Shown here one piece after another: positions 1 through 64,000 of a stretch of DNA of 64,000 nt (position 1 is its first letter; every line of letters starts with the position of its first letter). The translations under genes and the position numbers were made by a program. The DNA is from Candidatus Aenigmatarchaeota archaeon (GTDB lineage Archaea > Aenigmatarchaeota > Aenigmatarchaeia > CG10238-14 > SCSR01): positions 195,212 to 259,211 of the forward strand of contig JAUWZS010000002.1 in assembly GCA_030615205.1 (NCBI GenBank). Direction: 5' to 3'. Below the pieces are notes generated by a model. It was not told where the DNA came from and ran no database searches. It was given only the letters and a program-made list of their open reading frames with translations.

Positions 1-34
1 AAAATAAAAGAAAAAGTAAAGAGGTGGCTGTTAA

Positions 35-3000
35 TTACCACCATGGTCCACAAGTAGTTGATGGTATGTATAAACCATCTTGTGGTATAGCCAACCAATA
101 CCCTGCTCCTGGATCCATACTGTTCCATTCATCTAATGGTATCCATTGATATGGATTGTCTGGTTCCCAATAAGTCCAAAGTGAGGTAAATGGTTTATCC
201 CACATATCTTCTCCTAAGGAATAAAGTTCACAGTATGCGTCCCCTCCGTTTCCCCAAGGTCCATCGTATTCAGTTTCTCCATCTGCTCCATAATATCCTA
301 TCAAATTCCAACCTGCAACTACTGATTTACTAGGTGGAGTTTTTCCTGGACTCATAAGGCTTCCGCCAATAACCAATGTATCGTCTTCAAGTGCTTTTAC
401 CCAATATCCCCAACCAGGTATCATTGTACCCAAATCATCATTCTCTACTCCGTCTGGAGTGTAGATATGCCATTGACCAGTCTCTCCATCATACGTCCAG
501 ACTGCCTCTATGGTTTCTGATTCCTCTCCAAAGATCTCTTTCATTGAATCGTCTAACAGTACTACAGGTGTTGAAATCAAGTTCCACTTTTTATTTATTT
601 GTATCTCAAATTTAGTCTCTTCTACTTTGAATTTCTCTATATCCAAGTTTTCTTTGTTGCTGTTACCGAGTGCGTCTACACAATAGTATTCAAGTTCGTG
701 CTCGCTTATTTTATCGAACATAAATTCTATTTCATCATTCACACAGCAGAATTCATCTTCCATATCTCCTTCCCACCCATCACAATATTCCTCTGTTTGA
801 TCTTCTCCATCCCAGTCAACCTTGAAACATATACCTTCATCATCTACAGGATGTGGTTCTGGATCAACACAGTCAAGTTTTATCGGTGTCAAAAGTGTTA
901 TCTTCCAGCATTCTATCATCTCTTCTGGATCTTCACTCCAACACTTATCTGCTATATCATAGAAGTTTGCATCCTGTCCATCCCATTCTGCCTTTGGCTC
1001 ACCAACTGTTTTGTTTGGTTCTGGTGCTGTGTTATCAACAAATACGCATTGATGCTTTACATCTTCCACTTTACCTACATTGTCATAGCTGTAATATTCT
1101 ATTATATGACAGGATTCTTCTATTTTGTAGAATGGTTGTCCTGTCCACTCGACAAAACCGTGACTCGTCGGGTTATAAGGCTCTGGTGCTGTTGGTAAAC
1201 CCCACACTGTAGCTCTTTCATCATATTCCCAATTTGTACAATTATTATAACAATAGTGCCAATCATCCTCACTTTCTAGGTATACATCTCTGTAGTATGT
1301 TTTATTAACACCTGATATATGAGGTCCATTTTCATCGTGTGCTGACAACCAAACTTCTGTTTCATTGGTTATCCACTTAGGTCCATCACAGTAAGGATTA
1401 CAGTCTCTTGGCCATTGTGGTCCATCATATGTTTTTGTTGTTTCTGGTGGTGTCTTGTCAACAATGAATTTTTCTACATCTGTTACTTCGTTTCCCAAAG
1501 CATCCCAACATGTAATTGTCAAAATATGTGTTGATTCTTCTGGGAATGTTATATTAAATGGTAGTATTACATCTTGTCCTTCACCACTATCATCATTGTC
1601 TATGACTTCATACTCCCAAGCACACTTTACAGCATTCACTGGGTGTGGGTCTGGATCATATGCGTCTACAGTTATGTTTGTTACACCGTCAATGTAGCAT
1701 TCATCAAATTCATCATTTGGTGGACATACTTCTGAATCATCTGGATAGTATGGTCCAACTAATTCTTTTGTTATCTCTGGTGCTTGGTTGTCAACAAATA
1801 CACACTGTTTGTGTGTTGAACTCTTGTCCACATTATCTTTACTTCTTATCTCTATAACATGGCAAGAATCGTCTATAATATTGAATTCTCCATATGTAGG
1901 ATCATTCAATGTTGACCATCCTGCACTTTCAGCACTCGCTTGTTGACAATCTAAGATTCCCAAACAATAATTATCGTCAACTACTTTGTATCTATATTCT
2001 GTTTCAGCAACTCCAGATGGATGTGGGTCTGGATCTGTTACAGTTATGGTTATTGTTGTATCCTTATTAATCCACTCACTTGTTCCGTCAGTATAGTATG
2101 GGTCTCCTTGTTCGTATTCTTTTTCAATTATTGGAGCAGTTTTATCAACAAAAATACATTGCCATTTAATTTCTTCTTCATTTCCTAATCTATCAATACT
2201 ACTGTATTCAATAACATGGCATGATTCTTCTAATATTCCAAATGGATCACTATAAGTTTGCCATGGACCCATGTCAGGTCTTAATGTTTCCATCCATGTT
2301 CCACAACTCTCACAGAATTTGTCTGCTAATGCTCCACTAACTCTGTATCTTATTTCATCAACACCAACTTTCTCGTCAGTTGCTGTTAAGTTAATAAGGG
2401 TGACACCATCTATCCACTTCAAACCATCAACTTCATGATAAGGTCCTATATATGTTTTTGTTGTTTCTGGTGGTGTTGAATCTACTAAGAATATTTCTTC
2501 ATCATATACCTCATTCCCTAGAGCATCCCAGCACCATATTTTTAGTGTATGTATTGAGTCTTCTGTGAAGGTTATTTTTTTATAATCTTGGAATATACCT
2601 CGGTCAATATTTTGTTCCACCCACCATAACTCATATTCACAAGTCACATCATCTACTGAACATTCTGGATAAGTATCGTCATCGTAGACTGTAATCTCTA
2701 CACCGCTTGTACCATCATCTGCAACGTAACAATTCCCATGATCAATATCTGTACCTGACGGACAATCACCGAGGTACGAACCGAACATATCCTTTTCTAT
2801 GATTGGTGGTAATGAATCAACTCTAAAGTATTCTAGATCGATAGGACTTTTCTTATCAACAGCATCTCTACAGAACCATTCTAAGTCATGTAAGGAGTCT
2901 TCATGGAAGACTATTTGTGCAGTATTATCTACACAGCACCAATCATCATCTGCTCCACCCTGCATTGTACCGCCTACATCAGTACAATAATCATCTGTTA

Positions 3001-5479
3001 ACCAAGGTTCAATATCATATGAAATTCTGAAACAAACTTCTTCATCTCCTGATGGGTGTGGTTCTGGATCTGTACATGTTAATGTTATTGGTGTTCCGTC
3101 CATGTAAGTATCGTCTCTTACCCAACATTCTTCTGGGTCATGTGTATTCATTGCAAACACATGGAATGCTGGTATTTCTTGCTGTTTACAACCAGCGTCC
3201 CAATTCAATGAAACGTAGCCAGTCACAGTGAAACCGCCACTCTGTTCGCCATCTGCAAGATACACCTTTCTGCCTTCATAATTGCCTGAAGATACAACAT
3301 CTCCTACTTCTTTTCCGTTAACCTCCACGTCTGTCAATGACGTGTCGCACTCGTCGCATACTGATTCACATACATGTTTTCCTTTGGCCATTAACACGAG
3401 ATATTCGAACGCTTTGTCGGTGTCATATGTCCAGGTTAATGTTGTTTGACCAATTGTATAAGTAACTAAACCTGTATCTGCGTCGTAGCTAACAGTGAAA
3501 GGTACAGGATCTCCGCCATTACCCCACGAATATTCGTCACTCTCTTCAACTTGCTCAGGATTGCCGTTCCAGATTGCCATTTCCCAGTTTGTCGGGTCTT
3601 CTCTTCCTGTTGTAAAGAAGTCTTTTTGGTCCCATTTTCCTTCTGTCTTCAAGCAATCCCAGCCTTCACATTCTTGCAGCCAATCATCCACAGGACAACT
3701 TCCATATTGAGGTTCGCCAATCGTCTTTACTCCTTCTGGTGGTGTTGTATCAACAAAGAAACAATTTACTTGAATATCTTCAGTATTTCCTAATTTATCT
3801 ACACTAAAATATTCAATCAAGTGGCAAGATTCTTCTCCTTTCTGGATTGCTCCTGTGTATGTGTTCCAGTTAACGCCTTCTAACTCAAAGTCATATGTGT
3901 CACCATTAATCACTAAATTATCTACATTCCCATCAAATCCAGGACTAATACCACTCCCTATCTTTAATATTACTGCACCATAAACCTCATGTACACAAGC
4001 ATTTGGGAATGTAGCTAAGATTTCATCAATTGTCTTGTATCCTGAAAATCCTACACCTGGTTTACTTGCCCACCATTTTCCAGTTCTTGCATTCCAACTC
4101 TGCCAAACTCCTTTCATAGGTGCTCCCTGAGAAGGTGAATAAACAGGTTCAAAAACTATTCTTCCTTGCCAGCTCTGGTCAGCATCGTTACAGTCATAAT
4201 CAATGTTGAACTGCAAAGAAACTGCCCAGATATCAAGTCCGGGGGACAAAAGATTTTGATAAGTACTGTAACTCAAAGTGCTTATAGTTGATAATAGTAA
4301 ACCATTATAGCCTCCTTTCATAAGAGCCATTCCACCAGTAGCATCCACAACCAAGTTAGCGCTGCCATCTCCCAAAGGGGGAGTATCAGGTCCATCAACA
4401 TAATTACCAAATCCGTTTGGCGTCTCTTCTAAGAAGAACCAGTCATTCAGAGGCTCACATGGTTTATTATTCCAACATAAGTCATCGTCTACAATTGTAT
4501 TTCTCCAGTATGTTTCATAAACTCCAATATTACAAGATTGCTGTGTTGGATCTGGATCAACAGCATTAAAAGTAATTGTTGTTGCTGTGTCAATCCATTC
4601 AACACCATTTTCTATTTTCTTAGGTTCACTAACAACTTTTGTTGTTACTGGTTCTTCTGTATCAACTCTTTCCCACTGTTCATGATAAGCCATGTTTTCA
4701 GCTATATCATAACATTTTATCTCCAAGTGATGTAAAGAATCTTCATCATATGTAAAGGTATAATAATAGTGCATTACTCCTGAGATTTCATCTGTAGAAC
4801 CCCAAACAATTGTTGTCCAAGGAAGAACTTCAACTCCATCAACATCATATCTATATTCACAATAATCTAGACCACTTATACCACATTCCCCTTCATCCCA
4901 TACTTCAATTTCTATTTCTGTGTCTTGAGTTATCCAAGTTTCTCCGTTTTCAATTTTTGGTTCACCTAAAGTTTTAATTATAACAGGTGCTTTATCGTCA
5001 ACGCTTGTAGTGTCATATAAATATGTCCAGTGATCTTGAGTATCTCTTGTTTCAAATTGCCATTGTAAATTACAGTATTGTGGACCTGGACTGTCAGCTG
5101 AAAATGTAAAGTTTTCACATTCTCCATCAATATCAAGATAATAAGAAGAATCAGTAGCTACATAGAAACAAGCTGGATAAGTTGAAATGTATAATTTTTC
5201 CCAGCCAGGTTTGTCATCACATTGAAAATTACTATATAAATTATTTCTATATATTCTAACTTCATTAATTGATTGTCCACTTACCTTACAGAACTGCACA
5301 GTAAAATCCACATGAGCGTTTGCAGGTGACCATTCTGGATAAAGTTCAGCTGTACTAACATGAGAATTGGCAAAAACAGGAACTGCGTAATTAAAAACAA
5401 AAACTCCAAGAACTGTGGCTACTACAAGTAACAAAGAAATTGTAGCGATTCCTTTTGCATATCCTTTTTTCTCTATCAT
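35..5479 (-). CDS. Giant secreted surface protein with Ig-like repeats
   Basis: Predicted 1814-aa extracellular protein. One hydrophobic N-terminal segment (residues about 10-38) acts as signal or membrane anchor. The body is a series of about nine Ig-like modules, each beginning with a VDxTPPxxxK-type linker and continuing with WI, PHPSG and SxHxLxxxCxD motifs, rich in paired Cys and acidic residues. Two non-repeat domains interrupt the series at about 346-530 (lectin- or PEP-CTERM-like, LVINGDTYDFE) and 596-786 (Cys-containing). The C-terminal 180 residues carry a duplicated WNLIS/WNLIG module with GYWVKA, a common tail of archaeal secreted proteins. No C-terminal membrane helix is visible, so attachment may be N-terminal. 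The role is probably adhesion or envelope; no enzymatic motif is recognised. Confidence 0.85.
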   Translation of the reverse strand: MIEKKGYAKGIATISLLLVVATVLGVFVFNYAVPVFANSHVSTAELYPEWSPANAHVDFTVQFCKVSGQSINEVRIYRNNLYSNFQCDDKPGWEKLYISTYPACFYVATDSSYYLDIDGECENFTFSADSPGPQYCNLQWQFETRDTQDHWTYLYDTTSVDDKAPVIIKTLGEPKIENGETWITQDTEIEIEVWDEGECGISGLDYCEYRYDVDGVEVLPWTTIVWGSTDEISGVMHYYYTFTYDEDSLHHLEIKCYDIAENMAYHEQWERVDTEEPVTTKVVSEPKKIENGVEWIDTATTITFNAVDPDPTQQSCNIGVYETYWRNTIVDDDLCWNNKPCEPLNDWFFLEETPNGFGNYVDGPDTPPLGDGSANLVVDATGGMALMKGGYNGLLLSTISTLSYSTYQNLLSPGLDIWAVSLQFNIDYDCNDADQSWQGRIVFEPVYSPSQGAPMKGVWQSWNARTGKWWASKPGVGFSGYKTIDEILATFPNACVHEVYGAVILKIGSGISPGFDGNVDNLVINGDTYDFELEGVNWNTYTGAIQKGEESCHLIEYFSVDKLGNTEDIQVNCFFVDTTPPEGVKTIGEPQYGSCPVDDWLQECEGWDCLKTEGKWDQKDFFTTGREDPTNWEMAIWNGNPEQVEESDEYSWGNGGDPVPFTVSYDADTGLVTYTIGQTTLTWTYDTDKAFEYLVLMAKGKHVCESVCDECDTSLTDVEVNGKEVGDVVSSGNYEGRKVYLADGEQSGGFTVTGYVSLNWDAGCKQQEIPAFHVFAMNTHDPEECWVRDDTYMDGTPITLTCTDPEPHPSGDEEVCFRISYDIEPWLTDDYCTDVGGTMQGGADDDWCCVDNTAQIVFHEDSLHDLEWFCRDAVDKKSPIDLEYFRVDSLPPIIEKDMFGSYLGDCPSGTDIDHGNCYVADDGTSGVEITVYDDDTYPECSVDDVTCEYELWWVEQNIDRGIFQDYKKITFTEDSIHTLKIWCWDALGNEVYDEEIFLVDSTPPETTKTYIGPYHEVDGLKWIDGVTLINLTATDEKVGVDEIRYRVSGALADKFCESCGTWMETLRPDMGPWQTYSDPFGILEESCHVIEYSSIDRLGNEEEIKWQCIFVDKTAPIIEKEYEQGDPYYTDGTSEWINKDTTITITVTDPDPHPSGVAETEYRYKVVDDNYCLGILDCQQASAESAGWSTLNDPTYGEFNIIDDSCHVIEIRSKDNVDKSSTHKQCVFVDNQAPEITKELVGPYYPDDSEVCPPNDEFDECYIDGVTNITVDAYDPDPHPVNAVKCAWEYEVIDNDDSGEGQDVILPFNITFPEESTHILTITCWDALGNEVTDVEKFIVDKTPPETTKTYDGPQWPRDCNPYCDGPKWITNETEVWLSAHDENGPHISGVNKTYYRDVYLESEDDWHYCYNNCTNWEYDERATVWGLPTAPEPYNPTSHGFVEWTGQPFYKIEESCHIIEYYSYDNVGKVEDVKHQCVFVDNTAPEPNKTVGEPKAEWDGQDANFYDIADKCWSEDPEEMIECWKITLLTPIKLDCVDPEPHPVDDEGICFKVDWDGEDQTEEYCDGWEGDMEDEFCCVNDEIEFMFDKISEHELEYYCVDALGNSNKENLDIEKFKVEETKFEIQINKKWNLISTPVVLLDDSMKEIFGEESETIEAVWTYDGETGQWHIYTPDGVENDDLGTMIPGWGYWVKALEDDTLVIGGSLMSPGKTPPSKSVVAGWNLIGYYGADGETEYDGPWGNGGDAYCELYSLGEDMWDKPFTSLWTYWEPDNPYQWIPLDEWNSMDPGAGYWLAIPQDGLYIPSTTCGPWW

Positions 5480-5649
5480 TGTTATTCACTAAAGAGCTAT
5501 AATTAATATATTGATTAAGCAAGTGAAAATTGATAAATAGATACTGCGCCAGAAGTTAGCCAGATTATTAGCTCAAAATTAAGCCGCATTTAGTCCATGA
5601 TTGAGCCATGATTGAGCCAAGATGCAGCTTAGAGAACCACGAGATAAGA

Positions 5650-6084
5650 TTATTTCCTCGTGCTCTTGTTTATGCTGCACATTGTATTGAGTTCTTTCTG
5701 GGTAAAGAATAATTTCAATATACGCGAATAGACTTCTCTTATTAAATTCGGGTATTCTAAATTCAAACCCCAGATACTTCTCTTTTCAGTATTGCCGTAT
5801 CTGACAGACTTGACAACTTTGACAACTTTCCAATTTGATAAACGCTCCAGGTGATATATTACAATAGAGTGCCTTTTGCCGATCCTGCGTGCGATATCTT
5901 CCACTTGCATTGTATGACCCAATTCTCTGTTGTTTATAAACATATGCATTATGCAAGCTCTTACAGGATTCGAACAGATGTAATTCAGCTCTGGCCTTAG
6001 CGAAGTTATAAAAAATTCTTCTGATTGACTGCCAACTAAATTTTCATCTTCTGTTACGCTTTCGCTCGAAGATAATTCCCTCAT
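5650..6084 (-). CDS. Winged-helix transcriptional regulator
   Basis: 144 aa. Residues about 30-110 show an ArsR-like winged helix: LRPELNYICSNPVRACIMHMF is helix 1, QVEDIARRIGKRHSIVIYHL the recognition helix, followed by a basic wing (VKVVKSVRYGNTEKRS). The first 28 residues are acidic and Ser-rich, probably disordered. It lies between the giant surface gene and the 3.1-kb element and is transcribed like the surface gene. An imperfect palindrome TCGTTCGAGCGA at 6125-6136, upstream of the start, could be its own operator. The target is unknown. Confidence 0.7.
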   Translation of the reverse strand: MRELSSSESVTEDENLVGSQSEEFFITSLRPELNYICSNPVRACIMHMFINNRELGHTMQVEDIARRIGKRHSIVIYHLERLSNWKVVKVVKSVRYGNTEKRSIWGLNLEYPNLIREVYSRILKLFFTQKELNTMCSINKSTRK

Positions 6085-6178
6085 AAAACCTAAGTTAAAA
6101 TAACGGTTGAAAGATTTATAAGTATCGTTCGAGCGAATAGCTTTTGTGTTTTATGGGGTTGAAATTTGTGTTTGTTTT

Positions 6179-6188
6179 CCATTCGTCA
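6179..6188. repeat. Left 10-bp direct repeat (candidate target duplication)
   Basis: CCATTCGTCA. An identical copy lies at 9279-9288, exactly 3100 bp away. The two copies bracket end sequences that share TGTCGCA-type repeats. The length exceeds the usual 5-bp duplication of Tn7-like elements, so the assignment is tentative. Confidence 0.5.
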
Positions 6189-6249
6189 TGTTTTGTCGCA
6201 TTAAAGGTTGTTTTACATAATTTTATTGTATTTTGTCACAATCGGTTGT

Positions 6250-6906
6250 TTATGAAAAAAGTAATGGTGTTCTATACTTTAAAATCGCACAAATTCGCTC
6301 ATAGATGTTTTCAGCTATTCTTTCTATGTCATCATTTGATAACTCAAAACTAACAGATAATGGTATTATCCAATCAAAATGTCTACCATGTCTTAACTGC
6401 TTTTCTATACTACTGTCAGGGTTGTTAATTAAAACTATGCAATATGTCGTATCGGGATTTTTGTCTTTTATCTGCTGAGATATTGCTGAATAGTTAGTTA
6501 GTGTGTGAGTAATTACTTTACCATATTTTATTTCAAAAATAATTAATGGTATAATAACATAATTAAAATGTTTAATACTTTTATTAGGGAAACTTCTTCT
6601 TGCTTTTTGAATATACTTAGAATCAAATGGAATTTCTATTTTTGCATCTTTAAAATAAACTACTATATCTTGTTCTGCGTCTCCAAAAGTTAGGACAAAA
6701 CGAGGGTCGTTGCTTTTACGTTTTCTTATATTAGGCATTATAGTTATATCTTTCAAGACATTTACATGACTGTCTATAACTATCTTTTTACTTAGTTTTT
6801 GGTTTTGAGACAACTTCTGTTTTAATTTTTGAGTAATCTTTTCTACAATAATATCTTCTTTGTTCATAATTAATCCCTCAAACTCAGTCTTAATAAACTT
6901 AGCCAT
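6250..6906 (-). CDS. Putative PD-(D/E)XK-type nuclease
   Basis: 218 aa. A Lys-rich helical N-terminus (about 1-60) precedes an alpha/beta core. FGDAEQDIVVYF (about residues 93-104) followed by IIPLIIFEIKYGKVITH (about 140-155) fits the spacing D...(D/E)xK, with E-I-K at the end of a hydrophobic strand, as in PD-(D/E)XK nucleases. The later segment TTYCIVLINN fits another core strand. Two Met codons are possible starts; MNKEDIIVEK (14 residues in) would also give a complete core. It is the leftmost gene of the 3.1-kb candidate element. The nuclease assignment rests on motif shape only. Confidence 0.45.
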   Translation of the reverse strand: MAKFIKTEFEGLIMNKEDIIVEKITQKLKQKLSQNQKLSKKIVIDSHVNVLKDITIMPNIRKRKSNDPRFVLTFGDAEQDIVVYFKDAKIEIPFDSKYIQKARRSFPNKSIKHFNYVIIPLIIFEIKYGKVITHTLTNYSAISQQIKDKNPDTTYCIVLINNPDSSIEKQLRHGRHFDWIIPLSVSFELSNDDIERIAENIYERICAILKYRTPLLFS

Positions 6907-7007
6907 CTATTTCTATTCAACTGCAAACCTATGTTGGTTGGAAAGCTGGCATAGAACTTCACGCTGAGGTTAAGAATAAGAAGATTGTTCTGAAACCTAA
7001 GAAATAG
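6903..7007 (+). pseudogene. C-terminal fragment of an AbrB/SpoVT-type protein
   Basis: The plus strand encodes a short reading frame ending GIELHAEVKNKKIVLKPKK, the characteristic last strands of AbrB-like DNA-binding or antitoxin proteins. There is no start codon: an in-frame stop at 6900-6902 precedes it. It sits between two minus-strand genes and looks like a relic of an antitoxin gene. Confidence 0.45.
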
Positions 7008-7087
7008 CTGTTACCAATCCCATATTGATTTTTTCTTCCTTCTTCTTCTCGGCTTTCTTATTCTAATTGTTCTCTTTCTTTTTCTCC

Positions 7088-7894
7088 TTACCATAATGAC
7101 AACTTTGAAACTCTTTCCATAGATTCTTTTTCTATAGGTTTAATTAATTTTTCTTTTTCTTCGAATATATTCTTTAACTGTTCTTTACTTTTATCTGAAA
7201 GTTTATGGATGCCATTTTTATCAATGTGGTATATATCAGTTTCCTCTCCTACACCTGGAGCTACTTCGGCTCGTCTCTTAGCTTCGTATGCTAAACAAAC
7301 TGCTTTATTAAATGGAAACTCAGTATAATATCCACCAGATATAAACGTATAATCTGCGTGTGGAGAACCTGTTCCTATGCTACCCCACCCTACAGTATCA
7401 AGTGGAGTTGACATTCCTGGATTATCTACTAAATAAATATGGGCTTCATCGTCTACACCTATTACTAATATCTGTAATCCGCCAGGAAATTCAAAATCTT
7501 GGAGTGCCCTAACCAAACCCCCCATAATTCTATCGTCAAGGTTTGATTGTTCACGATTAAATTGGTTTATTGTGAGTCCCATAGGTCTGAAATAGAAATC
7601 TTCTATTTTTTTCATTCTTATTTCAGCATATGAATTTTTTATCTCTTCAACAATTTTTGATATTTTTGGTGATTCGTTCTTGTATTTTTTAATTATGGGT
7701 TCGAGTATTTCTTGGAAGAAAAAGGCAGAACCAGAGGTCATAGCTAAACAGTTTTTTGATATAGTCAAAATTTTTGTTTCTCGGTGTTCAAATTGTATGG
7801 ATAACTCATCGTCGGTTATCATTCTATCGGCAACCGCTATTGCCTTTTCTCTGTTTTCACAAATTATTCCTGTACAAATTGTCAATGGTATCAA
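7088..7894 (-). CDS. Proteasome-like Ntn hydrolase
   Basis: 268 aa. The N-terminus MIPLTICTGIICENREKAIAVADRMIT aligns with the start of 20S proteasome beta and HslV-type subunits: a 4-residue propeptide, candidate nucleophile Thr5, the ADR motif with Asp23, and a Lys at 41 in ETKILTI in the place of the catalytic Lys. AMTSGSA (about 51-57) matches the conserved AxTxAGS turn. GGLQILVIGVDD and TVGWGSIGTGSPHA match later strands and the SGGGS-like region. It is longer than a core beta subunit, with a charged helical tail after residue 235. Probably a self-processing threonine peptidase unrelated to the housekeeping proteasome. It lies inside the 3.1-kb element. Confidence 0.65.
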   Translation of the reverse strand: MIPLTICTGIICENREKAIAVADRMITDDELSIQFEHRETKILTISKNCLAMTSGSAFFFQEILEPIIKKYKNESPKISKIVEEIKNSYAEIRMKKIEDFYFRPMGLTINQFNREQSNLDDRIMGGLVRALQDFEFPGGLQILVIGVDDEAHIYLVDNPGMSTPLDTVGWGSIGTGSPHADYTFISGGYYTEFPFNKAVCLAYEAKRRAEVAPGVGEETDIYHIDKNGIHKLSDKSKEQLKNIFEEKEKLIKPIEKESMERVSKLSLW

Positions 7895-8583
7895 CCTATT
7901 TCGGTACCTTTTTCTTTTCTTCTTTTTGTGATTTATAAAGTTATTGCTAATGGGCGTTAAACTTGGGCAAACCGTATCCCTGTTTTTGCGATAAATATGA
8001 TGACTAATAAGTCAAGACCTCTGAAGAAACAGATTAAATACTCGCAATAACCTAATAAATTATAGTGATTTTGTGGGAGTTTTAGAAGAAGGTTATCATA
8101 GGCTGACATCAAGGCCACTTTCCTTAGCTGTTTTTGTTGCATTAATATATTTGTCACATAAAGCAAAGATGAGTGTTTATCAATCTTTAGCCATAGGGAT
8201 TGCTGGTGCAATTCTTTATGCATTATTAACACCTCTCCCTTTTTGACAGCCAAAGTAGTAGCAATTATCAGACGGGTTCAGAACGTATTACAACTTCATA
8301 AGACCACACAACGCATTAGACGGGTTAACACGAGTCAAGTTGCGGGTATAGATTTGAGGTTAGATAGGAATAGATGGCTGAGTTTAATTAGAAAGAGTAA
8401 ACAAAAACCACTTATCCAACACCTTTAAATATCATATGAAACAAATAATGAAATAGATTCACAAATTTACAAGTGTATAAATTGTTGGGAATGAGACGAC
8501 ATAAGACCGTTAACGTGAATCTCGGCAGTCGGGCTCGCCCTCTTATTATCCTTTTAAGTATATACAAATAGATTCTTACTATT
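7895..8583. other. 690-bp stretch without an intact gene
   Basis: Lies between the Ntn hydrolase and the NYN gene. It holds a decayed membrane-protein frame (8025-8246), a basic 61-codon frame starting with TTG (8243-8428) that I do not trust, and a tRNA-3'-end-like stretch near 8518-8542 (GAATCTCGGC then AGTCGGGCTCG, resembling the tRNA-Arg end at 30851). Confidence 0.5.
8025..8246 (+). pseudogene. Remnant of a small membrane protein
   Basis: An open frame with no proper start encodes two hydrophobic segments: PLSLAVFVALIYL and AIGIAGAILYALLTPLPF, then a stop. A short frame beginning ATGATG just upstream (MMTNKSRPLKKQIKYSQ) runs into a stop in another frame, so the gene may have lost its N-terminus by frameshift. 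The codon pattern looks protein-like; the family is unknown. Confidence 0.35.
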
Positions 8584-9156
8584 ATGCCAGATGAGAAGCG
8601 AGGAATGGCTTTTATCGATTTTGATAATATCAATATCACAGCAAGGAATCAACATAATATAAAATACTTGAATTTTAACAAGTTAAGAGAAATATTGTTA
8701 AAAGACTTAAGATGTGTTGGTTGTATCGTATATCTTCCTAACAAAATGAGCAGTATGATTTCACATATTCAAAAAAGCGGATTAGAAGTAAAAGTTGTGA
8801 GTCCTGGGAAAAGTGTTGATGGAAAATTAATATTTGACTTGATTACTAATGCACACAATGATTCTTTTGACGTCGCTGTAATTGCAAGCGGAGATAAAGA
8901 TTATATATCTGTTGTACAAGAAGTTAAAAAAATGAAAAAAGATGTTATTATAGGTTCATTTTCAAGCGCTCTTGCTCATGGTATGACTTCTGTGAGTGAC
9001 GGAATAATAAATTTGGATGAATATCTTCATGACATAACTCAAAAAACATATGAGTATAAATGCACTAACTGTGGAAGCGATTTTGAACTTCCGTTTAAGC
9101 TGTTTGCAAATCAAAACCCATTATGTAGAAAATGCTTTAGAGCACAAAAACAATAA
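8584..9156 (+). CDS. NYN-domain nuclease with C-terminal zinc ribbon
   Basis: 190 aa. RGMAFIDFDNINI at the start is the first strand and catalytic Asp pair of NYN (LabA/DUF88) PIN-like nucleases. VDGKLIFDLITNAH and VAVIASGDKDYISVV are the second and third acidic motifs, so all expected metal ligands are visible. The tail YKCTNCGSDFELPFKLFANQNPLCRKCF is a CxxC...CxxC zinc ribbon, probably RNA-binding. Likely a small RNase. It is the rightmost gene of the 3.1-kb element, directly upstream of the right-end repeat array. Confidence 0.75.
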   Translation: MPDEKRGMAFIDFDNINITARNQHNIKYLNFNKLREILLKDLRCVGCIVYLPNKMSSMISHIQKSGLEVKVVSPGKSVDGKLIFDLITNAHNDSFDVAVIASGDKDYISVVQEVKKMKKDVIIGSFSSALAHGMTSVSDGIINLDEYLHDITQKTYEYKCTNCGSDFELPFKLFANQNPLCRKCFRAQKQ

Positions 9157-9165
9157 GTTTTTTTC

Positions 9166-9275
9166 TATCAATAAACTGCGACATCAAATTAAATCAATAA
9201 ACTATGCGACAACACCTGAATATTTCTTTTATCAACAAAATGCGACACTCCTAATTATCAATAAACTTTAAGACA
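9166..9275. repeat. Right-end array of four imperfect 20-bp repeats
   Basis: Copies at 9166-9183, 9192-9211, 9230-9247 and 9256-9275, consensus TATCAATAAACTATGCGACA. Three keep TGCGACA; the fourth reads TTTAAGACA. The inverse motif occurs at the left end (6194 and 6234). Read as binding sites for a transposase of the TnsB type. Confidence 0.6.
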
Positions 9276-9278
9276 GAA

Positions 9279-9288
9279 CCATTCGTCA
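9279..9288. repeat. Right 10-bp direct repeat (candidate target duplication)
   Basis: CCATTCGTCA, identical to 6179-6188, immediately outside the end array. Confidence 0.5.
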
Positions 9289-9331
9289 AAAGACTTTAAT
9301 ATTTAACTATCCATCTGAAAATTAGATCACT

Positions 9332-9493
9332 ATGAGGCAAAAGAAGATAAAAAGTAAGATAAAAAAACAAAAGAAAACAAAAGGACAACGCTACAAGTGT
9401 TCGGGCTGCAACAAAGAAATGGTAAGGACTACTAGAGAATACTTTTGTCCAAAATGTGGTTTAACTGAAGACATAGTATATGATGGCCCTTAA
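9332..9493 (+). CDS. 53-aa zinc-ribbon protein
   Basis: The N-terminal half is very basic (RQKKIKSKIKKQKKTKGQR). It is followed by YKCSGCNKEMVRTTREYFCP and KCGLTED, that is CxxC...CxxC with 16 residues between the pairs, a classic rubredoxin-like zinc ribbon. Basic tail plus ribbon suggests nucleic-acid or ribosome binding. It lies just outside the 3.1-kb element and ends 28 bp before the stop of the convergent surface gene. Confidence 0.6.
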   Translation: MRQKKIKSKIKKQKKTKGQRYKCSGCNKEMVRTTREYFCPKCGLTEDIVYDGP

Positions 9494-9520
9494 AAAAATT
9501 GAAAAAGAACATGCGCGAAA

Positions 9521-11971
9521 TTACGACGAATCTTCTTTCTGAGAGATAAACCTCGGTAGTACTTTGAATCTGATTAAACCTAATGCAATGGCTATCAAAA
9601 TCAAAAGGATCATCAAAGCACTAGCTGTTGTTCCGCCAATAGCTCCGAACATACCAGTTATGTAATTAAGAGCTGGACCGGTTTCTTCAAATTCGGGTTC
9701 ACAATCTTCAGGACAATTTACAAAGTCTTCTCCTTCTTCACATTCACCATTTCCACAAATCGCAGCAGGAGTTGGTATTGTTGTTGTGGTTGTAGTTGTT
9801 GTAGTAGCTTCTAAGATTTCTCTCGGACAATCGCTTGGACAGCTCTCAGGCGTTTCCCATTCATCGCATACACCGTTCAATTCACATGGTGTTATGAAGG
9901 GGCCTCCACTTCCGGGACCACTGAATGAACTTACTGCAGGAGCTGGACTTGGCGCGCTTGGACCTGGACTCGGTGGAATAGTAGTTGTTGTGGTTGGTAT
10001 TGTTGTCGTAGTGGTTGTAGTTGTTGTTGTCGTTGTGGTTGTTGTGGTTGTCGGTGTTGGTCCTTCTATTGTAAAAGTAAAAGTGCCAAAGTTGCCCCAA
10101 TTACCAGCTGCATTTCTTCCGTGCACATAGACTGTATGTTCGCCTGGCTCTAAAGCTGTTAAGTTTATTGTTGCATTAACATCTTCAATATATTCATCAA
10201 AGTCACCGTCTGATGCATCCATAGATTGTCCGCCGCCTACAGGTGTGTTTGTATCTATAAAGTACTCTGCAGCTATGATATTGCTCATCATCTCACTGCT
10301 GTCTGCAGTTGCTGTAACTATGCCATCATCGCCTTCACCACTCACCATTACATTGTATGTTAAAGGCGGGACATTTGCAAGTATTGTGTACGATACACAC
10401 TCGCCCCAATTGTCTTCACTGTCCCTAGCACGCACCCAGAAGTTGTAAGCACTTGTTGGGCAGATTTGGATTAGTGCACTCACATTCTCCTCAGTTTCAT
10501 CAAAACTACCATCCACTGCTGTCATTGCTGTACCTGTGCCTGGCTCGCCGCACTCTGCCTCTTGATTTATGAAATATTCTGCGTACGCGATGTTATGGCA
10601 ATCTGAAAGTGTTGCATTGCCAATTATTTCTCCACAATAAGCTGGTGGGTTAGGCGTCACGAATATGTCGGTTACAACGGGTCCTTCCAAATCTTCTTTG
10701 TATCTTGTTTCGCCAGTGTCCGCCCATTGCGTATCAGTTTCTTCGTATAAACATTGGACTTCACCACAATCTGAAAAGCAAAAATAATCGCTATAAACTT
10801 GCATCACTTGTTCTTTTTCATTGCATATATCCAGCTCGATCCATCTGTATTCGTCAGTATCATACCAGTCGTCAAAGTCATCGCAGTCTTGCGTTGTGTA
10901 ACTGCATTCGCAATCTTCTCCGCAAACGCCATTGTAATATCTTATGTCATCTTCACAAAAACTTGGGCAGTCGCTATCTTCATCGCACTCCGCATCACAA
11001 CCGCCCAAAAGAACAGAATCGTCCAAATCATTATCAGCGCATGTATGCGTGAATGTGTACGAGCCTTCTGTACAAGCGTCCGAGTCTTCATCGCAAACAC
11101 TTGTAAAACCAGCTGCATAATCCCACGTATAATGATAATTGTCCGGATTATAATCGCACGTTTCTATTTCTTCTAGATTGTAACCGCTACAATCTACAGG
11201 TGTTCCGGATTGGCAATCGTTTATTGGATCACACCACTCCACGCCGTTGCAGTATAAACCATCGTCACAATAAGAATCATCAGGAGTGTGAACACATACA
11301 TCATCTACTTCGTCACAAGTGTCAACAGTACAACTCACACCATCATCACAATCCGCATCCTCAAGACATTCAGGTACTATATAGTCAACAGTGAGTTCAA
11401 TCCAATCATGATAAGTGTACCCGCCATAACCACCATCATGCGCTTGGAACTTTACTTTGATGCTGTTCACATCAGCTGGGCTGTTGATGTAAGAAAACAG
11501 ATTAATTATGTCCATGCGGTCTGAAGTTGGTGCTGTTGGCAAGCTTTCGGTCACCCAATTCCCAGCGCTCTCGTCCCATATAAGCAGCCTTGCATAAACG
11601 ACATTAGAACATTGCACGTGCCACTCAAAGTGCAATGTCACATCGCTTATAACAGCCGATGATGTTATGCCTGGCGAAAAAATAAACTCCAAATATTCGT
11701 CCGGGTCGTATGAATGTGAATATCCCCAAACCGTTTGTGTTCGGTACCAGTCGTCGTCACTTGCTTCCAGTTTGTCTAAATCAGATGCTGTTAATGTATA
11801 ATCAGCACCAGTCCTATCCAATCCGCTCGTGGGATGGTAGTTTGAAATATCTGCAAGCGCCTGCGTGCTGTATAGCAATAAACCCATCGAAAAAATGATA
11901 GACAAAATTACAAAAGACAATTTCAAAGTCCCAAACTTGGATTTTAAAATTTTCGAATCGATATGAATCAC
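9521..11971 (-). CDS. Membrane-anchored Cys-rich surface protein with Thr-rich stalk
   Basis: 816 aa. N-terminal signal segment (about 18-40). Residues 45-195 look like a beta-sandwich ending [11 protein letters not shown] Cys-rich region with CEDDxDCDDGxxCTxDTC-type repeats follows at 200-400, then Ig-like modules (about 435-625). A long Thr stalk (TTTT tracts, Pro-rich) at about 640-680 precedes a [20 protein letters not shown] motif. A second Thr tract precedes a [19 protein letters not shown] motif, and a C-terminal helix ([16 protein letters not shown]) has a short basic cytoplasmic tail. The architecture is that of a wall- or S-layer-associated protein with an O-glycosylated stalk. Ligand unknown. 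Confidence 0.8.
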
Positions 11972-12082
11972 TCATTTTTACACATTAATCTCTTGATAGA
12001 ATAAAAGATTCAAAATTTAATAATGGATATTACGCCAAGCTTATGCCAAATTATTTTAAGAAAAATAGATTTATTAAAAAAA

Positions 12083-12195
12083 TGGGTCCGGAGAGATTCG
12101 AACTCCCGACCTTCGCCATTTTGAGTTTTCACACAACATTATTCGTTAATGGATTACTCGTCAAGGCGACGTCATGCCAACTAGACCACGGACCC
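12083..12195 (-). tRNA. tRNA-Val (GAC) with a 40-nt intron
   Basis: Acceptor GGGTCCG pairs with CGGACCC, A73. The D arm closes GTC/GAC. The anticodon stem is TCGCC/GGCGA with loop TTGACG + T, giving anticodon GAC. The T arm is GGGAG-TTCGAAT-CTCTC. The insertion at 12119-12158 lies after position 37, the canonical archaeal intron site. Mature length 73 nt. Confidence 0.9.
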
Positions 12196-12205
12196 GTATA
12201 TTGAA

Positions 12206-12958
12206 CTACCATTTTTTCATTAATTTCCCAAGAATATAAATGGAAGCTATCATCGATGCTGTAATAACATAAAGCATCTCGAAATTGACTCCTGCAATCT
12301 CTGCTGTTGGAAGCGGGGAGAATCCTGTCGGCAATCCGATAAATCCTGCGGTCTGCATACCGCCTATTATCCTAAGGCTGACGAACCCAAGACCTAGAAT
12401 AAGTATAAGCATAACGGATTTAACCACTGTTGCCTGTGGTTTCATTTTTTCTAACTTTGTAAGAAGCTCTGGCTCAACATCGTGCATTTCGTATAATCTA
12501 TTTAATATCTCTCCGCTCTTTCGAATGTCATCAGTCAAATCTTTAGTTTCTTCTAACTCGCCTGTGATTTTATCTTTCCAATGTTTTCGAAGCCTGCTTG
12601 ATCTGTATTTGTCAATCTCTAACGCAAGTTTGTAGACGTTGTCCTCCAAAAATCTTCGAGTACTTTTTAACCAGCCTTTTGCTGCTACCAGGCTTCTAAT
12701 GTCTTTGCAATACTCATCAAACTCACGCAGATATTTTCCACAAAGTCCCGCTACCTCTTCCAATTCTTTGTATTTTGGAAAGTTTTTCAATGACCTGTTT
12801 ACTATAAGTTCCAAATCCAATCCTATCAGATCAGTCCAAATTTCAGAAAGATAATTGTTCAATCGTATAACTTCTTTCTCTGTAGGAGTGAATTTAACTT
12901 CTTTATATACTGCCATTAAATAGACAATACACTTTATATAATTTAATTTTTCGGTCAT
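12206..12958 (-). CDS. Coiled-coil membrane protein, C-terminal double helix
   Basis: 250 aa. Residues 20-180 are charged and helical with no Cys. Two hydrophobic helices follow (VVKSVMLILILGLGFVSL and MLYVITASMIASIYILG) with a Gly/Pro-rich outer loop, ending in KKW. Start uncertain: the second Met (MAVYKEVKF, residue 15) fits the domain better. No family recognised. It starts about 6 bp from the tRNA-Val gene end and reads the same way. Confidence 0.6.
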   Translation of the reverse strand: MTEKLNYIKCIVYLMAVYKEVKFTPTEKEVIRLNNYLSEIWTDLIGLDLELIVNRSLKNFPKYKELEEVAGLCGKYLREFDEYCKDIRSLVAAKGWLKSTRRFLEDNVYKLALEIDKYRSSRLRKHWKDKITGELEETKDLTDDIRKSGEILNRLYEMHDVEPELLTKLEKMKPQATVVKSVMLILILGLGFVSLRIIGGMQTAGFIGLPTGFSPLPTAEIAGVNFEMLYVITASMIASIYILGKLMKKW

Positions 12959-13263
12959 GAAGTTATGAAGTAGAAAAGAACGCGAACATCCAGGGTAAGT
13001 GTTTAACTAATTGTTAAGAAGTATATAATAGCAGCAAAATTTGAGGTCCAAATCTTTCAACGCTCAAAATCCCGAAGGAAATCAAACATCTAGAGACCTG
13101 AATTTTCCCATTCACTGCTAAGCTAAATATAGTTTTATCATACTAAATAGTTATCGTTTCTGATTAACTTGTCTCGTCTCTAAAATTCTTTTGAGTCACA
13201 CAGAAACATTTATCGTTCTGTAAATCTGACGTGAATTATAATATGATGAAATAATGTGGTAAA
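12959..13263. other. 305-bp gap holding tRNA-Ser fragment A
   Basis: Divergent promoter region between the membrane protein and TBP. The only structure seen is the tRNA-3'-like repeat at 12987-13020. The rest is A+T-rich with no coding frame. Confidence 0.5.
12987..13020 (-). repeat. tRNA-Ser 3'-end fragment A
   Basis: Reads on the minus strand as AGTTAAACACTTACCCTGG then ATG. It matches the T-arm/acceptor end of the tRNA-Ser at 26079 with a changed T loop, and matches copy C (17822-17860) at 28 of 31 positions, including the sequence upstream of the T arm. Confidence 0.55.
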
Positions 13264-13800
13264 ATGAAACCGAAAATTGAAGTCAGAAACATGGTAATCA
13301 CAGTTACCTTTTCCGATCAGGTGGATCTCAATTATTTAGCAAGTAAGTTAGAGGGTGCTGAATACGCTCCCCAGCAATTTCCCGGTTTGGTGTATAGGAT
13401 GAAAAAACCAAAGACAAGCTTTCTGATATTTTCTTCAGGGGTAATGAATTGTACTGGTGCAAGAAGTATAAAAGAAGCGAAAAAAGCGATATCACAGATG
13501 TTAAATATACTAAAGAAGCTGGGGGTCAAGGTGAGAAAGCCAAAGATGGAGATTCAAAACATAGTCGCAACATATGACTTTGGAAGACGGATATATCTCG
13601 ATAAGGCTCTACAACTAGAGAATACAGAGTACGAGCCAGAACAGTTTCCAGGCCTTGTCTACAGAACGAAAAAAAGCGTCGTCTTTCTAGTGTTTGGTAG
13701 TGGAAAAATAGTTTGCGTTGGAGCGAGGAACGTAAAACAAACTGAAGAAGCAATTGAGAATCTCATCAAAAAATTTAAGCGAATCCGTGCTTTAAAGTGA
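13264..13800 (+). CDS. tbp: TATA-box-binding protein
   Basis: 178 aa. General transcription factor that binds promoter TATA boxes and recruits TFB and RNA polymerase. It shows the two direct TBP repeats: residues 1-85 with PQQFPGLVYRMKKPKTSFLI and SGVMNCTGARSIKEA, and 88-178 with PEQFPGLVYRTKK and SGKIVCVGARNVKQTEEA. Intercalating-loop residues and the FPGLVYR signature are intact. Length is normal for archaea. The gene sits alone between tRNA-Ser fragments A and B, so it may be a mobile or paralogous copy rather than the only TBP. Confidence 0.95.
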   Translation: MKPKIEVRNMVITVTFSDQVDLNYLASKLEGAEYAPQQFPGLVYRMKKPKTSFLIFSSGVMNCTGARSIKEAKKAISQMLNILKKLGVKVRKPKMEIQNIVATYDFGRRIYLDKALQLENTEYEPEQFPGLVYRTKKSVVFLVFGSGKIVCVGARNVKQTEEAIENLIKKFKRIRALK

Positions 13801-13820
13801 GTTATGGCCTAACTTTTTCT

Positions 13821-13842
13821 GGACGCCCAGAGTGAATATCCA
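13821..13842 (-). repeat. tRNA-Ser 3'-end fragment B
   Basis: Minus-strand GGATATTCACTCTGGGCGTCC. It keeps the acceptor 3' strand (CTGGGCG) but the T arm is eroded. It starts 21 bp after the tbp stop. Confidence 0.4.
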
Positions 13843-13908
13843 AACTATAATTCAAATACAGTATGGAATCTTTATATGAATAGTTTGAGAAATTATTATT
13901 AGGTATAG

Positions 13909-16527
13909 ATGAAAAAGTTAATATTTTTAGGCTTGTTGGTAGCGTTTTTGCTGATTCAAGCTGCAGTAGAAGCTACGGAAATTTCTTATTGCTCAGTCAA
14001 CCCTCAAGAGGTTGATTTGTCTGTTTCTGATCAAATTGAAGTTATAGTTTACTTAAACAATACGCAGAATGTAACGGCTGAAGATACTGTTGAAATAAGT
14101 TTTCCTACAACTTACCTGTCATGTGTTGGAGATTGTGTAGAGCAAGTTACAACATTACCTTATTCCATTGAGACTGTTAATTTTACTTTACAAGCATTGA
14201 GTGAAACAACTGAAGAACAATCTATCACAGTTACCCAACCAGCCTCTTATGCTTGTCCATCAATTATAAAAATAACTGCTGCTACAACGACGACTTCAAC
14301 TACAACGAGTACTACTGAGCCAACTACAACAACTATTGCCACAACGACAACAAGTACAATTCCTCCAACTACTACAACTTTAAAACAACAACTATCAGCT
14401 AGTATAACTCTACCTAAAACGACTTATTATCCGGCTGAAAGTTTTGAGCCAAGAGTTACGGTTAGAGATCCTTATGGAGAAATTGTTATTGATGCGTCTG
14501 TAGCTGGTACTTTAACTTATGGAACCGAACATACGTATCTAAGGTTCTTTTACTCTACTTTATGTGACTGCTATAAAGCATGGCACTGGTTTGGTGAAGG
14601 AACCCTACCGAATGATTATACCCTAAATGTAACTGCTTCTCATCCTAGCTATGACTCAGCAACCGCAACTACCAGTTTTTCTTTAATTAAACCTACTTTG
14701 CAAATGACGATGTCGACTGATAAAACTGAATACAATCCAGGAGATTCAATCAAAACAACTGTTGAAGTAAAAGATAGTCTAGGTAATGCTATAACTGATG
14801 CCTATGTGACAGGTGATATTAGAGATGCCGATACTGGTGATTTGATCACAATAATCTACCCATGGCTAAGGGAAGGCGTTTATTATTATGAATATTATGT
14901 TGGGTCAGAAAGTGTAGGAAAAAGTTATACTATATCCATCAGTGTAAGCTGGAAAGAGCAATCTGCATCTGATTCTAAAACGGTTTCAGTCACAAAAAGA
15001 GGGTTAAATGCTGACATAGTTTTGGAAAAAGATGTTCTAATGTCTGGAGATACTTTGCAAGGAAAGATAAAAGTTTTTGATAAAGATGGCAATATAATTA
15101 CAGATGCATGGGTTGATGTAAGGATTAAAGATCCGGATGACAACTTCTTTAGATTCTTGTCCACTGAGTATAAGGATGGATTTTATGAGATTGAAAAATA
15201 TAAAATACAAGAATGGGCCTCAATGGGGACTTACAGTTTAAATGTTAGAATAGAAAAAGCTGGGGAAAGTATAACTTTAAAGAAGACAATTGAAATAACT
15301 AAAGAAAAATTAAATGTTCAAGTAATTCTCGATCAAACCAGCTACGCCCCAGGCGATAGAATTTATATTAAAATTTTGGTAACACATCCAGATGGTTCTA
15401 TTGTTTCTGATGCTTATATCGGTGGTGAAATATTTCCATTAACACAGGAAGTAATTAATCAAACAGTGGGAATAACTGGCGCAGCCATACTAATAAGCCC
15501 AATTGGCCTTCCAGTAATGATTGGAGAACCAACACACGTTTGTAGAGTTCACATTTCACCAGAAGGTCCGCTTTATTACAAAGGTGAATATATCCAGAGG
15601 TATTATATAGATGATGCCTATATCCCTAATTGGTGTCCTACTGGAACGTATGTTCTACGATTAAGAATTAGTGCATCTGGGTATGTAGATACGGAATTTA
15701 CCAGAGAATTCAGTGTTGCCTTGTACAAACTTTTGCTAGAAACTGGGTTTAAGATTTATAGCACTCCTAATAGAGTTGATATGGGTATATATGCTGAAGT
15801 AAAAGATGAACAAGGAATAGTCGTTCCATATGTACACATAAAAGGCTATTTACATCCGTTTGAAGAGGACGTTGAAGGCTGCATAAAAAGAGTATATTTG
15901 GGTTATGATGAATTTACAAGCAGATACTCATCCAGGTTACATTTAAACAAATACGAATGTCCGGCTGGCGAGTATTTATTAGAGATAACCGCTTCTCAAC
16001 CATCTTATGAAACTGCTTCTATCGAACAATTGGTAGAAATAAATTATTCAGAAGGTTATGAATATAATGTAATAATCCCTTCGGTCATTGGCAGACCTGT
16101 ATGTAGAGAAGTTTCATGTGGACCTAATTGTTTTACTAGAATATGTGAAACACCTACATCCCCAGAAGAATGTTATGAAGAGGTTTCTGATAAAGAATGT
16201 GTAAAAGATTGTACTGATAGAGCAGCTGCCATAGAACAGGTTATTACTAGAGGGGGAGATGCTGCTGAACTTGATGTAAAGGCGTGTATAGAAAATTGTG
16301 TTAAAAGGATACCATGTAAAGGTTCTGCTGTCACACCACCACAAAGTCAGGATATGCTTGACAAATTAGAAGCAATTCATGCAGATATTAGAGAAACACA
16401 AGAACAAGTCAATGTAATAGAGGGATTGATAAGGTCTATAATTGATTTTATTAATTCAGTAGTTGCAGCTTTTGGTAACGCCTTTGGTGGAGGTCAAGTT
16501 ACACCAATAAACACAACAGGACCTTAA
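13909..16527 (+). CDS. Secreted surface protein with MG2/Ig-like repeats
   Basis: 872 aa. Signal peptide at 1-24 (LIFLGLLVAFLLIQAAVEA). A short beta domain is followed by a Thr-rich linker (about 125-165). At least five repeats of about 100 residues follow with the pattern Y-x-P-G-D...V-x-D-x-x-G-x-x-I-x-D-A-x-V, typical of macroglobulin MG2-like or invasin-type Ig modules. A Cys-rich segment (about 730-800, CxxxCTDR, CIENCVKRIPC) precedes a coiled coil (DKLEAIHADIRETQEQVN) and a mildly hydrophobic C-terminus. The start has little leader and no clear ribosome site. Likely an envelope stalk protein. Confidence 0.8.
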   Translation: MKKLIFLGLLVAFLLIQAAVEATEISYCSVNPQEVDLSVSDQIEVIVYLNNTQNVTAEDTVEISFPTTYLSCVGDCVEQVTTLPYSIETVNFTLQALSETTEEQSITVTQPASYACPSIIKITAATTTTSTTTSTTEPTTTTIATTTTSTIPPTTTTLKQQLSASITLPKTTYYPAESFEPRVTVRDPYGEIVIDASVAGTLTYGTEHTYLRFFYSTLCDCYKAWHWFGEGTLPNDYTLNVTASHPSYDSATATTSFSLIKPTLQMTMSTDKTEYNPGDSIKTTVEVKDSLGNAITDAYVTGDIRDADTGDLITIIYPWLREGVYYYEYYVGSESVGKSYTISISVSWKEQSASDSKTVSVTKRGLNADIVLEKDVLMSGDTLQGKIKVFDKDGNIITDAWVDVRIKDPDDNFFRFLSTEYKDGFYEIEKYKIQEWASMGTYSLNVRIEKAGESITLKKTIEITKEKLNVQVILDQTSYAPGDRIYIKILVTHPDGSIVSDAYIGGEIFPLTQEVINQTVGITGAAILISPIGLPVMIGEPTHVCRVHISPEGPLYYKGEYIQRYYIDDAYIPNWCPTGTYVLRLRISASGYVDTEFTREFSVALYKLLLETGFKIYSTPNRVDMGIYAEVKDEQGIVVPYVHIKGYLHPFEEDVEGCIKRVYLGYDEFTSRYSSRLHLNKYECPAGEYLLEITASQPSYETASIEQLVEINYSEGYEYNVIIPSVIGRPVCREVSCGPNCFTRICETPTSPEECYEEVSDKECVKDCTDRAAAIEQVITRGGDAAELDVKACIENCVKRIPCKGSAVTPPQSQDMLDKLEAIHADIRETQEQVNVIEGLIRSIIDFINSVVAAFGNAFGGGQVTPINTTGP

Positions 16528-16552
16528 CTAAAGAAAAAAAGAAATAATATAT

Positions 16553-16978
16553 ATGATAAATTTACAATCGAAAAATTTCCAACTCATATGGGCAATTTGG
16601 ATACTCATTCTTGGCCTATCATTGCTTTTTATGCATACTATTGAAAATGTTCACTCATTCTCGGAATATCTGAACGCATTTGTAACTTTAGATATGCCAT
16701 CTTCATGGTGCCCAACTTTTCTGATCATTTATGGTATTGCTACATTAGCTGCATATGCTCTGGCCGACTCTGGATTAAAGAAAGCATTCACTGCTATAGC
16801 ACTATTTGCAGGTCTTGCTCTTTTACCGATAGGGATTTATGCAATATATGAGTTCACTCTTACCTCTCCTTTTGGATTCGATTTTATGTACATATATACT
16901 CAGGCAATCCATATCTCAGAGATTTTAACTGGACTTGGACCCTTAACTATTTTTCTTTTGGCAAAATTGAAAAAATAA
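16553..16978 (+). CDS. Four-helix integral membrane protein
   Basis: 141 aa with four hydrophobic helices (about 10-28, 50-67, 72-95, 110-138). Starts 25 bp after the surface gene and reads the same way, so probably co-transcribed. No conserved motif recognised. Confidence 0.6.
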   Translation: MINLQSKNFQLIWAIWILILGLSLLFMHTIENVHSFSEYLNAFVTLDMPSSWCPTFLIIYGIATLAAYALADSGLKKAFTAIALFAGLALLPIGIYAIYEFTLTSPFGFDFMYIYTQAIHISEILTGLGPLTIFLLAKLKK

Positions 16979-16988
16979 ATATGAATAG

Positions 16989-17357
16989 ATGTGTATGTTG
17001 GCAAAAAATTTGAATGATTGTAAAGAGTTCATTGCTGGGGATAAAACAATAATAAGAGAGGTACTTCATCCAAAAAATGATGATATTGATTTAAGGTTTA
17101 GTATTGCTTATGCAAAAGTCAAGCCAGGAGATGCGTCATTGCCTCACAGGCTCAAAGCAACAGAGATTTATTACATCCTGAAAGGACAAGGGATCATACA
17201 TGTTGATAAAGAGTCAAAAGAAATTAAAGAAGGATGGGTGATACATGTACCACCTAATGCAGTTCAATTCATAAAAAATATAGGAGATGAAGAATTGGAA
17301 TTTCTTTGTATAGTCGATCCAGCGTGGCGCCCAGAAGACGAAGAAATTATTAAATAA
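16989..17357 (+). CDS. Cupin-domain protein
   Basis: 122 aa. A single small beta-barrel: LPHRLKATEIYYILKGQGIIHVDKE matches cupin motif 1 (with H and E in the metal-binding order) and GWVIHVPPNAVQFIKNIGDEELEFLCIVDPAW is motif 2, with His missing at its usual position. Could bind a metal or a small ligand. A second ATG two codons in is an equally good start. It follows the membrane protein by 10 bp. Confidence 0.75.
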   Translation: MCMLAKNLNDCKEFIAGDKTIIREVLHPKNDDIDLRFSIAYAKVKPGDASLPHRLKATEIYYILKGQGIIHVDKESKEIKEGWVIHVPPNAVQFIKNIGDEELEFLCIVDPAWRPEDEEIIK

Positions 17358-17372
17358 TCACTCAAAGGCAAA

Positions 17373-17786
17373 TTAAGATATGTATTTTAATCTCTCCCTC
17401 ATCCTCTCCTCTTTTTTTATTCTCTCCTCTTTAATCTTTTTTTTAATTTCCATAACCATTTTTTTCTTATCTTCATCTATTAAAAGCTCTTTTGATGCAT
17501 AGAGCTCTTCACCTTTTTCTGATAGGTAATAATTTCTCTCTTTTAAACGCGACTCTTCATCATGGTCAATTAACCTTAAACTAACGCCTCTCTCGAGTCT
17601 TATCAACAAACCAGCAGTATTTTCTCTTTTTTTCTCAAGGTATTCTACTATTTTCCCGTAAGTCGCACGAGATAGTTCATATAAGGAACAAAGAGCCAAT
17701 GAATAAAGAGCCTCTAATAGTCCTATGTTTCTTTTGACATATTCAAATCTTTTTCTCTTTAATGAGCCGTTTGTACCTGGATTCAT
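17373..17786 (-). CDS. PadR/winged-helix-like regulator
   Basis: 137 aa. Residues 20-105 resemble a winged helix: LLEALYSLALCSLYELSRATYGKIVEYLEKK, a basic helix with TAGLLIRLERGVSLRLI, then YYLSEKGEELYASKELL, the typical wing and final helix of PadR/MarR relatives. The last 30 residues are a highly charged helix (KKKIKEERIKKEERMRERL). Convergent with the cupin gene. Target unknown. Confidence 0.55.
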   Translation of the reverse strand: MNPGTNGSLKRKRFEYVKRNIGLLEALYSLALCSLYELSRATYGKIVEYLEKKRENTAGLLIRLERGVSLRLIDHDEESRLKERNYYLSEKGEELYASKELLIDEDKKKMVMEIKKKIKEERIKKEERMRERLKYIS

Positions 17787-17821
17787 AATCTGTTTTTAAA
17801 AATTAACTTTAAATTTATTTT

Positions 17822-17860
17822 GGGACGCCCAGGGTTGGTGTTTAACTAATGGTTAAGAAA
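17822..17860 (-). repeat. tRNA-Ser 3'-end fragment C
   Basis: Minus-strand TTAAACACCAACCCTGGGCG followed by TCCCA. It keeps the complete acceptor 3' strand and shares its modified T-loop region and upstream TTCTTAACCATTA with copy A. Begins 14 bp after the stop of the Asp-box lipoprotein gene. Confidence 0.6.
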
Positions 17861-17873
17861 TGAATGGGCGTTT

Positions 17874-20800
17874 TTAAACAACGTTTGATAAATCTGCTTT
17901 CCAGACACCGTACTCCGCGAGACCTAAAATTAAATATCTATTATCTGGTGTAAGTGCCAAATTATCTGCAACATTGTCCCTTACTTGATTATTTGTGCTC
18001 GGCAGCCCGCTGTCTATGCTTTTCCAGCTGTTTCCAGCGTCTCTGCTTATATAAACGCCATTGTTAGTGCTTAAAAATAATACGTTGTGATCTGGTGGGT
18101 AGATTATAAGAGTATAAAATTCACTTCTATCATCAAGGCCATTCATGATTCTAAACCAGTTCTCTCCACCGTCTGTTGATTTCATTACAACTCCGCAAAA
18201 ATCGTTTCTATGACAGAAGCCCTTGTTTTGTCCGTTCTTGGTCGAAGTGTACATTATATTCGTATTGTTATCATCAATCGCCACTGTGTAAGGCCACTGC
18301 TCTGATGGCATTCCGGTGCTTATCATTTCCCATGTTCTCCCTCTGTCAACAGATTTTACAATCCCGTTGTATGTTCCTGCAAACAATATGTCGTGGTTGT
18401 GTGGATGCATGCTCAAAGAGAACATACCGTCATTTCCAAGACGCAGACTTGAGTCTTTCCATGTATGTCCGTTGTCTTCGCTTATGAAAAATCCGCTTGG
18501 GAAATGCCCGTAATATACTTTGCCGGGCACGTCTGAATCGAACAATATCGAGCTGAACTGGTACATCCTCCTCTCCCACGCGCTCCAAAAACCGCCGCCA
18601 AATGTCCTTCCCAGATTCTGCCATTCGTTACTCGCTTGGTTAAACCTGTATATCCCGTATCCGCCAGTTCCTGCATAGAGTACAGACTCTGTTGTAACTG
18701 TCTTTCTTACACTGACATCGTCTACATAAACCTTGGAGTCATCCAATGTTTCAAATGCGACAGCCCCGCCAGCTAAAGGTTCAGAATCAATGTAATCAAT
18801 TTTCAGCGTATCGTCAACATAGACTTTTATATTACTGCCGCTTAACTCTATTCTAAAATCATACCATTGACCTAAATTATAAGATTCTCGAGTATCTGTC
18901 AATTCAGCAAGTTCGCTCCATTTATTAAATTGTCTGGTTAAATACAATCCTCCGTCATTGAATCCCAGAAAATACCTTCCTTCACCGCTTTTTCTAAAGT
19001 TGATATGAACTCCGCCTTGAATTAATTTTACTTTGGCCTCAAAGGTGTAATCCGTCCAGCTTTCCGAATCAGCATTAACCCAGTTATGTCCAATGCCTTG
19101 TAAAACATAATTACCGTTTTCCTGTATGACAGACCAATCGTCTTTAAACTCCCATTTATCTGTATTACCATCCTCAAAATTATCTTCAAAGGGCGGCCAT
19201 TCAATGCTTATAATCTTTAGCGATCTTATGTTAAGAGTTTCCAATCCATTATTCATCTCCCCCCAACTTTTCCCGCCATTTCTCGTAACAAACACCCCCT
19301 CCTCACTGGCAACATAAACTGTGTTCGAGTCTGCAGGGTCAATAAGTATGTCGGTTACTGGTTTTCCACGCATCTCGTTATTGTCCCCAAACAGAGGCAT
19401 CTGGCTGTCAGCACCATCATTGGATACATAAATTCCTTTATCATAGGTAGCAAAATAGAGTTGGTTTGAATCCGTGGGGTCAATTGCGAATCTGTAATAT
19501 CCCTGCCTGACAGGATCATCCACCTCAAAGCTTGGTAAAAAGAAATTCTTGTCTTTCCATGTTGTTCCACCATTCATTGTTTTGAACATGCCTCCAGGAT
19601 AGGAACTTGCATAAATTACATCAGAATCTGTGGAATCAATCATTATTTGGATGTTATAGATTTCAGGTTTAGGTCCGTCAGTGGCAGTCCAACTGACGCT
19701 ATAATCCGCATCGCTGATGTCGCCAACATAGACTCCACCACCACGGGTTCCGGCATATATTTTATTCTCGCTGACAACTAAAGCACCTGTGCTTTTATAA
19801 TCAAGTCCGCTATTCTGAGCTGTCCATGTATTGCCGCCATCTGTTGTCAGATAGATGCCACCTGCTCCTCCGGCATAGATTACCATCGAATTCTCTGGAT
19901 GAATAGCTAACGCTCTACAAGGTTTGCTTATAACATCTTGATTTATGTTCGTCCATGTTAACCCACCATCTTCACTCTTATACACCCCATGAGTTCCTAT
20001 GTCTTCAGCTGGGACATCAGGGAAGAACCGTGGATCCAGTAGCTCTTCAGGGCATCTTCTTCCCATAATCGCTGCAGCGTACAGAATATTTGGATTAGAC
20101 GGGTCTATCTCAATATCGAAGGTGCCAACTATTGGCATAGAGTCCAGATTCTGCCAACTTGTTCCTCCATCAGTTGTCTTATACACGTTCTCGCCATGCA
20201 GTGAAACGTAGATCGTGTCTGAATCTGTGGGATCAACCGCAATGTCGATGATGGCTCTGGGAATGCTGCCTGTTATATCCGTAGCTTCCCCGTCGCTGAT
20301 TTTGAACAAACTGCCAAGGATCGCATTATGTTTGAAGGCCGATACATAGATAGTGTTGTGGTCGCTCGGATCAAGCTTTATCTTGAACAGTCTGGAGTAC
20401 ATAGAACCTGCATAAAAAATATTTTGCCAAGTCTGTCCACCATCTGCTGATTTATACAAATAAGGATGTGCTCTGCCCGCAGCATAAACTATGTTTGGAT
20501 TAGCAGGATCAACAACGATGCTCGCAATCGATAGGGTGGGGATATTCTCTATTTCTGTCCAAGTCTCACCGCTATCCACAGTCTTAAACAATCCTGCTCC
20601 CCAAGGCGCGGCATAAATTATGTCTTCATCAGTTGGATCAATAGCTAGTTGATTCTGGGAGTGTATTGTGCTGAAGAAGAAGTCCTCATTGAGCCTGCCC
20701 CAAGTTTCTCCTTTGTCGTTACTGAAATATATTTTTCCTTCTTCTCCTACCACCCCTGCATAGATTTTATTTGGATTTGATTCGTCAAATCTTATGGATG

Positions 20801-22589
20801 TTATTCCTTTAGAATTTTCTACCCTTAATATCTCACTCCAACCAGAGTTTTCCTCTTGATATTTGGAATATTTCCATATGGATGAATGGTTCTCAAATAT
20901 TTTTGGCGAATATGTGGCATAGAAAATATTGCTGTTTTCAGGATCAATCTCAATATCATATGTATAATCAGGAGAGTTTGTGAGATAATGCCATTCCTTT
21001 TGGCCCGAATATTCAGATATGCCAACACCAATATTCGATACATAAATTTTGCTAGGATCGTCTTTTGCAATTTCAAAATCAAAAATCTTTGCTGATGAAA
21101 ATTCTTCAGCAATCCTCTGGAAAGTTCTTCCTGAGTCGTATGATTCGTATATGTTGGTCATCTCATCAATCAATAGGATATGATTCGGATTGTGCGGGTC
21201 AACCCTCACTTCGTCTCCAGCACTGACCGGTGAGAAAGGTTCCCATGTTTCTCCCCAATCTCTTGTAGCATATGACTCTTGAATCACATTTCCTGAAGTT
21301 AATACAATGTTTGGGTCTGTCGGATGAGTTATAATAATAGTGGGGGATGATGCAACAATATCCCCATCCATCTTTTTCCATGTTGCCATGCCGTCTTCTG
21401 ACTTAAGGATCCCCAAAGCCCATATCCCACCAGTCTTGCCATAGACTATGTTTGGGTTGTCAAAATCGAATAAGAGTGTGTCTAACCCAAAGCTCATTTC
21501 GCTAAATTCCCTAATTGTAGGCGTATCAAAATATTCATAATTGGCACCATCTATCTTGAGTATGCTTGGACCACCGTACGGGTTTAGGAGATAATAAGAC
21601 GATCCGACAATATCAACATCGGTTATACCGTTAGATTGAAGAGTGAGGTCTGTTACAGGACTCCACGTTCTTCCTCTGTCATAGGATTCTCTTAAGAGCT
21701 CGGATATAGGAGACATAAATTCATGCACGATGTTATGTTTAAACGATATTACTATATGGTCTGGATTGTTGGGGTTCTGGACAATGTTTGCAATTATAAG
21801 GTCGTCCGACATACCAAGATCAACCCTGGACCAGGTATCACCAAGATTTTCTGAAAGATATAGGTGACCATTTGTAAATTCCCCGCTGCCGTCTACATGT
21901 AAAATAATATTTACTAGGATTCTATTTCCAAGCGCGATAATGTTTGGAACTTTTTTATAGTACCCGAAACCAATATCCTCTGGTGGCAAAACTAAATCTC
22001 TTAATTCAGACTCAGAGGGAGATATATCCTTCCAATTAAAATTCTCTAAAGCTAAATCAACATATTGTATTTTGACATTTGTTTTGTCGTCAGAAGTCAC
22101 AAAAAGTTTATTGTCACTAACTATCGCTTCATTGCACCATTCATTTAAAATTTTTACAAGATTTTTCTCGGTATCATAATAATAAGCGCCATCACCACAA
22201 GTGAATAATTTATCTTCAAAGGCTGCTACAGAAGACACATGAATATTTTCCAATTCACTTATTACTTGCCAGCTTTCACCCTTGTCTTCAGATTTGTGTA
22301 TACCTTTGCTCGTTATTGCATATAATTCATGTGACATAGAAGGATTCTGTATTAGCTGGGTTACACGCCCTCCTGGAGGGCCATTCATAGACTGCCAGGA
22401 AATAGTTAAATCAATACAATCCCCGGGACAATTTTTATTTTCATCTAATTCACATATCCCATTGCCGCAGACAGCTTTTTGTACAGATTCTTCAGGCTCT
22501 TTTACAGGTTGCTGAATACAGCCGCTAATAAAAATAATTCCAACAATTACCAATGCCAAAACCATCGAACTAAGATATTTTGATTTCAT
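17874..22589 (-). CDS. Giant Asp-box (BNR) beta-propeller lipoprotein
   Basis: 1571 aa. The signal sequence ends in lipobox ISGC (Cys27), so the protein is probably lipid-anchored outside the cell. CGNGICELDENKNCPGDC follows at about 40-57. Nearly the whole protein is Asp-box repeats (SxDxGxTW, for example SADGGQTW, SEDGGLTW, STDGGENW) separated by DPxxxNxxYAA strands, the pattern of sortilin/VPS10-like ten-bladed propellers; there are enough repeats for two or more propellers. A concanavalin-like domain (about 1135-1297: FEDGNTDKW ... VYVDDVSVRK) is inserted. Sialidase active-site residues are not evident, so binding is more likely than catalysis. It occupies its own unit between tRNA-Ser fragments C and D. 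Confidence 0.85.
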   Translation of the reverse strand: MKSKYLSSMVLALVIVGIIFISGCIQQPVKEPEESVQKAVCGNGICELDENKNCPGDCIDLTISWQSMNGPPGGRVTQLIQNPSMSHELYAITSKGIHKSEDKGESWQVISELENIHVSSVAAFEDKLFTCGDGAYYYDTEKNLVKILNEWCNEAIVSDNKLFVTSDDKTNVKIQYVDLALENFNWKDISPSESELRDLVLPPEDIGFGYYKKVPNIIALGNRILVNIILHVDGSGEFTNGHLYLSENLGDTWSRVDLGMSDDLIIANIVQNPNNPDHIVISFKHNIVHEFMSPISELLRESYDRGRTWSPVTDLTLQSNGITDVDIVGSSYYLLNPYGGPSILKIDGANYEYFDTPTIREFSEMSFGLDTLLFDFDNPNIVYGKTGGIWALGILKSEDGMATWKKMDGDIVASSPTIIITHPTDPNIVLTSGNVIQESYATRDWGETWEPFSPVSAGDEVRVDPHNPNHILLIDEMTNIYESYDSGRTFQRIAEEFSSAKIFDFEIAKDDPSKIYVSNIGVGISEYSGQKEWHYLTNSPDYTYDIEIDPENSNIFYATYSPKIFENHSSIWKYSKYQEENSGWSEILRVENSKGITSIRFDESNPNKIYAGVVGEEGKIYFSNDKGETWGRLNEDFFFSTIHSQNQLAIDPTDEDIIYAAPWGAGLFKTVDSGETWTEIENIPTLSIASIVVDPANPNIVYAAGRAHPYLYKSADGGQTWQNIFYAGSMYSRLFKIKLDPSDHNTIYVSAFKHNAILGSLFKISDGEATDITGSIPRAIIDIAVDPTDSDTIYVSLHGENVYKTTDGGTSWQNLDSMPIVGTFDIEIDPSNPNILYAAAIMGRRCPEELLDPRFFPDVPAEDIGTHGVYKSEDGGLTWTNINQDVISKPCRALAIHPENSMVIYAGGAGGIYLTTDGGNTWTAQNSGLDYKSTGALVVSENKIYAGTRGGGVYVGDISDADYSVSWTATDGPKPEIYNIQIMIDSTDSDVIYASSYPGGMFKTMNGGTTWKDKNFFLPSFEVDDPVRQGYYRFAIDPTDSNQLYFATYDKGIYVSNDGADSQMPLFGDNNEMRGKPVTDILIDPADSNTVYVASEEGVFVTRNGGKSWGEMNNGLETLNIRSLKIISIEWPPFEDNFEDGNTDKWEFKDDWSVIQENGNYVLQGIGHNWVNADSESWTDYTFEAKVKLIQGGVHINFRKSGEGRYFLGFNDGGLYLTRQFNKWSELAELTDTRESYNLGQWYDFRIELSGSNIKVYVDDTLKIDYIDSEPLAGGAVAFETLDDSKVYVDDVSVRKTVTTESVLYAGTGGYGIYRFNQASNEWQNLGRTFGGGFWSAWERRMYQFSSILFDSDVPGKVYYGHFPSGFFISEDNGHTWKDSSLRLGNDGMFSLSMHPHNHDILFAGTYNGIVKSVDRGRTWEMISTGMPSEQWPYTVAIDDNNTNIMYTSTKNGQNKGFCHRNDFCGVVMKSTDGGENWFRIMNGLDDRSEFYTLIIYPPDHNVLFLSTNNGVYISRDAGNSWKSIDSGLPSTNNQVRDNVADNLALTPDNRYLILGLAEYGVWKADLSNVV

Positions 22590-22624
22590 TATAATTATAA
22601 TTGATTTTCATTAGAATAAAATTG

Positions 22625-22662
22625 AGATGCCTAGAGTAGGATTTGAACCAACATAAGGATTA
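22625..22662 (-). repeat. tRNA-Ser 3'-end fragment D
   Basis: Minus-strand GGTTCAAATCCTACTCTAGG then CATC: intact T loop (GTTCAAATC), acceptor strand with two changes. It shares the following CATAAGGATTA (plus strand) with copy E. Lies a few bases after the stop of the zinc-finger gene at 22665. Confidence 0.65.
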
Positions 22663-22664
22663 TT

Positions 22665-22766
22665 TTATTCCATGTTCTTCATGCACTCTTCTGAACAGTA
22701 GAATTTGTTTTTGAACTTCAGCTTCGAGAACGGTATTTCCTTGCCACACCAGTCACACTTCTTCAT
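22665..22766 (-). CDS. 33-aa zinc-finger protein, copy 1
   Basis: Begins MKKCDWCGKEIPF; four Cys in a CxxC...YCSEEC pattern (CDWC and CSEEC) form one treble-clef or MYM-type zinc finger. 27 of 33 residues match the copy at 24960-25061. It is the only gene between tRNA-Ser fragments D and E. Function unknown; too small for more than a single zinc-bound fold. Confidence 0.65.
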   Translation of the reverse strand: MKKCDWCGKEIPFSKLKFKNKFYCSEECMKNME

Positions 22767-22814
22767 ATAATCAGTTTGGTCGACAGACTATAATTATCTA
22801 AATTAACTCCTTGT

Positions 22815-22851
22815 TACGCCCAGGGTGGGATTTGAATCTACATAAGGATTA
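22815..22851 (-). repeat. tRNA-Ser 3'-end fragment E
   Basis: Minus-strand GATTCAAATCCCACCCTGGG then CGTA: the T loop, T-stem 3' strand and acceptor strand are identical to the tRNA-Ser at 26079. It shares the next CATAAGGATTA with copy D. It ends 3 bp before the PH-gene stop codon. Confidence 0.75.
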
Positions 22852-22853
22852 GT

Positions 22854-23348
22854 CTACCTTTTTAATAATTTCATAAATTTCTCAGGGTTGGAGGGAGTAA
22901 TCATATAATGTCTTTTATCATTGGTCGTTATCAGAATGCCATCACTTAGATTTGTCATTATCGTTCTGGTCCACCCTACATTTGGTATATAAAATATCCC
23001 AGAGTAAAGGCTTGCACCTATCCTTAAATGAAATGGAACTAAAGTCCTTTCAACCTTCTTTATATCCTTTAATTTGAGTTTAATGGTTGTAAAAAGAGAC
23101 CACGAACTCAGGACATCGTTTTGGATAACATATGTTGTTTTGTACAAGCCATAGGTAGTGACAACCAAAAGAGATATAACAAAAATTATTGTCCCAAAAA
23201 AGAAGATTCGAGCAAGAAAGACTTCTGATGTGATACCTTACCAGAATCCAATTATAATAAAGAGAGCTGCCGAGAAAACTGTTAACACGACATACATCCC
23301 ACCAATCCATTCACTAATTCTGGGTTTGTTAATCACATATTTCTTCAT
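22854..23348 (-). pseudogene. Membrane PH-domain protein interrupted by a stop codon
   Basis: Starting at 23348 the frame reads MKKYVINKPRISEWIGGMYV, a transmembrane helix (VVLTVFSAALFIIIGFW), then TAA at 23238-23240. The same frame then continues with GITSEVFLARIFFF, a second helix and a bacterial-type PH domain (VIQNDVLSSWSLFTTIKLKLKDIKKVE ... GILITTNDKRHYMITPSNPEKF). Total 165 codons including stops. The codon is TAA, so pyrrolysine readthrough does not explain it. A TTG at 23168 could start a soluble C-terminal part. Either a nonsense mutation or a sequence error. Confidence 0.65.
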
Positions 23349-23407
23349 AATCAAATTATGTATTTAATTATCAAAAAGGTTTCCCAAAGAAAAAAATGTG
23401 AAATATT

Positions 23408-23455
23408 AACGCCCAAGGTGGGTGTCATCGGCTTGAGGTAGATTTTGGTGTCACA
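23408..23455 (-). repeat. tRNA-Ser 3'-end fragment F
   Basis: Minus strand carries CACCCACCTTGGGCGTTA, the T-stem and acceptor 3' strands with one change. The T loop is replaced by a different sequence that is shared with copy G. F and G agree at 39 of 42 positions. It starts 12 bp after the DEAD-box gene stop. Confidence 0.7.
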
Positions 23456-23466
23456 TCATTATCTTA

Positions 23467-24708
23467 TTAAGAGTATCTGCGGCTTCTCCTATAGTTTGTC
23501 CTGTTCATCACTCTTCCACGGTCACCGAATCTCCTACCTCTGCGACCGCCGAATCTCCCGCTGTACATGTCTGGTCTGCGAACGCCTCTCCTGAACGGCA
23601 CTCTCCTGAATTGGCCGACATGCATCTTCTCGATTTCGTAGTCGAACAGCCTTATTATCCTGCTGAACGAAGGGTGGTCGTCCCTGCACAGGAGTGAGAT
23701 GGCTTTTCCTGTCTTCCCTGCCCTTGCGGTTCGGCCTATTCTGTTCGTGTATTCTTCGGAATACTTCGGTATGGAGTAGTTGAAGATATGGCTGACGTCA
23801 TTGATGTCCAATCCCCTCGCAGCCACGTCTGTGGCCACAAGGAATCTGAACCTGCCGTTGTGGAACATGTCCATCACTTTTTCGCGCCTGGCTTGGGTCA
23901 TGCCTCCATGCAGTGATCCGGCATTGATATTGTTGCTTTTCAGGTTGCTCGAGATCGAGTCAACGTCTCTTCGCGAGTTGCAGAAGATTATGCCGAGCTC
24001 TGGGTTCTCTTTGTCTATCAGATGTACAAGGAGGGAGAACTTCTTGGCACGGTCGACATCGCAGTAGTACTGCTTCAGCATGTTGTCCTGCACCTTGTTC
24101 GCTGTCCTTATCTTCTTCGCGTCTCTTGTGAAACGATCCCTTATCCTCATCAATGCAGATGGCATGGTCGCGCTGAACAGCAGAGTCTGCCTGTCCTTCG
24201 GCAGGCTACGTGCCACGAACTCTATGTCTTCGACGAAACCCATGTTTATCATCTTGTCAGCTTCGTCGAGCACGAATATGCGGATGATGTCTGTGCGGAG
24301 CGTGCCGCGTCGCATGTGGTCCATTACGCGGCCGGGTGTACCGACCACTATCTCTGCTTTTCTCAGCCCACTAACCTGCGGCCCCATCGCAACTCCTCCG
24401 TACACTGTCTGCACGAAAAGGCCTTTGCGCTTGGAGAACTTTTTCAGCTCGCCTGCTATCTGCAAAGCCAGTTCCCTTGTCGGAGCCAACACCATTGCTT
24501 GTAGGCCGCGGCCCTTATCGACCCTTTCTATCATAGGTATTCCGAAAGCAGCGGTCTTTCCAGATCCTGTCTCGGACTGGCCGATCACGTCATGTCCTTG
24601 TTTGATAAGAGGTATTGTCTCGTACTGTATCTTCGTGGGTTTTTCATATCCCATGTCATAGATCGCGCCCAGTACATTCGAATCTATATTCAAGTCTTCA
24701 AATTTCAT
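23467..24708 (-). CDS. DEAD-box RNA helicase
   Basis: 413 aa. ATP-dependent RNA unwinding. All motifs are present in order: Q motif (GYEKPTKIQYETIPLI), I (SETGSGKTAAFG), Ia (APTRELALQ), Ib (VGTPGRVMDHM), II (VLDEADKM), III (FSATM), IV (GIIFCNSRRDVD), V (LVATDVAARGLD) and VI (YTNRIGRTARAGKTG). The tail (about 370-413) is Arg/Gly-rich (RFGGRRGRRFGDRGR), probably RNA-binding. Closest to the DeaD/CshA type. It is bracketed by the 42-bp repeats F and G, and its G+C appears higher than that of its neighbours, which fits transfer. Confidence 0.95.
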   Translation of the reverse strand: MKFEDLNIDSNVLGAIYDMGYEKPTKIQYETIPLIKQGHDVIGQSETGSGKTAAFGIPMIERVDKGRGLQAMVLAPTRELALQIAGELKKFSKRKGLFVQTVYGGVAMGPQVSGLRKAEIVVGTPGRVMDHMRRGTLRTDIIRIFVLDEADKMINMGFVEDIEFVARSLPKDRQTLLFSATMPSALMRIRDRFTRDAKKIRTANKVQDNMLKQYYCDVDRAKKFSLLVHLIDKENPELGIIFCNSRRDVDSISSNLKSNNINAGSLHGGMTQARREKVMDMFHNGRFRFLVATDVAARGLDINDVSHIFNYSIPKYSEEYTNRIGRTARAGKTGKAISLLCRDDHPSFSRIIRLFDYEIEKMHVGQFRRVPFRRGVRRPDMYSGRFGGRRGRRFGDRGRVMNRTNYRRSRRYS

Positions 24709-24959
24709 ATTTTAATCTCACCTATATTTGCTTCTCTTTTTATTTTTTGTTTTCCCAAAGTCACAGAAGCAACAGAATTAGTATGTCACGCCGAATCAGC
24801 ATCAACTAACGCTATTTGTCACACGCTTTGTACCTTGTCTTTTCTTTTCTAATCTATCATGAAATGGACAGTATTTAAACATTTGCATCTGTTTGGATTT
24901 GTCCAGCTTTGGTGTCGACCACTAAGCAAGAAAAATTCTTCTTTCAGAAGGATTGATTT

Positions 24960-25061
24960 TCAATCCATATTCTTCCTGCACTCTTCTGAACAATAGAAGT
25001 AGCCTTTGAACTTGAGTTTGGAAAAAGGTATGTCCTTGCCGCACCAATTGCATTTCTTCAT
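24960..25061 (-). CDS. 33-aa zinc-finger protein, copy 2
   Basis: Begins MKKCNWCGKDIPF and continues YFYCSEECRKNMD, with the same four-Cys finger as the copy at 22665-22766 and only six differences. It lies upstream of the helicase gene, inside the unit bounded by repeats F and G. Confidence 0.65.
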   Translation of the reverse strand: MKKCNWCGKDIPFSKLKFKGYFYCSEECRKNMD

Positions 25062-25125
25062 ATAATCATTTAAGCAGGAAGGCTTTAATTGTCCAGAACC
25101 TCTTTGAAAAATTCCTCAAGGAATG

Positions 25126-25171
25126 AACGCCCAGGGTGGGAGTCATCGGCTTGAGGTGGATTTTGGTGGAA
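25126..25171 (-). repeat. tRNA-Ser 3'-end fragment G
   Basis: Minus-strand ACTCCCACCCTGGGCGTTCA, with T-stem and acceptor strands identical to the tRNA-Ser; similarity continues into ATTCCT beyond the gene end. Otherwise almost identical to copy F. Begins 58 bp after the GTPase stop. Confidence 0.75.
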
Positions 25172-25228
25172 CAACGTTCTTTTACCAAGAAGAATTTTTC
25201 AAGGAAATCTACATCAGCAAGAAAAAAG

Positions 25229-26020
25229 TTACATGCTTTTCAACAGAAGTTTTCCTCTCTGCCAATCGTTTATCAGCGCGAAGTATACACGTTTTTCATC
25301 TATCTTCCCACCTTTTTTCAACATGTTCCTGGCTTTTCCTATCTCCTCGATAATATCTTCAAACTCTTTGTCACCGATTTTAATGCTGTAGAATTCTTCA
25401 AGACGTTTTATCCCACTGTCGAGGAAGATCGTGACTATCTCCCTCGCAACCGCTTCAGGATCAGCGATCTTTGAGGGGTCCAATGTGCCGATTAGCGCGT
25501 GCTTGAGTTCGCTGTCTTCCCCTGTTAAAGGAATGATGCCGGGCGTGTCGATGAGTCCCACGTCAGAGCTGACGCGTACCCATTGGAATCCCCTTGTCTG
25601 GCCTGGTCTTGGACCTGTCTTTGCCCTTCTACGGCCGGCCAGTGCATTGATAAGCGATGATTTGCCTGTGTTCGGATAACCTATGACACCAATTTTCAGG
25701 AACTCGCCAGGCCTGGACCGTTTTTTAACTATTTCGAATATCTTCTTTTTCAGGAGAGTTATACCGCGTCGCTCTCTACTAGAGACAGACACACATGGAA
25801 AAGTTTTGTCAAGCGTTTGTCTGTGCTGTTTGACTGTCTTTTCCGAAACTAAATCCGCTTTGTTTATTACGAGAATCAGTGGTTTCCCAGCCAGTTTGGC
25901 AAGGCGCTCTGCATCCTTGTTCCTTGTAAGTTCAGGCATCCTCGCGTCCAGCACTTCTACAATTACGTCCGACTCTTCGATAACTTCTTTAACAATGTCC
26001 CAAAAATCTCTCATCGACAT
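25229..26020 (-). CDS. Circularly permuted GTPase (YlqF/RbgA family)
   Basis: 263 aa. Ribosome-assembly-type GTPase. The G motifs occur in permuted order: G4 NKAD (about residue 53), G5-like SSRERRG (about 81), G1 GYPNTGKSS (about 114), G2 region GQTRGFQWV and G3 DTPG (about 157). A helical C-terminal RNA-binding domain follows. Both Walker A and the G4 base-recognition motif are intact, so it is probably active. It is the only gene between tRNA-Ser fragment G and the tRNA itself. Confidence 0.92.
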   Translation of the reverse strand: MSMRDFWDIVKEVIEESDVIVEVLDARMPELTRNKDAERLAKLAGKPLILVINKADLVSEKTVKQHRQTLDKTFPCVSVSSRERRGITLLKKKIFEIVKKRSRPGEFLKIGVIGYPNTGKSSLINALAGRRRAKTGPRPGQTRGFQWVRVSSDVGLIDTPGIIPLTGEDSELKHALIGTLDPSKIADPEAVAREIVTIFLDSGIKRLEEFYSIKIGDKEFEDIIEEIGKARNMLKKGGKIDEKRVYFALINDWQRGKLLLKSM

Positions 26021-26078
26021 AAGAATTGATTAGTATTTCTATGAATAAGGTTTTTGAGTTTCTTTATTGAGGAATAGA

Positions 26079-26215
26079 CGCCCAGGGTGGGATTTGAACC
26101 CACAAGGACCGAAGTCCGCTAGCTCTCTGCGTTTTTTATTTTTAGCAAGAGCTTAGCAGGCTCGCACGGCTTTACGCAAAAGCCTTAGTGCCCTACCGGG
26201 TTAGGCGACCTGGGC
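26079..26215 (-). tRNA. tRNA-Ser (probably GCT), class II, with inserted sequence
   Basis: Acceptor GCCCAGG pairs with CCTGGGC, G73 (usual for archaeal Ser). T arm GTGGG-TTCAAAT-CCCAC, long variable arm GGAC-TTCG-GTCC. The only plausible anticodon loop is CTGCTAA after CGAGC, giving GCT. At 137 nt the gene is about 50 nt too long. The extra sequence seems to lie both between the D and anticodon arms (a hairpin GGCTTT/AAAGCC) and after the anticodon loop (A-rich), suggesting two introns. Exact exon borders are not resolved. Confidence 0.75.
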
Positions 26216-26316
26216 TTGCTTAATTTTAATTGATTGTTGCTTCCTTAAATTCTTTTCACGAATTTTAAATATTAATTCTTACATATTCATATTAAGATTA
26301 TCGAGGTGAAAATTTA

Positions 26317-26604
26317 ATGCCTATAACTGTAAAAGATATTGGAGATATGTTTGGAAAGGATGTTTTCACTAATAAAGGATTCTACGCTGGCAAGGTATCG
26401 GATATGGAATTCGACCTTTCACGCTTCAAAGTCCGATCAGTCGTTATCGAGGCTGCTAAAGGGGGTATGCTTGGAAAGCTGGTCGGTGGGAAGAAAGGAA
26501 TAATCATACCTTATCCAATGATACAAGCAATTGGCGATGTAGTGCTCATAAAGCACATAACTAGCGCGGAGATATCAGAAGAGACAGAAGCAGTAGAAGC
26601 GTAA
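26317..26604 (+). CDS. PRC-barrel protein, possible FtsZ partner
   Basis: 95 aa, one PRC-barrel domain covering almost the whole protein: GKDVFTNKGFYAGKVSDMEFDLSRFKVRSVVIEA in the first half, GKKGIIIPYPMIQAIGDVVLI in the second. Archaeal PRC-barrel proteins of this size include CdpB proteins that act with SepF and FtsZ in cell division; the convergent neighbour is ftsZ, which supports such a role by context. A clear GAGGTG ribosome site precedes ATG. Confidence 0.75.
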   Translation: MPITVKDIGDMFGKDVFTNKGFYAGKVSDMEFDLSRFKVRSVVIEAAKGGMLGKLVGGKKGIIIPYPMIQAIGDVVLIKHITSAEISEETEAVEA

Positions 26605-26934
26605 GTGTAGAATTGTAAATAGCAAAAAAACTTTTCAAAACATCCGAAAATTAAGACATCCTTATCCTTATTTTACTTAATTCAATGCTGTATTATGTAC
26701 TAAATTCTAAATAAAATTAAGACTCTTCAAGACTCGACTCCGGGAAAAATAAAAAATCACCAATCTTCTTCATCATCTAACAATGGGTCCCATATATCCT
26801 CGTCCATGAAACCAACCAGTGCTTTTCTTCTCTCTTCTTACCCCTTTGGCTTTTTCTCCAACTTTACGCTCGTTAAGTTTCCCTTCTCCTCCAAAAAAAA
26901 GAAAAATAAGGGAGAGGGCGTCCAAAGATAGCTT
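26605..26934. other. 330-bp gap between the PRC-barrel gene and ftsZ
   Basis: Convergent 3' ends. It contains a pyrimidine-rich tract on the plus strand (about 26820-26910) and, on the minus strand, a 14-codon acidic frame ending DDEEDW (26762-26806 region) without clear start context. No gene is supported. Confidence 0.5.
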
Positions 26935-28083
26935 CTATCTTATGACGTCTATTCCCAAAGTTTGGCTAATTTCCTTGACTACAGGCTTCTCAAAGCTAAC
27001 TGGCCCCAAGATGTATGGAGATTTGACACCAGTTATTATGCTGATGACCTGCACTTTACCCTCGAACTCAGGCAAAATGCGAGCTCCCCAGAATACCTGT
27101 GCAGACGGATCTAGATGCTGTGCTACTGCCTCGCCAATCAAATTGACTTCATCCAAACGCAAGTCTGGCCCGCCAGTTATGTGTATCAACGCACCTGCCG
27201 CGCCTGTGTAATCGACTTCAAGCAGCGGATTAAGTAAAGCTCTTGTTATAGCATCCTTAGCACGATCGCTACTGTTGCTTTCGCCAACACCAATCGCGGC
27301 CACGCCACCTGCATGCATTACTGCTCGGACATCTGCGTAGTCCAAGTTTACTAAGCTTGGAAGTGTTATTGTTTCTGTAATGCCTTTTACCATGCTTGCT
27401 ATGAGCTCGTCTGCTACTGCAAATGCATTCTGGATGGTCATGTTGCCTGCATATTTCAACAGCTTGTCGTTTTCGATAACGATGGCTGTATCGCATACTT
27501 GTCTCAATGCAGCCAAACCGTCCTCCGCTTTTGCAATACGAGAGCCTTCGAGCTTGAATGGCATTGTAACTACTGCTATTACTATTGCGCCTTGCTGTTT
27601 AGACATCTCACATACCACAGGTATAGCTCCTGTACCAGTCCCCTTGCCAAGTCCTGCCAAAGCGAATACTAGATCTGCGTCTTCTATTGCATCTTTGATT
27701 TCATTCCTACTTTCTTCAGCACATTTTCTGCCAATCTCTGGGTAACCGCCACATCCCAAACCACGAGTAAGTTCTTTTCCAATTAATATCTTTTTGTCAG
27801 CCTTACCAACAGCAAGATGTTTAGCATCGGAATTTAATGAAATTGTATATGCACCTTCTATGCCCATCTCTGTCAGCCTAGTGACTGCGTTCTGTCCAGC
27901 ACCACCGCAACCGACCACGATTATCTTCGCCTTTTTGACTGAAAAACCGAACTCTTGCTCGGCCAGCTTGTAGTAATCTACATTAGCATAGGTAGCACCA
28001 GAAGTGCTTTCTAGTTTGAACCTCGTTTCTGGAGAATCTTTGCCAAGGGTTTTGTTGAGAGCGCCCTTTATTATTGAATCCAT
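26935..28083 (-). CDS. ftsZ: Cell-division GTPase FtsZ
   Basis: 382 aa. Tubulin-family GTPase forming the division ring. IIVVGCGGAGQNAVTRL is the nucleotide-binding N-terminus, GLGKGTGTGAIPVV the tubulin signature (G-box), with LNSDAKHL and NLDYADVRAVMHAGGVAAIGVG further on, and a conserved C-terminal tubulin-like domain. An N-terminal extension of about 45 residues precedes the GTPase core, as in many archaeal FtsZ; no long C-terminal tail is visible. GGAGGAAAG lies 6 bp before ATG. Confidence 0.97.
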   Translation of the reverse strand: MDSIIKGALNKTLGKDSPETRFKLESTSGATYANVDYYKLAEQEFGFSVKKAKIIVVGCGGAGQNAVTRLTEMGIEGAYTISLNSDAKHLAVGKADKKILIGKELTRGLGCGGYPEIGRKCAEESRNEIKDAIEDADLVFALAGLGKGTGTGAIPVVCEMSKQQGAIVIAVVTMPFKLEGSRIAKAEDGLAALRQVCDTAIVIENDKLLKYAGNMTIQNAFAVADELIASMVKGITETITLPSLVNLDYADVRAVMHAGGVAAIGVGESNSSDRAKDAITRALLNPLLEVDYTGAAGALIHITGGPDLRLDEVNLIGEAVAQHLDPSAQVFWGARILPEFEGKVQVISIITGVKSPYILGPVSFEKPVVKEISQTLGIDVIR

Positions 28084-28426
28084 GTTCTTTCCTCCTTTTC
28101 ATTTTCTCCTTTCATTCCTCTCATTTCCTCAATTTCATTTGGTGCAAAATATGTTTTGCACAATCGAAAACTGTTTATAAAGTCTTCGACTAATCTATGT
28201 TTACAAAGAATTAGTGGTATAGAACCATCTGTACCCAAAACCTAAACCTAAAACCTAATACTTCTTTGTTCTAACCCTAATAAATCGTTTTATATACTGT
28301 CTCCTATATTTCGTCGTATTGTAATCCATATTAATAACAATATGGTATATCGCTTTGTATACTGTATCGACTACAGGATTTAACGCCTAATCGTGATAAT
28401 TTTTCCACTAATTTGCAATAACATAG
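28084..28426. other. Upstream region of ftsZ with palindrome
   Basis: 340 bp without a gene. It contains a perfect inverted repeat CCATATT-n6-AATATGG at 28326-28345, two related stretches TATATACTGTCTC and TGTATACTGTATC, a CCTAAA-like run near 28240-28260, and the left 9-bp duplication of the 608-bp element at 28418-28426. Possible regulatory sites of ftsZ. Confidence 0.4.
28418..28426. repeat. Left target-site duplication, ATAACATAG
   Basis: Nine bases identical to 29035-29043, directly outside the terminal inverted repeats of the 608-bp element. Confidence 0.8.
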
Positions 28427-29034
28427 GGCTTTGTTTAATAAGTGTAGAAATTAGCTGACTTTTTAAACAGAATGCTTAGTTTTAAACAAAAATATAATCT
28501 TTAAATAGATGATTTCATTTTTATTGACTAGATTGAAATGTTGAGAGAATATAATTTAGAAGCTATTGCTCACTATGCCATAGGTCTTAGTATACTTCCT
28601 ATGTCAATACATTTTGGTGAAAATGCAGTTAAAAGAGAATTGTTGAAAATGTATCATCTAGCTTGGGCAGCAGAATATGGAGAAGAGAGTATGCGAAATA
28701 TTAATACGGCGATGGGCTTCGCTGAAACATACAGATGTGGTGAAATATACAAATTCGATGAAGGGGAAGAGGAAGTGTGGAAAAGAGTAGTAAGGGCAAT
28801 TGATCTTGCTGTACACATGTCAAAAGTTGAAGATACAGTCTCACGTTTTTGGTTGTCATGGGGGCCTTTTGAAATTTTAACGGGTCAGTATGAAGAAGGA
28901 CTTGAAAGAAAGTTGAGGTTTTCCAAAGCACTAAAAGAAATTGGATTTGACAAAATGTTGGAAGAAGAACTAAAGAGTGGACGAAGGAAAATAGATGACT
29001 TTTTTTAAACAAACACGACTTATTAAACAAAGCC
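28427..29034. mobile_element. 608-bp transposon-like element carrying one non-transposase gene
   Basis: The ends are inverted repeats with GGCTTTGTTTAATAAGT on both sides (28427-28443; complement at 29018-29034), 17 of 17 matching, and the unit is flanked by a 9-bp duplication ATAACATAG. Inside each end there is also a GACTTTTTnAAACA motif in the same direction. The only gene, 28538-29008, fills the element and is not a recognisable transposase. It would be mobilised by a DDE transposase encoded elsewhere; the terminal sequence resembles IS5/IS6-type ends, but the family is not settled. Confidence 0.8.
28538..29008 (+). CDS. Unknown all-helical protein, cargo of the 608-bp element
   Basis: 156 aa, probably mostly alpha-helical, acidic, with one Cys. 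Segments LEAIAHYAIGLSILPMSIHFGENAVKR, VWKRVVRAIDLAVHMSK and SRFWLSWGPFEILTGQYEEGLE are the most ordered. No transposase catalytic triad, DNA-binding helix or signal is visible. Its position exactly between two transposon ends makes it cargo; a regulator, toxin or anti-defence protein are possibilities without direct support. Confidence 0.6.
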   Translation: MLREYNLEAIAHYAIGLSILPMSIHFGENAVKRELLKMYHLAWAAEYGEESMRNINTAMGFAETYRCGEIYKFDEGEEEVWKRVVRAIDLAVHMSKVEDTVSRFWLSWGPFEILTGQYEEGLERKLRFSKALKEIGFDKMLEEELKSGRRKIDDFF

Positions 29035-29043
29035 ATAACATAG
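29035..29043. repeat. Right target-site duplication, ATAACATAG
   Basis: Matches 28418-28426 exactly and directly abuts the right inverted repeat. Confidence 0.8.
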
Positions 29044-29194
29044 CAAAGATTTAAATATTCCTTATTAGAAATTTAACAAAGGTGTAAAAAGTGAAGGGTG
29101 AATGTTTTAATATCCGCTGATTCTGACTTTTATTTAGCCCTTATTTTAATTCCTAGAACAATACATAAACAAATTAGAGATAGGAGGAGTTATT

Positions 29195-30559
29195 ATGAGC
29201 GATGCTTCAAAGAAAGATAAAATTACAAAGAAAGATAAGACTATGGACAAAGCGATCGAAAAAGGCGATTTCATAGAAATTGGAGAGATTCTGCACGGCA
29301 AAAAGACCGGCAGCGTAAGTTTGCGTGGCTGGCTGGCGCACAAGCGATCGAGCGGCGGTATACAGTTCATTATACTCCGCGATCCGAGTGGGTTTATTCA
29401 ATGCACGCTCAGCAAGGACATTGATCCGAAAGTATTTGATGAAATTGAGGCACTGCCAATAGAATCTGTTATTGCAATCGATGGTGAAGCAAGAGCAGAC
29501 AAGCGTGCGCCGAGCGGGCATGAAGTTTCGATTAAAAAAGTAGATATCCTTTTCAAAGCTGAGCCGGATTGGCCGATTGTAAAGAAAAAACACGGACCTG
29601 AGTTTTTACTTGACAAGCGACACTTATGGCTGCGCAGCGACAAAATGCAAGCTATGCTTCGCGTGCGGTCAAAGCTTATTGAAATCGCTCGCCAGTGGCT
29701 TTTAGAGCACGGATATATAGAATTCCAATCACCGATATTTATCACAGCTGCATGCGAAGGCGGTTCCACACTTTTCCCTGTTGAATATTTCGGCCGACAA
29801 GCCTATTTGACGCAAAGCTGGCAGCTGCATGCAGAAGCAGCCATATCAAGCATAGGCAAGATTTTCACACTTGCACCAAGTTTTCGTGCAGAAAAGTCGC
29901 GCACACGCAGGCATCTGGCTGAATATTGGCATTTGGAGGCTGAAGAGCCTTTTTGTGATTTAGAAGGAACTATGAAGATGCAAGAGCAGTTTGTATCGCA
30001 TATATGCCAGCACTTGGCAAAAGAAATGCCAGAGCAACTCAAACTTTTCGGCCGCGATCCGAAAGAGATGTTAGCTGTAAAGCATCCTCTTCAGCGAATA
30101 ACGTATGATGAAGCCATTGAAATAATAAAGAAAGGAGGCGGTGATATCAAGTGGGGAGACGATCTGACTTGGGTGCACGAGAAGATACTTACAAAAAAGC
30201 ATAAAGTGCCGTTTTTCGTTTACAAATACCCGAAAGGTGTAAAAGCATTTTATCATATGCCAGATCCAAAAGATCCGCGAGTCACGCTCTCAGCAGACCT
30301 TATGGCACCCGAAGGGTACGGCGAACTCACTGGCGGTGGGCAGAGAATACACGATTTTAAACAGATGATGAAAAGGTTGAAGGAAGAAAAACTGGATCCG
30401 AAAGCGTATGAGTGGTATATCGACCTGCGTAAGTGGGGGAGCGTACCGCATTCAGGATTTGGTATGGGTATCGAGCGTATGCTAATGTGGATACTAAAAC
30501 TCGAACATATCCGAGATGCTATTGCATTCCCACGCACGCTCACAAGACACTATCCATAA
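29195..30559 (+). CDS. asnS: Asparaginyl-tRNA synthetase
   Basis: 454 aa class IIb synthetase. An N-terminal OB fold (about 35-135: GSVSLRGWLAHKRSSGGIQFI) binds the anticodon. Motif 2 FRAEKSRTRRHLAEYWHLEAE has the AsnRS form (EYWHLE) rather than the AspRS form. Motif 3 GFGMGIERMLMWIL ends the catalytic core, which includes QSWQLHAEAAI. Strong ribosome site GGAGGAG 8 bp before ATG. The gene is followed 70 bp downstream by tRNA-Asn, its substrate. An AsnRS gene indicates direct charging of tRNA-Asn. Confidence 0.92.
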   Translation: MSDASKKDKITKKDKTMDKAIEKGDFIEIGEILHGKKTGSVSLRGWLAHKRSSGGIQFIILRDPSGFIQCTLSKDIDPKVFDEIEALPIESVIAIDGEARADKRAPSGHEVSIKKVDILFKAEPDWPIVKKKHGPEFLLDKRHLWLRSDKMQAMLRVRSKLIEIARQWLLEHGYIEFQSPIFITAACEGGSTLFPVEYFGRQAYLTQSWQLHAEAAISSIGKIFTLAPSFRAEKSRTRRHLAEYWHLEAEEPFCDLEGTMKMQEQFVSHICQHLAKEMPEQLKLFGRDPKEMLAVKHPLQRITYDEAIEIIKKGGGDIKWGDDLTWVHEKILTKKHKVPFFVYKYPKGVKAFYHMPDPKDPRVTLSADLMAPEGYGELTGGGQRIHDFKQMMKRLKEEKLDPKAYEWYIDLRKWGSVPHSGFGMGIERMLMWILKLEHIRDAIAFPRTLTRHYP

Positions 30560-30629
30560 AATTAAAACAAAACAAGATAAGAATTTAAACAACGTAAGAA
30601 ATAGTGTATAATAAAAAATGTAATGGGAT

Positions 30630-30701
30630 GCCTCGGTAGCTTAGTGGTAGAGCAACTGGCTGTTAACCAGTAGGTCATGCGTTCAAATCGCATCCGAGGC
30701 G
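30630..30701 (+). tRNA. tRNA-Asn (GTT)
   Basis: Acceptor GCCTCGG/CCGAGGC, anticodon stem ACTGG-CTGTTAA-CCAGT, T arm ATGCG-TTCAAAT-CGCAT, G73. 72 nt, no intron. Directly downstream of asnS. Confidence 0.95.
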
Positions 30702-30777
30702 TTTTTTAATTTTTTAAATTTAGAAATTTCAATAAAACTAATATTTTTATATAGCAGGAACTGAATCTTTACATCGG

Positions 30778-30851
30778 GGGCCCGTGGTATAACTTGGATA
30801 ACACACCTGGCTTCGGACCAGGAATTGCGCGTTCAAATCGCGTCGGGCTCA
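30778..30851 (+). tRNA. tRNA-Arg (TCG)
   Basis: Acceptor GGGCCCG/CGGGCTC with one G-T pair, anticodon arm CCTGG-CTTCGGA-CCAGG, T arm GCGCG-TTCAAAT-CGCGT, A73. 74 nt. Confidence 0.93.
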
Positions 30852-31042
30852 CTTTTTAAGCTAATCTTAGAAAAAAAGATGCATTATATGGCGAGGTTCT
30901 AATATATAAATATTTTTCAAATCTATTCTGAACGATAACAATAAAAATAACTAAAAAACACTATAATAGGATTCACCCAGCATATGAAGACTTATATGCT
31001 TAACATATAGAGATAGTTGAGGTAGTTCAAAGAGGAAATAAT

Positions 31043-31735
31043 ATGAAATACTCGAAAGGTATAACCAAATCGGACAGAATAAAAGGCTTTATAAGCGATG
31101 CTATAAAGGACCCGAAAGGTATCGTCGAGTCTGTAAAGTTTGGTTTAAGACTAAGACTAAGATCTTTTAATAATCCTGTGTTTGCAAAAAAAATCGAAGG
31201 TCTATTCTTACCCAGCAACGCAATAATAATGTGCATACTCGCGCTTGCTTCGTATATTTTCATATTCGGTCCTGGCGCGCATCCAACCTTTAGCACAATA
31301 GTCTTGTTTATGGCATTTTCCTCTTTGAGTTTTGTTGTAATGGAATTCATAAGCAAGCATGTGACTGACCCTGAAAAATTCAACATAACCTCACTAAGGT
31401 TGACTATAGTATCCCTAATAATACCTTTAATGCTTATGCATACGGTCGGTATGCCACAGATGTTCGTATTTGGCATAATAACTTTTCTGATAATGTCGCC
31501 ATTGGTTTTTGTCATACGCTCAAAATGGAAGATAAGCGGACATACGTGTACCTTTACAGCTATAACTACAATTATGTCTATGGCAAACGGTTGGTTTGCC
31601 GCATTATATCTTATAATACCGGTAATAAGCTGGTCCAGATTGAAACTGAAAGCACATACAAAAGCGCAAGTAATCGTTGGCATGTTGATCGGCTTTTTCA
31701 CACCATTGACTTTTTCTGTAGTGCTCCTGGCGTAA
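31043..31735 (+). CDS. PAP2-family membrane phosphatase
   Basis: 230 aa with about six transmembrane helices. WKISGHTCTFTAI is the PSGH-type motif 2 and SRLKLKAHTKAQVIVGMLIG is motif 3 (SRxxxxxHxxxxxxxG), with the two catalytic His residues in place; motif 1 (KxxxxxxRP) is not obvious. PAP2 enzymes dephosphorylate lipid phosphates such as polyprenyl diphosphates. GAGG precedes the ATG. It stands between tRNA-Arg and tRNA-Glu. Confidence 0.65.
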   Translation: MKYSKGITKSDRIKGFISDAIKDPKGIVESVKFGLRLRLRSFNNPVFAKKIEGLFLPSNAIIMCILALASYIFIFGPGAHPTFSTIVLFMAFSSLSFVVMEFISKHVTDPEKFNITSLRLTIVSLIIPLMLMHTVGMPQMFVFGIITFLIMSPLVFVIRSKWKISGHTCTFTAITTIMSMANGWFAALYLIIPVISWSRLKLKAHTKAQVIVGMLIGFFTPLTFSVVLLA

Positions 31736-31800
31736 ATTACTTCCAGTGTAAAAAGCTTATTTTTATAAATAGAAAAGAAAGAATTTTCTATACATCATCA

Positions 31801-31875
31801 GCTCCCTTAGTCTAGCCCGGTCAAGGATTTCGGTTTCTCGAACCGACGACGGGGGTTCAAATCCCCCAGGGAGCA
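31801..31875 (+). tRNA. tRNA-Glu (CTC)
   Basis: Acceptor GCTCCCT/AGGGAGC, anticodon arm TCGGT-TTCTCGA-ACCGA, T arm GGGGG-TTCAAAT-CCCCC, A73. 75 nt. Confidence 0.93.
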
Positions 31876-31888
31876 TTTTGATTTTATT

Positions 31889-31974
31889 GCAGGGGTCCCG
31901 TAGTCTGGTCAATCGGGCGAGGCTTAGGACCTCGTGGCTTAGTGCCTTCGTGAGTTCAAATCTCACCCCCTGCA
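31889..31974 (+). tRNA. tRNA-Leu (TAG)
   Basis: Class II tRNA: acceptor GCAGGGG/CCCCCTGC, anticodon arm CGAGG-CTTAGGA-CCTCG, variable arm with GGC/GCC, T arm GTGAG-TTCAAAT-CTCAC, A73. 86 nt. Its last bases (CACCCCCTGCAT) recur at 32667 and, with one change, at 33477, each time after a single gene. Confidence 0.95.
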
Positions 31975-32075
31975 TCATTTTTGTAGAAAAATCCTTCTTA
32001 ATCGTTAGCAGACCAAACCGAAGGCGAAGCGTTGAGCAAGTATCGCTGAATTTTTATAATATTCAAGTTTACTAA

Positions 32076-32615
32076 ATGTATATGAACAAAATAAATCATT
32101 TTATGTTTGCTGTAGGTTTGTGCTTGATTTTTTTTGAATTAAATTTTATATTAAATTTTATCAATCTGGCTTTCATAATCATATTTTCATTAATATTTGG
32201 AGTTTTGATTGACTATGATTACAAATTTAATAGAAAAGCTCCATGGTATCATAAGAGAACATGGATACAAGAGCCATTAGGATTTATTTTGGTTGGTCTG
32301 CCTCTCGCATTTATTTTAAGTTTATTTAACAAAAACTTCTTTATTTTAGTTTTGGCTCCATATTTTTCTCATGTACTTCTAGATTATCTATGCATTTTTG
32401 GAACATACCCGCTCGCGCCTTTTTCAAAAATAAAGAAAAAGGAAGGTTTTGGCATTTTTATTCCAGATGATTTGTTTATTAAATCTGAAAATCCGAGAAA
32501 TTGGACAAGAAGAGTTAAAGTTAAGAAGATTAAAGGAATTTCAGAAAATTATTTTACAATATTTAATTTAATTTTACTTATTACTATTCTTCTTTTCAAA
32601 CTCAAAATTTTCTAA
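32076..32615 (+). CDS. YdjM/DUF457-like membrane metal-dependent hydrolase
   Basis: 179 aa, four hydrophobic helices. GVLIDYDYKFNRKAPWYHKRTW and FSHVLLDYLCIFGTYPLAPFSKIK give the H...D/HxxxD arrangement of the YdjM-type inner-membrane hydrolases. Biochemical role unknown. It is the only gene between tRNA-Leu and its first 3'-end copy. The start is MYMNKINHF; the second Met is equally possible. Confidence 0.7.
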   Translation: MYMNKINHFMFAVGLCLIFFELNFILNFINLAFIIIFSLIFGVLIDYDYKFNRKAPWYHKRTWIQEPLGFILVGLPLAFILSLFNKNFFILVLAPYFSHVLLDYLCIFGTYPLAPFSKIKKKEGFGIFIPDDLFIKSENPRNWTRRVKVKKIKGISENYFTIFNLILLITILLFKLKIF

Positions 32616-32661
32616 TGTGATCCTAGATATAAGAAAAGTCCATGATTTAACTACAACTAGT

Positions 32662-32680
32662 ATGCACACCCCCTGCATTA
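32662..32680 (+). repeat. tRNA-Leu 3'-end fragment 1
   Basis: ATGCACACCCCCTGCATTA; the 12-nt CACCCCCTGCAT is identical to the end of the tRNA-Leu at 31974. Same orientation as the tRNA, 46 bp after the preceding stop. Confidence 0.55.
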
Positions 32681-32747
32681 CACCTTTAGTGAGTTTTCAG
32701 TGACACAAATTGCATCTCTTTTTAAGTTTTTCTCATAAAATAATATC

Positions 32748-33392
32748 ATGATAATAAAAGCAGTCATATTCGATTGGGGAGATGTTTATCTCAATTGGAA
32801 AAGAGAATTTTGGAATGTTATAGCTGAAAGAATAAATGTGGGAATAGACGCTTTGGAAGAAGAAGTTAAGAAATATTGGGATTTATTGGGTAAGGGAACT
32901 ATTGACGATAAAGAATTTTGGAACAGATTGGGAGAAAGTTTAAAAATAAAGATTCCTGATAATTCGGAGATGTGGGTTGAAGAAAGATTTAGAGAAGATT
33001 TTTCGGTGAACAAAGGTGTAGAAGCTATTGCAAGAAATATGGCGAAATTTGGGTACAAAACAGCTTTACTTTCTAACACTGAAAAGACTAGTCTTAGTTA
33101 TGGAAAAAGAAATGGGTGGACAAAATACTTCGATATAATAATAGCCTCTTGTGATTTCGGTATAATGAAACCAGATGAAAAGATATATAAAATAGCTTTA
33201 AATAAAATTGGAGAAAGCCCAGAACATTGTATTTTTATAGAAAATGATATCAGATACACAGAGGTGGCGAAAAAATTAGGAATGAACACCATTTTATTCG
33301 ACAATAGAAAGCAGGATATAAATTATCTAAAGACAGAATTGATTAAGCTTGGTGTAAAGAGAGAAATTTTTGAAAATTTGAGTAAGTCTTAA
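32748..33392 (+). CDS. HAD-superfamily phosphatase (YihX-like)
   Basis: 214 aa. HAD fold: motif I FDWGDV (nucleophile Asp9; the usual second Asp is Gly, as in the DxGxV subgroup), helical cap (about 15-90), motif II ALLSNTE, motif III MKPDEKIY and motif IV FIENDIRYTEVAKKLG. Resembles YihX-type sugar-phosphate phosphatases. Its second-Asp substitution may change the reaction. Single gene between tRNA-Leu fragments 1 and 2. Confidence 0.82.
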   Translation: MIIKAVIFDWGDVYLNWKREFWNVIAERINVGIDALEEEVKKYWDLLGKGTIDDKEFWNRLGESLKIKIPDNSEMWVEERFREDFSVNKGVEAIARNMAKFGYKTALLSNTEKTSLSYGKRNGWTKYFDIIIASCDFGIMKPDEKIYKIALNKIGESPEHCIFIENDIRYTEVAKKLGMNTILFDNRKQDINYLKTELIKLGVKREIFENLSKS

Positions 33393-33473
33393 TGATTTCA
33401 AATTTCCAGTGTTACGATTGTAAGTGCACTGGATTAACATTCTGTGCATTGTGTGTATAAGAATAATAATCGC

Positions 33474-33492
33474 ATGCACCCTCTGCATCATT
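33474..33492 (+). repeat. tRNA-Leu 3'-end fragment 2
   Basis: ATGCACCCTCTGCATCATT; 15 of 16 bases of CACCCCCTGCATCATT at the tRNA-Leu end, and like fragment 1 preceded by ATGCAC. It lies about 80 bp after the HAD gene stop. Confidence 0.55.
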
Positions 33493-33566
33493 GTCTTTCA
33501 ACCAGAAAAGATACTTATTTCTTTTATCAATAATTATTCACATCCTTCGTATCCTTCTTATCTTTT

Positions 33567-35129
33567 TTATCTCTTTGACGTCCTTCTTTTTGGCTTTATT
33601 TTTAGTTTTATTTTTGGTCGTGTTATTCCGAATGTTCTACCAGCAATTTTTATCATTTTAAGATCTTCACGCGTTAGATAGCCAGTCAAACGCAGCAAAG
33701 CAGTAAACAGCACTATGCTGACAACAACCCCAAGCAGTATGAAAAGTAGGTTCGATTTTGGCACAAGGAAAAGTACGAATGCCATTATTGCTGTGGGCAG
33801 CAAAACCTTTGGGAGATTGTTGTAAACAGATACCTTCAATTCTTTTTTAAGGAAATATGGAACTAGTAGCATTGATGTGAAACCTGTAAGCGTCAGGGCA
33901 AGAGCAGCGCCGGTGAACCCAAACAAAGGTACGAGTACGAACAGCGATAAACTGTATTGTATAGCGGCTGCAGACATCAATAGCCCAGAAAGTTTTGGTT
34001 TGCCCATTCCTACAAGTACTGATGATAGGTTGTAGCTGAACATAAGCATAAAGGTACCGATTATCAGAATCTGCAACGGTATTACGGCTCCTGCAAAAGC
34101 GGCTCCGTATACTACAAGAATAAGCGGTTGTGCCATTGATAAAATAATCAAGGTTAAAGGTATCCCTATGAGCAAAGGATATTTTATTGCTATTTTTACA
34201 TATTTTCCCAGCAACTGCTTGTCTCTTTTTGCGTAAGCTTCTGCTATGGCCGGGATTATTGGTAATGAGAAAGAAGTCATATAAAATAGTATGCTCGATG
34301 TTGTGTCAGCCACGCTGTATACACCCACATCTGCATAATCAAAAAACATCTTTATCACAACTATATCTAAACTCTTCATAACATTGAAAGATATCATGGC
34401 GAGAGATACGAAAAAGCCAAAACCAAAAATTTTAGCGAACTGCCTAAAATCCTTTGACATCCCAACTCTTTTGCTACGAAAGAGCTCGCCTATGCTAAAT
34501 GGGAACAGCTTCCCCAAGCGCGATCTAAGAAAATAAGCAGAAATTGCGAGCTGCCAAACAGTACCAACAACTAATAACACAGGTAACGTGTAAGATGGAA
34601 AGCCAAACGATATTAGCATGACTCCAACAACGAGTATTATTATGATTTTACTAGAATCTATAATCGAGAGATAATTGCTCTTCTGGAAAGAGCCCAGCAC
34701 AGAAGCCAAAGCATCTTTGGTTCCTGAAAAAAGAAAAGATACGCCAATTGAGAGCACCGTTATCTTCATTATCGGGTCAGGTATATGAAAAGCGAGGACT
34801 ACCAATATAAGAAACACAATAACGCCAATTGCGGTCAGGTATTTTAAAGCAGTTGAGAAATAGCTGCCGAGTTCCCATCCTCTTTTTACAACATATTCAG
34901 AACCATATTTTATCAAACCTCCAAACAGTCCGCCAAAAATGAAGGCCCATGCAAAAGTGTACAGAGATTGCGCAGTATTAAATATACCATATCCAACCGG
35001 CCCGTAAGTTCTGCTTACTATAACGCTCCAAACCCAGCCAAAAATACCACAAAGCACCATAAGCGTTAAAAACCACACGCCACCTGCAACGAGTCGTTCT
35101 GGTCCAGATTGATCAAAAACATCTTTCAT
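33567..35129 (-). CDS. Polysaccharide flippase (MATE/Wzx-like)
   Basis: 520 aa with about 14 transmembrane helices and no signal cleavage site. GPVGYGIFNTAQSLYTFAWAF, near residues 40-60, is the characteristic first-helix pair of Wzx/RfbX exporters. A very basic C-terminus (PKIKLKIKPKRRTSK) lies in the cytoplasm. It probably translocates lipid-linked oligosaccharides for glycosylation of the large surface proteins; no glycosyltransferases are adjacent. Confidence 0.85.
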   Translation of the reverse strand: MKDVFDQSGPERLVAGGVWFLTLMVLCGIFGWVWSVIVSRTYGPVGYGIFNTAQSLYTFAWAFIFGGLFGGLIKYGSEYVVKRGWELGSYFSTALKYLTAIGVIVFLILVVLAFHIPDPIMKITVLSIGVSFLFSGTKDALASVLGSFQKSNYLSIIDSSKIIIILVVGVMLISFGFPSYTLPVLLVVGTVWQLAISAYFLRSRLGKLFPFSIGELFRSKRVGMSKDFRQFAKIFGFGFFVSLAMISFNVMKSLDIVVIKMFFDYADVGVYSVADTTSSILFYMTSFSLPIIPAIAEAYAKRDKQLLGKYVKIAIKYPLLIGIPLTLIILSMAQPLILVVYGAAFAGAVIPLQILIIGTFMLMFSYNLSSVLVGMGKPKLSGLLMSAAAIQYSLSLFVLVPLFGFTGAALALTLTGFTSMLLVPYFLKKELKVSVYNNLPKVLLPTAIMAFVLFLVPKSNLLFILLGVVVSIVLFTALLRLTGYLTREDLKMIKIAGRTFGITRPKIKLKIKPKRRTSKR

Positions 35130-35207
35130 ATATTATTATTATTTTTGGAAGAATTATTATTCTTTAGAAAGTATTTTTATCCAACTGATTAATATTATTC
35201 AGGTGAT

Positions 35208-35504
35208 TTGTTGAAGACATTGAGAAAAATTGATCCGATGTCTACCGCAAAAGTATCAGCTATAGGAGGAGTTATCTGGGGACTAATAGTCGGGATACTA
35301 ATGGTCGTCGGTACAGGTGTCACAGAATACATGGGAAGATTTTTCATGGGTTATCAAAGATTGATGCCCATAGGAGGAACTGTTGCCCTGATAGCATTGC
35401 CGATAGCATACGGGATAACAGGCCTCATAGGCGGTTACATCGTTGCTTTAGTGTATAACTTCATTGCAGAGAAATTCGGCGGCATAAAAATTGATCTAAA
35501 ATAA
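35208..35504 (+). CDS. Two-helix membrane protein
   Basis: 98 aa; two transmembrane helices (AIGGVIWGLIVGILMVVGTG and GTVALIALPIAYGITGLIGGYIVALVY). No ATG start: AGGTGA at 35201 is followed by two TTG codons (35208, 35211), the first or second of which must serve. Shares a divergent promoter region with the flippase. Family resembles DUF3566-type proteins, weakly. Confidence 0.65.
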   Translation: MLKTLRKIDPMSTAKVSAIGGVIWGLIVGILMVVGTGVTEYMGRFFMGYQRLMPIGGTVALIALPIAYGITGLIGGYIVALVYNFIAEKFGGIKIDLK

Positions 35505-35531
35505 ATCTTTTAAATTTTTTTCTTTTTTATT

Positions 35532-35909
35532 TTGATTTCAGGTCGTGCGTGGCTAATTATGAAACATAAAATTTACACAGATGGTTCTGGTGACGGTCGG
35601 ATGGCTTGGTACAATGAAACTACAAACAAAAGCTGGTCTGGCCAACAACAAGGCTTGACAAATAATGAAGCGGAATACACCGCGGTGTATAAAGCATTAG
35701 AAGCGGTGCAAACGAAGGGCTCTGAAATCGAAATCCTCTCAGATTCGAAACTTGTTGTGAACCAGTTGAAGCGGCAGTGGCATATAAAGGATGATAGGAT
35801 GCGTGAATTCTTTGATAAGATACACAAGCTCATTCAAGAAAAAGGACTAAAGGTCGAATTCAATTGGGTGGCCAGAAAAGATAATCCTGCAGGCAAATAT
35901 CTAGGCTAA
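35532..35909 (+). CDS. Ribonuclease HI-like protein
   Basis: 125 aa, probably starting at Met10 (35559). Cleaves RNA in RNA-DNA hybrids. The four acidic residues are visible: YTDGSGD, NNEAEYTAVY, EILSDSKLVVNQL and ARKDNPAG. Small form without an N-terminal hybrid-binding domain, like archaeal and Rv2228c-type RNase HI. It converges with iscU. Confidence 0.9.
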   Translation: MISGRAWLIMKHKIYTDGSGDGRMAWYNETTNKSWSGQQQGLTNNEAEYTAVYKALEAVQTKGSEIEILSDSKLVVNQLKRQWHIKDDRMREFFDKIHKLIQEKGLKVEFNWVARKDNPAGKYLG

Positions 35910-35928
35910 TGTATAACATAAATTGAGC

Positions 35929-36459
35929 TCAACAGTAATCTTCTCCTGATTCTTGTTTGATCCTTGCTATTGCTGTTCCTTTTTCTATCTTTTTGTGGAT
36001 CTCTTCAAGCTCAGGCGGTATTTCTATGCCCTGCTTCTTGTAGAATTTGTAGATTGCTTCATACAATGCATCAGTTGAAAGAAGCGAGCAGTGGACCTTG
36101 ATTTTCGGCAGACCCCCAAGCGCGCCATTGACATTGTGCCTTGTTATTTTCAGTGCTTCCTTTAGTGTCTTCCCTTTAGCAAGCTCGGTAATCATACTGC
36201 CTGTAGCAACAGCTGCTGCGCATCCAAAACTCTGGAATTTTATGTCTTTTATGTAAAATTCGTTATTCTCGTTTTTATCGATCTTGAGATAGACCCAAAG
36301 TTCATCCCCGCAGATTGGACTGCCTACTTTGGCTACAGAGTCCGCATCCTCGATCTCGCCCATATTATTCGGATTACGGAAATGTTTTATAACTTCCTCT
36401 GTGTACGGGCCGTACCTGCTTTTCTTTATTTTTGCTTTTGTCTTTTCTTCAGGCATCAT
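35929..36459 (-). CDS. iscU: Fe-S cluster scaffold IscU
   Basis: 176 aa. Scaffold on which [2Fe-2S]/[4Fe-4S] clusters are built from sulfur supplied by a cysteine desulfurase. YGPYTEEVIKHFRNPNNMG is the family N-terminus; the three ligand Cys lie in SPICGDE, FGCAAAVATGS and KVHCSLLS. An extra C-terminal 30 residues end in ESGEDYC. The start codon is only 6 bp from the palindrome ATAACAGTGTTAT, so the transcript is probably leaderless and the operator overlaps the promoter. The partner desulfurase is at 52253. Confidence 0.93.
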   Translation of the reverse strand: MMPEEKTKAKIKKSRYGPYTEEVIKHFRNPNNMGEIEDADSVAKVGSPICGDELWVYLKIDKNENNEFYIKDIKFQSFGCAAAVATGSMITELAKGKTLKEALKITRHNVNGALGGLPKIKVHCSLLSTDALYEAIYKFYKKQGIEIPPELEEIHKKIEKGTAIARIKQESGEDYC

Positions 36460-36464
36460 AAATA

Positions 36465-36486
36465 TATAACAGTGTTATAATTTAAA
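36465..36486 (-). promoter_or_regulatory. iscU promoter with palindromic operator
   Basis: TATA-like box TTTAAATTATAA (minus strand) runs into the palindrome ATAACA-C-TGTTAT. The whole 22-bp block recurs unchanged upstream of the cysteine desulfurase at 53507-53528. Repressor binding there would block TBP/TFB. Confidence 0.75.
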
Positions 36487-36598
36487 TGTTATTGCAACAA
36501 GATTTATTAAACGCTAAAACTTATTAAACGCATCAAACATTTAACTCATAGATGCATTTAACTCATAGATGGAATAATTAATTGAGTGTAATGATTAA

Positions 36599-37444
36599 TT
36601 GGATATGTTTCAAATGGTAAAGAAAAAAGGATTACCGAAATGGGGCGAACATGTGCTTTGCACGGCCACTCGTATTACGCCTTTTGCTGCTTGGTGTACG
36701 CTGGATGAGTACGAGGGAGAAGATGGCTCTCGCATAGAATGCATGATACATATTTCTGAGGTTGCTGGAAAATGGGTCAAGGATATACGCGATTTTGTAA
36801 AGCCCAACAAACGATATATAGCAAAAGTAATCCGCATCGATTATCAGAAAGGCCATTTGAATCTTAGCCTGAAGCGAGTCAGCAAATTCGACAAAAAAGA
36901 AGCTATGGAAAAATATCGACGAACGAAGCGGGCAGCTGGAATGCTTATGCGAGCTACGAAACGTGTTGGAAAAACAGAAAGTGATGCGCACGATGAGGTC
37001 GTAGCCAAACTAGAAAAAATATTTTACGAAAAAAGGCCTGAAGCTGAGGGTAAGTTCGCTGAGAAGTTCGATTTATTTTATGCATTCGAGGAAACAAATG
37101 AAGACCCAAGCACACTGACAGAAGCTGGAATAACAAAAGAATGGGCTGATGCGCTTGTAGAAATTATAAAGAAAAACTTCCGTGTGAAAGAAAGAACGCT
37201 CAAAGCAGTCTTAAACTTGACCAGCATAGCTCCAGATGGTGTGAAAATAATAAAGAAAGTTTTGTCAAATTTGGAAAAGACAACTGGCATGAATGTGAAA
37301 TATATATCAGCACCAAGATACAGCGTGGATATAAAATCGAAAAATCCTAAAGAAGCTGAAAAGAGATTGAAAGAAGGATTAGAAGGAGCAATTAAGGAAA
37401 TCAAAGCAGCAGGCGGCGATGGAAGTTATAAGTTGATGAAATAA
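36599..37444 (+). CDS. Translation initiation factor aIF2 subunit alpha
   Basis: 281 aa. Part of the aIF2 complex that delivers initiator tRNA. N-terminal S1 domain (about 15-95: GEHVLCTATRITPFAAWCTLDEYEG ... GHLNLSLKRV), helical middle domain, and C-terminal alpha/beta domain (about 180-275) that contacts aIF2-gamma. Normal family length. A near-immediate Nop10 gene follows, the classical archaeal order. A second Met, three codons in, is an alternative start. Confidence 0.95.
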   Translation: MDMFQMVKKKGLPKWGEHVLCTATRITPFAAWCTLDEYEGEDGSRIECMIHISEVAGKWVKDIRDFVKPNKRYIAKVIRIDYQKGHLNLSLKRVSKFDKKEAMEKYRRTKRAAGMLMRATKRVGKTESDAHDEVVAKLEKIFYEKRPEAEGKFAEKFDLFYAFEETNEDPSTLTEAGITKEWADALVEIIKKNFRVKERTLKAVLNLTSIAPDGVKIIKKVLSNLEKTTGMNVKYISAPRYSVDIKSKNPKEAEKRLKEGLEGAIKEIKAAGGDGSYKLMK

Positions 37445-37464
37445 GTTGATGGTAAGCTGGTGAA

Positions 37465-37638
37465 ATGAAAATTAAAAAATGCGATTCCTGCGGAACGTAT
37501 ACTATGAAAGACTTATGCCCGAAATGCGACAAACCAACAAAACATCCACAACCACCAAGATTCTCTCCTGAAGATAAATACGGGAAATGGAGAAGACTAG
37601 AAAAGATTAAGCAAATGAGGGAGCACGAAAGAAGGTGA
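37465..37638 (+). CDS. nop10: H/ACA ribonucleoprotein subunit Nop10
   Basis: 57 aa. Component of the box H/ACA pseudouridylation complex. KKCDSCGTYTMKDLCPKCDK is its zinc ribbon (CxxC...CxxC), followed by the conserved HPQPPRFSPEDKYGKWRR segment that binds Cbf5. Follows aIF2-alpha by 20 bp, as expected in archaea. Confidence 0.92.
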   Translation: MKIKKCDSCGTYTMKDLCPKCDKPTKHPQPPRFSPEDKYGKWRRLEKIKQMREHERR

Positions 37639-37671
37639 AATATTAAATCTCTTTAAAGAGACAGTTTAATT

Positions 37672-38203
37672 ATGTTAATTCTTGTTGCAGGATTGCCAGG
37701 AGTAGGTAAGACAACTGTCGGGAAGAGTATTGCTGAAAAGTTAAAAGCTGTGTTTTTTGAGGAAGATACAATAAAACATAAGCTCGTACCAGAAGTTCTT
37801 GGTGAAAGAAAGTTCAGATGGCATATAGAACACTTAAATATTCCCACATTATGTCAGAAAGATGGTCTATGAAAAGGTTTGTGATGAGTTAGAAAAATTG
37901 CTTAAAGAAAGGAAAGATGTTGTTGTGGAAGCAACCTTCTCTAATAAGGAATTTAGGCAGATGGTTTATGATTTGGCCAATAAAGTTAAAGCAAAAACTC
38001 ACATAGTTAAGATAGTTTGTCCAGAAGACATAGTAAAACAAAGAATGGATAAAAGGCACGAGGAGACTGGGCATCCGGCAAGATATGGTATACATTTGGA
38101 AATAAAGAAAATATGGGAACCAATCGAAGAAGAGCATTTTATAATTAATACAAACAAAAATATAGAAAGTCAGGTGAGTGAGTTTATTAACTCATTAAAG
38201 TGA
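37672..38203 (+). pseudogene. P-loop kinase (AAA_33 type) with a frameshift
   Basis: The first frame (37672-37872) encodes ILVAGLPGVGKTTVGKSIAEKL, a Walker A of zeta-toxin/AAA_33-like kinases, and ends out of register. The second frame (37862-38203), shifted by one base, continues with VYEKVCDELEKLLKERKDVVVEATFSNKEFR, CPEDIVKQRMDKRHEETGHPA (lid) and a C-terminal helix. Joined, they give about 175 aa, a complete small kinase. The shift lies close to 37850-37862. It interrupts the usual Nop10-PAC2 gene pair, so it is probably an inserted gene. Confidence 0.7.
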
Positions 38204-38246
38204 TATTTTTAACAGATTTTTAACTTATAAGAAACAAAATAATAAT

Positions 38247-39065
38247 ATGACTACTCGCATTGTTGAATTAAAAAAGCCGAGATTGAAAAATCCTGTTTTT
38301 ATAGGAGGGCTGCCTGGTGTTGGCAATGTCGGACGGATTGCTGCTGGTTACTTGGTGGAAGAGCTAAAAGCGGTCAAATTTGCCGAGCTCTATAGTTCTC
38401 ATTTCATGCCCTTTGTGCTCGTACAACAAGGCTCGACCGTGCACGTCTTGAAGAATGAATTTTATTATTGGAAACCTAAACGACGCAAGCGCGGCCAGCG
38501 GGACTTGGTAATTTTAATCGGAGACTCGCAAAGCATTGACCCAGAAGGGCATTACGAGGTTGTCGAAGAGATTTTGAGTTATATAAAGAAGCTTGGCATT
38601 AAGCAGATGTTTAATCTTGCCGGGCTTGGCGTAGGCGAGAAAAAAGATAAACCAGAAGTTATCGGTGTTGTGAATAACCCAAAGCTAATCAAAAAATATA
38701 GAAAATATGGAATAAAATTTGATACTGGTGACAGAGTTGGCACTATTGTCGGAGCAGCTGGTCTGCTACTGGGTCTTGGCGCAGGTATTGGAATTAACGG
38801 CCTCTGCCTGCTCGGGGAAACTTCGGGCGCTCCCCTCATACCTGATCCTAAAGCCGCAGAATCTGTATTAAACACGCTCACAAAAATACTAAAAATCAAA
38901 GTCGACACCAGCAAAATACAGAAGAAAGTAAAGGAGATGGAAGGATTCATACAACGCATGGAAAAGATGCAAAGAAGAGCACTTATGCAGCTGATGAAAG
39001 GCCGTATGGGTAAACCGACTGGAAAAGAAAAAGAAGAAGAGGAAGAGCTAAGTTATATTGGATAA
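38247..39065 (+). CDS. PAC2-family protein (COG2047)
   Basis: 272 aa, alpha/beta fold with GGLPGVGNVGRIAAGYLVEEL at the start and GRVGTIVGAAGLLLGLG-type glycine-rich strand. PAC2 proteins include proteasome-assembly chaperones; archaeal members are normally encoded after aIF2-alpha/Nop10. GLCLLGETSGAPLIPDPKAAE is typical. Ends in a charged tail (KEKEEEEEL). Confidence 0.85.
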   Translation: MTTRIVELKKPRLKNPVFIGGLPGVGNVGRIAAGYLVEELKAVKFAELYSSHFMPFVLVQQGSTVHVLKNEFYYWKPKRRKRGQRDLVILIGDSQSIDPEGHYEVVEEILSYIKKLGIKQMFNLAGLGVGEKKDKPEVIGVVNNPKLIKKYRKYGIKFDTGDRVGTIVGAAGLLLGLGAGIGINGLCLLGETSGAPLIPDPKAAESVLNTLTKILKIKVDTSKIQKKVKEMEGFIQRMEKMQRRALMQLMKGRMGKPTGKEKEEEEELSYIG

Positions 39066-39113
39066 ACATTTTCAACTTGCAAAACATGTACAAGTTCTAG
39101 AACAGGAAAATTT

Positions 39114-39134
39114 GAACAAAAATCTATCTGATTC
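39114..39134. repeat. CTATCTGATTC intergenic repeat, copy a
   Basis: GAACAAAAATCTATCTGATT, 7 bp beyond the stop of the DUF218 gene. Same motif as copies near 49.7-52.2 kb. On the minus strand it yields a T-tract and may end transcription. Confidence 0.5.
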
Positions 39135-39140
39135 TGCTAG

Positions 39141-39830
39141 CTAGTCTTTTAATCTTCCGGAAAGTTTCACTTTTCTCTCAACATATTTCCTAATTTTCTT
39201 AATTATCTTTACATCAATGCCCAATCTTTTCGCAATTTCTTCATTCGACAACTTTAATAGCTCTTGCAACCCTTTTTCAGAATAAAGTGGGTGTATCCTC
39301 TTAATTAATTTTTTAATTTGTTTGTCGTCTCCATCTTTTATGTTTTTAAAGAACGCGTGTGTCAATTCAGTAAAATCATTTTCAATACCAAGTATTTTAT
39401 AGAATATACTGTGAGCGTCGAATGCCCTAACACCGATAAATTTTATTCTGTAACCTTTCCCCATAACCTTCTTGAATATTATTTTAGCTCGCCGTAAATG
39501 GTAACCAGATGTAACAAGTGCTATATTCCTCCATTTATTTGGTTTTAATATCCTTTGTTTGATGAAGAATGCATTCCCTATAGTGTCTGTGGATGTATCC
39601 TCTTTAATGATGTCTCTTTTCTCAATGCCTCTGGAAACAGCATACTGTTTCATCGCTTCTGCTTCAGTTATCTTCAGCTTACTATTACTTAGACCACCAC
39701 ACATGATTAGCTTAGATTCAGGGGAATTACTATACAAACTGATGGCAGTGTCAAGTCTGGATTTTAATACGCTTGGTAATTTTTTCTTGTCTTTGAGCGT
39801 AAAACCCAGTACAATTATGCAGTCGAACAT
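39141..39830 (-). CDS. DUF218 (YdcF/SanA-like) protein with helical C-terminus
   Basis: 229 aa. MFDCIIVLGFTLKDKKKLPSVLKSRLD, KLIMCGGLSNSKLKITEAEAMK, DTSTDTIGNAFF and ALVTSGYHLRRAKIIFKKVM are the four DUF218 motifs in order. Such proteins are linked to envelope polymer processing. The C-terminal 60 residues (SNEEIAKRLGIDVKIIKKIRKYVERKV) are unusual: a helix-turn-helix-like segment. No signal peptide. Confidence 0.8.
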   Translation of the reverse strand: MFDCIIVLGFTLKDKKKLPSVLKSRLDTAISLYSNSPESKLIMCGGLSNSKLKITEAEAMKQYAVSRGIEKRDIIKEDTSTDTIGNAFFIKQRILKPNKWRNIALVTSGYHLRRAKIIFKKVMGKGYRIKFIGVRAFDAHSIFYKILGIENDFTELTHAFFKNIKDGDDKQIKKLIKRIHPLYSEKGLQELLKLSNEEIAKRLGIDVKIIKKIRKYVERKVKLSGRLKD

Positions 39831-39884
39831 GCTAAAGCCGCCTCATACCAATATTTATAAAACTACAACAACAAATAAAGGACT

Positions 39885-40574
39885 ATGTCAGAAGAATTTC
39901 TGGTCCCACAGGAGAGATACTTAGCATCTGGTATACACATCGGGACAAAGCAACGCACAAAGCAAATGCGGCATTTTGTCTATAAAATAAGACCGGACGG
40001 CCTTGCTGTTATGAATTTGCGGATAATAGACGAAAGGATAAGAATCGCAGCTAAATTCTTGGCCCGTGCAAAGAAAATTCTTGTTGTAAGCAGAAAGAGC
40101 GTTGCACATCATGCAATAGAAAAATTTTCAGAGTTAGTTGGAGCGAAAACCGTAAAAGGAAGGTTTATGCCAGGCATGCTCACAAACCCGCATTATGAAA
40201 ACTTTTATGAGGCCGATGTTGTTTTGATTATTGATCCTATGTCAGATTATCAAGTTTTGAATGAGGCTGTTACTGCCCGTGTGCCCATTGTGGCAATATG
40301 TGATACACTCAACGAAACAAACGATGTAGATATCGTCATTCCTGCGAACAACAAAGGCATACGCTCTATAACATTGCTTTTTTGGCTTCTTGCAAAGGAG
40401 ATCCTAAAGGAGCGTGGGGAAATAAAAGCAGACGAGGATTTCAAGCATAAAATTGAGGATTTCGCAAAAGAGGGCGCTTTCAGAGAGTCGCGTGAGCGAG
40501 GGAGAGGCTATGAGCGGAGGGAGTACACACGCCCTAGACGAGGTTTTACTAGACCCAGAAGTCGCCGGAAATAA
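39885..40574 (+). CDS. rps2: 30S ribosomal protein S2
   Basis: 229 aa. Small-subunit protein uS2. LVPQERYLASGIHIGTKQRTKQMRHFVYKIRPDGLAVMNL is the family N-terminus; GAKTVKGRFMPGMLTNPHY and NNKGIRSITLLFWLLAKEIL are conserved. The C-terminal 30 residues are Arg/Gly-rich (RERGRGYERREYTRPRRGF), an extension common in archaea of this kind. Confidence 0.97.
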   Translation: MSEEFLVPQERYLASGIHIGTKQRTKQMRHFVYKIRPDGLAVMNLRIIDERIRIAAKFLARAKKILVVSRKSVAHHAIEKFSELVGAKTVKGRFMPGMLTNPHYENFYEADVVLIIDPMSDYQVLNEAVTARVPIVAICDTLNETNDVDIVIPANNKGIRSITLLFWLLAKEILKERGEIKADEDFKHKIEDFAKEGAFRESRERGRGYERREYTRPRRGFTRPRSRRK

Positions 40575-40709
40575 ACAATTGAATGTATTTTTTTATAAAT
40601 TTTTCTAAAATCGCTCAGAACAACCGAGCAGTCATTTCACATTTTTATCATATAATTCGAAGGAACCAAATCAATATTTAAAGAGGCGTTAAATTTCTTA
40701 TCACGCGCT

Positions 40710-40778
40710 CGGAAAAACATATTTTTCCGTAAGAGATAAAAGACGCGTTTTATTTATTAATCGAAGGTATCGATTAAT
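40710..40778. promoter_or_regulatory. Two perfect inverted repeats upstream of nrdJ
   Basis: CGGAAAAA-CATA-TTTTTCCG at 40710-40729 and ATTAATCGA-AGGTA-TCGATTAAT at 40756-40778. The second ends 16 bp before the preferred start of the reductase. Candidate operators. Confidence 0.5.
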
Positions 40779-42891
40779 GCTCATTGGTAATTCCATGGCA
40801 AAAATTTCTAAGGTAAAAAAACGTGATGGGAGAATAGTCGATTTTGACAAAAGCAAGATAGCAGCTGCAATATGGAAAGCTGCAGAATCTGTTGGTGGTA
40901 AAGACAGGAAAAGGGCAGACGAGCTGGCGGATATTGTAACTAAAGTTCTTGAGGAAAAGTTTGCAGGAAAGACCCCAAGCGTGGAAGATGTGCAAGATAT
41001 TGTAGAAAAGGTACTTATAGACGAAGGTCATGCAGAAGTCGCCAAGGCCTATATTCTATATCGGGACAAACGTGCTAGTGTAAGAAAAATAAAGTTGATG
41101 CTCGGCGTAGATGACGAGCTGAAGATGAGCCTGAACGCGATAAAAGTCATGGCAAGCAGGTATCTACTTAAAGACGAAAACTTGAGTGTAGTAGAAAGCA
41201 CTGGACACCTGTTCAGACGCGTTGCAAAATCAATAGCTGAGCCAGAGAAAAAATATGGCGGGGCGAAGAAGGCAAAAGAATTCGAAGAAGAATTTTACAA
41301 TATGATGGTTAATCGAGAGTTTATGCCTAACAGCCCAACGCTTATGAATGCTGGCACAGATTTAGGCCAGCTCAGTGCGTGCTTCGTCCTTCCGATCGAA
41401 GACTCGATAAACGGCATATTCGATTCTATAAAGCAGACCGCGATTATACATAAAACCGGCGGGGGCACAGGATTCTCTTTCTCCAAGCTCAGACCAAAGG
41501 GCGATGTTGTTAAAAGCACCGGTGGCATAGCATCTGGTCCACTGTCCTTTATGCAGGTTTTTAATGCAGCAACAGAAGTTATTAAGCAGGGCGGAAAACG
41601 ACGAGGAGCAAACATGGGGATGTTACGTGTAGACCACCCTGACATACTTGAATTTATAACAGCGAAAGAGCGCGAGGGTATCTTGAGTAATTTCAACATT
41701 TCCGTTGCTGCCACAGATTCTTTTATGCGGGCTGTTGAACGCAACGGCGACTATAACATGATAAATCCTCGAACAGGTAAATCCACCAAAAGACTACCAG
41801 CACGTGCTGTTTTCAATCTAATGGTGATGATGTCTTGGAAGAACGGTGAGCCTGGAGTCATCTTTATAGACAGAATAAACGCCCACAACCCAACATCGGA
41901 AATCGGAGATATAGAATCGACCAATCCATGCGGCGAACAACCTCTTTTGCCTTGGGAATCTTGCAATCTCGGCTCGATAAATCTTGAGAGGATTATGACA
42001 GACGGTAGGATGGATTGGGAAAAACTGCGCAAAACCGTTCGCCTGGCCGTTCGATTTCTTGACAATGTTATAGATGTAAACAAGTACCCACTAAAGGAAA
42101 TAGAAGAGATGACAAAAGCCAACCGCAAAATTGGCCTTGGCGTTATGGGATTCGCTGACATGCTCATAAAGATGCGTATACCGTACAACTCGGAAAAGGC
42201 AATAAAGGTAGCGGAAAAAATTATGAAGTTTATACAGGATGAATCGAAAAAGATGTCCGAAGAGCTAGGAAAGGAAAAGGCTTCTTTTCCCAATTTCAAA
42301 AAAAGTACTTGGGCGAAAAAGTACAAGCATATTCGCAATGCCACAACAACTACAATCGCGCCCACAGGCACAATAAGCGTTATTGCCAATTGCTCATCAG
42401 GCATAGAGCCTATATTTGCTGTTTCTTATGTCCGCGACGTCAGCGAGAGCTTGGGACATGAGTTAGCAGAAGTCAATCCTATGTTTGAAATAATGATGAT
42501 AGAACGTGGCATGTACACAGACGAGCTGATAAAAAAAATTACCCAAAGCGGCAGTATACAAAACATAAAAGAGATACCAAAAAAAGTCAGGAACATATTT
42601 GTCACTGCTTTGGACATAGAACCAGAATGGCACGTAAGGACCCAGGCTGCTTTCCAAAAATATACGGACAATGCTGTATCAAAGACGATAAACTTTCCTA
42701 ATTGGGCAACACCGCATGACGTAGAAAAGGTTTTCATGCTTTCGTGGAAACTTGGTTGCAAAGGAATAACTGTTTATCGATACGGTAGCAGGGAAAAACA
42801 AATCCTTACGATAAAGGGTAAGGGCATTGAGAACCCGAGGGTAATTAATTCAGACGGTTATAGAGGCGGTTGCCCACATTGTACTATATAG
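40777..42891 (+). CDS. nrdJ: Class II ribonucleotide reductase (B12-dependent)
   Basis: About 698-704 aa; Met7 (40795, MAKISKVKKRDG) is the likely start because the first ATG overlaps a palindrome. Makes deoxynucleotides using adenosylcobalamin. ATP-cone (about 8-95), then QLSACFVLPIEDS (redox Cys), GGGTGFSFSKLRPKGD, NPCGEQPLLPWESCNLGSINL (radical Cys and Glu) and the second redox motif near ATTTTIAPTGTISVIANCSSG. C-terminal GGCPHC is the re-reduction pair. Oxygen-independent. Cob(I)alamin adenosyltransferase is encoded 0.4 kb downstream. Confidence 0.95.
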   Translation: MLIGNSMAKISKVKKRDGRIVDFDKSKIAAAIWKAAESVGGKDRKRADELADIVTKVLEEKFAGKTPSVEDVQDIVEKVLIDEGHAEVAKAYILYRDKRASVRKIKLMLGVDDELKMSLNAIKVMASRYLLKDENLSVVESTGHLFRRVAKSIAEPEKKYGGAKKAKEFEEEFYNMMVNREFMPNSPTLMNAGTDLGQLSACFVLPIEDSINGIFDSIKQTAIIHKTGGGTGFSFSKLRPKGDVVKSTGGIASGPLSFMQVFNAATEVIKQGGKRRGANMGMLRVDHPDILEFITAKEREGILSNFNISVAATDSFMRAVERNGDYNMINPRTGKSTKRLPARAVFNLMVMMSWKNGEPGVIFIDRINAHNPTSEIGDIESTNPCGEQPLLPWESCNLGSINLERIMTDGRMDWEKLRKTVRLAVRFLDNVIDVNKYPLKEIEEMTKANRKIGLGVMGFADMLIKMRIPYNSEKAIKVAEKIMKFIQDESKKMSEELGKEKASFPNFKKSTWAKKYKHIRNATTTTIAPTGTISVIANCSSGIEPIFAVSYVRDVSESLGHELAEVNPMFEIMMIERGMYTDELIKKITQSGSIQNIKEIPKKVRNIFVTALDIEPEWHVRTQAAFQKYTDNAVSKTINFPNWATPHDVEKVFMLSWKLGCKGITVYRYGSREKQILTIKGKGIENPRVINSDGYRGGCPHCTI

Positions 42892-42963
42892 AGCGATAGA
42901 CCTAGAACACTTGATCAAGCAGCGTACCTGCATTTTTAAATTTATGAAAAATTAGTTGATTTT

Positions 42964-43275
42964 ATGAGTCCGTTGTTTGTGCTGCTTGGTTTTATTGATA
43001 CGTTGGCTGCAGCTTTGATATTTTTTCCGTTCTCCGAAGCGCTTGTTTTGTATGTTATGGTCTACATGGTCGCAAAAGGCGGCTTCTTTTTCCTTTCTGG
43101 CATAGCGTCTAAAAGTATGAACCCAGTCTGCATGGGATTCTGCGTGATAGACATATTAACTGGAATCGTGCTGGGTATGATCTCCTTTGGTATTGCCTCA
43201 GCTTTCTTACAAACATTTGGTATTGTTGCATTGCTAAAAGGTTTTTATTGCCTAATAACACCAATTTTTAGTTAA
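42964..43275 (+). CDS. Small membrane protein
   Basis: 103 aa, three to four transmembrane helices (PLFVLLGFIDTLAAALIFF, LYVMVYMVAKGGFFFLSG, CVIDILTGIVLGMISFG, FGIVALLKGFYCLI). No family recognised; lies between nrdJ and cobO. Confidence 0.6.
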   Translation: MSPLFVLLGFIDTLAAALIFFPFSEALVLYVMVYMVAKGGFFFLSGIASKSMNPVCMGFCVIDILTGIVLGMISFGIASAFLQTFGIVALLKGFYCLITPIFS

Positions 43276-43313
43276 TTTAGTTAATTTTCAACTATTATAT
43301 CAGAGGTTGTTGT

Positions 43314-43883
43314 ATGCCGCGAAAAAATAAAAAAAGGAAAAAAATTAAAAAAGAATTTGACGGAAAAAAACGCGGCATGGTTTATCTCTACACAGGCACG
43401 GGCGCTGGTAAAACAACAAACGCGCTTGGTATAGCAATGCGCTGCGTGGGCCACAGACAGAAAGTAGTCGTGATCCAGTTTTTGAAATGGTGGAAGAAGA
43501 CCGGCGAATATAAGATACGCAACCGCTTGAAGCCTTATTACGAAATTTATCAGTTCGGCCGAAAGGGCTGGATTGGGTTCAAGAATCTGGACGAACGAGA
43601 TAAAAAACTTTCTGAGCGGGCATTCAAGTTTGCCAAAAAAGTAGTGAAGGAGAAAAAACCGCACGTTCTCATTCTCGATGAAATAAACATTGCATTGCAT
43701 CGCAAACTGCTGGACAAAAAAGAAGTTATTGATTTTCTGATGAATCTGCCGCCGACAACCGATGTCGTGCTCACTGGCCGTTATGCGCCTGAAGAGCTTT
43801 GGGATGCCGCAGATTTTGTGAATGTGATCGTAGATAACAAACATCCGAAAAAGTTAATAGCAAAAAAAGGAATACAATATTAA
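43314..43883 (+). CDS. cobO: Cob(I)alamin adenosyltransferase (CobO/BtuR type)
   Basis: 189 aa. Transfers the adenosyl group of ATP to cobalamin. Walker A GTGAGKTTNALGIAMRCVGH, VVVIQFLKWWKKTGEY (family signature), HVLILDEINIALHRKLL (Walker B) and VLTGRYAPEELWDAADFVN identify the CobA/CobO/BtuR family. A basic N-terminal tail (RKNKKRKKIKKEFDGKKRG) is added. Provides the cofactor of NrdJ. Confidence 0.93.
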   Translation: MPRKNKKRKKIKKEFDGKKRGMVYLYTGTGAGKTTNALGIAMRCVGHRQKVVVIQFLKWWKKTGEYKIRNRLKPYYEIYQFGRKGWIGFKNLDERDKKLSERAFKFAKKVVKEKKPHVLILDEINIALHRKLLDKKEVIDFLMNLPPTTDVVLTGRYAPEELWDAADFVNVIVDNKHPKKLIAKKGIQY

Positions 43884-43907
43884 CAATATTAAATTAAGGG
43901 TGTGGTA

Positions 43908-44102
43908 ATGTCTTCAGTAAAAATTGATAAAGAGAAATGCATTGGATGTGGACTTTGTGAAAGCATGTGCCCTGAGGTTTTCGAGCTAAGGAGTGATGGA
44001 AAAGCTTATGTTAAAAATCCAAGTGGCTGCAAAAGTGAAAGCTGTAACTGTAAAGATGTTGCAGCAAGCTGCCCAGTCCAAGCTATAACGTACGAGGAAT
44101 AA
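43908..44102 (+). CDS. 4Fe-4S ferredoxin
   Basis: 64 aa from ATG at 43908. CIGCGLCESMCP binds one [4Fe-4S] cluster with CPVQAI providing the fourth ligand; the second CxxxCxC cluster (CKSESCNC) may give a disulfide or a partial second site. Small single-cluster ferredoxin; probably electron donor. GGTG precedes the start. Confidence 0.9.
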   Translation: MSSVKIDKEKCIGCGLCESMCPEVFELRSDGKAYVKNPSGCKSESCNCKDVAASCPVQAITYEE

Positions 44103-44123
44103 ACGGCGCGAAGAATAAAACGT

Positions 44124-44846
44124 TTATAATTTGATTTTCCTTTTTTCGCCAGTTAGTTCGATTATCCTTGCCATTGCTGCAGACTTTTTAACAGTTATAA
44201 CATCGCCGTTCCTCAGAGGTATCATTGTCGTATTGTTGTCAGCGCACATCAAAGCTGGGCCCCTGTTCAATTTTATTTTCACTTTTGCACTTTCAGAAGC
44301 AAAGCGGTATTTTATCTTTTTATTGACATTGTTGAAAGCCACACCAATGCCTTTGGAGAACCGTCGGCCGGTTATAGTTCTAAAGTATGCCGAACTGCCA
44401 TAAGGTGTAGCAACTATTACACCATCGCCTATCAAATCCGCTGCGATCAATTTGTCGTTGATCGACACGTCGAACCTTATAGCTTTTGTTGGAACAGCAT
44501 GTGCAATATTTATTTCATTCAATCCGACAAGCCGTTTCTCTTTGTCTCCGTTAACAACACCTTCAACCTTTATCTCTTTAACAATCTTATATCGCTTGTT
44601 TTTCAATTTGTGAAAGATTTTTGAGAAATCATGAGCTTTACCAACAGCGCATCTTTCGCAGACTTTGCTATGTTTTATTGTCAGTCTGGGCACACCTGGA
44701 TAAAGCTGCTCAGTCATAAGTGCAGAGCCGTCCCCGCCGAACGAGACAACTACATCTGGTTCAAATCTATTAATAACAAAGCCACTTTTACGTAATTCCC
44801 TTTCTACAATACCTTTATCAAAGCCGACAACAGCTATTTTCTCCAT
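44124..44846 (-). CDS. nadK: NAD kinase
   Basis: 240 aa. Phosphorylates NAD to NADP. VVSFGGDGSALM contains the catalytic GGDGS; DLIGDGVIVATPYGSSAYF and NVNKKIKYRF are later core motifs. KHSKVCERCAVG has a CxxC that could bind zinc, unusual for the family. Downstream gene of the redox cluster, which consumes NADPH (thioredoxin reductase, glutamate dehydrogenase). Confidence 0.9.
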   Translation of the reverse strand: MEKIAVVGFDKGIVERELRKSGFVINRFEPDVVVSFGGDGSALMTEQLYPGVPRLTIKHSKVCERCAVGKAHDFSKIFHKLKNKRYKIVKEIKVEGVVNGDKEKRLVGLNEINIAHAVPTKAIRFDVSINDKLIAADLIGDGVIVATPYGSSAYFRTITGRRFSKGIGVAFNNVNKKIKYRFASESAKVKIKLNRGPALMCADNNTTMIPLRNGDVITVKKSAAMARIIELTGEKRKIKL

Positions 44847-44877
44847 GATTAGTAATTCTGGATTTTAAGATTTAACT

Positions 44878-45363
44878 TTATTGGATTTTTGTGATTCGCA
44901 ACTCATGCTTTAACAATTCATTGCCATCTTCGCTGAAAAAGAATTCGCCGTTAAAGCGTTTGCCTTCGAGCAACAACGGGACCCAGTGGGCATCGTCCTG
45001 CCACATTTTGTCAAATGGTAAAGTATCCAAACTGAACCATTCGAGTTTGCCGTCGCTTTCGCTTTCTTTCAATTCGCCAGTGAATTTATTGGTTGAGAAT
45101 ATATGAGTGACCCAAGTTTTCTCGCCATAAAAGAATCTTAATTTTCCGTGATATATCAGTTCCTCGAGTGCAAGCCCAGTTTCCTCTAGAACCTCACGCT
45201 TCACACATTCAAGCGGAGTCTCGCCATGCTCAACTTTGCCGCCAACAGCATTCCATTTACCTTCGCTTATTCCCCTTTTTGCCAATTGCAGTAAGGCTTT
45301 TCCATTTTTAAAAATCCAGCAGAGCGTTCCTTCTATAACATTTTTTTCAGAGCCTTCTGCCAA
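44878..45363 (-). CDS. Nudix hydrolase
   Basis: 161 aa. Nudix box GGKVEHGETPLECVKREVLEETGL (GX5EX7REUXEEXGU) complete at about 42-64. Similar to MutT/8-oxo-dGTP-type proteins, with WFSLDTLPFDKMWQDDAHWVP downstream. Starts about 25 bp from the glutamate dehydrogenase stop and reads the same way. Confidence 0.9.
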   Translation of the reverse strand: MAEGSEKNVIEGTLCWIFKNGKALLQLAKRGISEGKWNAVGGKVEHGETPLECVKREVLEETGLALEELIYHGKLRFFYGEKTWVTHIFSTNKFTGELKESESDGKLEWFSLDTLPFDKMWQDDAHWVPLLLEGKRFNGEFFFSEDGNELLKHELRITKIQ

Positions 45364-45388
45364 TTAAATTCACCATTTATTCATCAGT

Positions 45389-46495
45389 TTATTTTTTCAT
45401 CGCTTTTTTCACGCGGTCTTTTGCAATCTCCATCGCAGCATCACGCGGACAAATGTTTTTTTCTTTTGCTTTTTCTAAAACAAGTTTCGTATTTCTCTTT
45501 ATTCGCTCCTCTACTTCCTTGAACATCTGCTCTGGTTTGCCGCCGATATACTCCACATAAGATGATATAACACCGCCTGCATTCGCCACGAAGTCTGGCA
45601 CGACCAGCACGCCTTTTTTATGCAGCACTTTTTCGATATCATGCGGAATCGGAATATTAGCGCCTTGAGATATTATCTTTGCTTTGACTTTATCCACATT
45701 TTTTTCTGTAATCACATCAGGAAGAGCTGCTGGTATTAGCACATCAACTGCAAGTTCGAATATTTTTTCATTTGGCAGCACCTCGCCTGGTTTATAATTT
45801 TTTACTGCACGTGTTTCATCCTTTACTTTGCGTAATTTTTTAAAGTCGAGGCCGTCTTTGTTATATATCACACCTTTGCTGTCACTGACTGCCACGATTT
45901 TTGCACCTGCTTCTGAAAGATATTTTGCAACAAAACTCCCAACATTTCCAAAGCCCTCAACAGCGACTGTGGCGCCTTTTACATCAATCCCAACATGCTC
46001 AAGCGCTGCGAGCGTAGCATGATAAACACCGAACCCAGTAGAACCCAGCTCGTGCGGAATCCCTCCCATGTCAGCCGGCTTACCTGTACATGCTTTCATC
46101 GAACCATTGGCTTCAGCAAACCATTTCATCTCTTCTTCTGACATGTTCATATCAGGAGCGGCAACGTACATGCTCGGGCACACTGGCTTTAACGCTCGTG
46201 CGAAAGCTTCGACAATCGCTTTTTTTTGTTCTTTTGAGATAACTTTATCATCAGCGATTATCCCGGACTTTGCTCCGCCGAACGGCAATTCTGCTAAAGC
46301 GCATTTCCATGTCATTGCGCGTGCGAGGCGGAAAACTTCTTTTACTGTGACTGTTGGTGTCATGCGGATTCCGCCTTTGCCTGGTCCGAGTGTTATATTG
46401 TCAATCACTACAAACCCACGCATTTTAGTTTTTGAATCATAAACATCCAAAATTTTTTTAGGCCCGAATTCATCATGTTTTATATCATCTTTCAT
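45389..46495 (-). CDS. gdhA: Glu/Leu/Phe/Val dehydrogenase (glutamate dehydrogenase type)
   Basis: 368 aa, shorter than the usual 410-420, lacking an N-terminal segment. LGPGKGGIRMTPTV, LPFGGAKSGI (catalytic Lys), PDMNMSEEEM (catalytic Asp) and VAVEGFGNVGSFVAKYL (Rossmann) are conserved. GKPADMGGIPHELGSTGFGVY is GDH-like. Catalyses reversible oxidative deamination of an amino acid. Probably co-transcribed with the fusion reductase (16-bp gap). Confidence 0.93.
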   Translation of the reverse strand: MKDDIKHDEFGPKKILDVYDSKTKMRGFVVIDNITLGPGKGGIRMTPTVTVKEVFRLARAMTWKCALAELPFGGAKSGIIADDKVISKEQKKAIVEAFARALKPVCPSMYVAAPDMNMSEEEMKWFAEANGSMKACTGKPADMGGIPHELGSTGFGVYHATLAALEHVGIDVKGATVAVEGFGNVGSFVAKYLSEAGAKIVAVSDSKGVIYNKDGLDFKKLRKVKDETRAVKNYKPGEVLPNEKIFELAVDVLIPAALPDVITEKNVDKVKAKIISQGANIPIPHDIEKVLHKKGVLVVPDFVANAGGVISSYVEYIGGKPEQMFKEVEERIKRNTKLVLEKAKEKNICPRDAAMEIAKDRVKKAMKK

Positions 46496-46511
46496 AAAAT
46501 CGCTAAAGTTT

Positions 46512-47795
46512 TCATTTTTGTTTGTGCCCGTTCTTGTGCGTATGCTTTGACCAGTCAGTTACATATTTGTTTTCAAAGCCATGTATGTAATTGTATGCTG
46601 CCAGTGCAGCTTTAGAACCTTCTCCTGCTGCAACAATTATCTGTTTGAATGCTGTATCTGTGACATCGCCAGCTGCAAAAATGCCCAGATGCGATGTTTC
46701 TGTGTTTTTATTTGTTTTTATCTGCCTGACTCCGTCCAGCTCTACTAAATGTTTGACAAAGTCCGTAGCCACTTCTGAGCCAATCTCGACAAAGACACCG
46801 CCAACATCCAATTCTTTGCTCTCCCCGGTTTCTTTATTTTTAACAACAATCGATCTGACAAATTCATCGCCTTTTATTTGCTCTACAACAGAATCCAGAA
46901 CAAACTCTATGTTGGCAGTGCTCTTTGCTTCTTCCAACACAGCTTCAAAAGCCCTGAAGCCTTTACGCCTATGGATAAGATAAACTTTTTTCGCAATTTT
47001 GCTCAACAACAGCGCAGCTTCAAAAGCAGAATTACCGCCACCAACAACAGCCACTGTTTTTTCCCTGAACAACGGAGCATCACAAGTTGCACAATAACTC
47101 ACACCTTTCCCAATGAATTCACTTTCGCCTGGTACGTCCAAACTCCGCGGAGTTTTGCCGATTGCGATTATAACAGTCCTGCTTTTATACGCCATGTCAC
47201 CAGCTTTAACAACAAACATTTTTTTTCCATCACTGTCAATCTCTTCCACAGCTTCAACCTCTTTAATCAAAATTTCTGCACCAAAGTTTTTCGCCTGTTT
47301 TGCAAAAATCCTCACAAGATCAGGGCCTTGTATTTTTTCGATCCCTGAATAATTTTCGATCGATAAAGTCTTGGCAATCTGGCCGCCAATGTCTTTTGCC
47401 AGAACAAGCGTTTTCATCTCCCTTCTGGCTGCATAAAGCGCGGCTGTCAGACCTGCAGCAGAACCGCCGATAATTATAACATCATATATTTTTTTTGTTG
47501 CTTCTGTTTTCTCTGTTGTTTCTATTTTTTCTGCTTCAGTTTCGCCAGCGCTTTTTTCTTCGCCTTTGCGTTTCATAACTTCTTCTATTCTTGGAACATC
47601 AAAACCGATTATTATTTCTCCGTCAATGTCAATGACCGGCACACCCATCTGTCCGGATTCCTCAATCATCTCTGTAGCAGCCACGCGATCCTCAGAAACA
47701 TCTATGTCTTCAAACTCTATTCCTTTGCCCTTGAAATAATCCTTTGCCATGTGACAATATGGACATGCACTTGTGCTATAAATTTTAATCTTCAT
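46512..47795 (-). CDS. Glutaredoxin-thioredoxin reductase fusion
   Basis: 427 aa. Residues 1-75 are a glutaredoxin domain with active site ACPYC (STSACPYCHMAKDYF) and cis-Pro MGVPVIDI. A charged linker (KSAGETEAEKIETTEK) is followed by a complete TrxB: YDVIIIGGSAAGLTAALYAARR (FAD), VSYCATCDAPLF (CxxC), VAVVGGGNSAFEAALLLS and HRRKGFRA (NAD(P)H), and GIFAAGDVTD (C-terminal FAD). The fused redoxin is a likely internal electron acceptor. A redox centre of the cluster below. Confidence 0.93.
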   Translation of the reverse strand: MKIKIYSTSACPYCHMAKDYFKGKGIEFEDIDVSEDRVAATEMIEESGQMGVPVIDIDGEIIIGFDVPRIEEVMKRKGEEKSAGETEAEKIETTEKTEATKKIYDVIIIGGSAAGLTAALYAARREMKTLVLAKDIGGQIAKTLSIENYSGIEKIQGPDLVRIFAKQAKNFGAEILIKEVEAVEEIDSDGKKMFVVKAGDMAYKSRTVIIAIGKTPRSLDVPGESEFIGKGVSYCATCDAPLFREKTVAVVGGGNSAFEAALLLSKIAKKVYLIHRRKGFRAFEAVLEEAKSTANIEFVLDSVVEQIKGDEFVRSIVVKNKETGESKELDVGGVFVEIGSEVATDFVKHLVELDGVRQIKTNKNTETSHLGIFAAGDVTDTAFKQIIVAAGEGSKAALAAYNYIHGFENKYVTDWSKHTHKNGHKQK

Positions 47796-47886
47796 TATTC
47801 TATCACAGTTAAACCTAATGAGACTCTAAAAAGTTATTGAATATTGTATTATTTGTAATTTATTTTTAATGCTGTGCTGCCTTGCA

Positions 47887-48258
47887 TTATTCCATGGGAC
47901 AGCCAGATCGAAGAGCAAGTGATTCAAGTGAGCGCTCGCCAGAATATAGGGTTCCGCCGATTTTCCAAGTCGGATATCCTCTTATGCCTTCGCTATTGCA
48001 AAGACTAGGATTATCTGGACATTCTACATAATTAATATATTGAAATGAAGACCCAAACATATTTTTCTGATTTTTACAATGAGAGCACCATTCTGCACCA
48101 TACATCACAGCGCCTTTCTCAGTCAGGCATTTCGCAAAATCATCATATTTTCCATCCGCTGTGGCCTGACCAGTAAGAGAGACACCAAGAAAATAGATAG
48201 CCACTATTGCAATTGCTACAATGCCGATAACCGCTAAATGTTTTGATTTGATTTTCAT
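47887..48258 (-). CDS. Membrane-anchored thioredoxin-like protein
   Basis: 123 aa. N-terminal anchor (IGIVAIAIVAIYFLGVSLTG), then a thioredoxin fold with YGAEWCSHCKNQKNMF (CxxC) and cis-Pro GIRGYPTWKIGG; further Cys at NYVECPDNPSLCN and SGCPM. Resembles thioredoxin domains found with VKOR; catalyses disulfide exchange outside the cell. No VKOR gene is in the window. Confidence 0.85.
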   Translation of the reverse strand: MKIKSKHLAVIGIVAIAIVAIYFLGVSLTGQATADGKYDDFAKCLTEKGAVMYGAEWCSHCKNQKNMFGSSFQYINYVECPDNPSLCNSEGIRGYPTWKIGGTLYSGERSLESLALRSGCPME

Positions 48259-48312
48259 TTTTAGAACTCCGCTTTTACTATATTTAAATTTAACTAATCT
48301 AACTAAGCTGCT

Positions 48313-48768
48313 CTAACCACAGACTTCTCGCTGGCAACTGCAATCGCCCTCGCATGCAGCGTACTCTGGGCTTTGACATGTTTCAACATCGCATACGCAA
48401 AGACCTTCACATCCGCAAGCTGGAGCGCCTATATCAAACAGACAATTTTCGCTATATGGGTCGCACGTGCCATAGACGAAAAGATTGTACAAACCATATG
48501 CAGAATAGATCATGCTGGCAAAAAGCACTATAGTGAAAATCCATGATAGCAGCTCGAAACGCTTGTAAACAAATCTTGCTGCACGCGGACTTCTTCTGAG
48601 CAGTTTGGAAGTGAGCTTGGATTTTATTCTGTTGTCCAAGCCTGTTTCGCAGGCTTTGAGTTGCAAACGCTGAAAAACGCAACGAAAAGCTTCTTTGGCA
48701 ATAACGCGATAACGGGCTGAAAATATACCAAGAATACCAAACGTAATCAGTGCAATTATGCAAATCAT
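48313..48768 (-). CDS. Membrane protein with Cys-rich extracellular tail
   Basis: 151 aa. Two transmembrane helices (IALITFGILGIFSARYRVI, LLSWIFTIVLFASMIYSAYGLYNLF) with a basic loop between. The last 50 residues hold 13 Cys (CDPYSENC, CGCEGLCVCDVETC, CEGDCSCQREVC). It lies between two thioredoxin-like genes and is a probable substrate or relay for disulfide exchange. Family unknown. Confidence 0.7.
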   Translation of the reverse strand: MICIIALITFGILGIFSARYRVIAKEAFRCVFQRLQLKACETGLDNRIKSKLTSKLLRRSPRAARFVYKRFELLSWIFTIVLFASMIYSAYGLYNLFVYGTCDPYSENCLFDIGAPACGCEGLCVCDVETCQSPEYAACEGDCSCQREVCG

Positions 48769-48789
48769 TCAATCACTCAAAATAACAGA

Positions 48790-49608
48790 TTAACCACAAC
48801 CGCCCGTTGAGGACGGATTGCCTTGTTCCACTTCTGCTCCGGATGGAATTTCGCAACTTGTGGCATCTGAGAATGCTTTAAATGTTATTTGTCCTTGATA
48901 CCTTTTTCCATTTATAATTATAGTTGGGTAGCCTGTGACGCCTGCGTTATCACATTCTTCTTTTTGTTCCGTACATTCTACGTATATTGGTTCAACCATG
49001 TCAAACCCACCCAACATTGTCACCAGCTTTTTAGTCCACCCGCACCAATTTGCTCCGTATATCTCGAAGCCAGAATCTTTAAGACAATCTATAAATTCTC
49101 TGAGGTCTTCTTCGTCTATATTCAATTCCTGTGGCTGCGTTGTAGTAGTTGTAGTTACAGGTATAGAAGTATCGAATACACCACCACCTTGCCCAGTAAT
49201 TAGTAAATGTTTACCATCTTTCGTGATATACACATCTATTTCAGTACCTCGATAAGAAGTTATAACTTTGTAAATTCCACTCATTTCTTCTGCAGAGACA
49301 AAAGTAAACTCTCCAGTTTGTATTAAATTATTGTTTATGTATTCTACTGCTTTATCTCCAGCCTGCTGTGCAGTCAACCCGCCAGTAGCCGTTACTTGCC
49401 CTGTTACTCCAAGCCCGAACAGCCCAGGCTGTACAATTAACACCAAACATACTACAAGAAGTATAACAGTGACTATTATCCAAGGATTTATTTTAGGCAT
49501 ACTAGGTAATCGTACTGTTATTTTTTTTCCTTCTGTATTCTCATCAGCCATGAAACCACTATGTCCACATACAAATTCAGTTTTTATTACTTCTAAGATG
49601 TTTAGCAA
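48790..49608 (-). CDS. Secreted thioredoxin-like protein, monothiol site
   Basis: Start probably Met20 (49551, MADENTEGKK), giving 253 aa. One helix (NPWIIVTVILLVVCLVLIV) anchors an extracellular part: a first domain with TGEFTFVSAEEMSGIYKVITSYRGTEID, a Thr linker (VTTTTTTQPQE) and a C-terminal thioredoxin fold with YGANWCGWTKKLVTM, that is CxxT instead of CxxC, and cis-Pro GVTGYPTIIING. A monothiol exchange site. Same orientation as the preceding two genes. Confidence 0.82.
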   Translation of the reverse strand: MLNILEVIKTEFVCGHSGFMADENTEGKKITVRLPSMPKINPWIIVTVILLVVCLVLIVQPGLFGLGVTGQVTATGGLTAQQAGDKAVEYINNNLIQTGEFTFVSAEEMSGIYKVITSYRGTEIDVYITKDGKHLLITGQGGGVFDTSIPVTTTTTTQPQELNIDEEDLREFIDCLKDSGFEIYGANWCGWTKKLVTMLGGFDMVEPIYVECTEQKEECDNAGVTGYPTIIINGKRYQGQITFKAFSDATSCEIPSGAEVEQGNPSSTGGCG

Positions 49609-49662
49609 ATCTTATAAAGCTTTAGTTTTGCAGTATAATTTTCTGTTCATTATGAAATCTAA

Positions 49663-49684
49663 GAACAAAAAATCTATCTGATTC
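49663..49684. repeat. CTATCTGATTC intergenic repeat, copy b
   Basis: GAACAAAAAATCTATCTGAT then TC, followed by TTAGATTTGAATCG. Lies 22 bp past the stop of the 49707-49994 gene. It matches copy c exactly. Confidence 0.6.
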
Positions 49685-49706
49685 TTAGATTTGAATCGAA
49701 TAAAGA

Positions 49707-49994
49707 TTATACTATGGTTATTCTGAAACTAGTTTTAAATTCAGTGATTTTTTCCTCACTCAGTAAATAAAACGGGCATATGTTAGGATTCGTTGAAAAC
49801 TCTGTGCATCTCATTTCTGTTAAAACTTTAGCAAGTCCAGGTTGTTCTTTAAATAATTCTTTATAATTAGGTTCTATAGCATTTTTATAGCATTCTAATT
49901 CATGCGGACAAGTTCTTCTACGTAAATATGAATTATGGATTTTTTCTCCAAATGCTTGAAGTAACTCTCTTTGAAGTTTGTTCATAAAAAACAT
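49707..49994 (-). CDS. Hypothetical Cys-containing protein
   Basis: 95 aa. Four Cys in CPHELEC ... RCTEF ... ICPFY spacing could bind a metal or Fe-S cluster; no recognised family. Flanked on both sides by the same intergenic repeat (copies b and c, 365 bp apart). Confidence 0.5.
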   Translation of the reverse strand: MFFMNKLQRELLQAFGEKIHNSYLRRRTCPHELECYKNAIEPNYKELFKEQPGLAKVLTEMRCTEFSTNPNICPFYLLSEEKITEFKTSFRITIV

Positions 49995-50027
49995 AATATA
50001 GTTAGATTTTTAAACTTTCTCTTCCAA

Positions 50028-50049
50028 GAACAAAAAATCTATCTGATTC
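50028..50049. repeat. CTATCTGATTC intergenic repeat, copy c
   Basis: Same 22-bp sequence as copy b, 33 bp before the start of the divergent 49707-49994 gene and 48 bp before that of the acyltransferase gene. Confidence 0.6.
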
Positions 50050-50097
50050 TTGAGTTATTTAGAAGGTTATAAAAATACTAAATCTTTATTAAAGATT

Positions 50098-51126
50098 ATG
50101 GCAAAGAACTTTCCTTTCCAAGTTTTAAGGGTTAGTGGTTCAAACTACGATATCGGGTTTCAGATCGGCAGTAAGTTTAAGGATAAAATAAAGGATGCGT
50201 TGAGTCAAAGCAACAAACTCAAATTCTTGAGAAAGGAGGATGAATCTAACCCAAAAAAATTTAACCAATTAGAGACGATCGGACAAAAACATTTTCCTCA
50301 GTACATAGAGGAAATCAAAGGAATCGCTGAAGGCTCTGGTCTTGAGTACAGGGATATCGCTCTTATGAATTTCAAGTACGAGTACCCAGAAGGTTGTACA
50401 AGTATAATATTCAAGACAAAAAACAGAATGCTATTAGGACATAATGAAGATGGTGCAAAAGAGAACCTAGAAAATTCCTTTCTTGTAATTGCTAACCCCA
50501 AATCAGGAATTCCATTCTTTTCATTCTGCTATCCTGGCTTATTGCCTGGTGCATTTTCATTCAATTCTAAAGGTCTAGTCCAGACTGGTAATTGGATGCC
50601 AACACCAGACATAAGAATTGGGATACCAAGGCATTTAATCGACAGACATGTAGTCGAAGCTGAGAATGTTGATGATGCATTGAAAAGAGCATTACTGGAT
50701 GGGAGAGCATCTGGTTTCAGCTATAACATTGCTTCGATCGAAGGGAGAGCTGTGAACTTGGAAACCACATCCCAAAAACATCACGTAACGGAAATCACGG
50801 ATAAATACATTCATACGAATCATTATGTTTCCACTGGATTGAGAGATATTCAAGAGAAAATATACAAATCCACTCAAATAAGATATGAACAAGGACTCAA
50901 GATGTTAAAGGGTAGAACGACTAAATCTCCTAACGATGTTTTAGAAATGCTATCATCGAGAGAAAATGTACCTTATAGTATCTTTTCTCAAGGAGGTGGT
51001 GATTGTGCTTACACACTTTGCACTGCTTTATTCGAAATTTCTAATGATGGAGTTATCCTGAGATTGTATCCACCCAAACCAGAGAAGGATGAGTGCATGA
51101 AATTTTCTTTAAACGACTTAAAATAA
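50098..51126 (+). CDS. Peptidase C45 / acyl-CoA:6-APA acyltransferase-like
   Basis: 342 aa from ATG at 50098 (a TTG at 50050 is possible but unlikely). Ntn hydrolase that self-cleaves before a Cys: EGCTSIIFKTKNRMLLGHNEDG has candidate nucleophile Cys100 and the conserved NxD. SNYDIGFQIGSKF and GLVQTGNWMPTP are typical of the family, which includes isopenicillin N acyltransferase and linear amide hydrolases. Substrate unknown. Confidence 0.85.
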   Translation: MAKNFPFQVLRVSGSNYDIGFQIGSKFKDKIKDALSQSNKLKFLRKEDESNPKKFNQLETIGQKHFPQYIEEIKGIAEGSGLEYRDIALMNFKYEYPEGCTSIIFKTKNRMLLGHNEDGAKENLENSFLVIANPKSGIPFFSFCYPGLLPGAFSFNSKGLVQTGNWMPTPDIRIGIPRHLIDRHVVEAENVDDALKRALLDGRASGFSYNIASIEGRAVNLETTSQKHHVTEITDKYIHTNHYVSTGLRDIQEKIYKSTQIRYEQGLKMLKGRTTKSPNDVLEMLSSRENVPYSIFSQGGGDCAYTLCTALFEISNDGVILRLYPPKPEKDECMKFSLNDLK

Positions 51127-51127
51127 A

Positions 51128-51141
51128 TTATCTGATTCGGG
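51128..51141. repeat. CTATCTGATTC intergenic repeat, copy d (partial)
   Basis: TTATCTGATTCGGG, between the acyltransferase stop and the JAB gene stop. Shares TCGGG with copy e. Confidence 0.35.
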
Positions 51142-51156
51142 TTGTTATAATATCTC

Positions 51157-51624
51157 TCAAGACGTTAATTGTTGTAACTTTTTCATGAGTTTAATCGACT
51201 CTCTTTTTCCTTTAGGATATAGATTGCGAATTGTGTATTTTTCTCTTTTTAAAAGAACATTGTTATTGGGTAACTTACTTGCTCTGTAAAGCAATAATCT
51301 TGAAGGTGTACCTATAGCAATAAATCTAACTCCTTCTACCTTAACCATTTCATAATATTGTCTCAAATCTCCTTTTGAAGGTCTCTCTAAAGGGTGAGTA
51401 TGGTATGAAACTACTTCATATTCTGAAGAAACGCTACTCACAGCATTAAGAATTTTTAAGTCTCTTTCAGAAACTACATGTATGTTACCTCTTTCTGTTA
51501 TCAATTTAGAAATTATCACAAAATCTGGATCATATTCTAAACCAAACAAGTAGCCAACTTCTTCTATACCATCGTATCTTAGACTTTGCTCTATTTTTTC
51601 TGGTATGAAAAACATTTTTATCAA
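51157..51624 (-). CDS. JAB/MPN-domain metalloprotease
   Basis: 155 aa. JAMM motif: Glu in EEVGYLFG (about 21-28), then YHTHPLERPSKGDL supplies the two His and the Asp. Members cleave ubiquitin-like modifiers (desampylase) in archaea. Starts after a weak leader. No E1 or ubiquitin-like gene is nearby, so substrate is open. Confidence 0.88.
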   Translation of the reverse strand: MIKMFFIPEKIEQSLRYDGIEEVGYLFGLEYDPDFVIISKLITERGNIHVVSERDLKILNAVSSVSSEYEVVSYHTHPLERPSKGDLRQYYEMVKVEGVRFIAIGTPSRLLLYRASKLPNNNVLLKREKYTIRNLYPKGKRESIKLMKKLQQLTS

Positions 51625-51664
51625 TTAAATCGTCTAATACTTAAACTTTTAACTCTTTCCTCGA

Positions 51665-51690
51665 GAACAAAAAGTCTATCTGAATCGGGA
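51665..51690. repeat. CTATCTGATTC intergenic repeat, copy e
   Basis: GAACAAAAAGTCTATCTGAA then TCGGGA, downstream of the 51759-52130 gene stop. One G for A change in the T-rich run. Confidence 0.5.
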
Positions 51691-51758
51691 TTATCCTTTA
51701 GCACATAAAATGTTTTCTAATTGGTTTAAATATTCCAATAAAGTTTGAGGTGGTGCAT

Positions 51759-52130
51759 TTAAACTATTAACTTGCACTGAAGGTTTTCCATGACGGTACT
51801 CATTGAACCAAGGTACGTCTGTCCAGCAAATTGTTTTTTTCCTATTGATTTATTGAATTTTTCTGTCAACTCATCAATTTGTTTACTAACTTCTTTAGAA
51901 ATGGGACCACTTTCATACGTTAGACTAACTGTCCAAGGTACTCCATCTTTACGATCAATTTTTGCATATATCTTAGTTCGTATTCCTCTTGTTTCGTAAA
52001 CTCTACTCATTTCGATTTGATGTCTGCCAATTACAGCATGCCCTTCCCTTGCTAATTGTTCTATCATTAAAGGTGTATAATTTTCTTTCAAAAAATCCAT
52101 TTTAATCACAAAAAATAAATGGAGCGTCAA
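51759..52130 (-). CDS. Hypothetical protein
   Basis: About 113-123 aa; Met11 (52100, MDFLKENYTP) is a better start. Mixed alpha/beta sequence RHQIEMSRVYETRGIRTKIYAKIDRKDGVPWTVSLTYESG suggests a small beta-sheet domain. No signal or motif recognised. It lies between repeats e and f. Confidence 0.5.
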   Translation of the reverse strand: MTLHLFFVIKMDFLKENYTPLMIEQLAREGHAVIGRHQIEMSRVYETRGIRTKIYAKIDRKDGVPWTVSLTYESGPISKEVSKQIDELTEKFNKSIGKKQFAGQTYLGSMSTVMENLQCKLIV

Positions 52131-52175
52131 ACTTAAATTCCTTTCGTTATTTTTGGCGAGCCCAAAGTGAACCCA

Positions 52176-52193
52176 GAAAAAAATCTATCTATA
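52176..52193. repeat. CTATCTGATTC intergenic repeat, copy f (diverged)
   Basis: GAAAAAAATCTATCTATA, between the 51759 gene and the desulfurase stop at 52253. Only the central half is retained. Confidence 0.3.
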
Positions 52194-52252
52194 AAACTTA
52201 TGTTTTCGACTAGGCATGAACATTAATCAAGAAGTGAAGTATTTTATATGAG

Positions 52253-53473
52253 TTATGCGAGCTGTGAAATTTCTTTTAATTTTTCAATGAACAGTTCAGC
52301 CTCTTTTTGTGTGTTATAAAGATAAAGCGATGCACGTACAGATCCGCGGATTGCATGTGCGTTGAACCATGAATGCATGCAGTGCGCGCCAGAACGGACC
52401 ATTATATTAGCAACATCATCAAGCATTATTGCTATGTCATGCGGAAACATCCCCTTTATGTTGAATGATATTATGCCACTGCGCAATTTTGGATCAGCCG
52501 GTCCGATTATTGACATGCCTTTTATATCCTTTATTCCGTTTGTTATAATTTCATTGAGCTTCGTGTCATGCTTTTCCACTTTATCCAATCCGATTTTTTC
52601 CAGATATTCAGCTGCAGCAGCAAGTCCCATCGCGCTCGCATAGTTTTGCAGTCCAGCCTCGAATTTTTCAGGCGGAGGCAGTTCAGTATGTTCGTCGTAT
52701 GTTGTATCTTTTACAGTATCCCCACCGACCATGAACGATCCCAGTTTTTCCAGCACGTCGTATCGCCCGTAAAGCGCACCAATGCCGCTCGGTCCCAGCA
52801 TCTTATGCCCAGAAAACGCAAGAAAATCTATACCAAGCTTACGAACATCGACTTTTTTATGCGGCACGCTTTGCGCACCATCCACAAGCACAACTGCGCC
52901 TGCATTATGGGCGATTTCAATAACTTCTTTTATTGGAATAGTGTAGCCGTCCAAGTTTGATGTATGCACGATCGCCACAAGTTTCAGCTTGTCCCCAGCA
53001 GTTTTCACTTTACACTCAAATTCAGCCAAATCAAATGTCATATCCGGCGCAGAAAAAACAATCTCATGCTTCACGCCTTTCCGCTTAGCCGCCAATTGCC
53101 AAGGCAACAAGTTTGAATTGTGCTCCCGGTCGCTTGTTATAACAACATCACCGGATTTAAAATCAAAAGTATTCGCGACAAGGTTTATCCCTTCAGTAGT
53201 ATTTCGCGTGAAAACAATTTCCTTTTTTTCTTTTGCGCCAATAAACTTTGCTATCCTATTTCTCGCAGCTTCATAATGCTCACTCACCATTTCGCCGAAT
53301 TTGTGTATGCTTCTTCCAGCACATCCTGGATATTTGAAATAATATTCGTTCATTGCCTCAACGACACGCGCAGGCCGCAGGCTCATACATGCATTATCTA
53401 AATATACGATCGGTTTTCCCTTCAGCTTTTCCTTCAGCACAGGAAAATCCCCACGAATCTTTTCTACGTCCAT
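52253..53473 (-). CDS. sufS: Cysteine desulfurase (SufS type)
   Basis: 406 aa. PLP enzyme delivering sulfur from cysteine for Fe-S clusters. VVITSDREHNSNLLPWQ, VLVDGAQSVPHKKVDV, AFSGHKMLGPSGIGALYG (PLP Lys), then RSGAHCMHSW (catalytic Cys) define class V, group II. Partner of the IscU at 35929. The promoter shares the palindrome and TATA block with iscU. Confidence 0.94.
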   Translation of the reverse strand: MDVEKIRGDFPVLKEKLKGKPIVYLDNACMSLRPARVVEAMNEYYFKYPGCAGRSIHKFGEMVSEHYEAARNRIAKFIGAKEKKEIVFTRNTTEGINLVANTFDFKSGDVVITSDREHNSNLLPWQLAAKRKGVKHEIVFSAPDMTFDLAEFECKVKTAGDKLKLVAIVHTSNLDGYTIPIKEVIEIAHNAGAVVLVDGAQSVPHKKVDVRKLGIDFLAFSGHKMLGPSGIGALYGRYDVLEKLGSFMVGGDTVKDTTYDEHTELPPPEKFEAGLQNYASAMGLAAAAEYLEKIGLDKVEKHDTKLNEIITNGIKDIKGMSIIGPADPKLRSGIISFNIKGMFPHDIAIMLDDVANIMVRSGAHCMHSWFNAHAIRGSVRASLYLYNTQKEAELFIEKLKEISQLA

Positions 53474-53506
53474 TTCATCGCATCTTTGTTATTTTGTTAT
53501 TAATTT

Positions 53507-53528
53507 TATAACAGTGTTATAATTTAAA
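53507..53528 (-). promoter_or_regulatory. sufS promoter with palindromic operator
   Basis: Same 22-bp sequence as at 36465-36486: TTTAAATTATAA followed by the palindrome ATAACA-C-TGTTAT, 34 bp before the ATG. Confidence 0.75.
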
Positions 53529-53591
53529 GCTTTTTCTATATTGGCAACAACCCCCAAAAATAAGCAGTTTTTTTAATTCATCAAAACATTT

Positions 53592-54002
53592 CTAACTTCT
53601 TTTTAACGATTGACTCGCATTTAATTCTTCTATCATCTTAAAATAGTCAGACCCGTTGCAGAATGAATATCTAACTCTATCTCTTGCAGAAACTCTATCT
53701 GTATGGGCAACAATATCATTAAAACCTGGCGTATATGGTTCCCTATCTGAGTGATTAGGAAGGGCGTGAACCATAGCTAAGTTTTCAGATTTCCTGAAAT
53801 CTTTAACAAGTTCAATAAATTCTTTTACATCAAACTTCTTGCCTAGTATCTTTCTTATGGACTCGATTGTTTCTTCATCAGTAGTCGCATACGGTGAGGC
53901 CATAAGAGGAAATTTATCATCTAGCAACCATGCTTGAATAAAGAATAAAGTACTGTCATCTGGATATTCGAAAACACATCCGAATGCATCTTCTTTTTGC
54001 AT
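53592..54002 (-). CDS. Hypothetical protein
   Basis: 136 aa. MQKEDAFGCVFEYPDDSTLFFIQAWLLDDKFPLMASPYATTDEET suggests a small alpha/beta domain; C-terminal half is helical. No family recognised. Confidence 0.5.
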   Translation of the reverse strand: MQKEDAFGCVFEYPDDSTLFFIQAWLLDDKFPLMASPYATTDEETIESIRKILGKKFDVKEFIELVKDFRKSENLAMVHALPNHSDREPYTPGFNDIVAHTDRVSARDRVRYSFCNGSDYFKMIEELNASQSLKRS

Positions 54003-54120
54003 GAGATATATTTAAAATTAAAAATTTAAATAAGGGTTTTGTTTAAATAGAGGAGATGCAGGAGTTGGGGGTTGAGCCGAGGTTTTATGATTATTCGTTT
54101 AGTAATGGAAACGGTTTCAG

Positions 54121-54825
54121 TTAAGGCTTCTTTTTAATTAGTCTATCGATTTGTATTTGAATGTTTCGAAGTTCTTGTAAATCTTCGTAGAAATTATAAT
54201 CAATTTTATTCCATAACCAAGTGTAAAATACTTGCGTTCTCTTGTAAGACAAGATTACAACCTTATTTAGGTCAATCGTTTTACCATAATTCTTTAACAT
54301 AATCTCATGTTTTTTAAATGAACTATTTTCTAATAAATTTTTTGTTTTTATGACGAAAGTTGCTTTTTCTTTAATGCCTCCATACTTAGTATCGAAAGTC
54401 ATGCTATGACCTAAGTTTGTAAATGGTGGTCTGAAATGTTGTATATGATGTCTTAATAGTAAAGCGATTTTGACATTTGGGTCTGAATCTAGTGATGATA
54501 ATTGTTTTTCGAGTTTAATCCTAAACTTTGTGCCAAATTTTTTTCTAATAGATTCGATGTTTTTTCTGAACGAATATAGAGATGCAAGGTAATTGTGTAG
54601 ACAAACTATTATATTTTTATGTATTTCATCTATTTTTTTAAATCTTTTTTTATCCCACAACCCTTTAGCAGTATTTTCATAATCAATAATTTCTTCGGCA
54701 AACTCGTTATAATTCGAATCTAATATAACCATGGAATTATGAATAATTCCTTTTAGTTTTGCTATTTCCATTCCTCTAGAATTGTCCCTTTTATCTACAA
54801 GTTCTCTTAATCTCGGTGATGTCAT
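54121..54825 (-). CDS. Hypothetical helical protein, HEPN-like
   Basis: 234 aa, helical, basic. LLLRHHIQHFRPPF contains R-x4-H in the setting LRxxxxHxxxP, similar to the active site of HEPN-type RNases and to the LRNYxxH families. The rest does not match a known protein. It stands alone between the 53592 gene and the aldolase gene, read towards the former. Confidence 0.45.
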   Translation of the reverse strand: MTSPRLRELVDKRDNSRGMEIAKLKGIIHNSMVILDSNYNEFAEEIIDYENTAKGLWDKKRFKKIDEIHKNIIVCLHNYLASLYSFRKNIESIRKKFGTKFRIKLEKQLSSLDSDPNVKIALLLRHHIQHFRPPFTNLGHSMTFDTKYGGIKEKATFVIKTKNLLENSSFKKHEIMLKNYGKTIDLNKVVILSYKRTQVFYTWLWNKIDYNFYEDLQELRNIQIQIDRLIKKKP

Positions 54826-54929
54826 TAATTAAAAATCAGTCTTTAGATGCTTAAAAAGTCTGTGTGGTGATACAAGAGATGTTTGAATTAGGGCTCCTTT
54901 ATTTAAACCTTTTTTTCTAATTAGAAAAC

Positions 54930-56345
54930 ATGGGCAAACTTCTAGAAGGTTACAAAGGTGTAGTTGGATTTGAGACTAGTTATACACAAAAAGACGATTG
55001 GCCAGATTTCGAAAATTTCATAGAAACTTCAGGCCTTCTCAAAGCATTTCAATGGCTTGGTGCAACCCTTTGTGAGAAAGGTTGGGCTCCAAAGAATGCG
55101 GGGAATATAAGCACAGTCATGATGCCTGGTCACCATTGGTTTTACATAACCAGAAGCGGCGGAAACTTGAGCAATTTAAAGGCTAAAGACATTGTATATG
55201 TTGCTGGATTAGAAGTCAAAATTGGAGACAGCGATGTACCATACACAGGCAGAATAATGTTGGCTAGCACATTTCCATATTCGTGTGATTTGTCACTAGC
55301 AACCGTTACGGATACATTGATGAAGCAGGGCATTCTTGACAAGGTCATTGAAGGTATGGGATTAGAGAGGGCTACGCTTGATAGATATAATTTCAATCTC
55401 AAAAAAGTTCTGAGATATTTGAGTTCCAGAGATATGGTCAAATGTTTTGCAGAGGTGATAGCCAAAGACGAGCAAACAAAGCCTTCTTCAGAAACATTCT
55501 TACATGGTCTCATTTGTTCAAGAAGAATTGAAGATTGGGTCACTGCGATTGTACACTGCCATGCGAAGGGAATTGTCAAAAAGCCTTCTGCTTATTTTAT
55601 GCCTGAAACAGACTCTTCTTTTGAGGAAATCGGTTACGGTAGTCTAGAGCTTGCAGTAGAAGCTGTAGAGCAGCTAGGCCGTAATAACTTTGTTCTGCTT
55701 AGAGGGCATGGACCAGTTGCAGTGTCTACCGAATACCATTTGGAAAAACCCGAAGGCTATATGCACGTTTTTGAAGACCTTTATAAAACACTACTTGAGT
55801 CCGAGAGATACTCTAAGATGATAGAGAGATGGCCAGATAATATCTCTGAGATAGCAAGATTAAGACATAAAGAATATAGACCGGATTTTCTGGGAGAAAA
55901 CACACCGCTGACAATTCCCGATGATATTATAATAAGAATGATAAGACAAAATGTTCAGCTAGAGCCCGGGTATTATAGAGAAAAGAATCTAAGAGGACTA
56001 ATGGAATTGGAAGAGAGGATGAAGCAAGGCATAAGCACACTCGAATTGGAACTAAACCTACCAGAAGACCACCCACCAGAAGACCTCCTAGATATAATAA
56101 GTACCCCAGAAGAAGAAAGGACGAGTCTCAAAAACAGAAGCGAGAGAATTTTAAAAGTACTCGAGGTAATGAAAGAGGAAAATAGACTAATGATACAGAA
56201 TGTTGATTTGGACAAAATAGATATAGATGCTTTGAAAGCAAGAGTAAAAAAAATATTACGTATAAAAGAATATGTAGATAATATCAATTTTTACTTAAGT
56301 CAGTTAGAGAAATCTTCTTCTGATGAAAAACCACAACATTTATAA
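54930..56345 (+). CDS. Class II aldolase/adducin-domain protein
   Basis: 471 aa. The fold's metal site is visible: HCHAKG (two His) and LLRGHGPVAVS (third His), with GNISTVMMPGHHWFYITRSGGNL binding the phosphate. It carries an insertion (about 105-165) and a helical C-terminal extension of about 170 residues with coiled-coil character (LEERMKQGISTLELEL). Such proteins act on L-fuculose-, ribulose- or related phosphates. Substrate not clear. Confidence 0.8.
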   Translation: MGKLLEGYKGVVGFETSYTQKDDWPDFENFIETSGLLKAFQWLGATLCEKGWAPKNAGNISTVMMPGHHWFYITRSGGNLSNLKAKDIVYVAGLEVKIGDSDVPYTGRIMLASTFPYSCDLSLATVTDTLMKQGILDKVIEGMGLERATLDRYNFNLKKVLRYLSSRDMVKCFAEVIAKDEQTKPSSETFLHGLICSRRIEDWVTAIVHCHAKGIVKKPSAYFMPETDSSFEEIGYGSLELAVEAVEQLGRNNFVLLRGHGPVAVSTEYHLEKPEGYMHVFEDLYKTLLESERYSKMIERWPDNISEIARLRHKEYRPDFLGENTPLTIPDDIIIRMIRQNVQLEPGYYREKNLRGLMELEERMKQGISTLELELNLPEDHPPEDLLDIISTPEEERTSLKNRSERILKVLEVMKEENRLMIQNVDLDKIDIDALKARVKKILRIKEYVDNINFYLSQLEKSSSDEKPQHL

Positions 56346-56368
56346 GCCACGACCAGCAATAAATTCTT

Positions 56369-56723
56369 GGTGAGTTAGCCAGGTAGCTTCGGTTTGCTGT
56401 AAAAAGTAAACTGAGGAAGTTCCATCCATTAAGGGGAGCTACGAAAGCTGTTCCGTGCAAACGAAAGCAGTAGAGTAGTAGCATGCTGAGAAGCATTTGG
56501 CTGTATCAGAAACGGAACTTTTCTATCTCGCCAACAATGTAGCTGAAGCTCTTTCGAGTTGTCAAAGACCCGAAAAAGAAAAAGCTGAGTTGAGATAGAA
56601 TAAGATGAAACGGACAGTCGGTCCCGATGCAATGCAAGTCGAAAAGACGCTTAGACAAATGCTACTTAAGTTTTTGCGCAAGCGAAAACGAAACAGAAGA
56701 TGGGCTATAGCTAACACGCCACC
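56369..56723 (+). ncRNA. rnpB: RNase P RNA
   Basis: CTGAGGAAGTTCC (56411 region) is conserved region I of archaeal RNase P RNA; AACAGAAGATGGGCTATAG near the 3' end is conserved region V. The 5' GTGAGTTAGC and 3' GCTAACACGCC pair as P1. Length about 355 nt, in the archaeal range. Followed by T6 (CCTTTTTTA). The ribozyme removes tRNA 5' leaders. Confidence 0.93.
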
Positions 56724-56783
56724 TTTTTTAATTTTTTCGACAAAACAGCAAGGATTTAATATTTAGTAGTCCAAGTGTTATAC

Positions 56784-56942
56784 ATGGCTAAAAAGGATAA
56801 AATTTACATGCCAAGTGGATCGGGTGGATTGATCCGCTATGGAGAAGAAGGCAAGACCCTGATCAAACTAAAGCCTAAGCATGTTGCATATGTTGTTGCT
56901 GGTGTTGTTGTTTTTGAGATTGTTTTGAAACTCTTTTTATAA
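56784..56942 (+). CDS. secG: Sec61-beta / SecG translocase subunit
   Basis: 52 aa. MPSGSGGLIRYGEEGKTLIKLKPKH followed by one helix (VAYVVAGVVVFEIVLKL) is the Sec61-beta family pattern. Assists the SecYE channel through which the big surface proteins travel. Its stop overlaps the end of the convergent gene by 6 bp. Confidence 0.95.
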   Translation: MAKKDKIYMPSGSGGLIRYGEEGKTLIKLKPKHVAYVVAGVVVFEIVLKLFL

Positions 56943-57593
56943 ATTTCTATCTTGTCTATCTGAAATATCTAAAAGTTTCATCAATAACACTTTCCACTTT
57001 CTATCCTTTTTAAATATGGACTTGCGGATAGTAGCAATTTGATCTTTTAATGGTAGTTCTTCCAAATCATCTACCCTTTTTGACGCAAGTTCATATACGC
57101 CGAAATATTCATGTGGACTGCCTAATTTCATTCCATATTTTTTACAGAATAACCTGAAGAAAAATTCACCCATGGTTTCAGCATCTATTCTGTAATGATA
57201 TCTACTTATGCGGCGCCGTGTTGCAAGGTACGCTACATCCCCCGCCTCGTGCGCTGCAGCTATCGCATGACCGTAAAGAATATGATCTGCAATTTTCTCA
57301 CATGGTGCTAAGACCTTGGTAATGATTGTTAACTCATCATTATATTCTATCTTTGTTTCTATGCCAAGTTCTAACCAATCTTTTCTAATTGGAGTATCAA
57401 CGTATTCAAATTTTCCAAAATTAACTCTTAAGTGAAACCCGGTATAATATGTAACTAAATCTAAGGTTTTTCTAAATATGTCCTTGTAATCTTCCTCAAA
57501 CTTTTCAATTACCTCTTTTCTATCCATATTTTTAAGATAGATAATAACATTTAACCATCTTTCTCCAAAAATTTCACAAATATATTTAATCAT
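56937..57593 (-). CDS. Hypothetical protein
   Basis: 196-218 aa; Met23 (57527, MDRKEVIEKFEED) is a likely start. The sequence has mixed alpha/beta character; ADHILYGHAIAAAHEAGDVAY and RRISRYHYRID are the most conserved-looking segments. H-x4-H-E-A could hold a metal; no catalytic signature is complete. Convergent with secG. Confidence 0.5.
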   Translation of the reverse strand: MIKYICEIFGERWLNVIIYLKNMDRKEVIEKFEEDYKDIFRKTLDLVTYYTGFHLRVNFGKFEYVDTPIRKDWLELGIETKIEYNDELTIITKVLAPCEKIADHILYGHAIAAAHEAGDVAYLATRRRISRYHYRIDAETMGEFFFRLFCKKYGMKLGSPHEYFGVYELASKRVDDLEELPLKDQIATIRKSIFKKDRKWKVLLMKLLDISDRQDRNL

Positions 57594-57627
57594 TTGTTTT
57601 TGAACCTAGGCTGCGCAATAATTAATT

Positions 57628-58431
57628 ATGAGCAAATTTAAGATTTTTCTCGGTCCTGCAGGCACACCAGGCTTTACGCGGGGCGGGACGCTCGAAGGTG
57701 TTGGTGATGTAGCTGCCATCGGGCTGAATTGTATGGAAGTCCAGTTCACACACGGCGTACGTATGGGCACAGCGTTGGCGAAAAAGTGTGGCGAAGTTGC
57801 AAAGGAAAATAACATACATCTTAGTTGTCATGCACCTTATTACGTGAACCTATGCAATCCAAAAAAATTGAACGCTTCGATGAAACGTATCTTGTTAGCA
57901 GCTGATCGAATAAGTGTTATGGGCGGTGGAGTTGTAACTTTTCATCCGGGTTTCTATGGCAAGCTCGAAACAGAGGAAGCGTTTAATAGAGTAAAAGCAG
58001 CGTGTAAGGAGATGGTGAAACAATTGACGAAGGGCTCCCTGCTCGGCTTGGAAACCACAGGAAAGCACAGCCAGTTCGGAACACTTGATGAGATTGTTGG
58101 AATATGCAAGTCTGTGAGGCGTTGTGTGCCTGTTATTGATTTTGCGCATATCTACGCACGAGCTGTAGGAAAAATAGACTACAAAAAAGTCTTGGATGCT
58201 GTAAAACCGCTGCAGCTAAAGCACGTGCACAGCCATTTTTCAAATATCGAATACAGCGCGAAAGGAGAACGCCGTCATCTTGTACTCGACAGCAAGCCGA
58301 AATTCAAACCGCTCGCAAAAGAGATCCTGCGGAGAAGACAAAACATAACAATTATCTCCGAGTCGCCTATCCTTGAACAGGACTCGTTGAGGATGAAGCG
58401 GTGCTTTGAAAGATTAGGTTGCAGATTATAA
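57628..58431 (+). CDS. nfo: Endonuclease IV-like AP endonuclease
   Basis: 267 aa TIM barrel. Trinuclear-zinc ligands are visible: HLSCHAPYYVNL, TFHPGFYGK, LLGLETTGKHSQFG, PVIDFAHIYAR, LKHVHSHFSN and IISESPILEQD. Cuts DNA at abasic sites in base-excision repair. Normal family length for archaea. Confidence 0.9.
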   Translation: MSKFKIFLGPAGTPGFTRGGTLEGVGDVAAIGLNCMEVQFTHGVRMGTALAKKCGEVAKENNIHLSCHAPYYVNLCNPKKLNASMKRILLAADRISVMGGGVVTFHPGFYGKLETEEAFNRVKAACKEMVKQLTKGSLLGLETTGKHSQFGTLDEIVGICKSVRRCVPVIDFAHIYARAVGKIDYKKVLDAVKPLQLKHVHSHFSNIEYSAKGERRHLVLDSKPKFKPLAKEILRRRQNITIISESPILEQDSLRMKRCFERLGCRL

Positions 58432-58487
58432 GGGCTTGTAGAAAGTCTTATAAAGTTAACTATTCAAAGTTTGTTTAGCGAAATAGG

Positions 58488-59117
58488 GTGAAAATATTGG
58501 ACAAACATTGGAATTATGTACATGACAATCTAGGACTAATAACCTTAATTATGGAGAGTCGTCATAATGGGTCTTTGAGACAAATACATTTTGGTAAAGA
58601 TGGCAAAATTAATTTTTATTTTAAAAATGAAGAAGTAGAAATGGCTCAAGATCAAATTGTACAAGAGATGGAAAGAATCAAACCAGATTTTTTGAACCTT
58701 GTTAGAAGAATTTATGAAAAGGATATAAGAAGTGTGGAATTAGATGGTGATGATATAAGGCTCGGATACTCAGACGAGCCATTATCAATTGTTGTTAAAA
58801 AAGACGATTTATGCGACTATGTAAGAAATGGCTGTAGGTTGATTATTGAAACTAAATGTACAGTACATGATATACCGCTTCACAACGAAGAGTTACTCGA
58901 ATGTGCAACATTAGAAGAATTGATAACTGCCTATAAACAACTTGAAAATGGTATTAGTCGTTATTGTCCGAATGGTAAGCAACCCTCTACTCCAGTAAGC
59001 TTCGATATAGATGTTGTGGAAGGAACTCAGGAAATTGGAGCAGAACTCGCTGAAATTCCTTTATTTGATGCTGGAAAAGATCCTGAGCTTCGTCAAGTCT
59101 ATAAAAGACTTTTTTAA
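58488..59117 (+). CDS. Hypothetical protein (GTG start)
   Basis: 209 aa; GGGTG ribosome-like sequence overlaps the GTG start. Acidic protein with a lone CTVHDIPLHNEELLECATLEEL segment. No family recognised. Follows nfo by 56 bp. Confidence 0.5.
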   Translation: MKILDKHWNYVHDNLGLITLIMESRHNGSLRQIHFGKDGKINFYFKNEEVEMAQDQIVQEMERIKPDFLNLVRRIYEKDIRSVELDGDDIRLGYSDEPLSIVVKKDDLCDYVRNGCRLIIETKCTVHDIPLHNEELLECATLEELITAYKQLENGISRYCPNGKQPSTPVSFDIDVVEGTQEIGAELAEIPLFDAGKDPELRQVYKRLF

Positions 59118-59142
59118 ACCAAGTTTGGAAAAAATTAGTTCT

Positions 59143-60027
59143 TTAAGAAACATAAGTTGGTCTTTCTTTCATCGCATTTGGTCGCTCATTTAATTTCATT
59201 AGTAATACTTGACGTGCAAAGAGTATATGTAGCATAGTAGGTCCACATACGTAGTCCCACCATTGGTATGGTTTTCCATTTCTTTTTACTCGTATAGGCC
59301 CTTCGTAATTCACATTGCGCATGTAGACATTTTCAATATAGTTAATCAAAGATTGGGTGCCTCTTTTATGAGTTTCGTTATAAGCTGTTTTCCATGCGTG
59401 TGGGTGACCTATTAACACCCTATCAAATATATAACTATCGTCCTCCTTGATTACCGGAGTACATATATTAAAATAACTCCACGTAAGATTAGCGATTGTA
59501 CTAGCCCTTTTGTCAGGCAAGTCTCTCCCTTTCGATAAATAAAGATCCGCCCATTTTACCATTTCCCTAGAGTTTCCATTTAAATCTTCTAGTGTTGTAT
59601 CACCTTCCATAAGTTTTATTGTGTTATTAATAGCCATAGCCCGATCATCAATTCCACCGAGAAGCAGATGCAAATCTGCAAAATATACCATACATTCATC
59701 TTTTCTAATAGCCCTTCCATTTTCATATTTCCCTATTTTTTCCAAATATCTTGTAGGTATTGCTAAGAGAGAATTATGATACCCAATTCTTTCGTCTATA
59801 GAAAGTGGCCTGAACTCTACCGGAAAATTTTTAACAGCTTGGTCCAATTCTTTTAATGTCTTTTTAAGCTTCTTCAATCTACCTTTAACTTCCCACAAGT
59901 GTTCTTTACTCAAAGGTTTTTTATTTTGCCATGTATCTATACATACTCGTATAGAAGATTTTGCAGTCTTTGCAGCATTCAGTGTATCTTCCATTTCTAA
60001 CAGTTCACTAACTGGGTTACTTGCCAT
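59143..60027 (-). CDS. Hypothetical protein
   Basis: 294 aa, helical at the N-terminus (LSKEHLWEVKGRLKKLKKTLKELDQAVKN) and with a possible core FADLHLLLGGIDDRAMAINNTIKL. Cys and His are scattered without a clear site; no family recognised. Confidence 0.5.
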   Translation of the reverse strand: MASNPVSELLEMEDTLNAAKTAKSSIRVCIDTWQNKKPLSKEHLWEVKGRLKKLKKTLKELDQAVKNFPVEFRPLSIDERIGYHNSLLAIPTRYLEKIGKYENGRAIRKDECMVYFADLHLLLGGIDDRAMAINNTIKLMEGDTTLEDLNGNSREMVKWADLYLSKGRDLPDKRASTIANLTWSYFNICTPVIKEDDSYIFDRVLIGHPHAWKTAYNETHKRGTQSLINYIENVYMRNVNYEGPIRVKRNGKPYQWWDYVCGPTMLHILFARQVLLMKLNERPNAMKERPTYVS

Positions 60028-60311
60028 ATTAAATCTACCTTATTTGAAATTTAAAAGTATAATCTCACTTAATTTTGGAATTATTATATATCCAAGTATA
60101 TTTAAGCATTTCTCTAGGCAGTTAGATACGAGGTCTAAAGTTCTTTAACCCCGGCGCTTCCGAAGAAGCATGGGATTACTGTAGACAAAGCTACTGGAAC
60201 CCTAAACATCTCCTTTGACTGCAAAGCCTTAACAGTTGCTGCAATCCCAAACAATTATAACATACGACATCCTGTTTATAAAGATTTCTTATTCGAGGTG
60301 TAAATTGTATT
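60028..60311. other. 284-bp unexplained stretch upstream of archease
   Basis: Contains GAGGTG at 60295-60300, the archease ribosome site. The plus-strand frame ending at 60303 reads GITVDKATGTLNISFDCKA and more protein-like sequence but has no start codon; it may be a fragment or an RNA. Confidence 0.35.
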
Positions 60312-60797
60312 ATGAAGAAAGCTAAAAAAACGGGGAAAAAGAGGAAAAGAAAAACAATGGGAAAAACAAAACAGAATAAAAAATTCAAGTTTTTGGACAT
60401 AACAACATCTGATGTTGCTTTTGCTGCTTATGGCAAGAGTTTGAATAAAGTTTTTGCAAATGCTGCGCTGGCAATGTTCGAAGTGATAGTGAACACTGGG
60501 CATGTGAAACCAGCGAGGGAAAAAAAGATAGAAATCAGGGGGCATGATTTGAAATCGCTTTTGTTCAATTGGTTGAGCGAATTGATATTTTTATCTGGTT
60601 CGCAAAACATGGTGTTCTCGAAATTCAAGGTAAAAATCGACGAAGGGGCGCTTGTACTAAATGCTGTGGTCGCTGGCGAAGAAATGGACGCAAAAAAACA
60701 CGAGTTGCGAACGGAGGTGAAGGCGGTCACCTATCACTTGATGATGGTTAAAAAAGTTGGAGATGTTTGGCGAGCGCAAGTTATTCTTGATATTTGA
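60312..60797 (+). CDS. Archease
   Basis: 161 aa; a second start is Met16. Archease activates the RtcB RNA ligase. The N-terminus is Lys-rich; KFKFLDITTSDVAFAAYGKSLNKVFANAALAMFEV is the family fold, and the acidic metal site near the C-terminus (VDEGALV ... VILDI) is present. Converges with rtcB. Confidence 0.88.
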   Translation: MKKAKKTGKKRKRKTMGKTKQNKKFKFLDITTSDVAFAAYGKSLNKVFANAALAMFEVIVNTGHVKPAREKKIEIRGHDLKSLLFNWLSELIFLSGSQNMVFSKFKVKIDEGALVLNAVVAGEEMDAKKHELRTEVKAVTYHLMMVKKVGDVWRAQVILDI

Positions 60798-60866
60798 ACC
60801 TTCTATCCTTTCACATAGCCACAGAGGACTAAATGCGCAACACGCTTTCATATTCCAGCTTCGTCA

Positions 60867-62315
60867 CTAACCCTTCGCAACTGCCAAAGGAATTAAGCGT
60901 GCTACTATTTTTGATATCCCAGCATCTTCGCAAACTTTTACGACACTATGCACGTCTTTATACGCTTCAGGCACCTCTTCGCTGAGAACTTTCCACGAGG
61001 CTGATTTTGTAAGAATTCCCTTACTCGCTAATCTCATTTTTACCTCTTCGCCTCTGTAAGTTCGTCGAGCTTTAGTTCTTGACAACATTCTACCAGCACC
61101 ATGTACAGTGGAATAAAAAGTTTCCTTTGCAGTCTCCAAACCAACGAGCACGTAGCTAGCTGTACCCATCGATCCAGGGACGAGCACACACTGCCCTACA
61201 CTCCTGTGATCTTTCGGTACTCTTGGGTCTCCTGGTGGTAGCGATCGTGTCGCGCCCTTTCTGTGTATAAACACCTTTCTCTTCTTTCCGTCTATTTCAT
61301 GCTCTTCAATTTTCCCCACATTGTGACAAAGTCCATATACTAATTCCAATCCTATATCCTCCAGGTTCACCCCCAAAGTTTTAATAAAGCTCTCTCGCAC
61401 CCAATGGGCGATCATATGCCTATTGGTAAATCCGAAATTTGCAGCGCAACTCATTGCCTTGAAATAATCATCGCATTCTTTTGTCCCAGAAGGTGCGTAT
61501 ACAAGCTCGCGGTCGGGTAGCTTGCGGATTTCATCCCTAAACTTATTTTCCAAAATTTTCAAATAATCCGTACATACTTGGTGCCCGAATCCTCGGCTTC
61601 CAGTGTGTATCATCACCGTTACCTGCCCTTCCTTTTCAATCCCAAAGGTCTTCGCCACCTCTGGCAAAAATATCTTTTCCACGCGTTGTATTTCCAAGAA
61701 ATGATTACCAGCGCCCAGACTGCCAAGCTGCGGAGCGCCACGTTTTAACGCTTTCTCAGAAATTTTGCTTGCGTCAGCCGTTTTCATACATCCTTGCTCT
61801 TCTAAATGATCCAAATCTTTTTCAGTTCCATATCCATTTTCAACCGCCCATCCGGCTCCCCGCTCAAGCACATCTTTCAACTGCGCTGTTGACAGTTTTA
61901 TCTTTCCTTTACTGCCCAAACCAGACGGAACGTTTTTAAAAATTGCATCAAGCAGTTGCAACAGCTTTGGTCTTATATCTGCCTCTGTCAAATTCGTACG
62001 CAAAAGACGGACTCCACAATTAATATCAAACCCTATTCCGCCCGGACTCAGCCCGCCGTCCTCGTAATCCAACGCAGCCACTCCGCCGATTGGAAATCCA
62101 TAGCCGAAATGCATATCCGGCAACGCTATGCTGTGCTTATGGATGCCCGGCAGGAAGGAAACATTGGCAATCTGCTCTATCGCGCCTTCTTCCAGATCAT
62201 TCAACAGCTTTTTAGACAAGAAGAGCCGCGCGGGCACCAGCATACCACGTTTTGCTGTTTTTGGCAATTCCCATACGTTTGGCCGGATTTCTTTCAATTG
62301 TTCCTTCAAAGTCAT
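60867..62315 (-). CDS. rtcB: RNA-splicing ligase RtcB
   Basis: 482 aa. Joins RNA 2',3'-cyclic phosphate or 3'-phosphate ends to 5'-OH ends after tRNA intron removal. GGIGFDINCGVRLLRTNL holds the catalytic Cys; MIHTGSRGFGHQVC, NFGFTNRHMIAHW and RKGATRSLPPG hold further metal and guanylate-site residues. No intein. AGGAG precedes the start. Its job is to seal the intron-bearing tRNA-Val and tRNA-Ser transcripts encoded here. Confidence 0.97.
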   Translation of the reverse strand: MTLKEQLKEIRPNVWELPKTAKRGMLVPARLFLSKKLLNDLEEGAIEQIANVSFLPGIHKHSIALPDMHFGYGFPIGGVAALDYEDGGLSPGGIGFDINCGVRLLRTNLTEADIRPKLLQLLDAIFKNVPSGLGSKGKIKLSTAQLKDVLERGAGWAVENGYGTEKDLDHLEEQGCMKTADASKISEKALKRGAPQLGSLGAGNHFLEIQRVEKIFLPEVAKTFGIEKEGQVTVMIHTGSRGFGHQVCTDYLKILENKFRDEIRKLPDRELVYAPSGTKECDDYFKAMSCAANFGFTNRHMIAHWVRESFIKTLGVNLEDIGLELVYGLCHNVGKIEEHEIDGKKRKVFIHRKGATRSLPPGDPRVPKDHRSVGQCVLVPGSMGTASYVLVGLETAKETFYSTVHGAGRMLSRTKARRTYRGEEVKMRLASKGILTKSASWKVLSEEVPEAYKDVHSVVKVCEDAGISKIVARLIPLAVAKG

Positions 62316-62374
62316 ATAATCTCCTTTAATTAATTTAGATTGATTTAAATTATTCTTTTTATATTTTTTGTAAA

Positions 62375-62707
62375 TTAAGTAGGTACTGCTATTTTTTCTT
62401 TTGCTTCCTCAAAGTAACTGGATGCTAATTCTATTCCTATTTTCATCAATATCTTTACTCTTGCATTTTCTGTGTTTAATTTATATAATTCTGCCTTTCC
62501 TATGTTTCTTGTTTTTATTATTATTCTTTTTCTGATCAAATCTTTCCATATCTTACCTATTGTTATTCTAGATATCCCTGCTTCATTCGCTACTTGAGTT
62601 TTTGAGTAGTCAAAGCTTGGAAAGGTAAGGAAAAAATCTAAAACTTTTATTAATGGACTTTCTCCAAAAGTTTCTAAAAATATCGACTTTTTTGCTTTTA
62701 TGCTCAT
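62375..62707 (-). CDS. Winged-helix regulator
   Basis: 110 aa. Winged-helix fold: KVLDFFLTFPSFDYSKTQVANEAGISRITIGKIWKDLIRKRIIIKTRNIGKAELYKLN. The recognition helix is GISRITIGKIWKDL; the wing is basic. Upstream of the start lies an array of TGTATA/TATACA half-sites; autoregulation is likely. Confidence 0.75.
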   Translation of the reverse strand: MSIKAKKSIFLETFGESPLIKVLDFFLTFPSFDYSKTQVANEAGISRITIGKIWKDLIRKRIIIKTRNIGKAELYKLNTENARVKILMKIGIELASSYFEEAKEKIAVPT

Positions 62708-62713
62708 GCTATT

Positions 62714-62768
62714 TGTATATTCTTACCTCTATTTAAAGATTATACATTCACTGTATATTTTTTATACA
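62714..62768. promoter_or_regulatory. Inverted TGTATA/TATACA operator array
   Basis: Half-sites TGTATA at 62714, TATACA-TTCAC-TGTATA at 62741-62757 and TATACA at 62763. Sits between the two divergent genes at 62375 and 62803. Confidence 0.5.
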
Positions 62769-62802
62769 TTATATTTATTAAGCCATTTAGCCAATTACTT
62801 TT

Positions 62803-63093
62803 ATGGCAATAGACCTTAAGAAGAAAGAAGTTTCTAATGAGGAAATAGAGGTTGCCTTGTTGCATAAGCTATTTGTAATGCGTGCTGGAGTTAAGTATCA
62901 TATTTATGAACCAGATTTACCGAAAGGTTTTCCTCCTCATTTACATAAAAGAGTTTTAAAAGCAGCTAAGAGTTTATATAAGAAAGGATTATTGGCTAAA
63001 TTTCCTCATCGTGAAGAAACCGTTTGGCAGTTGAATTTGAACAAAATAAATGAAATTAAAGAAAGGGTAAAGAGGTTTTATAAAATCCCATAG
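62803..63093 (+). CDS. Small winged-helix-like protein
   Basis: 96 aa. EVALLHKLFVMRAGVKYHIY, then LHKRVLKAAKSLYKKGLLAKFPHREETVWQLNL resembles a winged helix (helix, recognition helix, wing). Divergent from the 62375 regulator across shared half-sites, so both may be controlled together. Confidence 0.5.
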   Translation: MAIDLKKKEVSNEEIEVALLHKLFVMRAGVKYHIYEPDLPKGFPPHLHKRVLKAAKSLYKKGLLAKFPHREETVWQLNLNKINEIKERVKRFYKIP

Positions 63094-63189
63094 GCTAATA
63101 AAAAGGTTTTTCTTCAATTCAGATATTTTGGTAAAGCTGGCATTTTTGGAAATTGGATTATAAAATTTAAAACATTATTTAACACTAAT

Positions 63190-63352
63190 AGTGAACTATA
63201 GAAGTGATTACTTGTAGTGATTAGCTATAGTGAACAATAATTAAGATATAAATATTAACAAAAGGTAATAAATAGTAATAGTGAACAATAAAAGTGAACA
63301 AAAAAGATGAAAAGTACGAGTGATGAGTAGAGTTAAATAGCTATAGTGATTA
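63190..63352. repeat. AGTGAAC/AGTGATTA repeat array
   Basis: Seven copies of AGTGAAC or AGTGATTA at 63190, 63203, 63216, 63229, 63280, 63293 and 63345 within 163 A+T-rich bases; the last is 4 bp before the next gene. The first four are 13 bp apart. Candidate operator array. Confidence 0.55.
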
Positions 63353-63355
63353 TTA

Positions 63356-63592
63356 ATGGTAAAAAGAAGTAATAACCAGATGAAAGAGCTAGTTGTCAAG
63401 GCTTTGAGGCGGCATCCTGAAGGCCTAACCATCGCTGAGCTTTCTAAACTTTTAAAAGTGCACAGACAGACTGCGACCAAATATCTTTTCGAGCTGATGG
63501 GTGCAAGCGTCATACGCAGGAGATGGATTGGCGCTGCTAGTCTGCACTATCTGAAAAAGGACTTTGAAAAAATTGGAAAGGGTGGATTATGA
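63356..63592 (+). CDS. Small helix-turn-helix regulator
   Basis: 78 aa. MKELVVKALRRHPEGLTIAELSKLLKVHRQTATKYLFELMGASVIRRRWIG is a winged helix with a clear recognition helix (HRQTATKYLFEL). Overlaps the next gene by 4 bp (ATGA), so the regulator and the surface protein form an operon. Preceded by the AGTGA array, its probable operator. Confidence 0.75.
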   Translation: MVKRSNNQMKELVVKALRRHPEGLTIAELSKLLKVHRQTATKYLFELMGASVIRRRWIGAASLHYLKKDFEKIGKGGL

Positions 63593-64000
63593 AAATTAAT
63601 ATCGGAGTTAAAATCGGCGGAAGTATTAGGAAAAAATCAATAGGTAAGAAATCTATAATTAAGCTTAGTCTGATAGGGATTTTCAGTCTAATTATCTCTT
63701 CAATGATATTTTTTCTTTTCTCTGTTAGACAAGCAAAAGCACAAACGACAGAAGAGCTATGGGTCGATGGTTGGACTGCAGTTACAGAAGAATGGGCTAC
63801 GTCTGGGACAGAACCATGGATTGATGCTTCGGATGCTTCTTACATTGAAGATGACGGGACTCCAGCGTTTGCTACAATGAAGGAGTTCACCTTTACTGAT
63901 TCATCATCTGAGTATGATTCTATAGATAAAATTTATGTTAATGTCTCTATGAGAGCAACTTTGTCTGCCCAGATCTGTGATATTACGGTGTATATTTGGG
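63589..64000 (+). CDS. N-terminal part of a secreted surface protein (runs off the window)
   Basis: 137 codons visible, no stop. A basic N-terminus (KIGGSIRKKSIGKKS) and helix (IIKLSLIGIFSLIISSMIFFLF) precede a mature part beginning TTEELWVDGWTAVTEEW and IDASDASYIEDDG, similar in style to the other large surface proteins here. The gene continues beyond 64000. Confidence 0.75.
   Translation, partial: MKINIGVKIGGSIRKKSIGKKSIIKLSLIGIFSLIISSMIFFLFSVRQAKAQTTEELWVDGWTAVTEEWATSGTEPWIDASDASYIEDDGTPAFATMKEFTFTDSSSEYDSIDKIYVNVSMRATLSAQICDITVYIW

Follow-up and report, generated by a model that had tools for sequence, protein, structure and literature searches.

In the archaeal DNA analysed here (a stretch of 64 kb, hereafter the window), an intact tRNA-Leu gene with anticodon TAG is followed on its own strand by a small tandem array in which single genes alternate with short copies of the tRNA 3' end, in the order tRNA-Leu, YdjM-like gene, copy 1, HAD gene, copy 2. 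The best reading of this arrangement, which we hold with confidence just short of even, is serial site-specific integration at the junction of the T-stem and the acceptor stem by a tyrosine recombinase acting in trans. The window lies on a 350-kb contig, and the assembly to which it belongs comprises 1.17 Mb and is 88.5% complete. This assembly looks mixed, since the tRNAs on six small contigs have bacterial features; the window itself is archaeal, an archaeal RNase P RNA is present in it, and the tRNAs on the two large contigs have no encoded CCA and frequently contain introns. We infer a DPANN lineage for the host archaeon; the phylum is represented by 156 genomes, and those listed are mostly smaller than 1.3 Mb.

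The target gene was placed at 31889-31974 (plus strand) by Rfam and at 31888-31976 by ARAGORN. As reference site we took CACCCCCTGCATCATT (31964-31979, plus strand), which is the 3' T-stem/acceptor strand of tRNA-Leu together with 5 bases beyond it. The initial annotation had reported copies of this end at 32667 (12 bases) and 33477 (15 of 16), each after exactly one gene, and all of this was found again: copy 1 (32667-32678, 12/12 bases) lies 703 bp and copy 2 (33477-33492, 15/16 bases) 1513 bp downstream of the reference site, both on the plus strand like the tRNA, and each interval holds a single open reading frame (ORF) with a Pfam match. Measured from site to site, the units are 703 bp and 810 bp long. 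The copies start at the T-stem/acceptor stem junction and do not go further than the 3' T-stem/acceptor strand plus a few following bases. Over the 12 acceptor-side bases the distal copy 2 has one difference from tRNA-Leu and the proximal copy 1 has none, as expected if the distal copy is the older. Both copies are also framed by the inverted repeat ATGCA/TGCAT, with spacers that differ (7 and 5 bases); the odds of this are modest (0.034 and 0.039 each) and were calculated post hoc.

Matches of 12-16 bases are short, and chance does produce score-11 matches of tRNA ends (one upstream and another on the reverse strand in the survey of 171 tRNA places described below), so that two meaningless matches had to be considered; several counts make this very improbable. 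When up to 3 mismatches are allowed, CACCCCCTGCATCATT has 4 matches on both strands of the window, among them tRNA-Leu itself and one unrelated place at 25532, where 0.44 are expected. In a Markov simulation of the 1.6-kb stretch (n = 3000), 2998 sequences had no match, 2 had one and none had the two that are observed, which places the pair above the frequency of chance raised by the initial annotation. Exact matches to the 12-mer CACCCCCTGCAT are present at 3 places of the 1.17-Mb genome, in tRNA-Leu(TAG), in copy 1 and in another tRNA-Leu gene on contig C29, and its reversed control does not occur at all. Across 30 tRNA-Leu loci, this window included, the 10-base end recurs downstream twice (here and in the relative G011) versus not once in three control directions. 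Finally, both copies fall within gene gaps, starting 51 bases (copy 1) and 84 bases (copy 2) after the preceding stop codon.

This regular position behind a stop codon would also suit signals acting at the RNA level, for processing or termination at gene ends, in place of scars in the DNA. We regard this explanation as very improbable, since the copies lack the 5' acceptor strand and the sequence around them, folded as DNA, is not more stable than its shuffled versions (z 0.08 and -1.09). By the same values an attC-like fold was not found around the two Leu copies, nor was one found at four copies of a tRNA-Ser end described below (z 1.74 to -1.15).

The cargo of the first unit is a YdjM-like membrane protein of 179 aa (32076-32615, plus strand; Pfam PF04307 YdjM, E 8e-11), and that of the second a HAD-family hydrolase of 214 aa (32748-33392, plus strand; Pfam PF00702 HAD, E 2e-15). 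Both genes are AT-rich, with a GC content of 0.256 and 0.310, respectively, compared with 0.38-0.46 in seven genes around them (FtsZ, AsnRS, a 230-aa gene, flippase, RNase H, IscU and eIF2-alpha, of which RNase H, IscU and eIF2-alpha were named by eye and the flippase was tested against Pfam), and both look foreign. YdjM was detected in only 2 of the 156 genomes of the phylum (E 1e-6 or better), and the second one, 56% identical, is located some 0.5 kb behind a tRNA-Val. HAD relatives are present in 63 of the 156 genomes (E 1e-10 or better), none of them close, the best being a 40% paralogue in the same genome; being common across the phylum, HAD alone is no sign of transfer and was discarded as a mobile marker. 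The flippase was likewise given up for marking the flank: it has matches in 21 of 57 genomes, with this one counted, and all the non-self matches are only 22-28% identical.

Searches for the cargo genes among viral contigs, for the array DNA among phages and for YdjM among plasmids found no relative. An exact match to the 23-base tRNA-Leu end was not found in the viral contigs; the 17-base framed site has one match there, in a contig whose neighbouring ORFs are, by eye, those of a tailed bacterial phage. This lone match was taken as chance and a free element carrying the site was dropped as a candidate.

A second array in the window follows the same pattern, as the initial annotation had proposed. 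It belongs to an intron-containing tRNA-Ser (26079-26215, minus strand) and has the same layout, with four 3'-end copies and a possible fifth, all on the minus strand: copy 1 at 25127-25141 (15/15), copy 2 at 23409-23422 (13/14), copy 3 at 22816-22836 (21/21), copy 4 at 22625-22653 (24/29) and the possible copy 5 at 17824-17835 (12/12), which stands 38 bases past the stop of a 1571-aa gene. They lie 938, 2657, 3243, 3426 and possibly 8244 bp downstream, and copies 3 and 4 extend to the T loop. Two further repeats were noticed in this array. A mini zinc-finger ORF, named by eye, occurs twice (22663-22798 and 24958-25093, minus strand), the two being 78% identical over 136 bases; and two of the copies have about 50 more bases in common upstream of the tRNA-derived part (25123-25190 and 23405-23472, minus strand; 68 bases at 82% identity), which gives the impression that the units share an end.

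From the two arrays the initial annotation had drawn a general mechanism, and this stands only in part. The pattern is not confined to tRNA-Leu, since the tRNA-Ser array shows it; the arrays are found at 2 of the 42 archaeal tRNA genes checked, tRNA-Ser and tRNA-Leu only, which rules out a general rule for all tRNA genes of this genome. The 42 genes comprise 40 detected by Rfam on the two large archaeal contigs, behind which as much as 12 kb was scanned if the stretch was long enough, and 2 tRNA-Leu genes missed by Rfam. No array follows the tRNA-Leu gene on C29 with the identical 12-mer at its end.

The survey was extended to 171 tRNA places in this genome and the relatives G010-G014, among the tRNA matches listed for the relatives (G012 at few loci). 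Of the matches that reach the 3' end, 12 were downstream, a single one was upstream and a single one was on the reverse strand, with 932 kb scanned downstream and 379 kb upstream. The 12 downstream matches comprise six in the Ser/Leu arrays, one on a bacterial-looking contig, one other tRNA-Leu gene, one in G014 and three at the chance score of 11, and a gapped scan added the tRNA-Leu of G013. Convincing among them are those of the Ser and Leu arrays, of the bacterial-looking contig and of G014, together with the gapped copy of G013. Permuted queries at a score of at least 12 gave a mean of 2.3 matches, compared with 7 for the real ones, a number that was equalled in one of the 12 permutations. 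This control is not clean because tRNA ends resemble one another, and its outcome makes weak single copies elsewhere untrustworthy.

Some places met in the survey are recorded for themselves. At a tRNA-Lys (L046, contig C26, 134569-134688) a second copy at 135919-135992, 1.3 kb downstream, is a broken duplicate without the 3' end and was rejected as an end copy. On the bacterial-looking contig C28 (L039), an integrase gene stands just upstream of a tRNA on the same strand (631 and 2076-2149), and a 34-base displaced copy of the tRNA 3' end is found 1445 bp downstream. In G014 (L237, contig C15, 7276-7830), a tRNA is followed by a 110-aa gene on the opposite strand and by a degraded tRNA-like sequence with 33 bases of the tRNA end, 426 bp after the tRNA; this copy may instead be a tRNA pseudogene.

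Relatives, which the initial annotation had suggested comparing, gave a divided picture. The genomes compared at the tRNA-Leu locus are members of the family and the order, all from other genera. In several of them the presence of IscU or eIF2-alpha downstream identifies the tRNA-Leu(TAG) locus; in the family members the flank is partly syntenic and too diverged for base-level comparison. In favour of the pattern, G013 has one good copy, with its tRNA-Leu followed by a single 86-aa gene (no Pfam or PHROG match), by a 22-base copy with one gap (TTCAAATCTCTCC-TCTGCACTA) that lies 319 bp downstream and extends to the T loop, and then by IscU. G011 has two short copies (9 and 10 bases, at 413 bp and 985 bp) and uncertain genes: the ORF list gives only a 79-aa ORF with its start inside the tRNA before the 413-bp copy, and the 985-bp copy, which sits within an ORF of the opposite strand, may be due to chance. 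Against it, no copy was seen behind the tRNA-Leu of G010, whose gene is the closest (91% over the gene), nor at most other relatives' tRNA-Leu loci; G014 has a 597-aa transporter and a TerC-like gene, both named by eye, and no clear copy. The gene directly behind tRNA-Leu is different in each relative's locus that was read. Such different content, with few copies, points to the site as a hot spot whose scars would be recognisable in three genomes at most.

We infer that site-specific recombination inserted two small DNA units, of 703 and 810 bp, in succession at the 3' end of tRNA-Leu(TAG), and that each unit consisted of one gene and a short copy of the 3' T-stem/acceptor strand of the tRNA. 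Each integration would restore the tRNA and push the older tRNA end, with all that lies beyond, downstream, and two integrations would yield the succession tRNA, gene, copy, gene, copy. The enzyme would most likely be a tyrosine recombinase, because no other integrase family is known to target tRNA genes (PMC4383910). The usual crossover subsites include the T/acceptor junction (PMC4383910). Since it is not encoded in the units, it would have acted in trans, supplied as for a satellite or a cassette. Short att sites are usual in some archaea: those of thaumarchaeal elements are down to 8 bp long, with a median of 17 (PMC6563490). Counting for integration are copies far more frequent than by chance, all downstream in the orientation of the tRNA and extending to its 3' end, the like array at tRNA-Ser, the one-gene unit of G013, the differing genes behind tRNA-Leu in relatives, the AT-rich cargo with its sparsely distributed YdjM, and the tyrosine integrases elsewhere in the genome; counting against it are the lack of an integrase in or beside the units, G010 and most other relatives without a copy, the second tRNA-Leu with the same 12-mer left unused, the 2 of 42 tRNA genes affected, and the cargo without relatives in the viral, phage and plasmid searches.

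Candidate enzymes exist elsewhere in the genome. The tyrosine-integrase family PF00589 has 14 matches, several of them on small contigs or broken by stops, and two intact tyrosine integrases with a C-terminal zinc ribbon are encoded, one on each large archaeal contig (C29:397471-398682 and C26:10964-12163). One of them (L061:2472-3683, 403 aa) starts about 45 bases after a tRNA at C29:397339, on the same strand, which is the layout of pNOB8-type elements (PMC3293823); a second att site for it was not found before the contig end. No integrase was found in or adjoining the tRNA-Leu units, whose intervals hold only the YdjM and HAD ORFs, and in the stretches read of the integrase-bearing contigs C18, C20, C30 and C35 there were no tRNA end copies at a score of at least 14.

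A serious rival is that the units are remnants: integrase-bearing elements would have integrated in tandem at tRNA-Leu, and deletions would have left one gene each between att copies. We consider this possible, and it gains from the integrases and stop-broken integrase fragments present in the assembly; for archaea there are descriptions of elements integrated in tandem at a single tRNA and of integrases lost once integration had taken place (PMC8371274, PMC6563490). It is opposed by the state of the intervals, each of which contains a single intact gene and short gaps but no debris, and by the need for deletions that spare an att copy and a whole gene repeatedly, twice here, several times at tRNA-Ser and once in G013. 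Because both intervals are compact and undamaged, we favour units that never carried an integrase over deletion remnants.

We think it quite improbable that the copies are target-site duplications made by a Cas1-type enzyme (casposase) or another transposase-like enzyme, with growth beside the tRNA as in a CRISPR array. Their polarity and their length of 12-16 bases would fit, and Methanosarcina casposons use tRNA-Leu. Tandem casposon integration is also known (PMC6563490). Against this stand the lack of any Cas1 match in the genome (88.5% complete), on which a casposase was rejected, the lack of terminal inverted repeats abutting the tRNA-Leu copies when the sequence was read by eye, and a copy length that varies from 12 to 29 between arrays.

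What the array means depends on which of these accounts holds. If the units move as single genes, small-genome archaea would acquire genes singly at their tRNA genes, in a cassette-like manner; if they are remnants, they would be ordinary integration debris. A further, unlikely possibility is that certain tRNA genes in this archaeal family are integron-like platforms, at which a trans-acting tyrosine recombinase would load circular one-gene cassettes at the 3' end and the tRNA would be the fixed entry site of a growing array. The arrangement also provides a concrete search pattern: a tRNA gene, then one gene, then a short end copy.

Among known systems, the archaeal tRNA-targeted islands and integrated elements with a tyrosine integrase of SSV or pNOB8 type resemble this array in the intact tRNA with a displaced 3' fragment of the same orientation downstream and in the tandem re-use of one site; they differ in that the units here are 0.7-0.8 kb long, hold one gene and have no integrase. 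Thaumarchaeal cryptic elements span 2.6-98 kb and are defined with an integrase (PMC6563490). Islander, for its part, works in the length range of 2-200 kb and rejects candidates that are below 2 kb or without an integrase (PMC4383910). At tRNA-Leu the intact tRNA and the same-orientation 3' fragment downstream are both present, no integrase lies between them, the PF00589 hits of the genome being elsewhere, and the lengths are 703 and 810 bp. Islander-like surveys would miss such units, because an integrase and at least 2 kb are required.

Casposons share short duplications and tandem insertion at one target, and differ by the Cas1 that this genome lacks and by the cargo, which here consists of the YdjM and HAD genes only. 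In the gene capture in archaeal chromosomes attributed to She et al. (2001, 2004), genes also end up between att copies at tRNA genes; there, the captured piece reportedly belongs to a larger element.

Integron cassette arrays, including archaeal CALINs, are alike in having single genes of the same orientation with recombination sites between them and an integrase able to act in trans; they differ in that the sites here are tRNA ends, not folding attC sites, and that the platform is a tRNA gene. The tRNA-Leu copies fail the attC site test of archaeal integrons, and the integron integrase model TIGR02249 gave 34.6 and 56.5 bits, compared with a cut-off of 265, for the 2 of the 14 PF00589 matches that were scored, both from the archaeal contigs. 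Archaeal integrons are already in print (PMC9668308). A literature search at the level of abstracts, with few subscription papers, brought up no description of tRNA-gene arrays in which the units are single genes and lack an integrase. Repeated integration in tandem at a single tRNA, and the loss of integrases, are already known (PMC8371274, PMC6563490 and, on tRNA fragments, PMC9897764); what is unusual here is that each unit consists of one gene and has no integrase.
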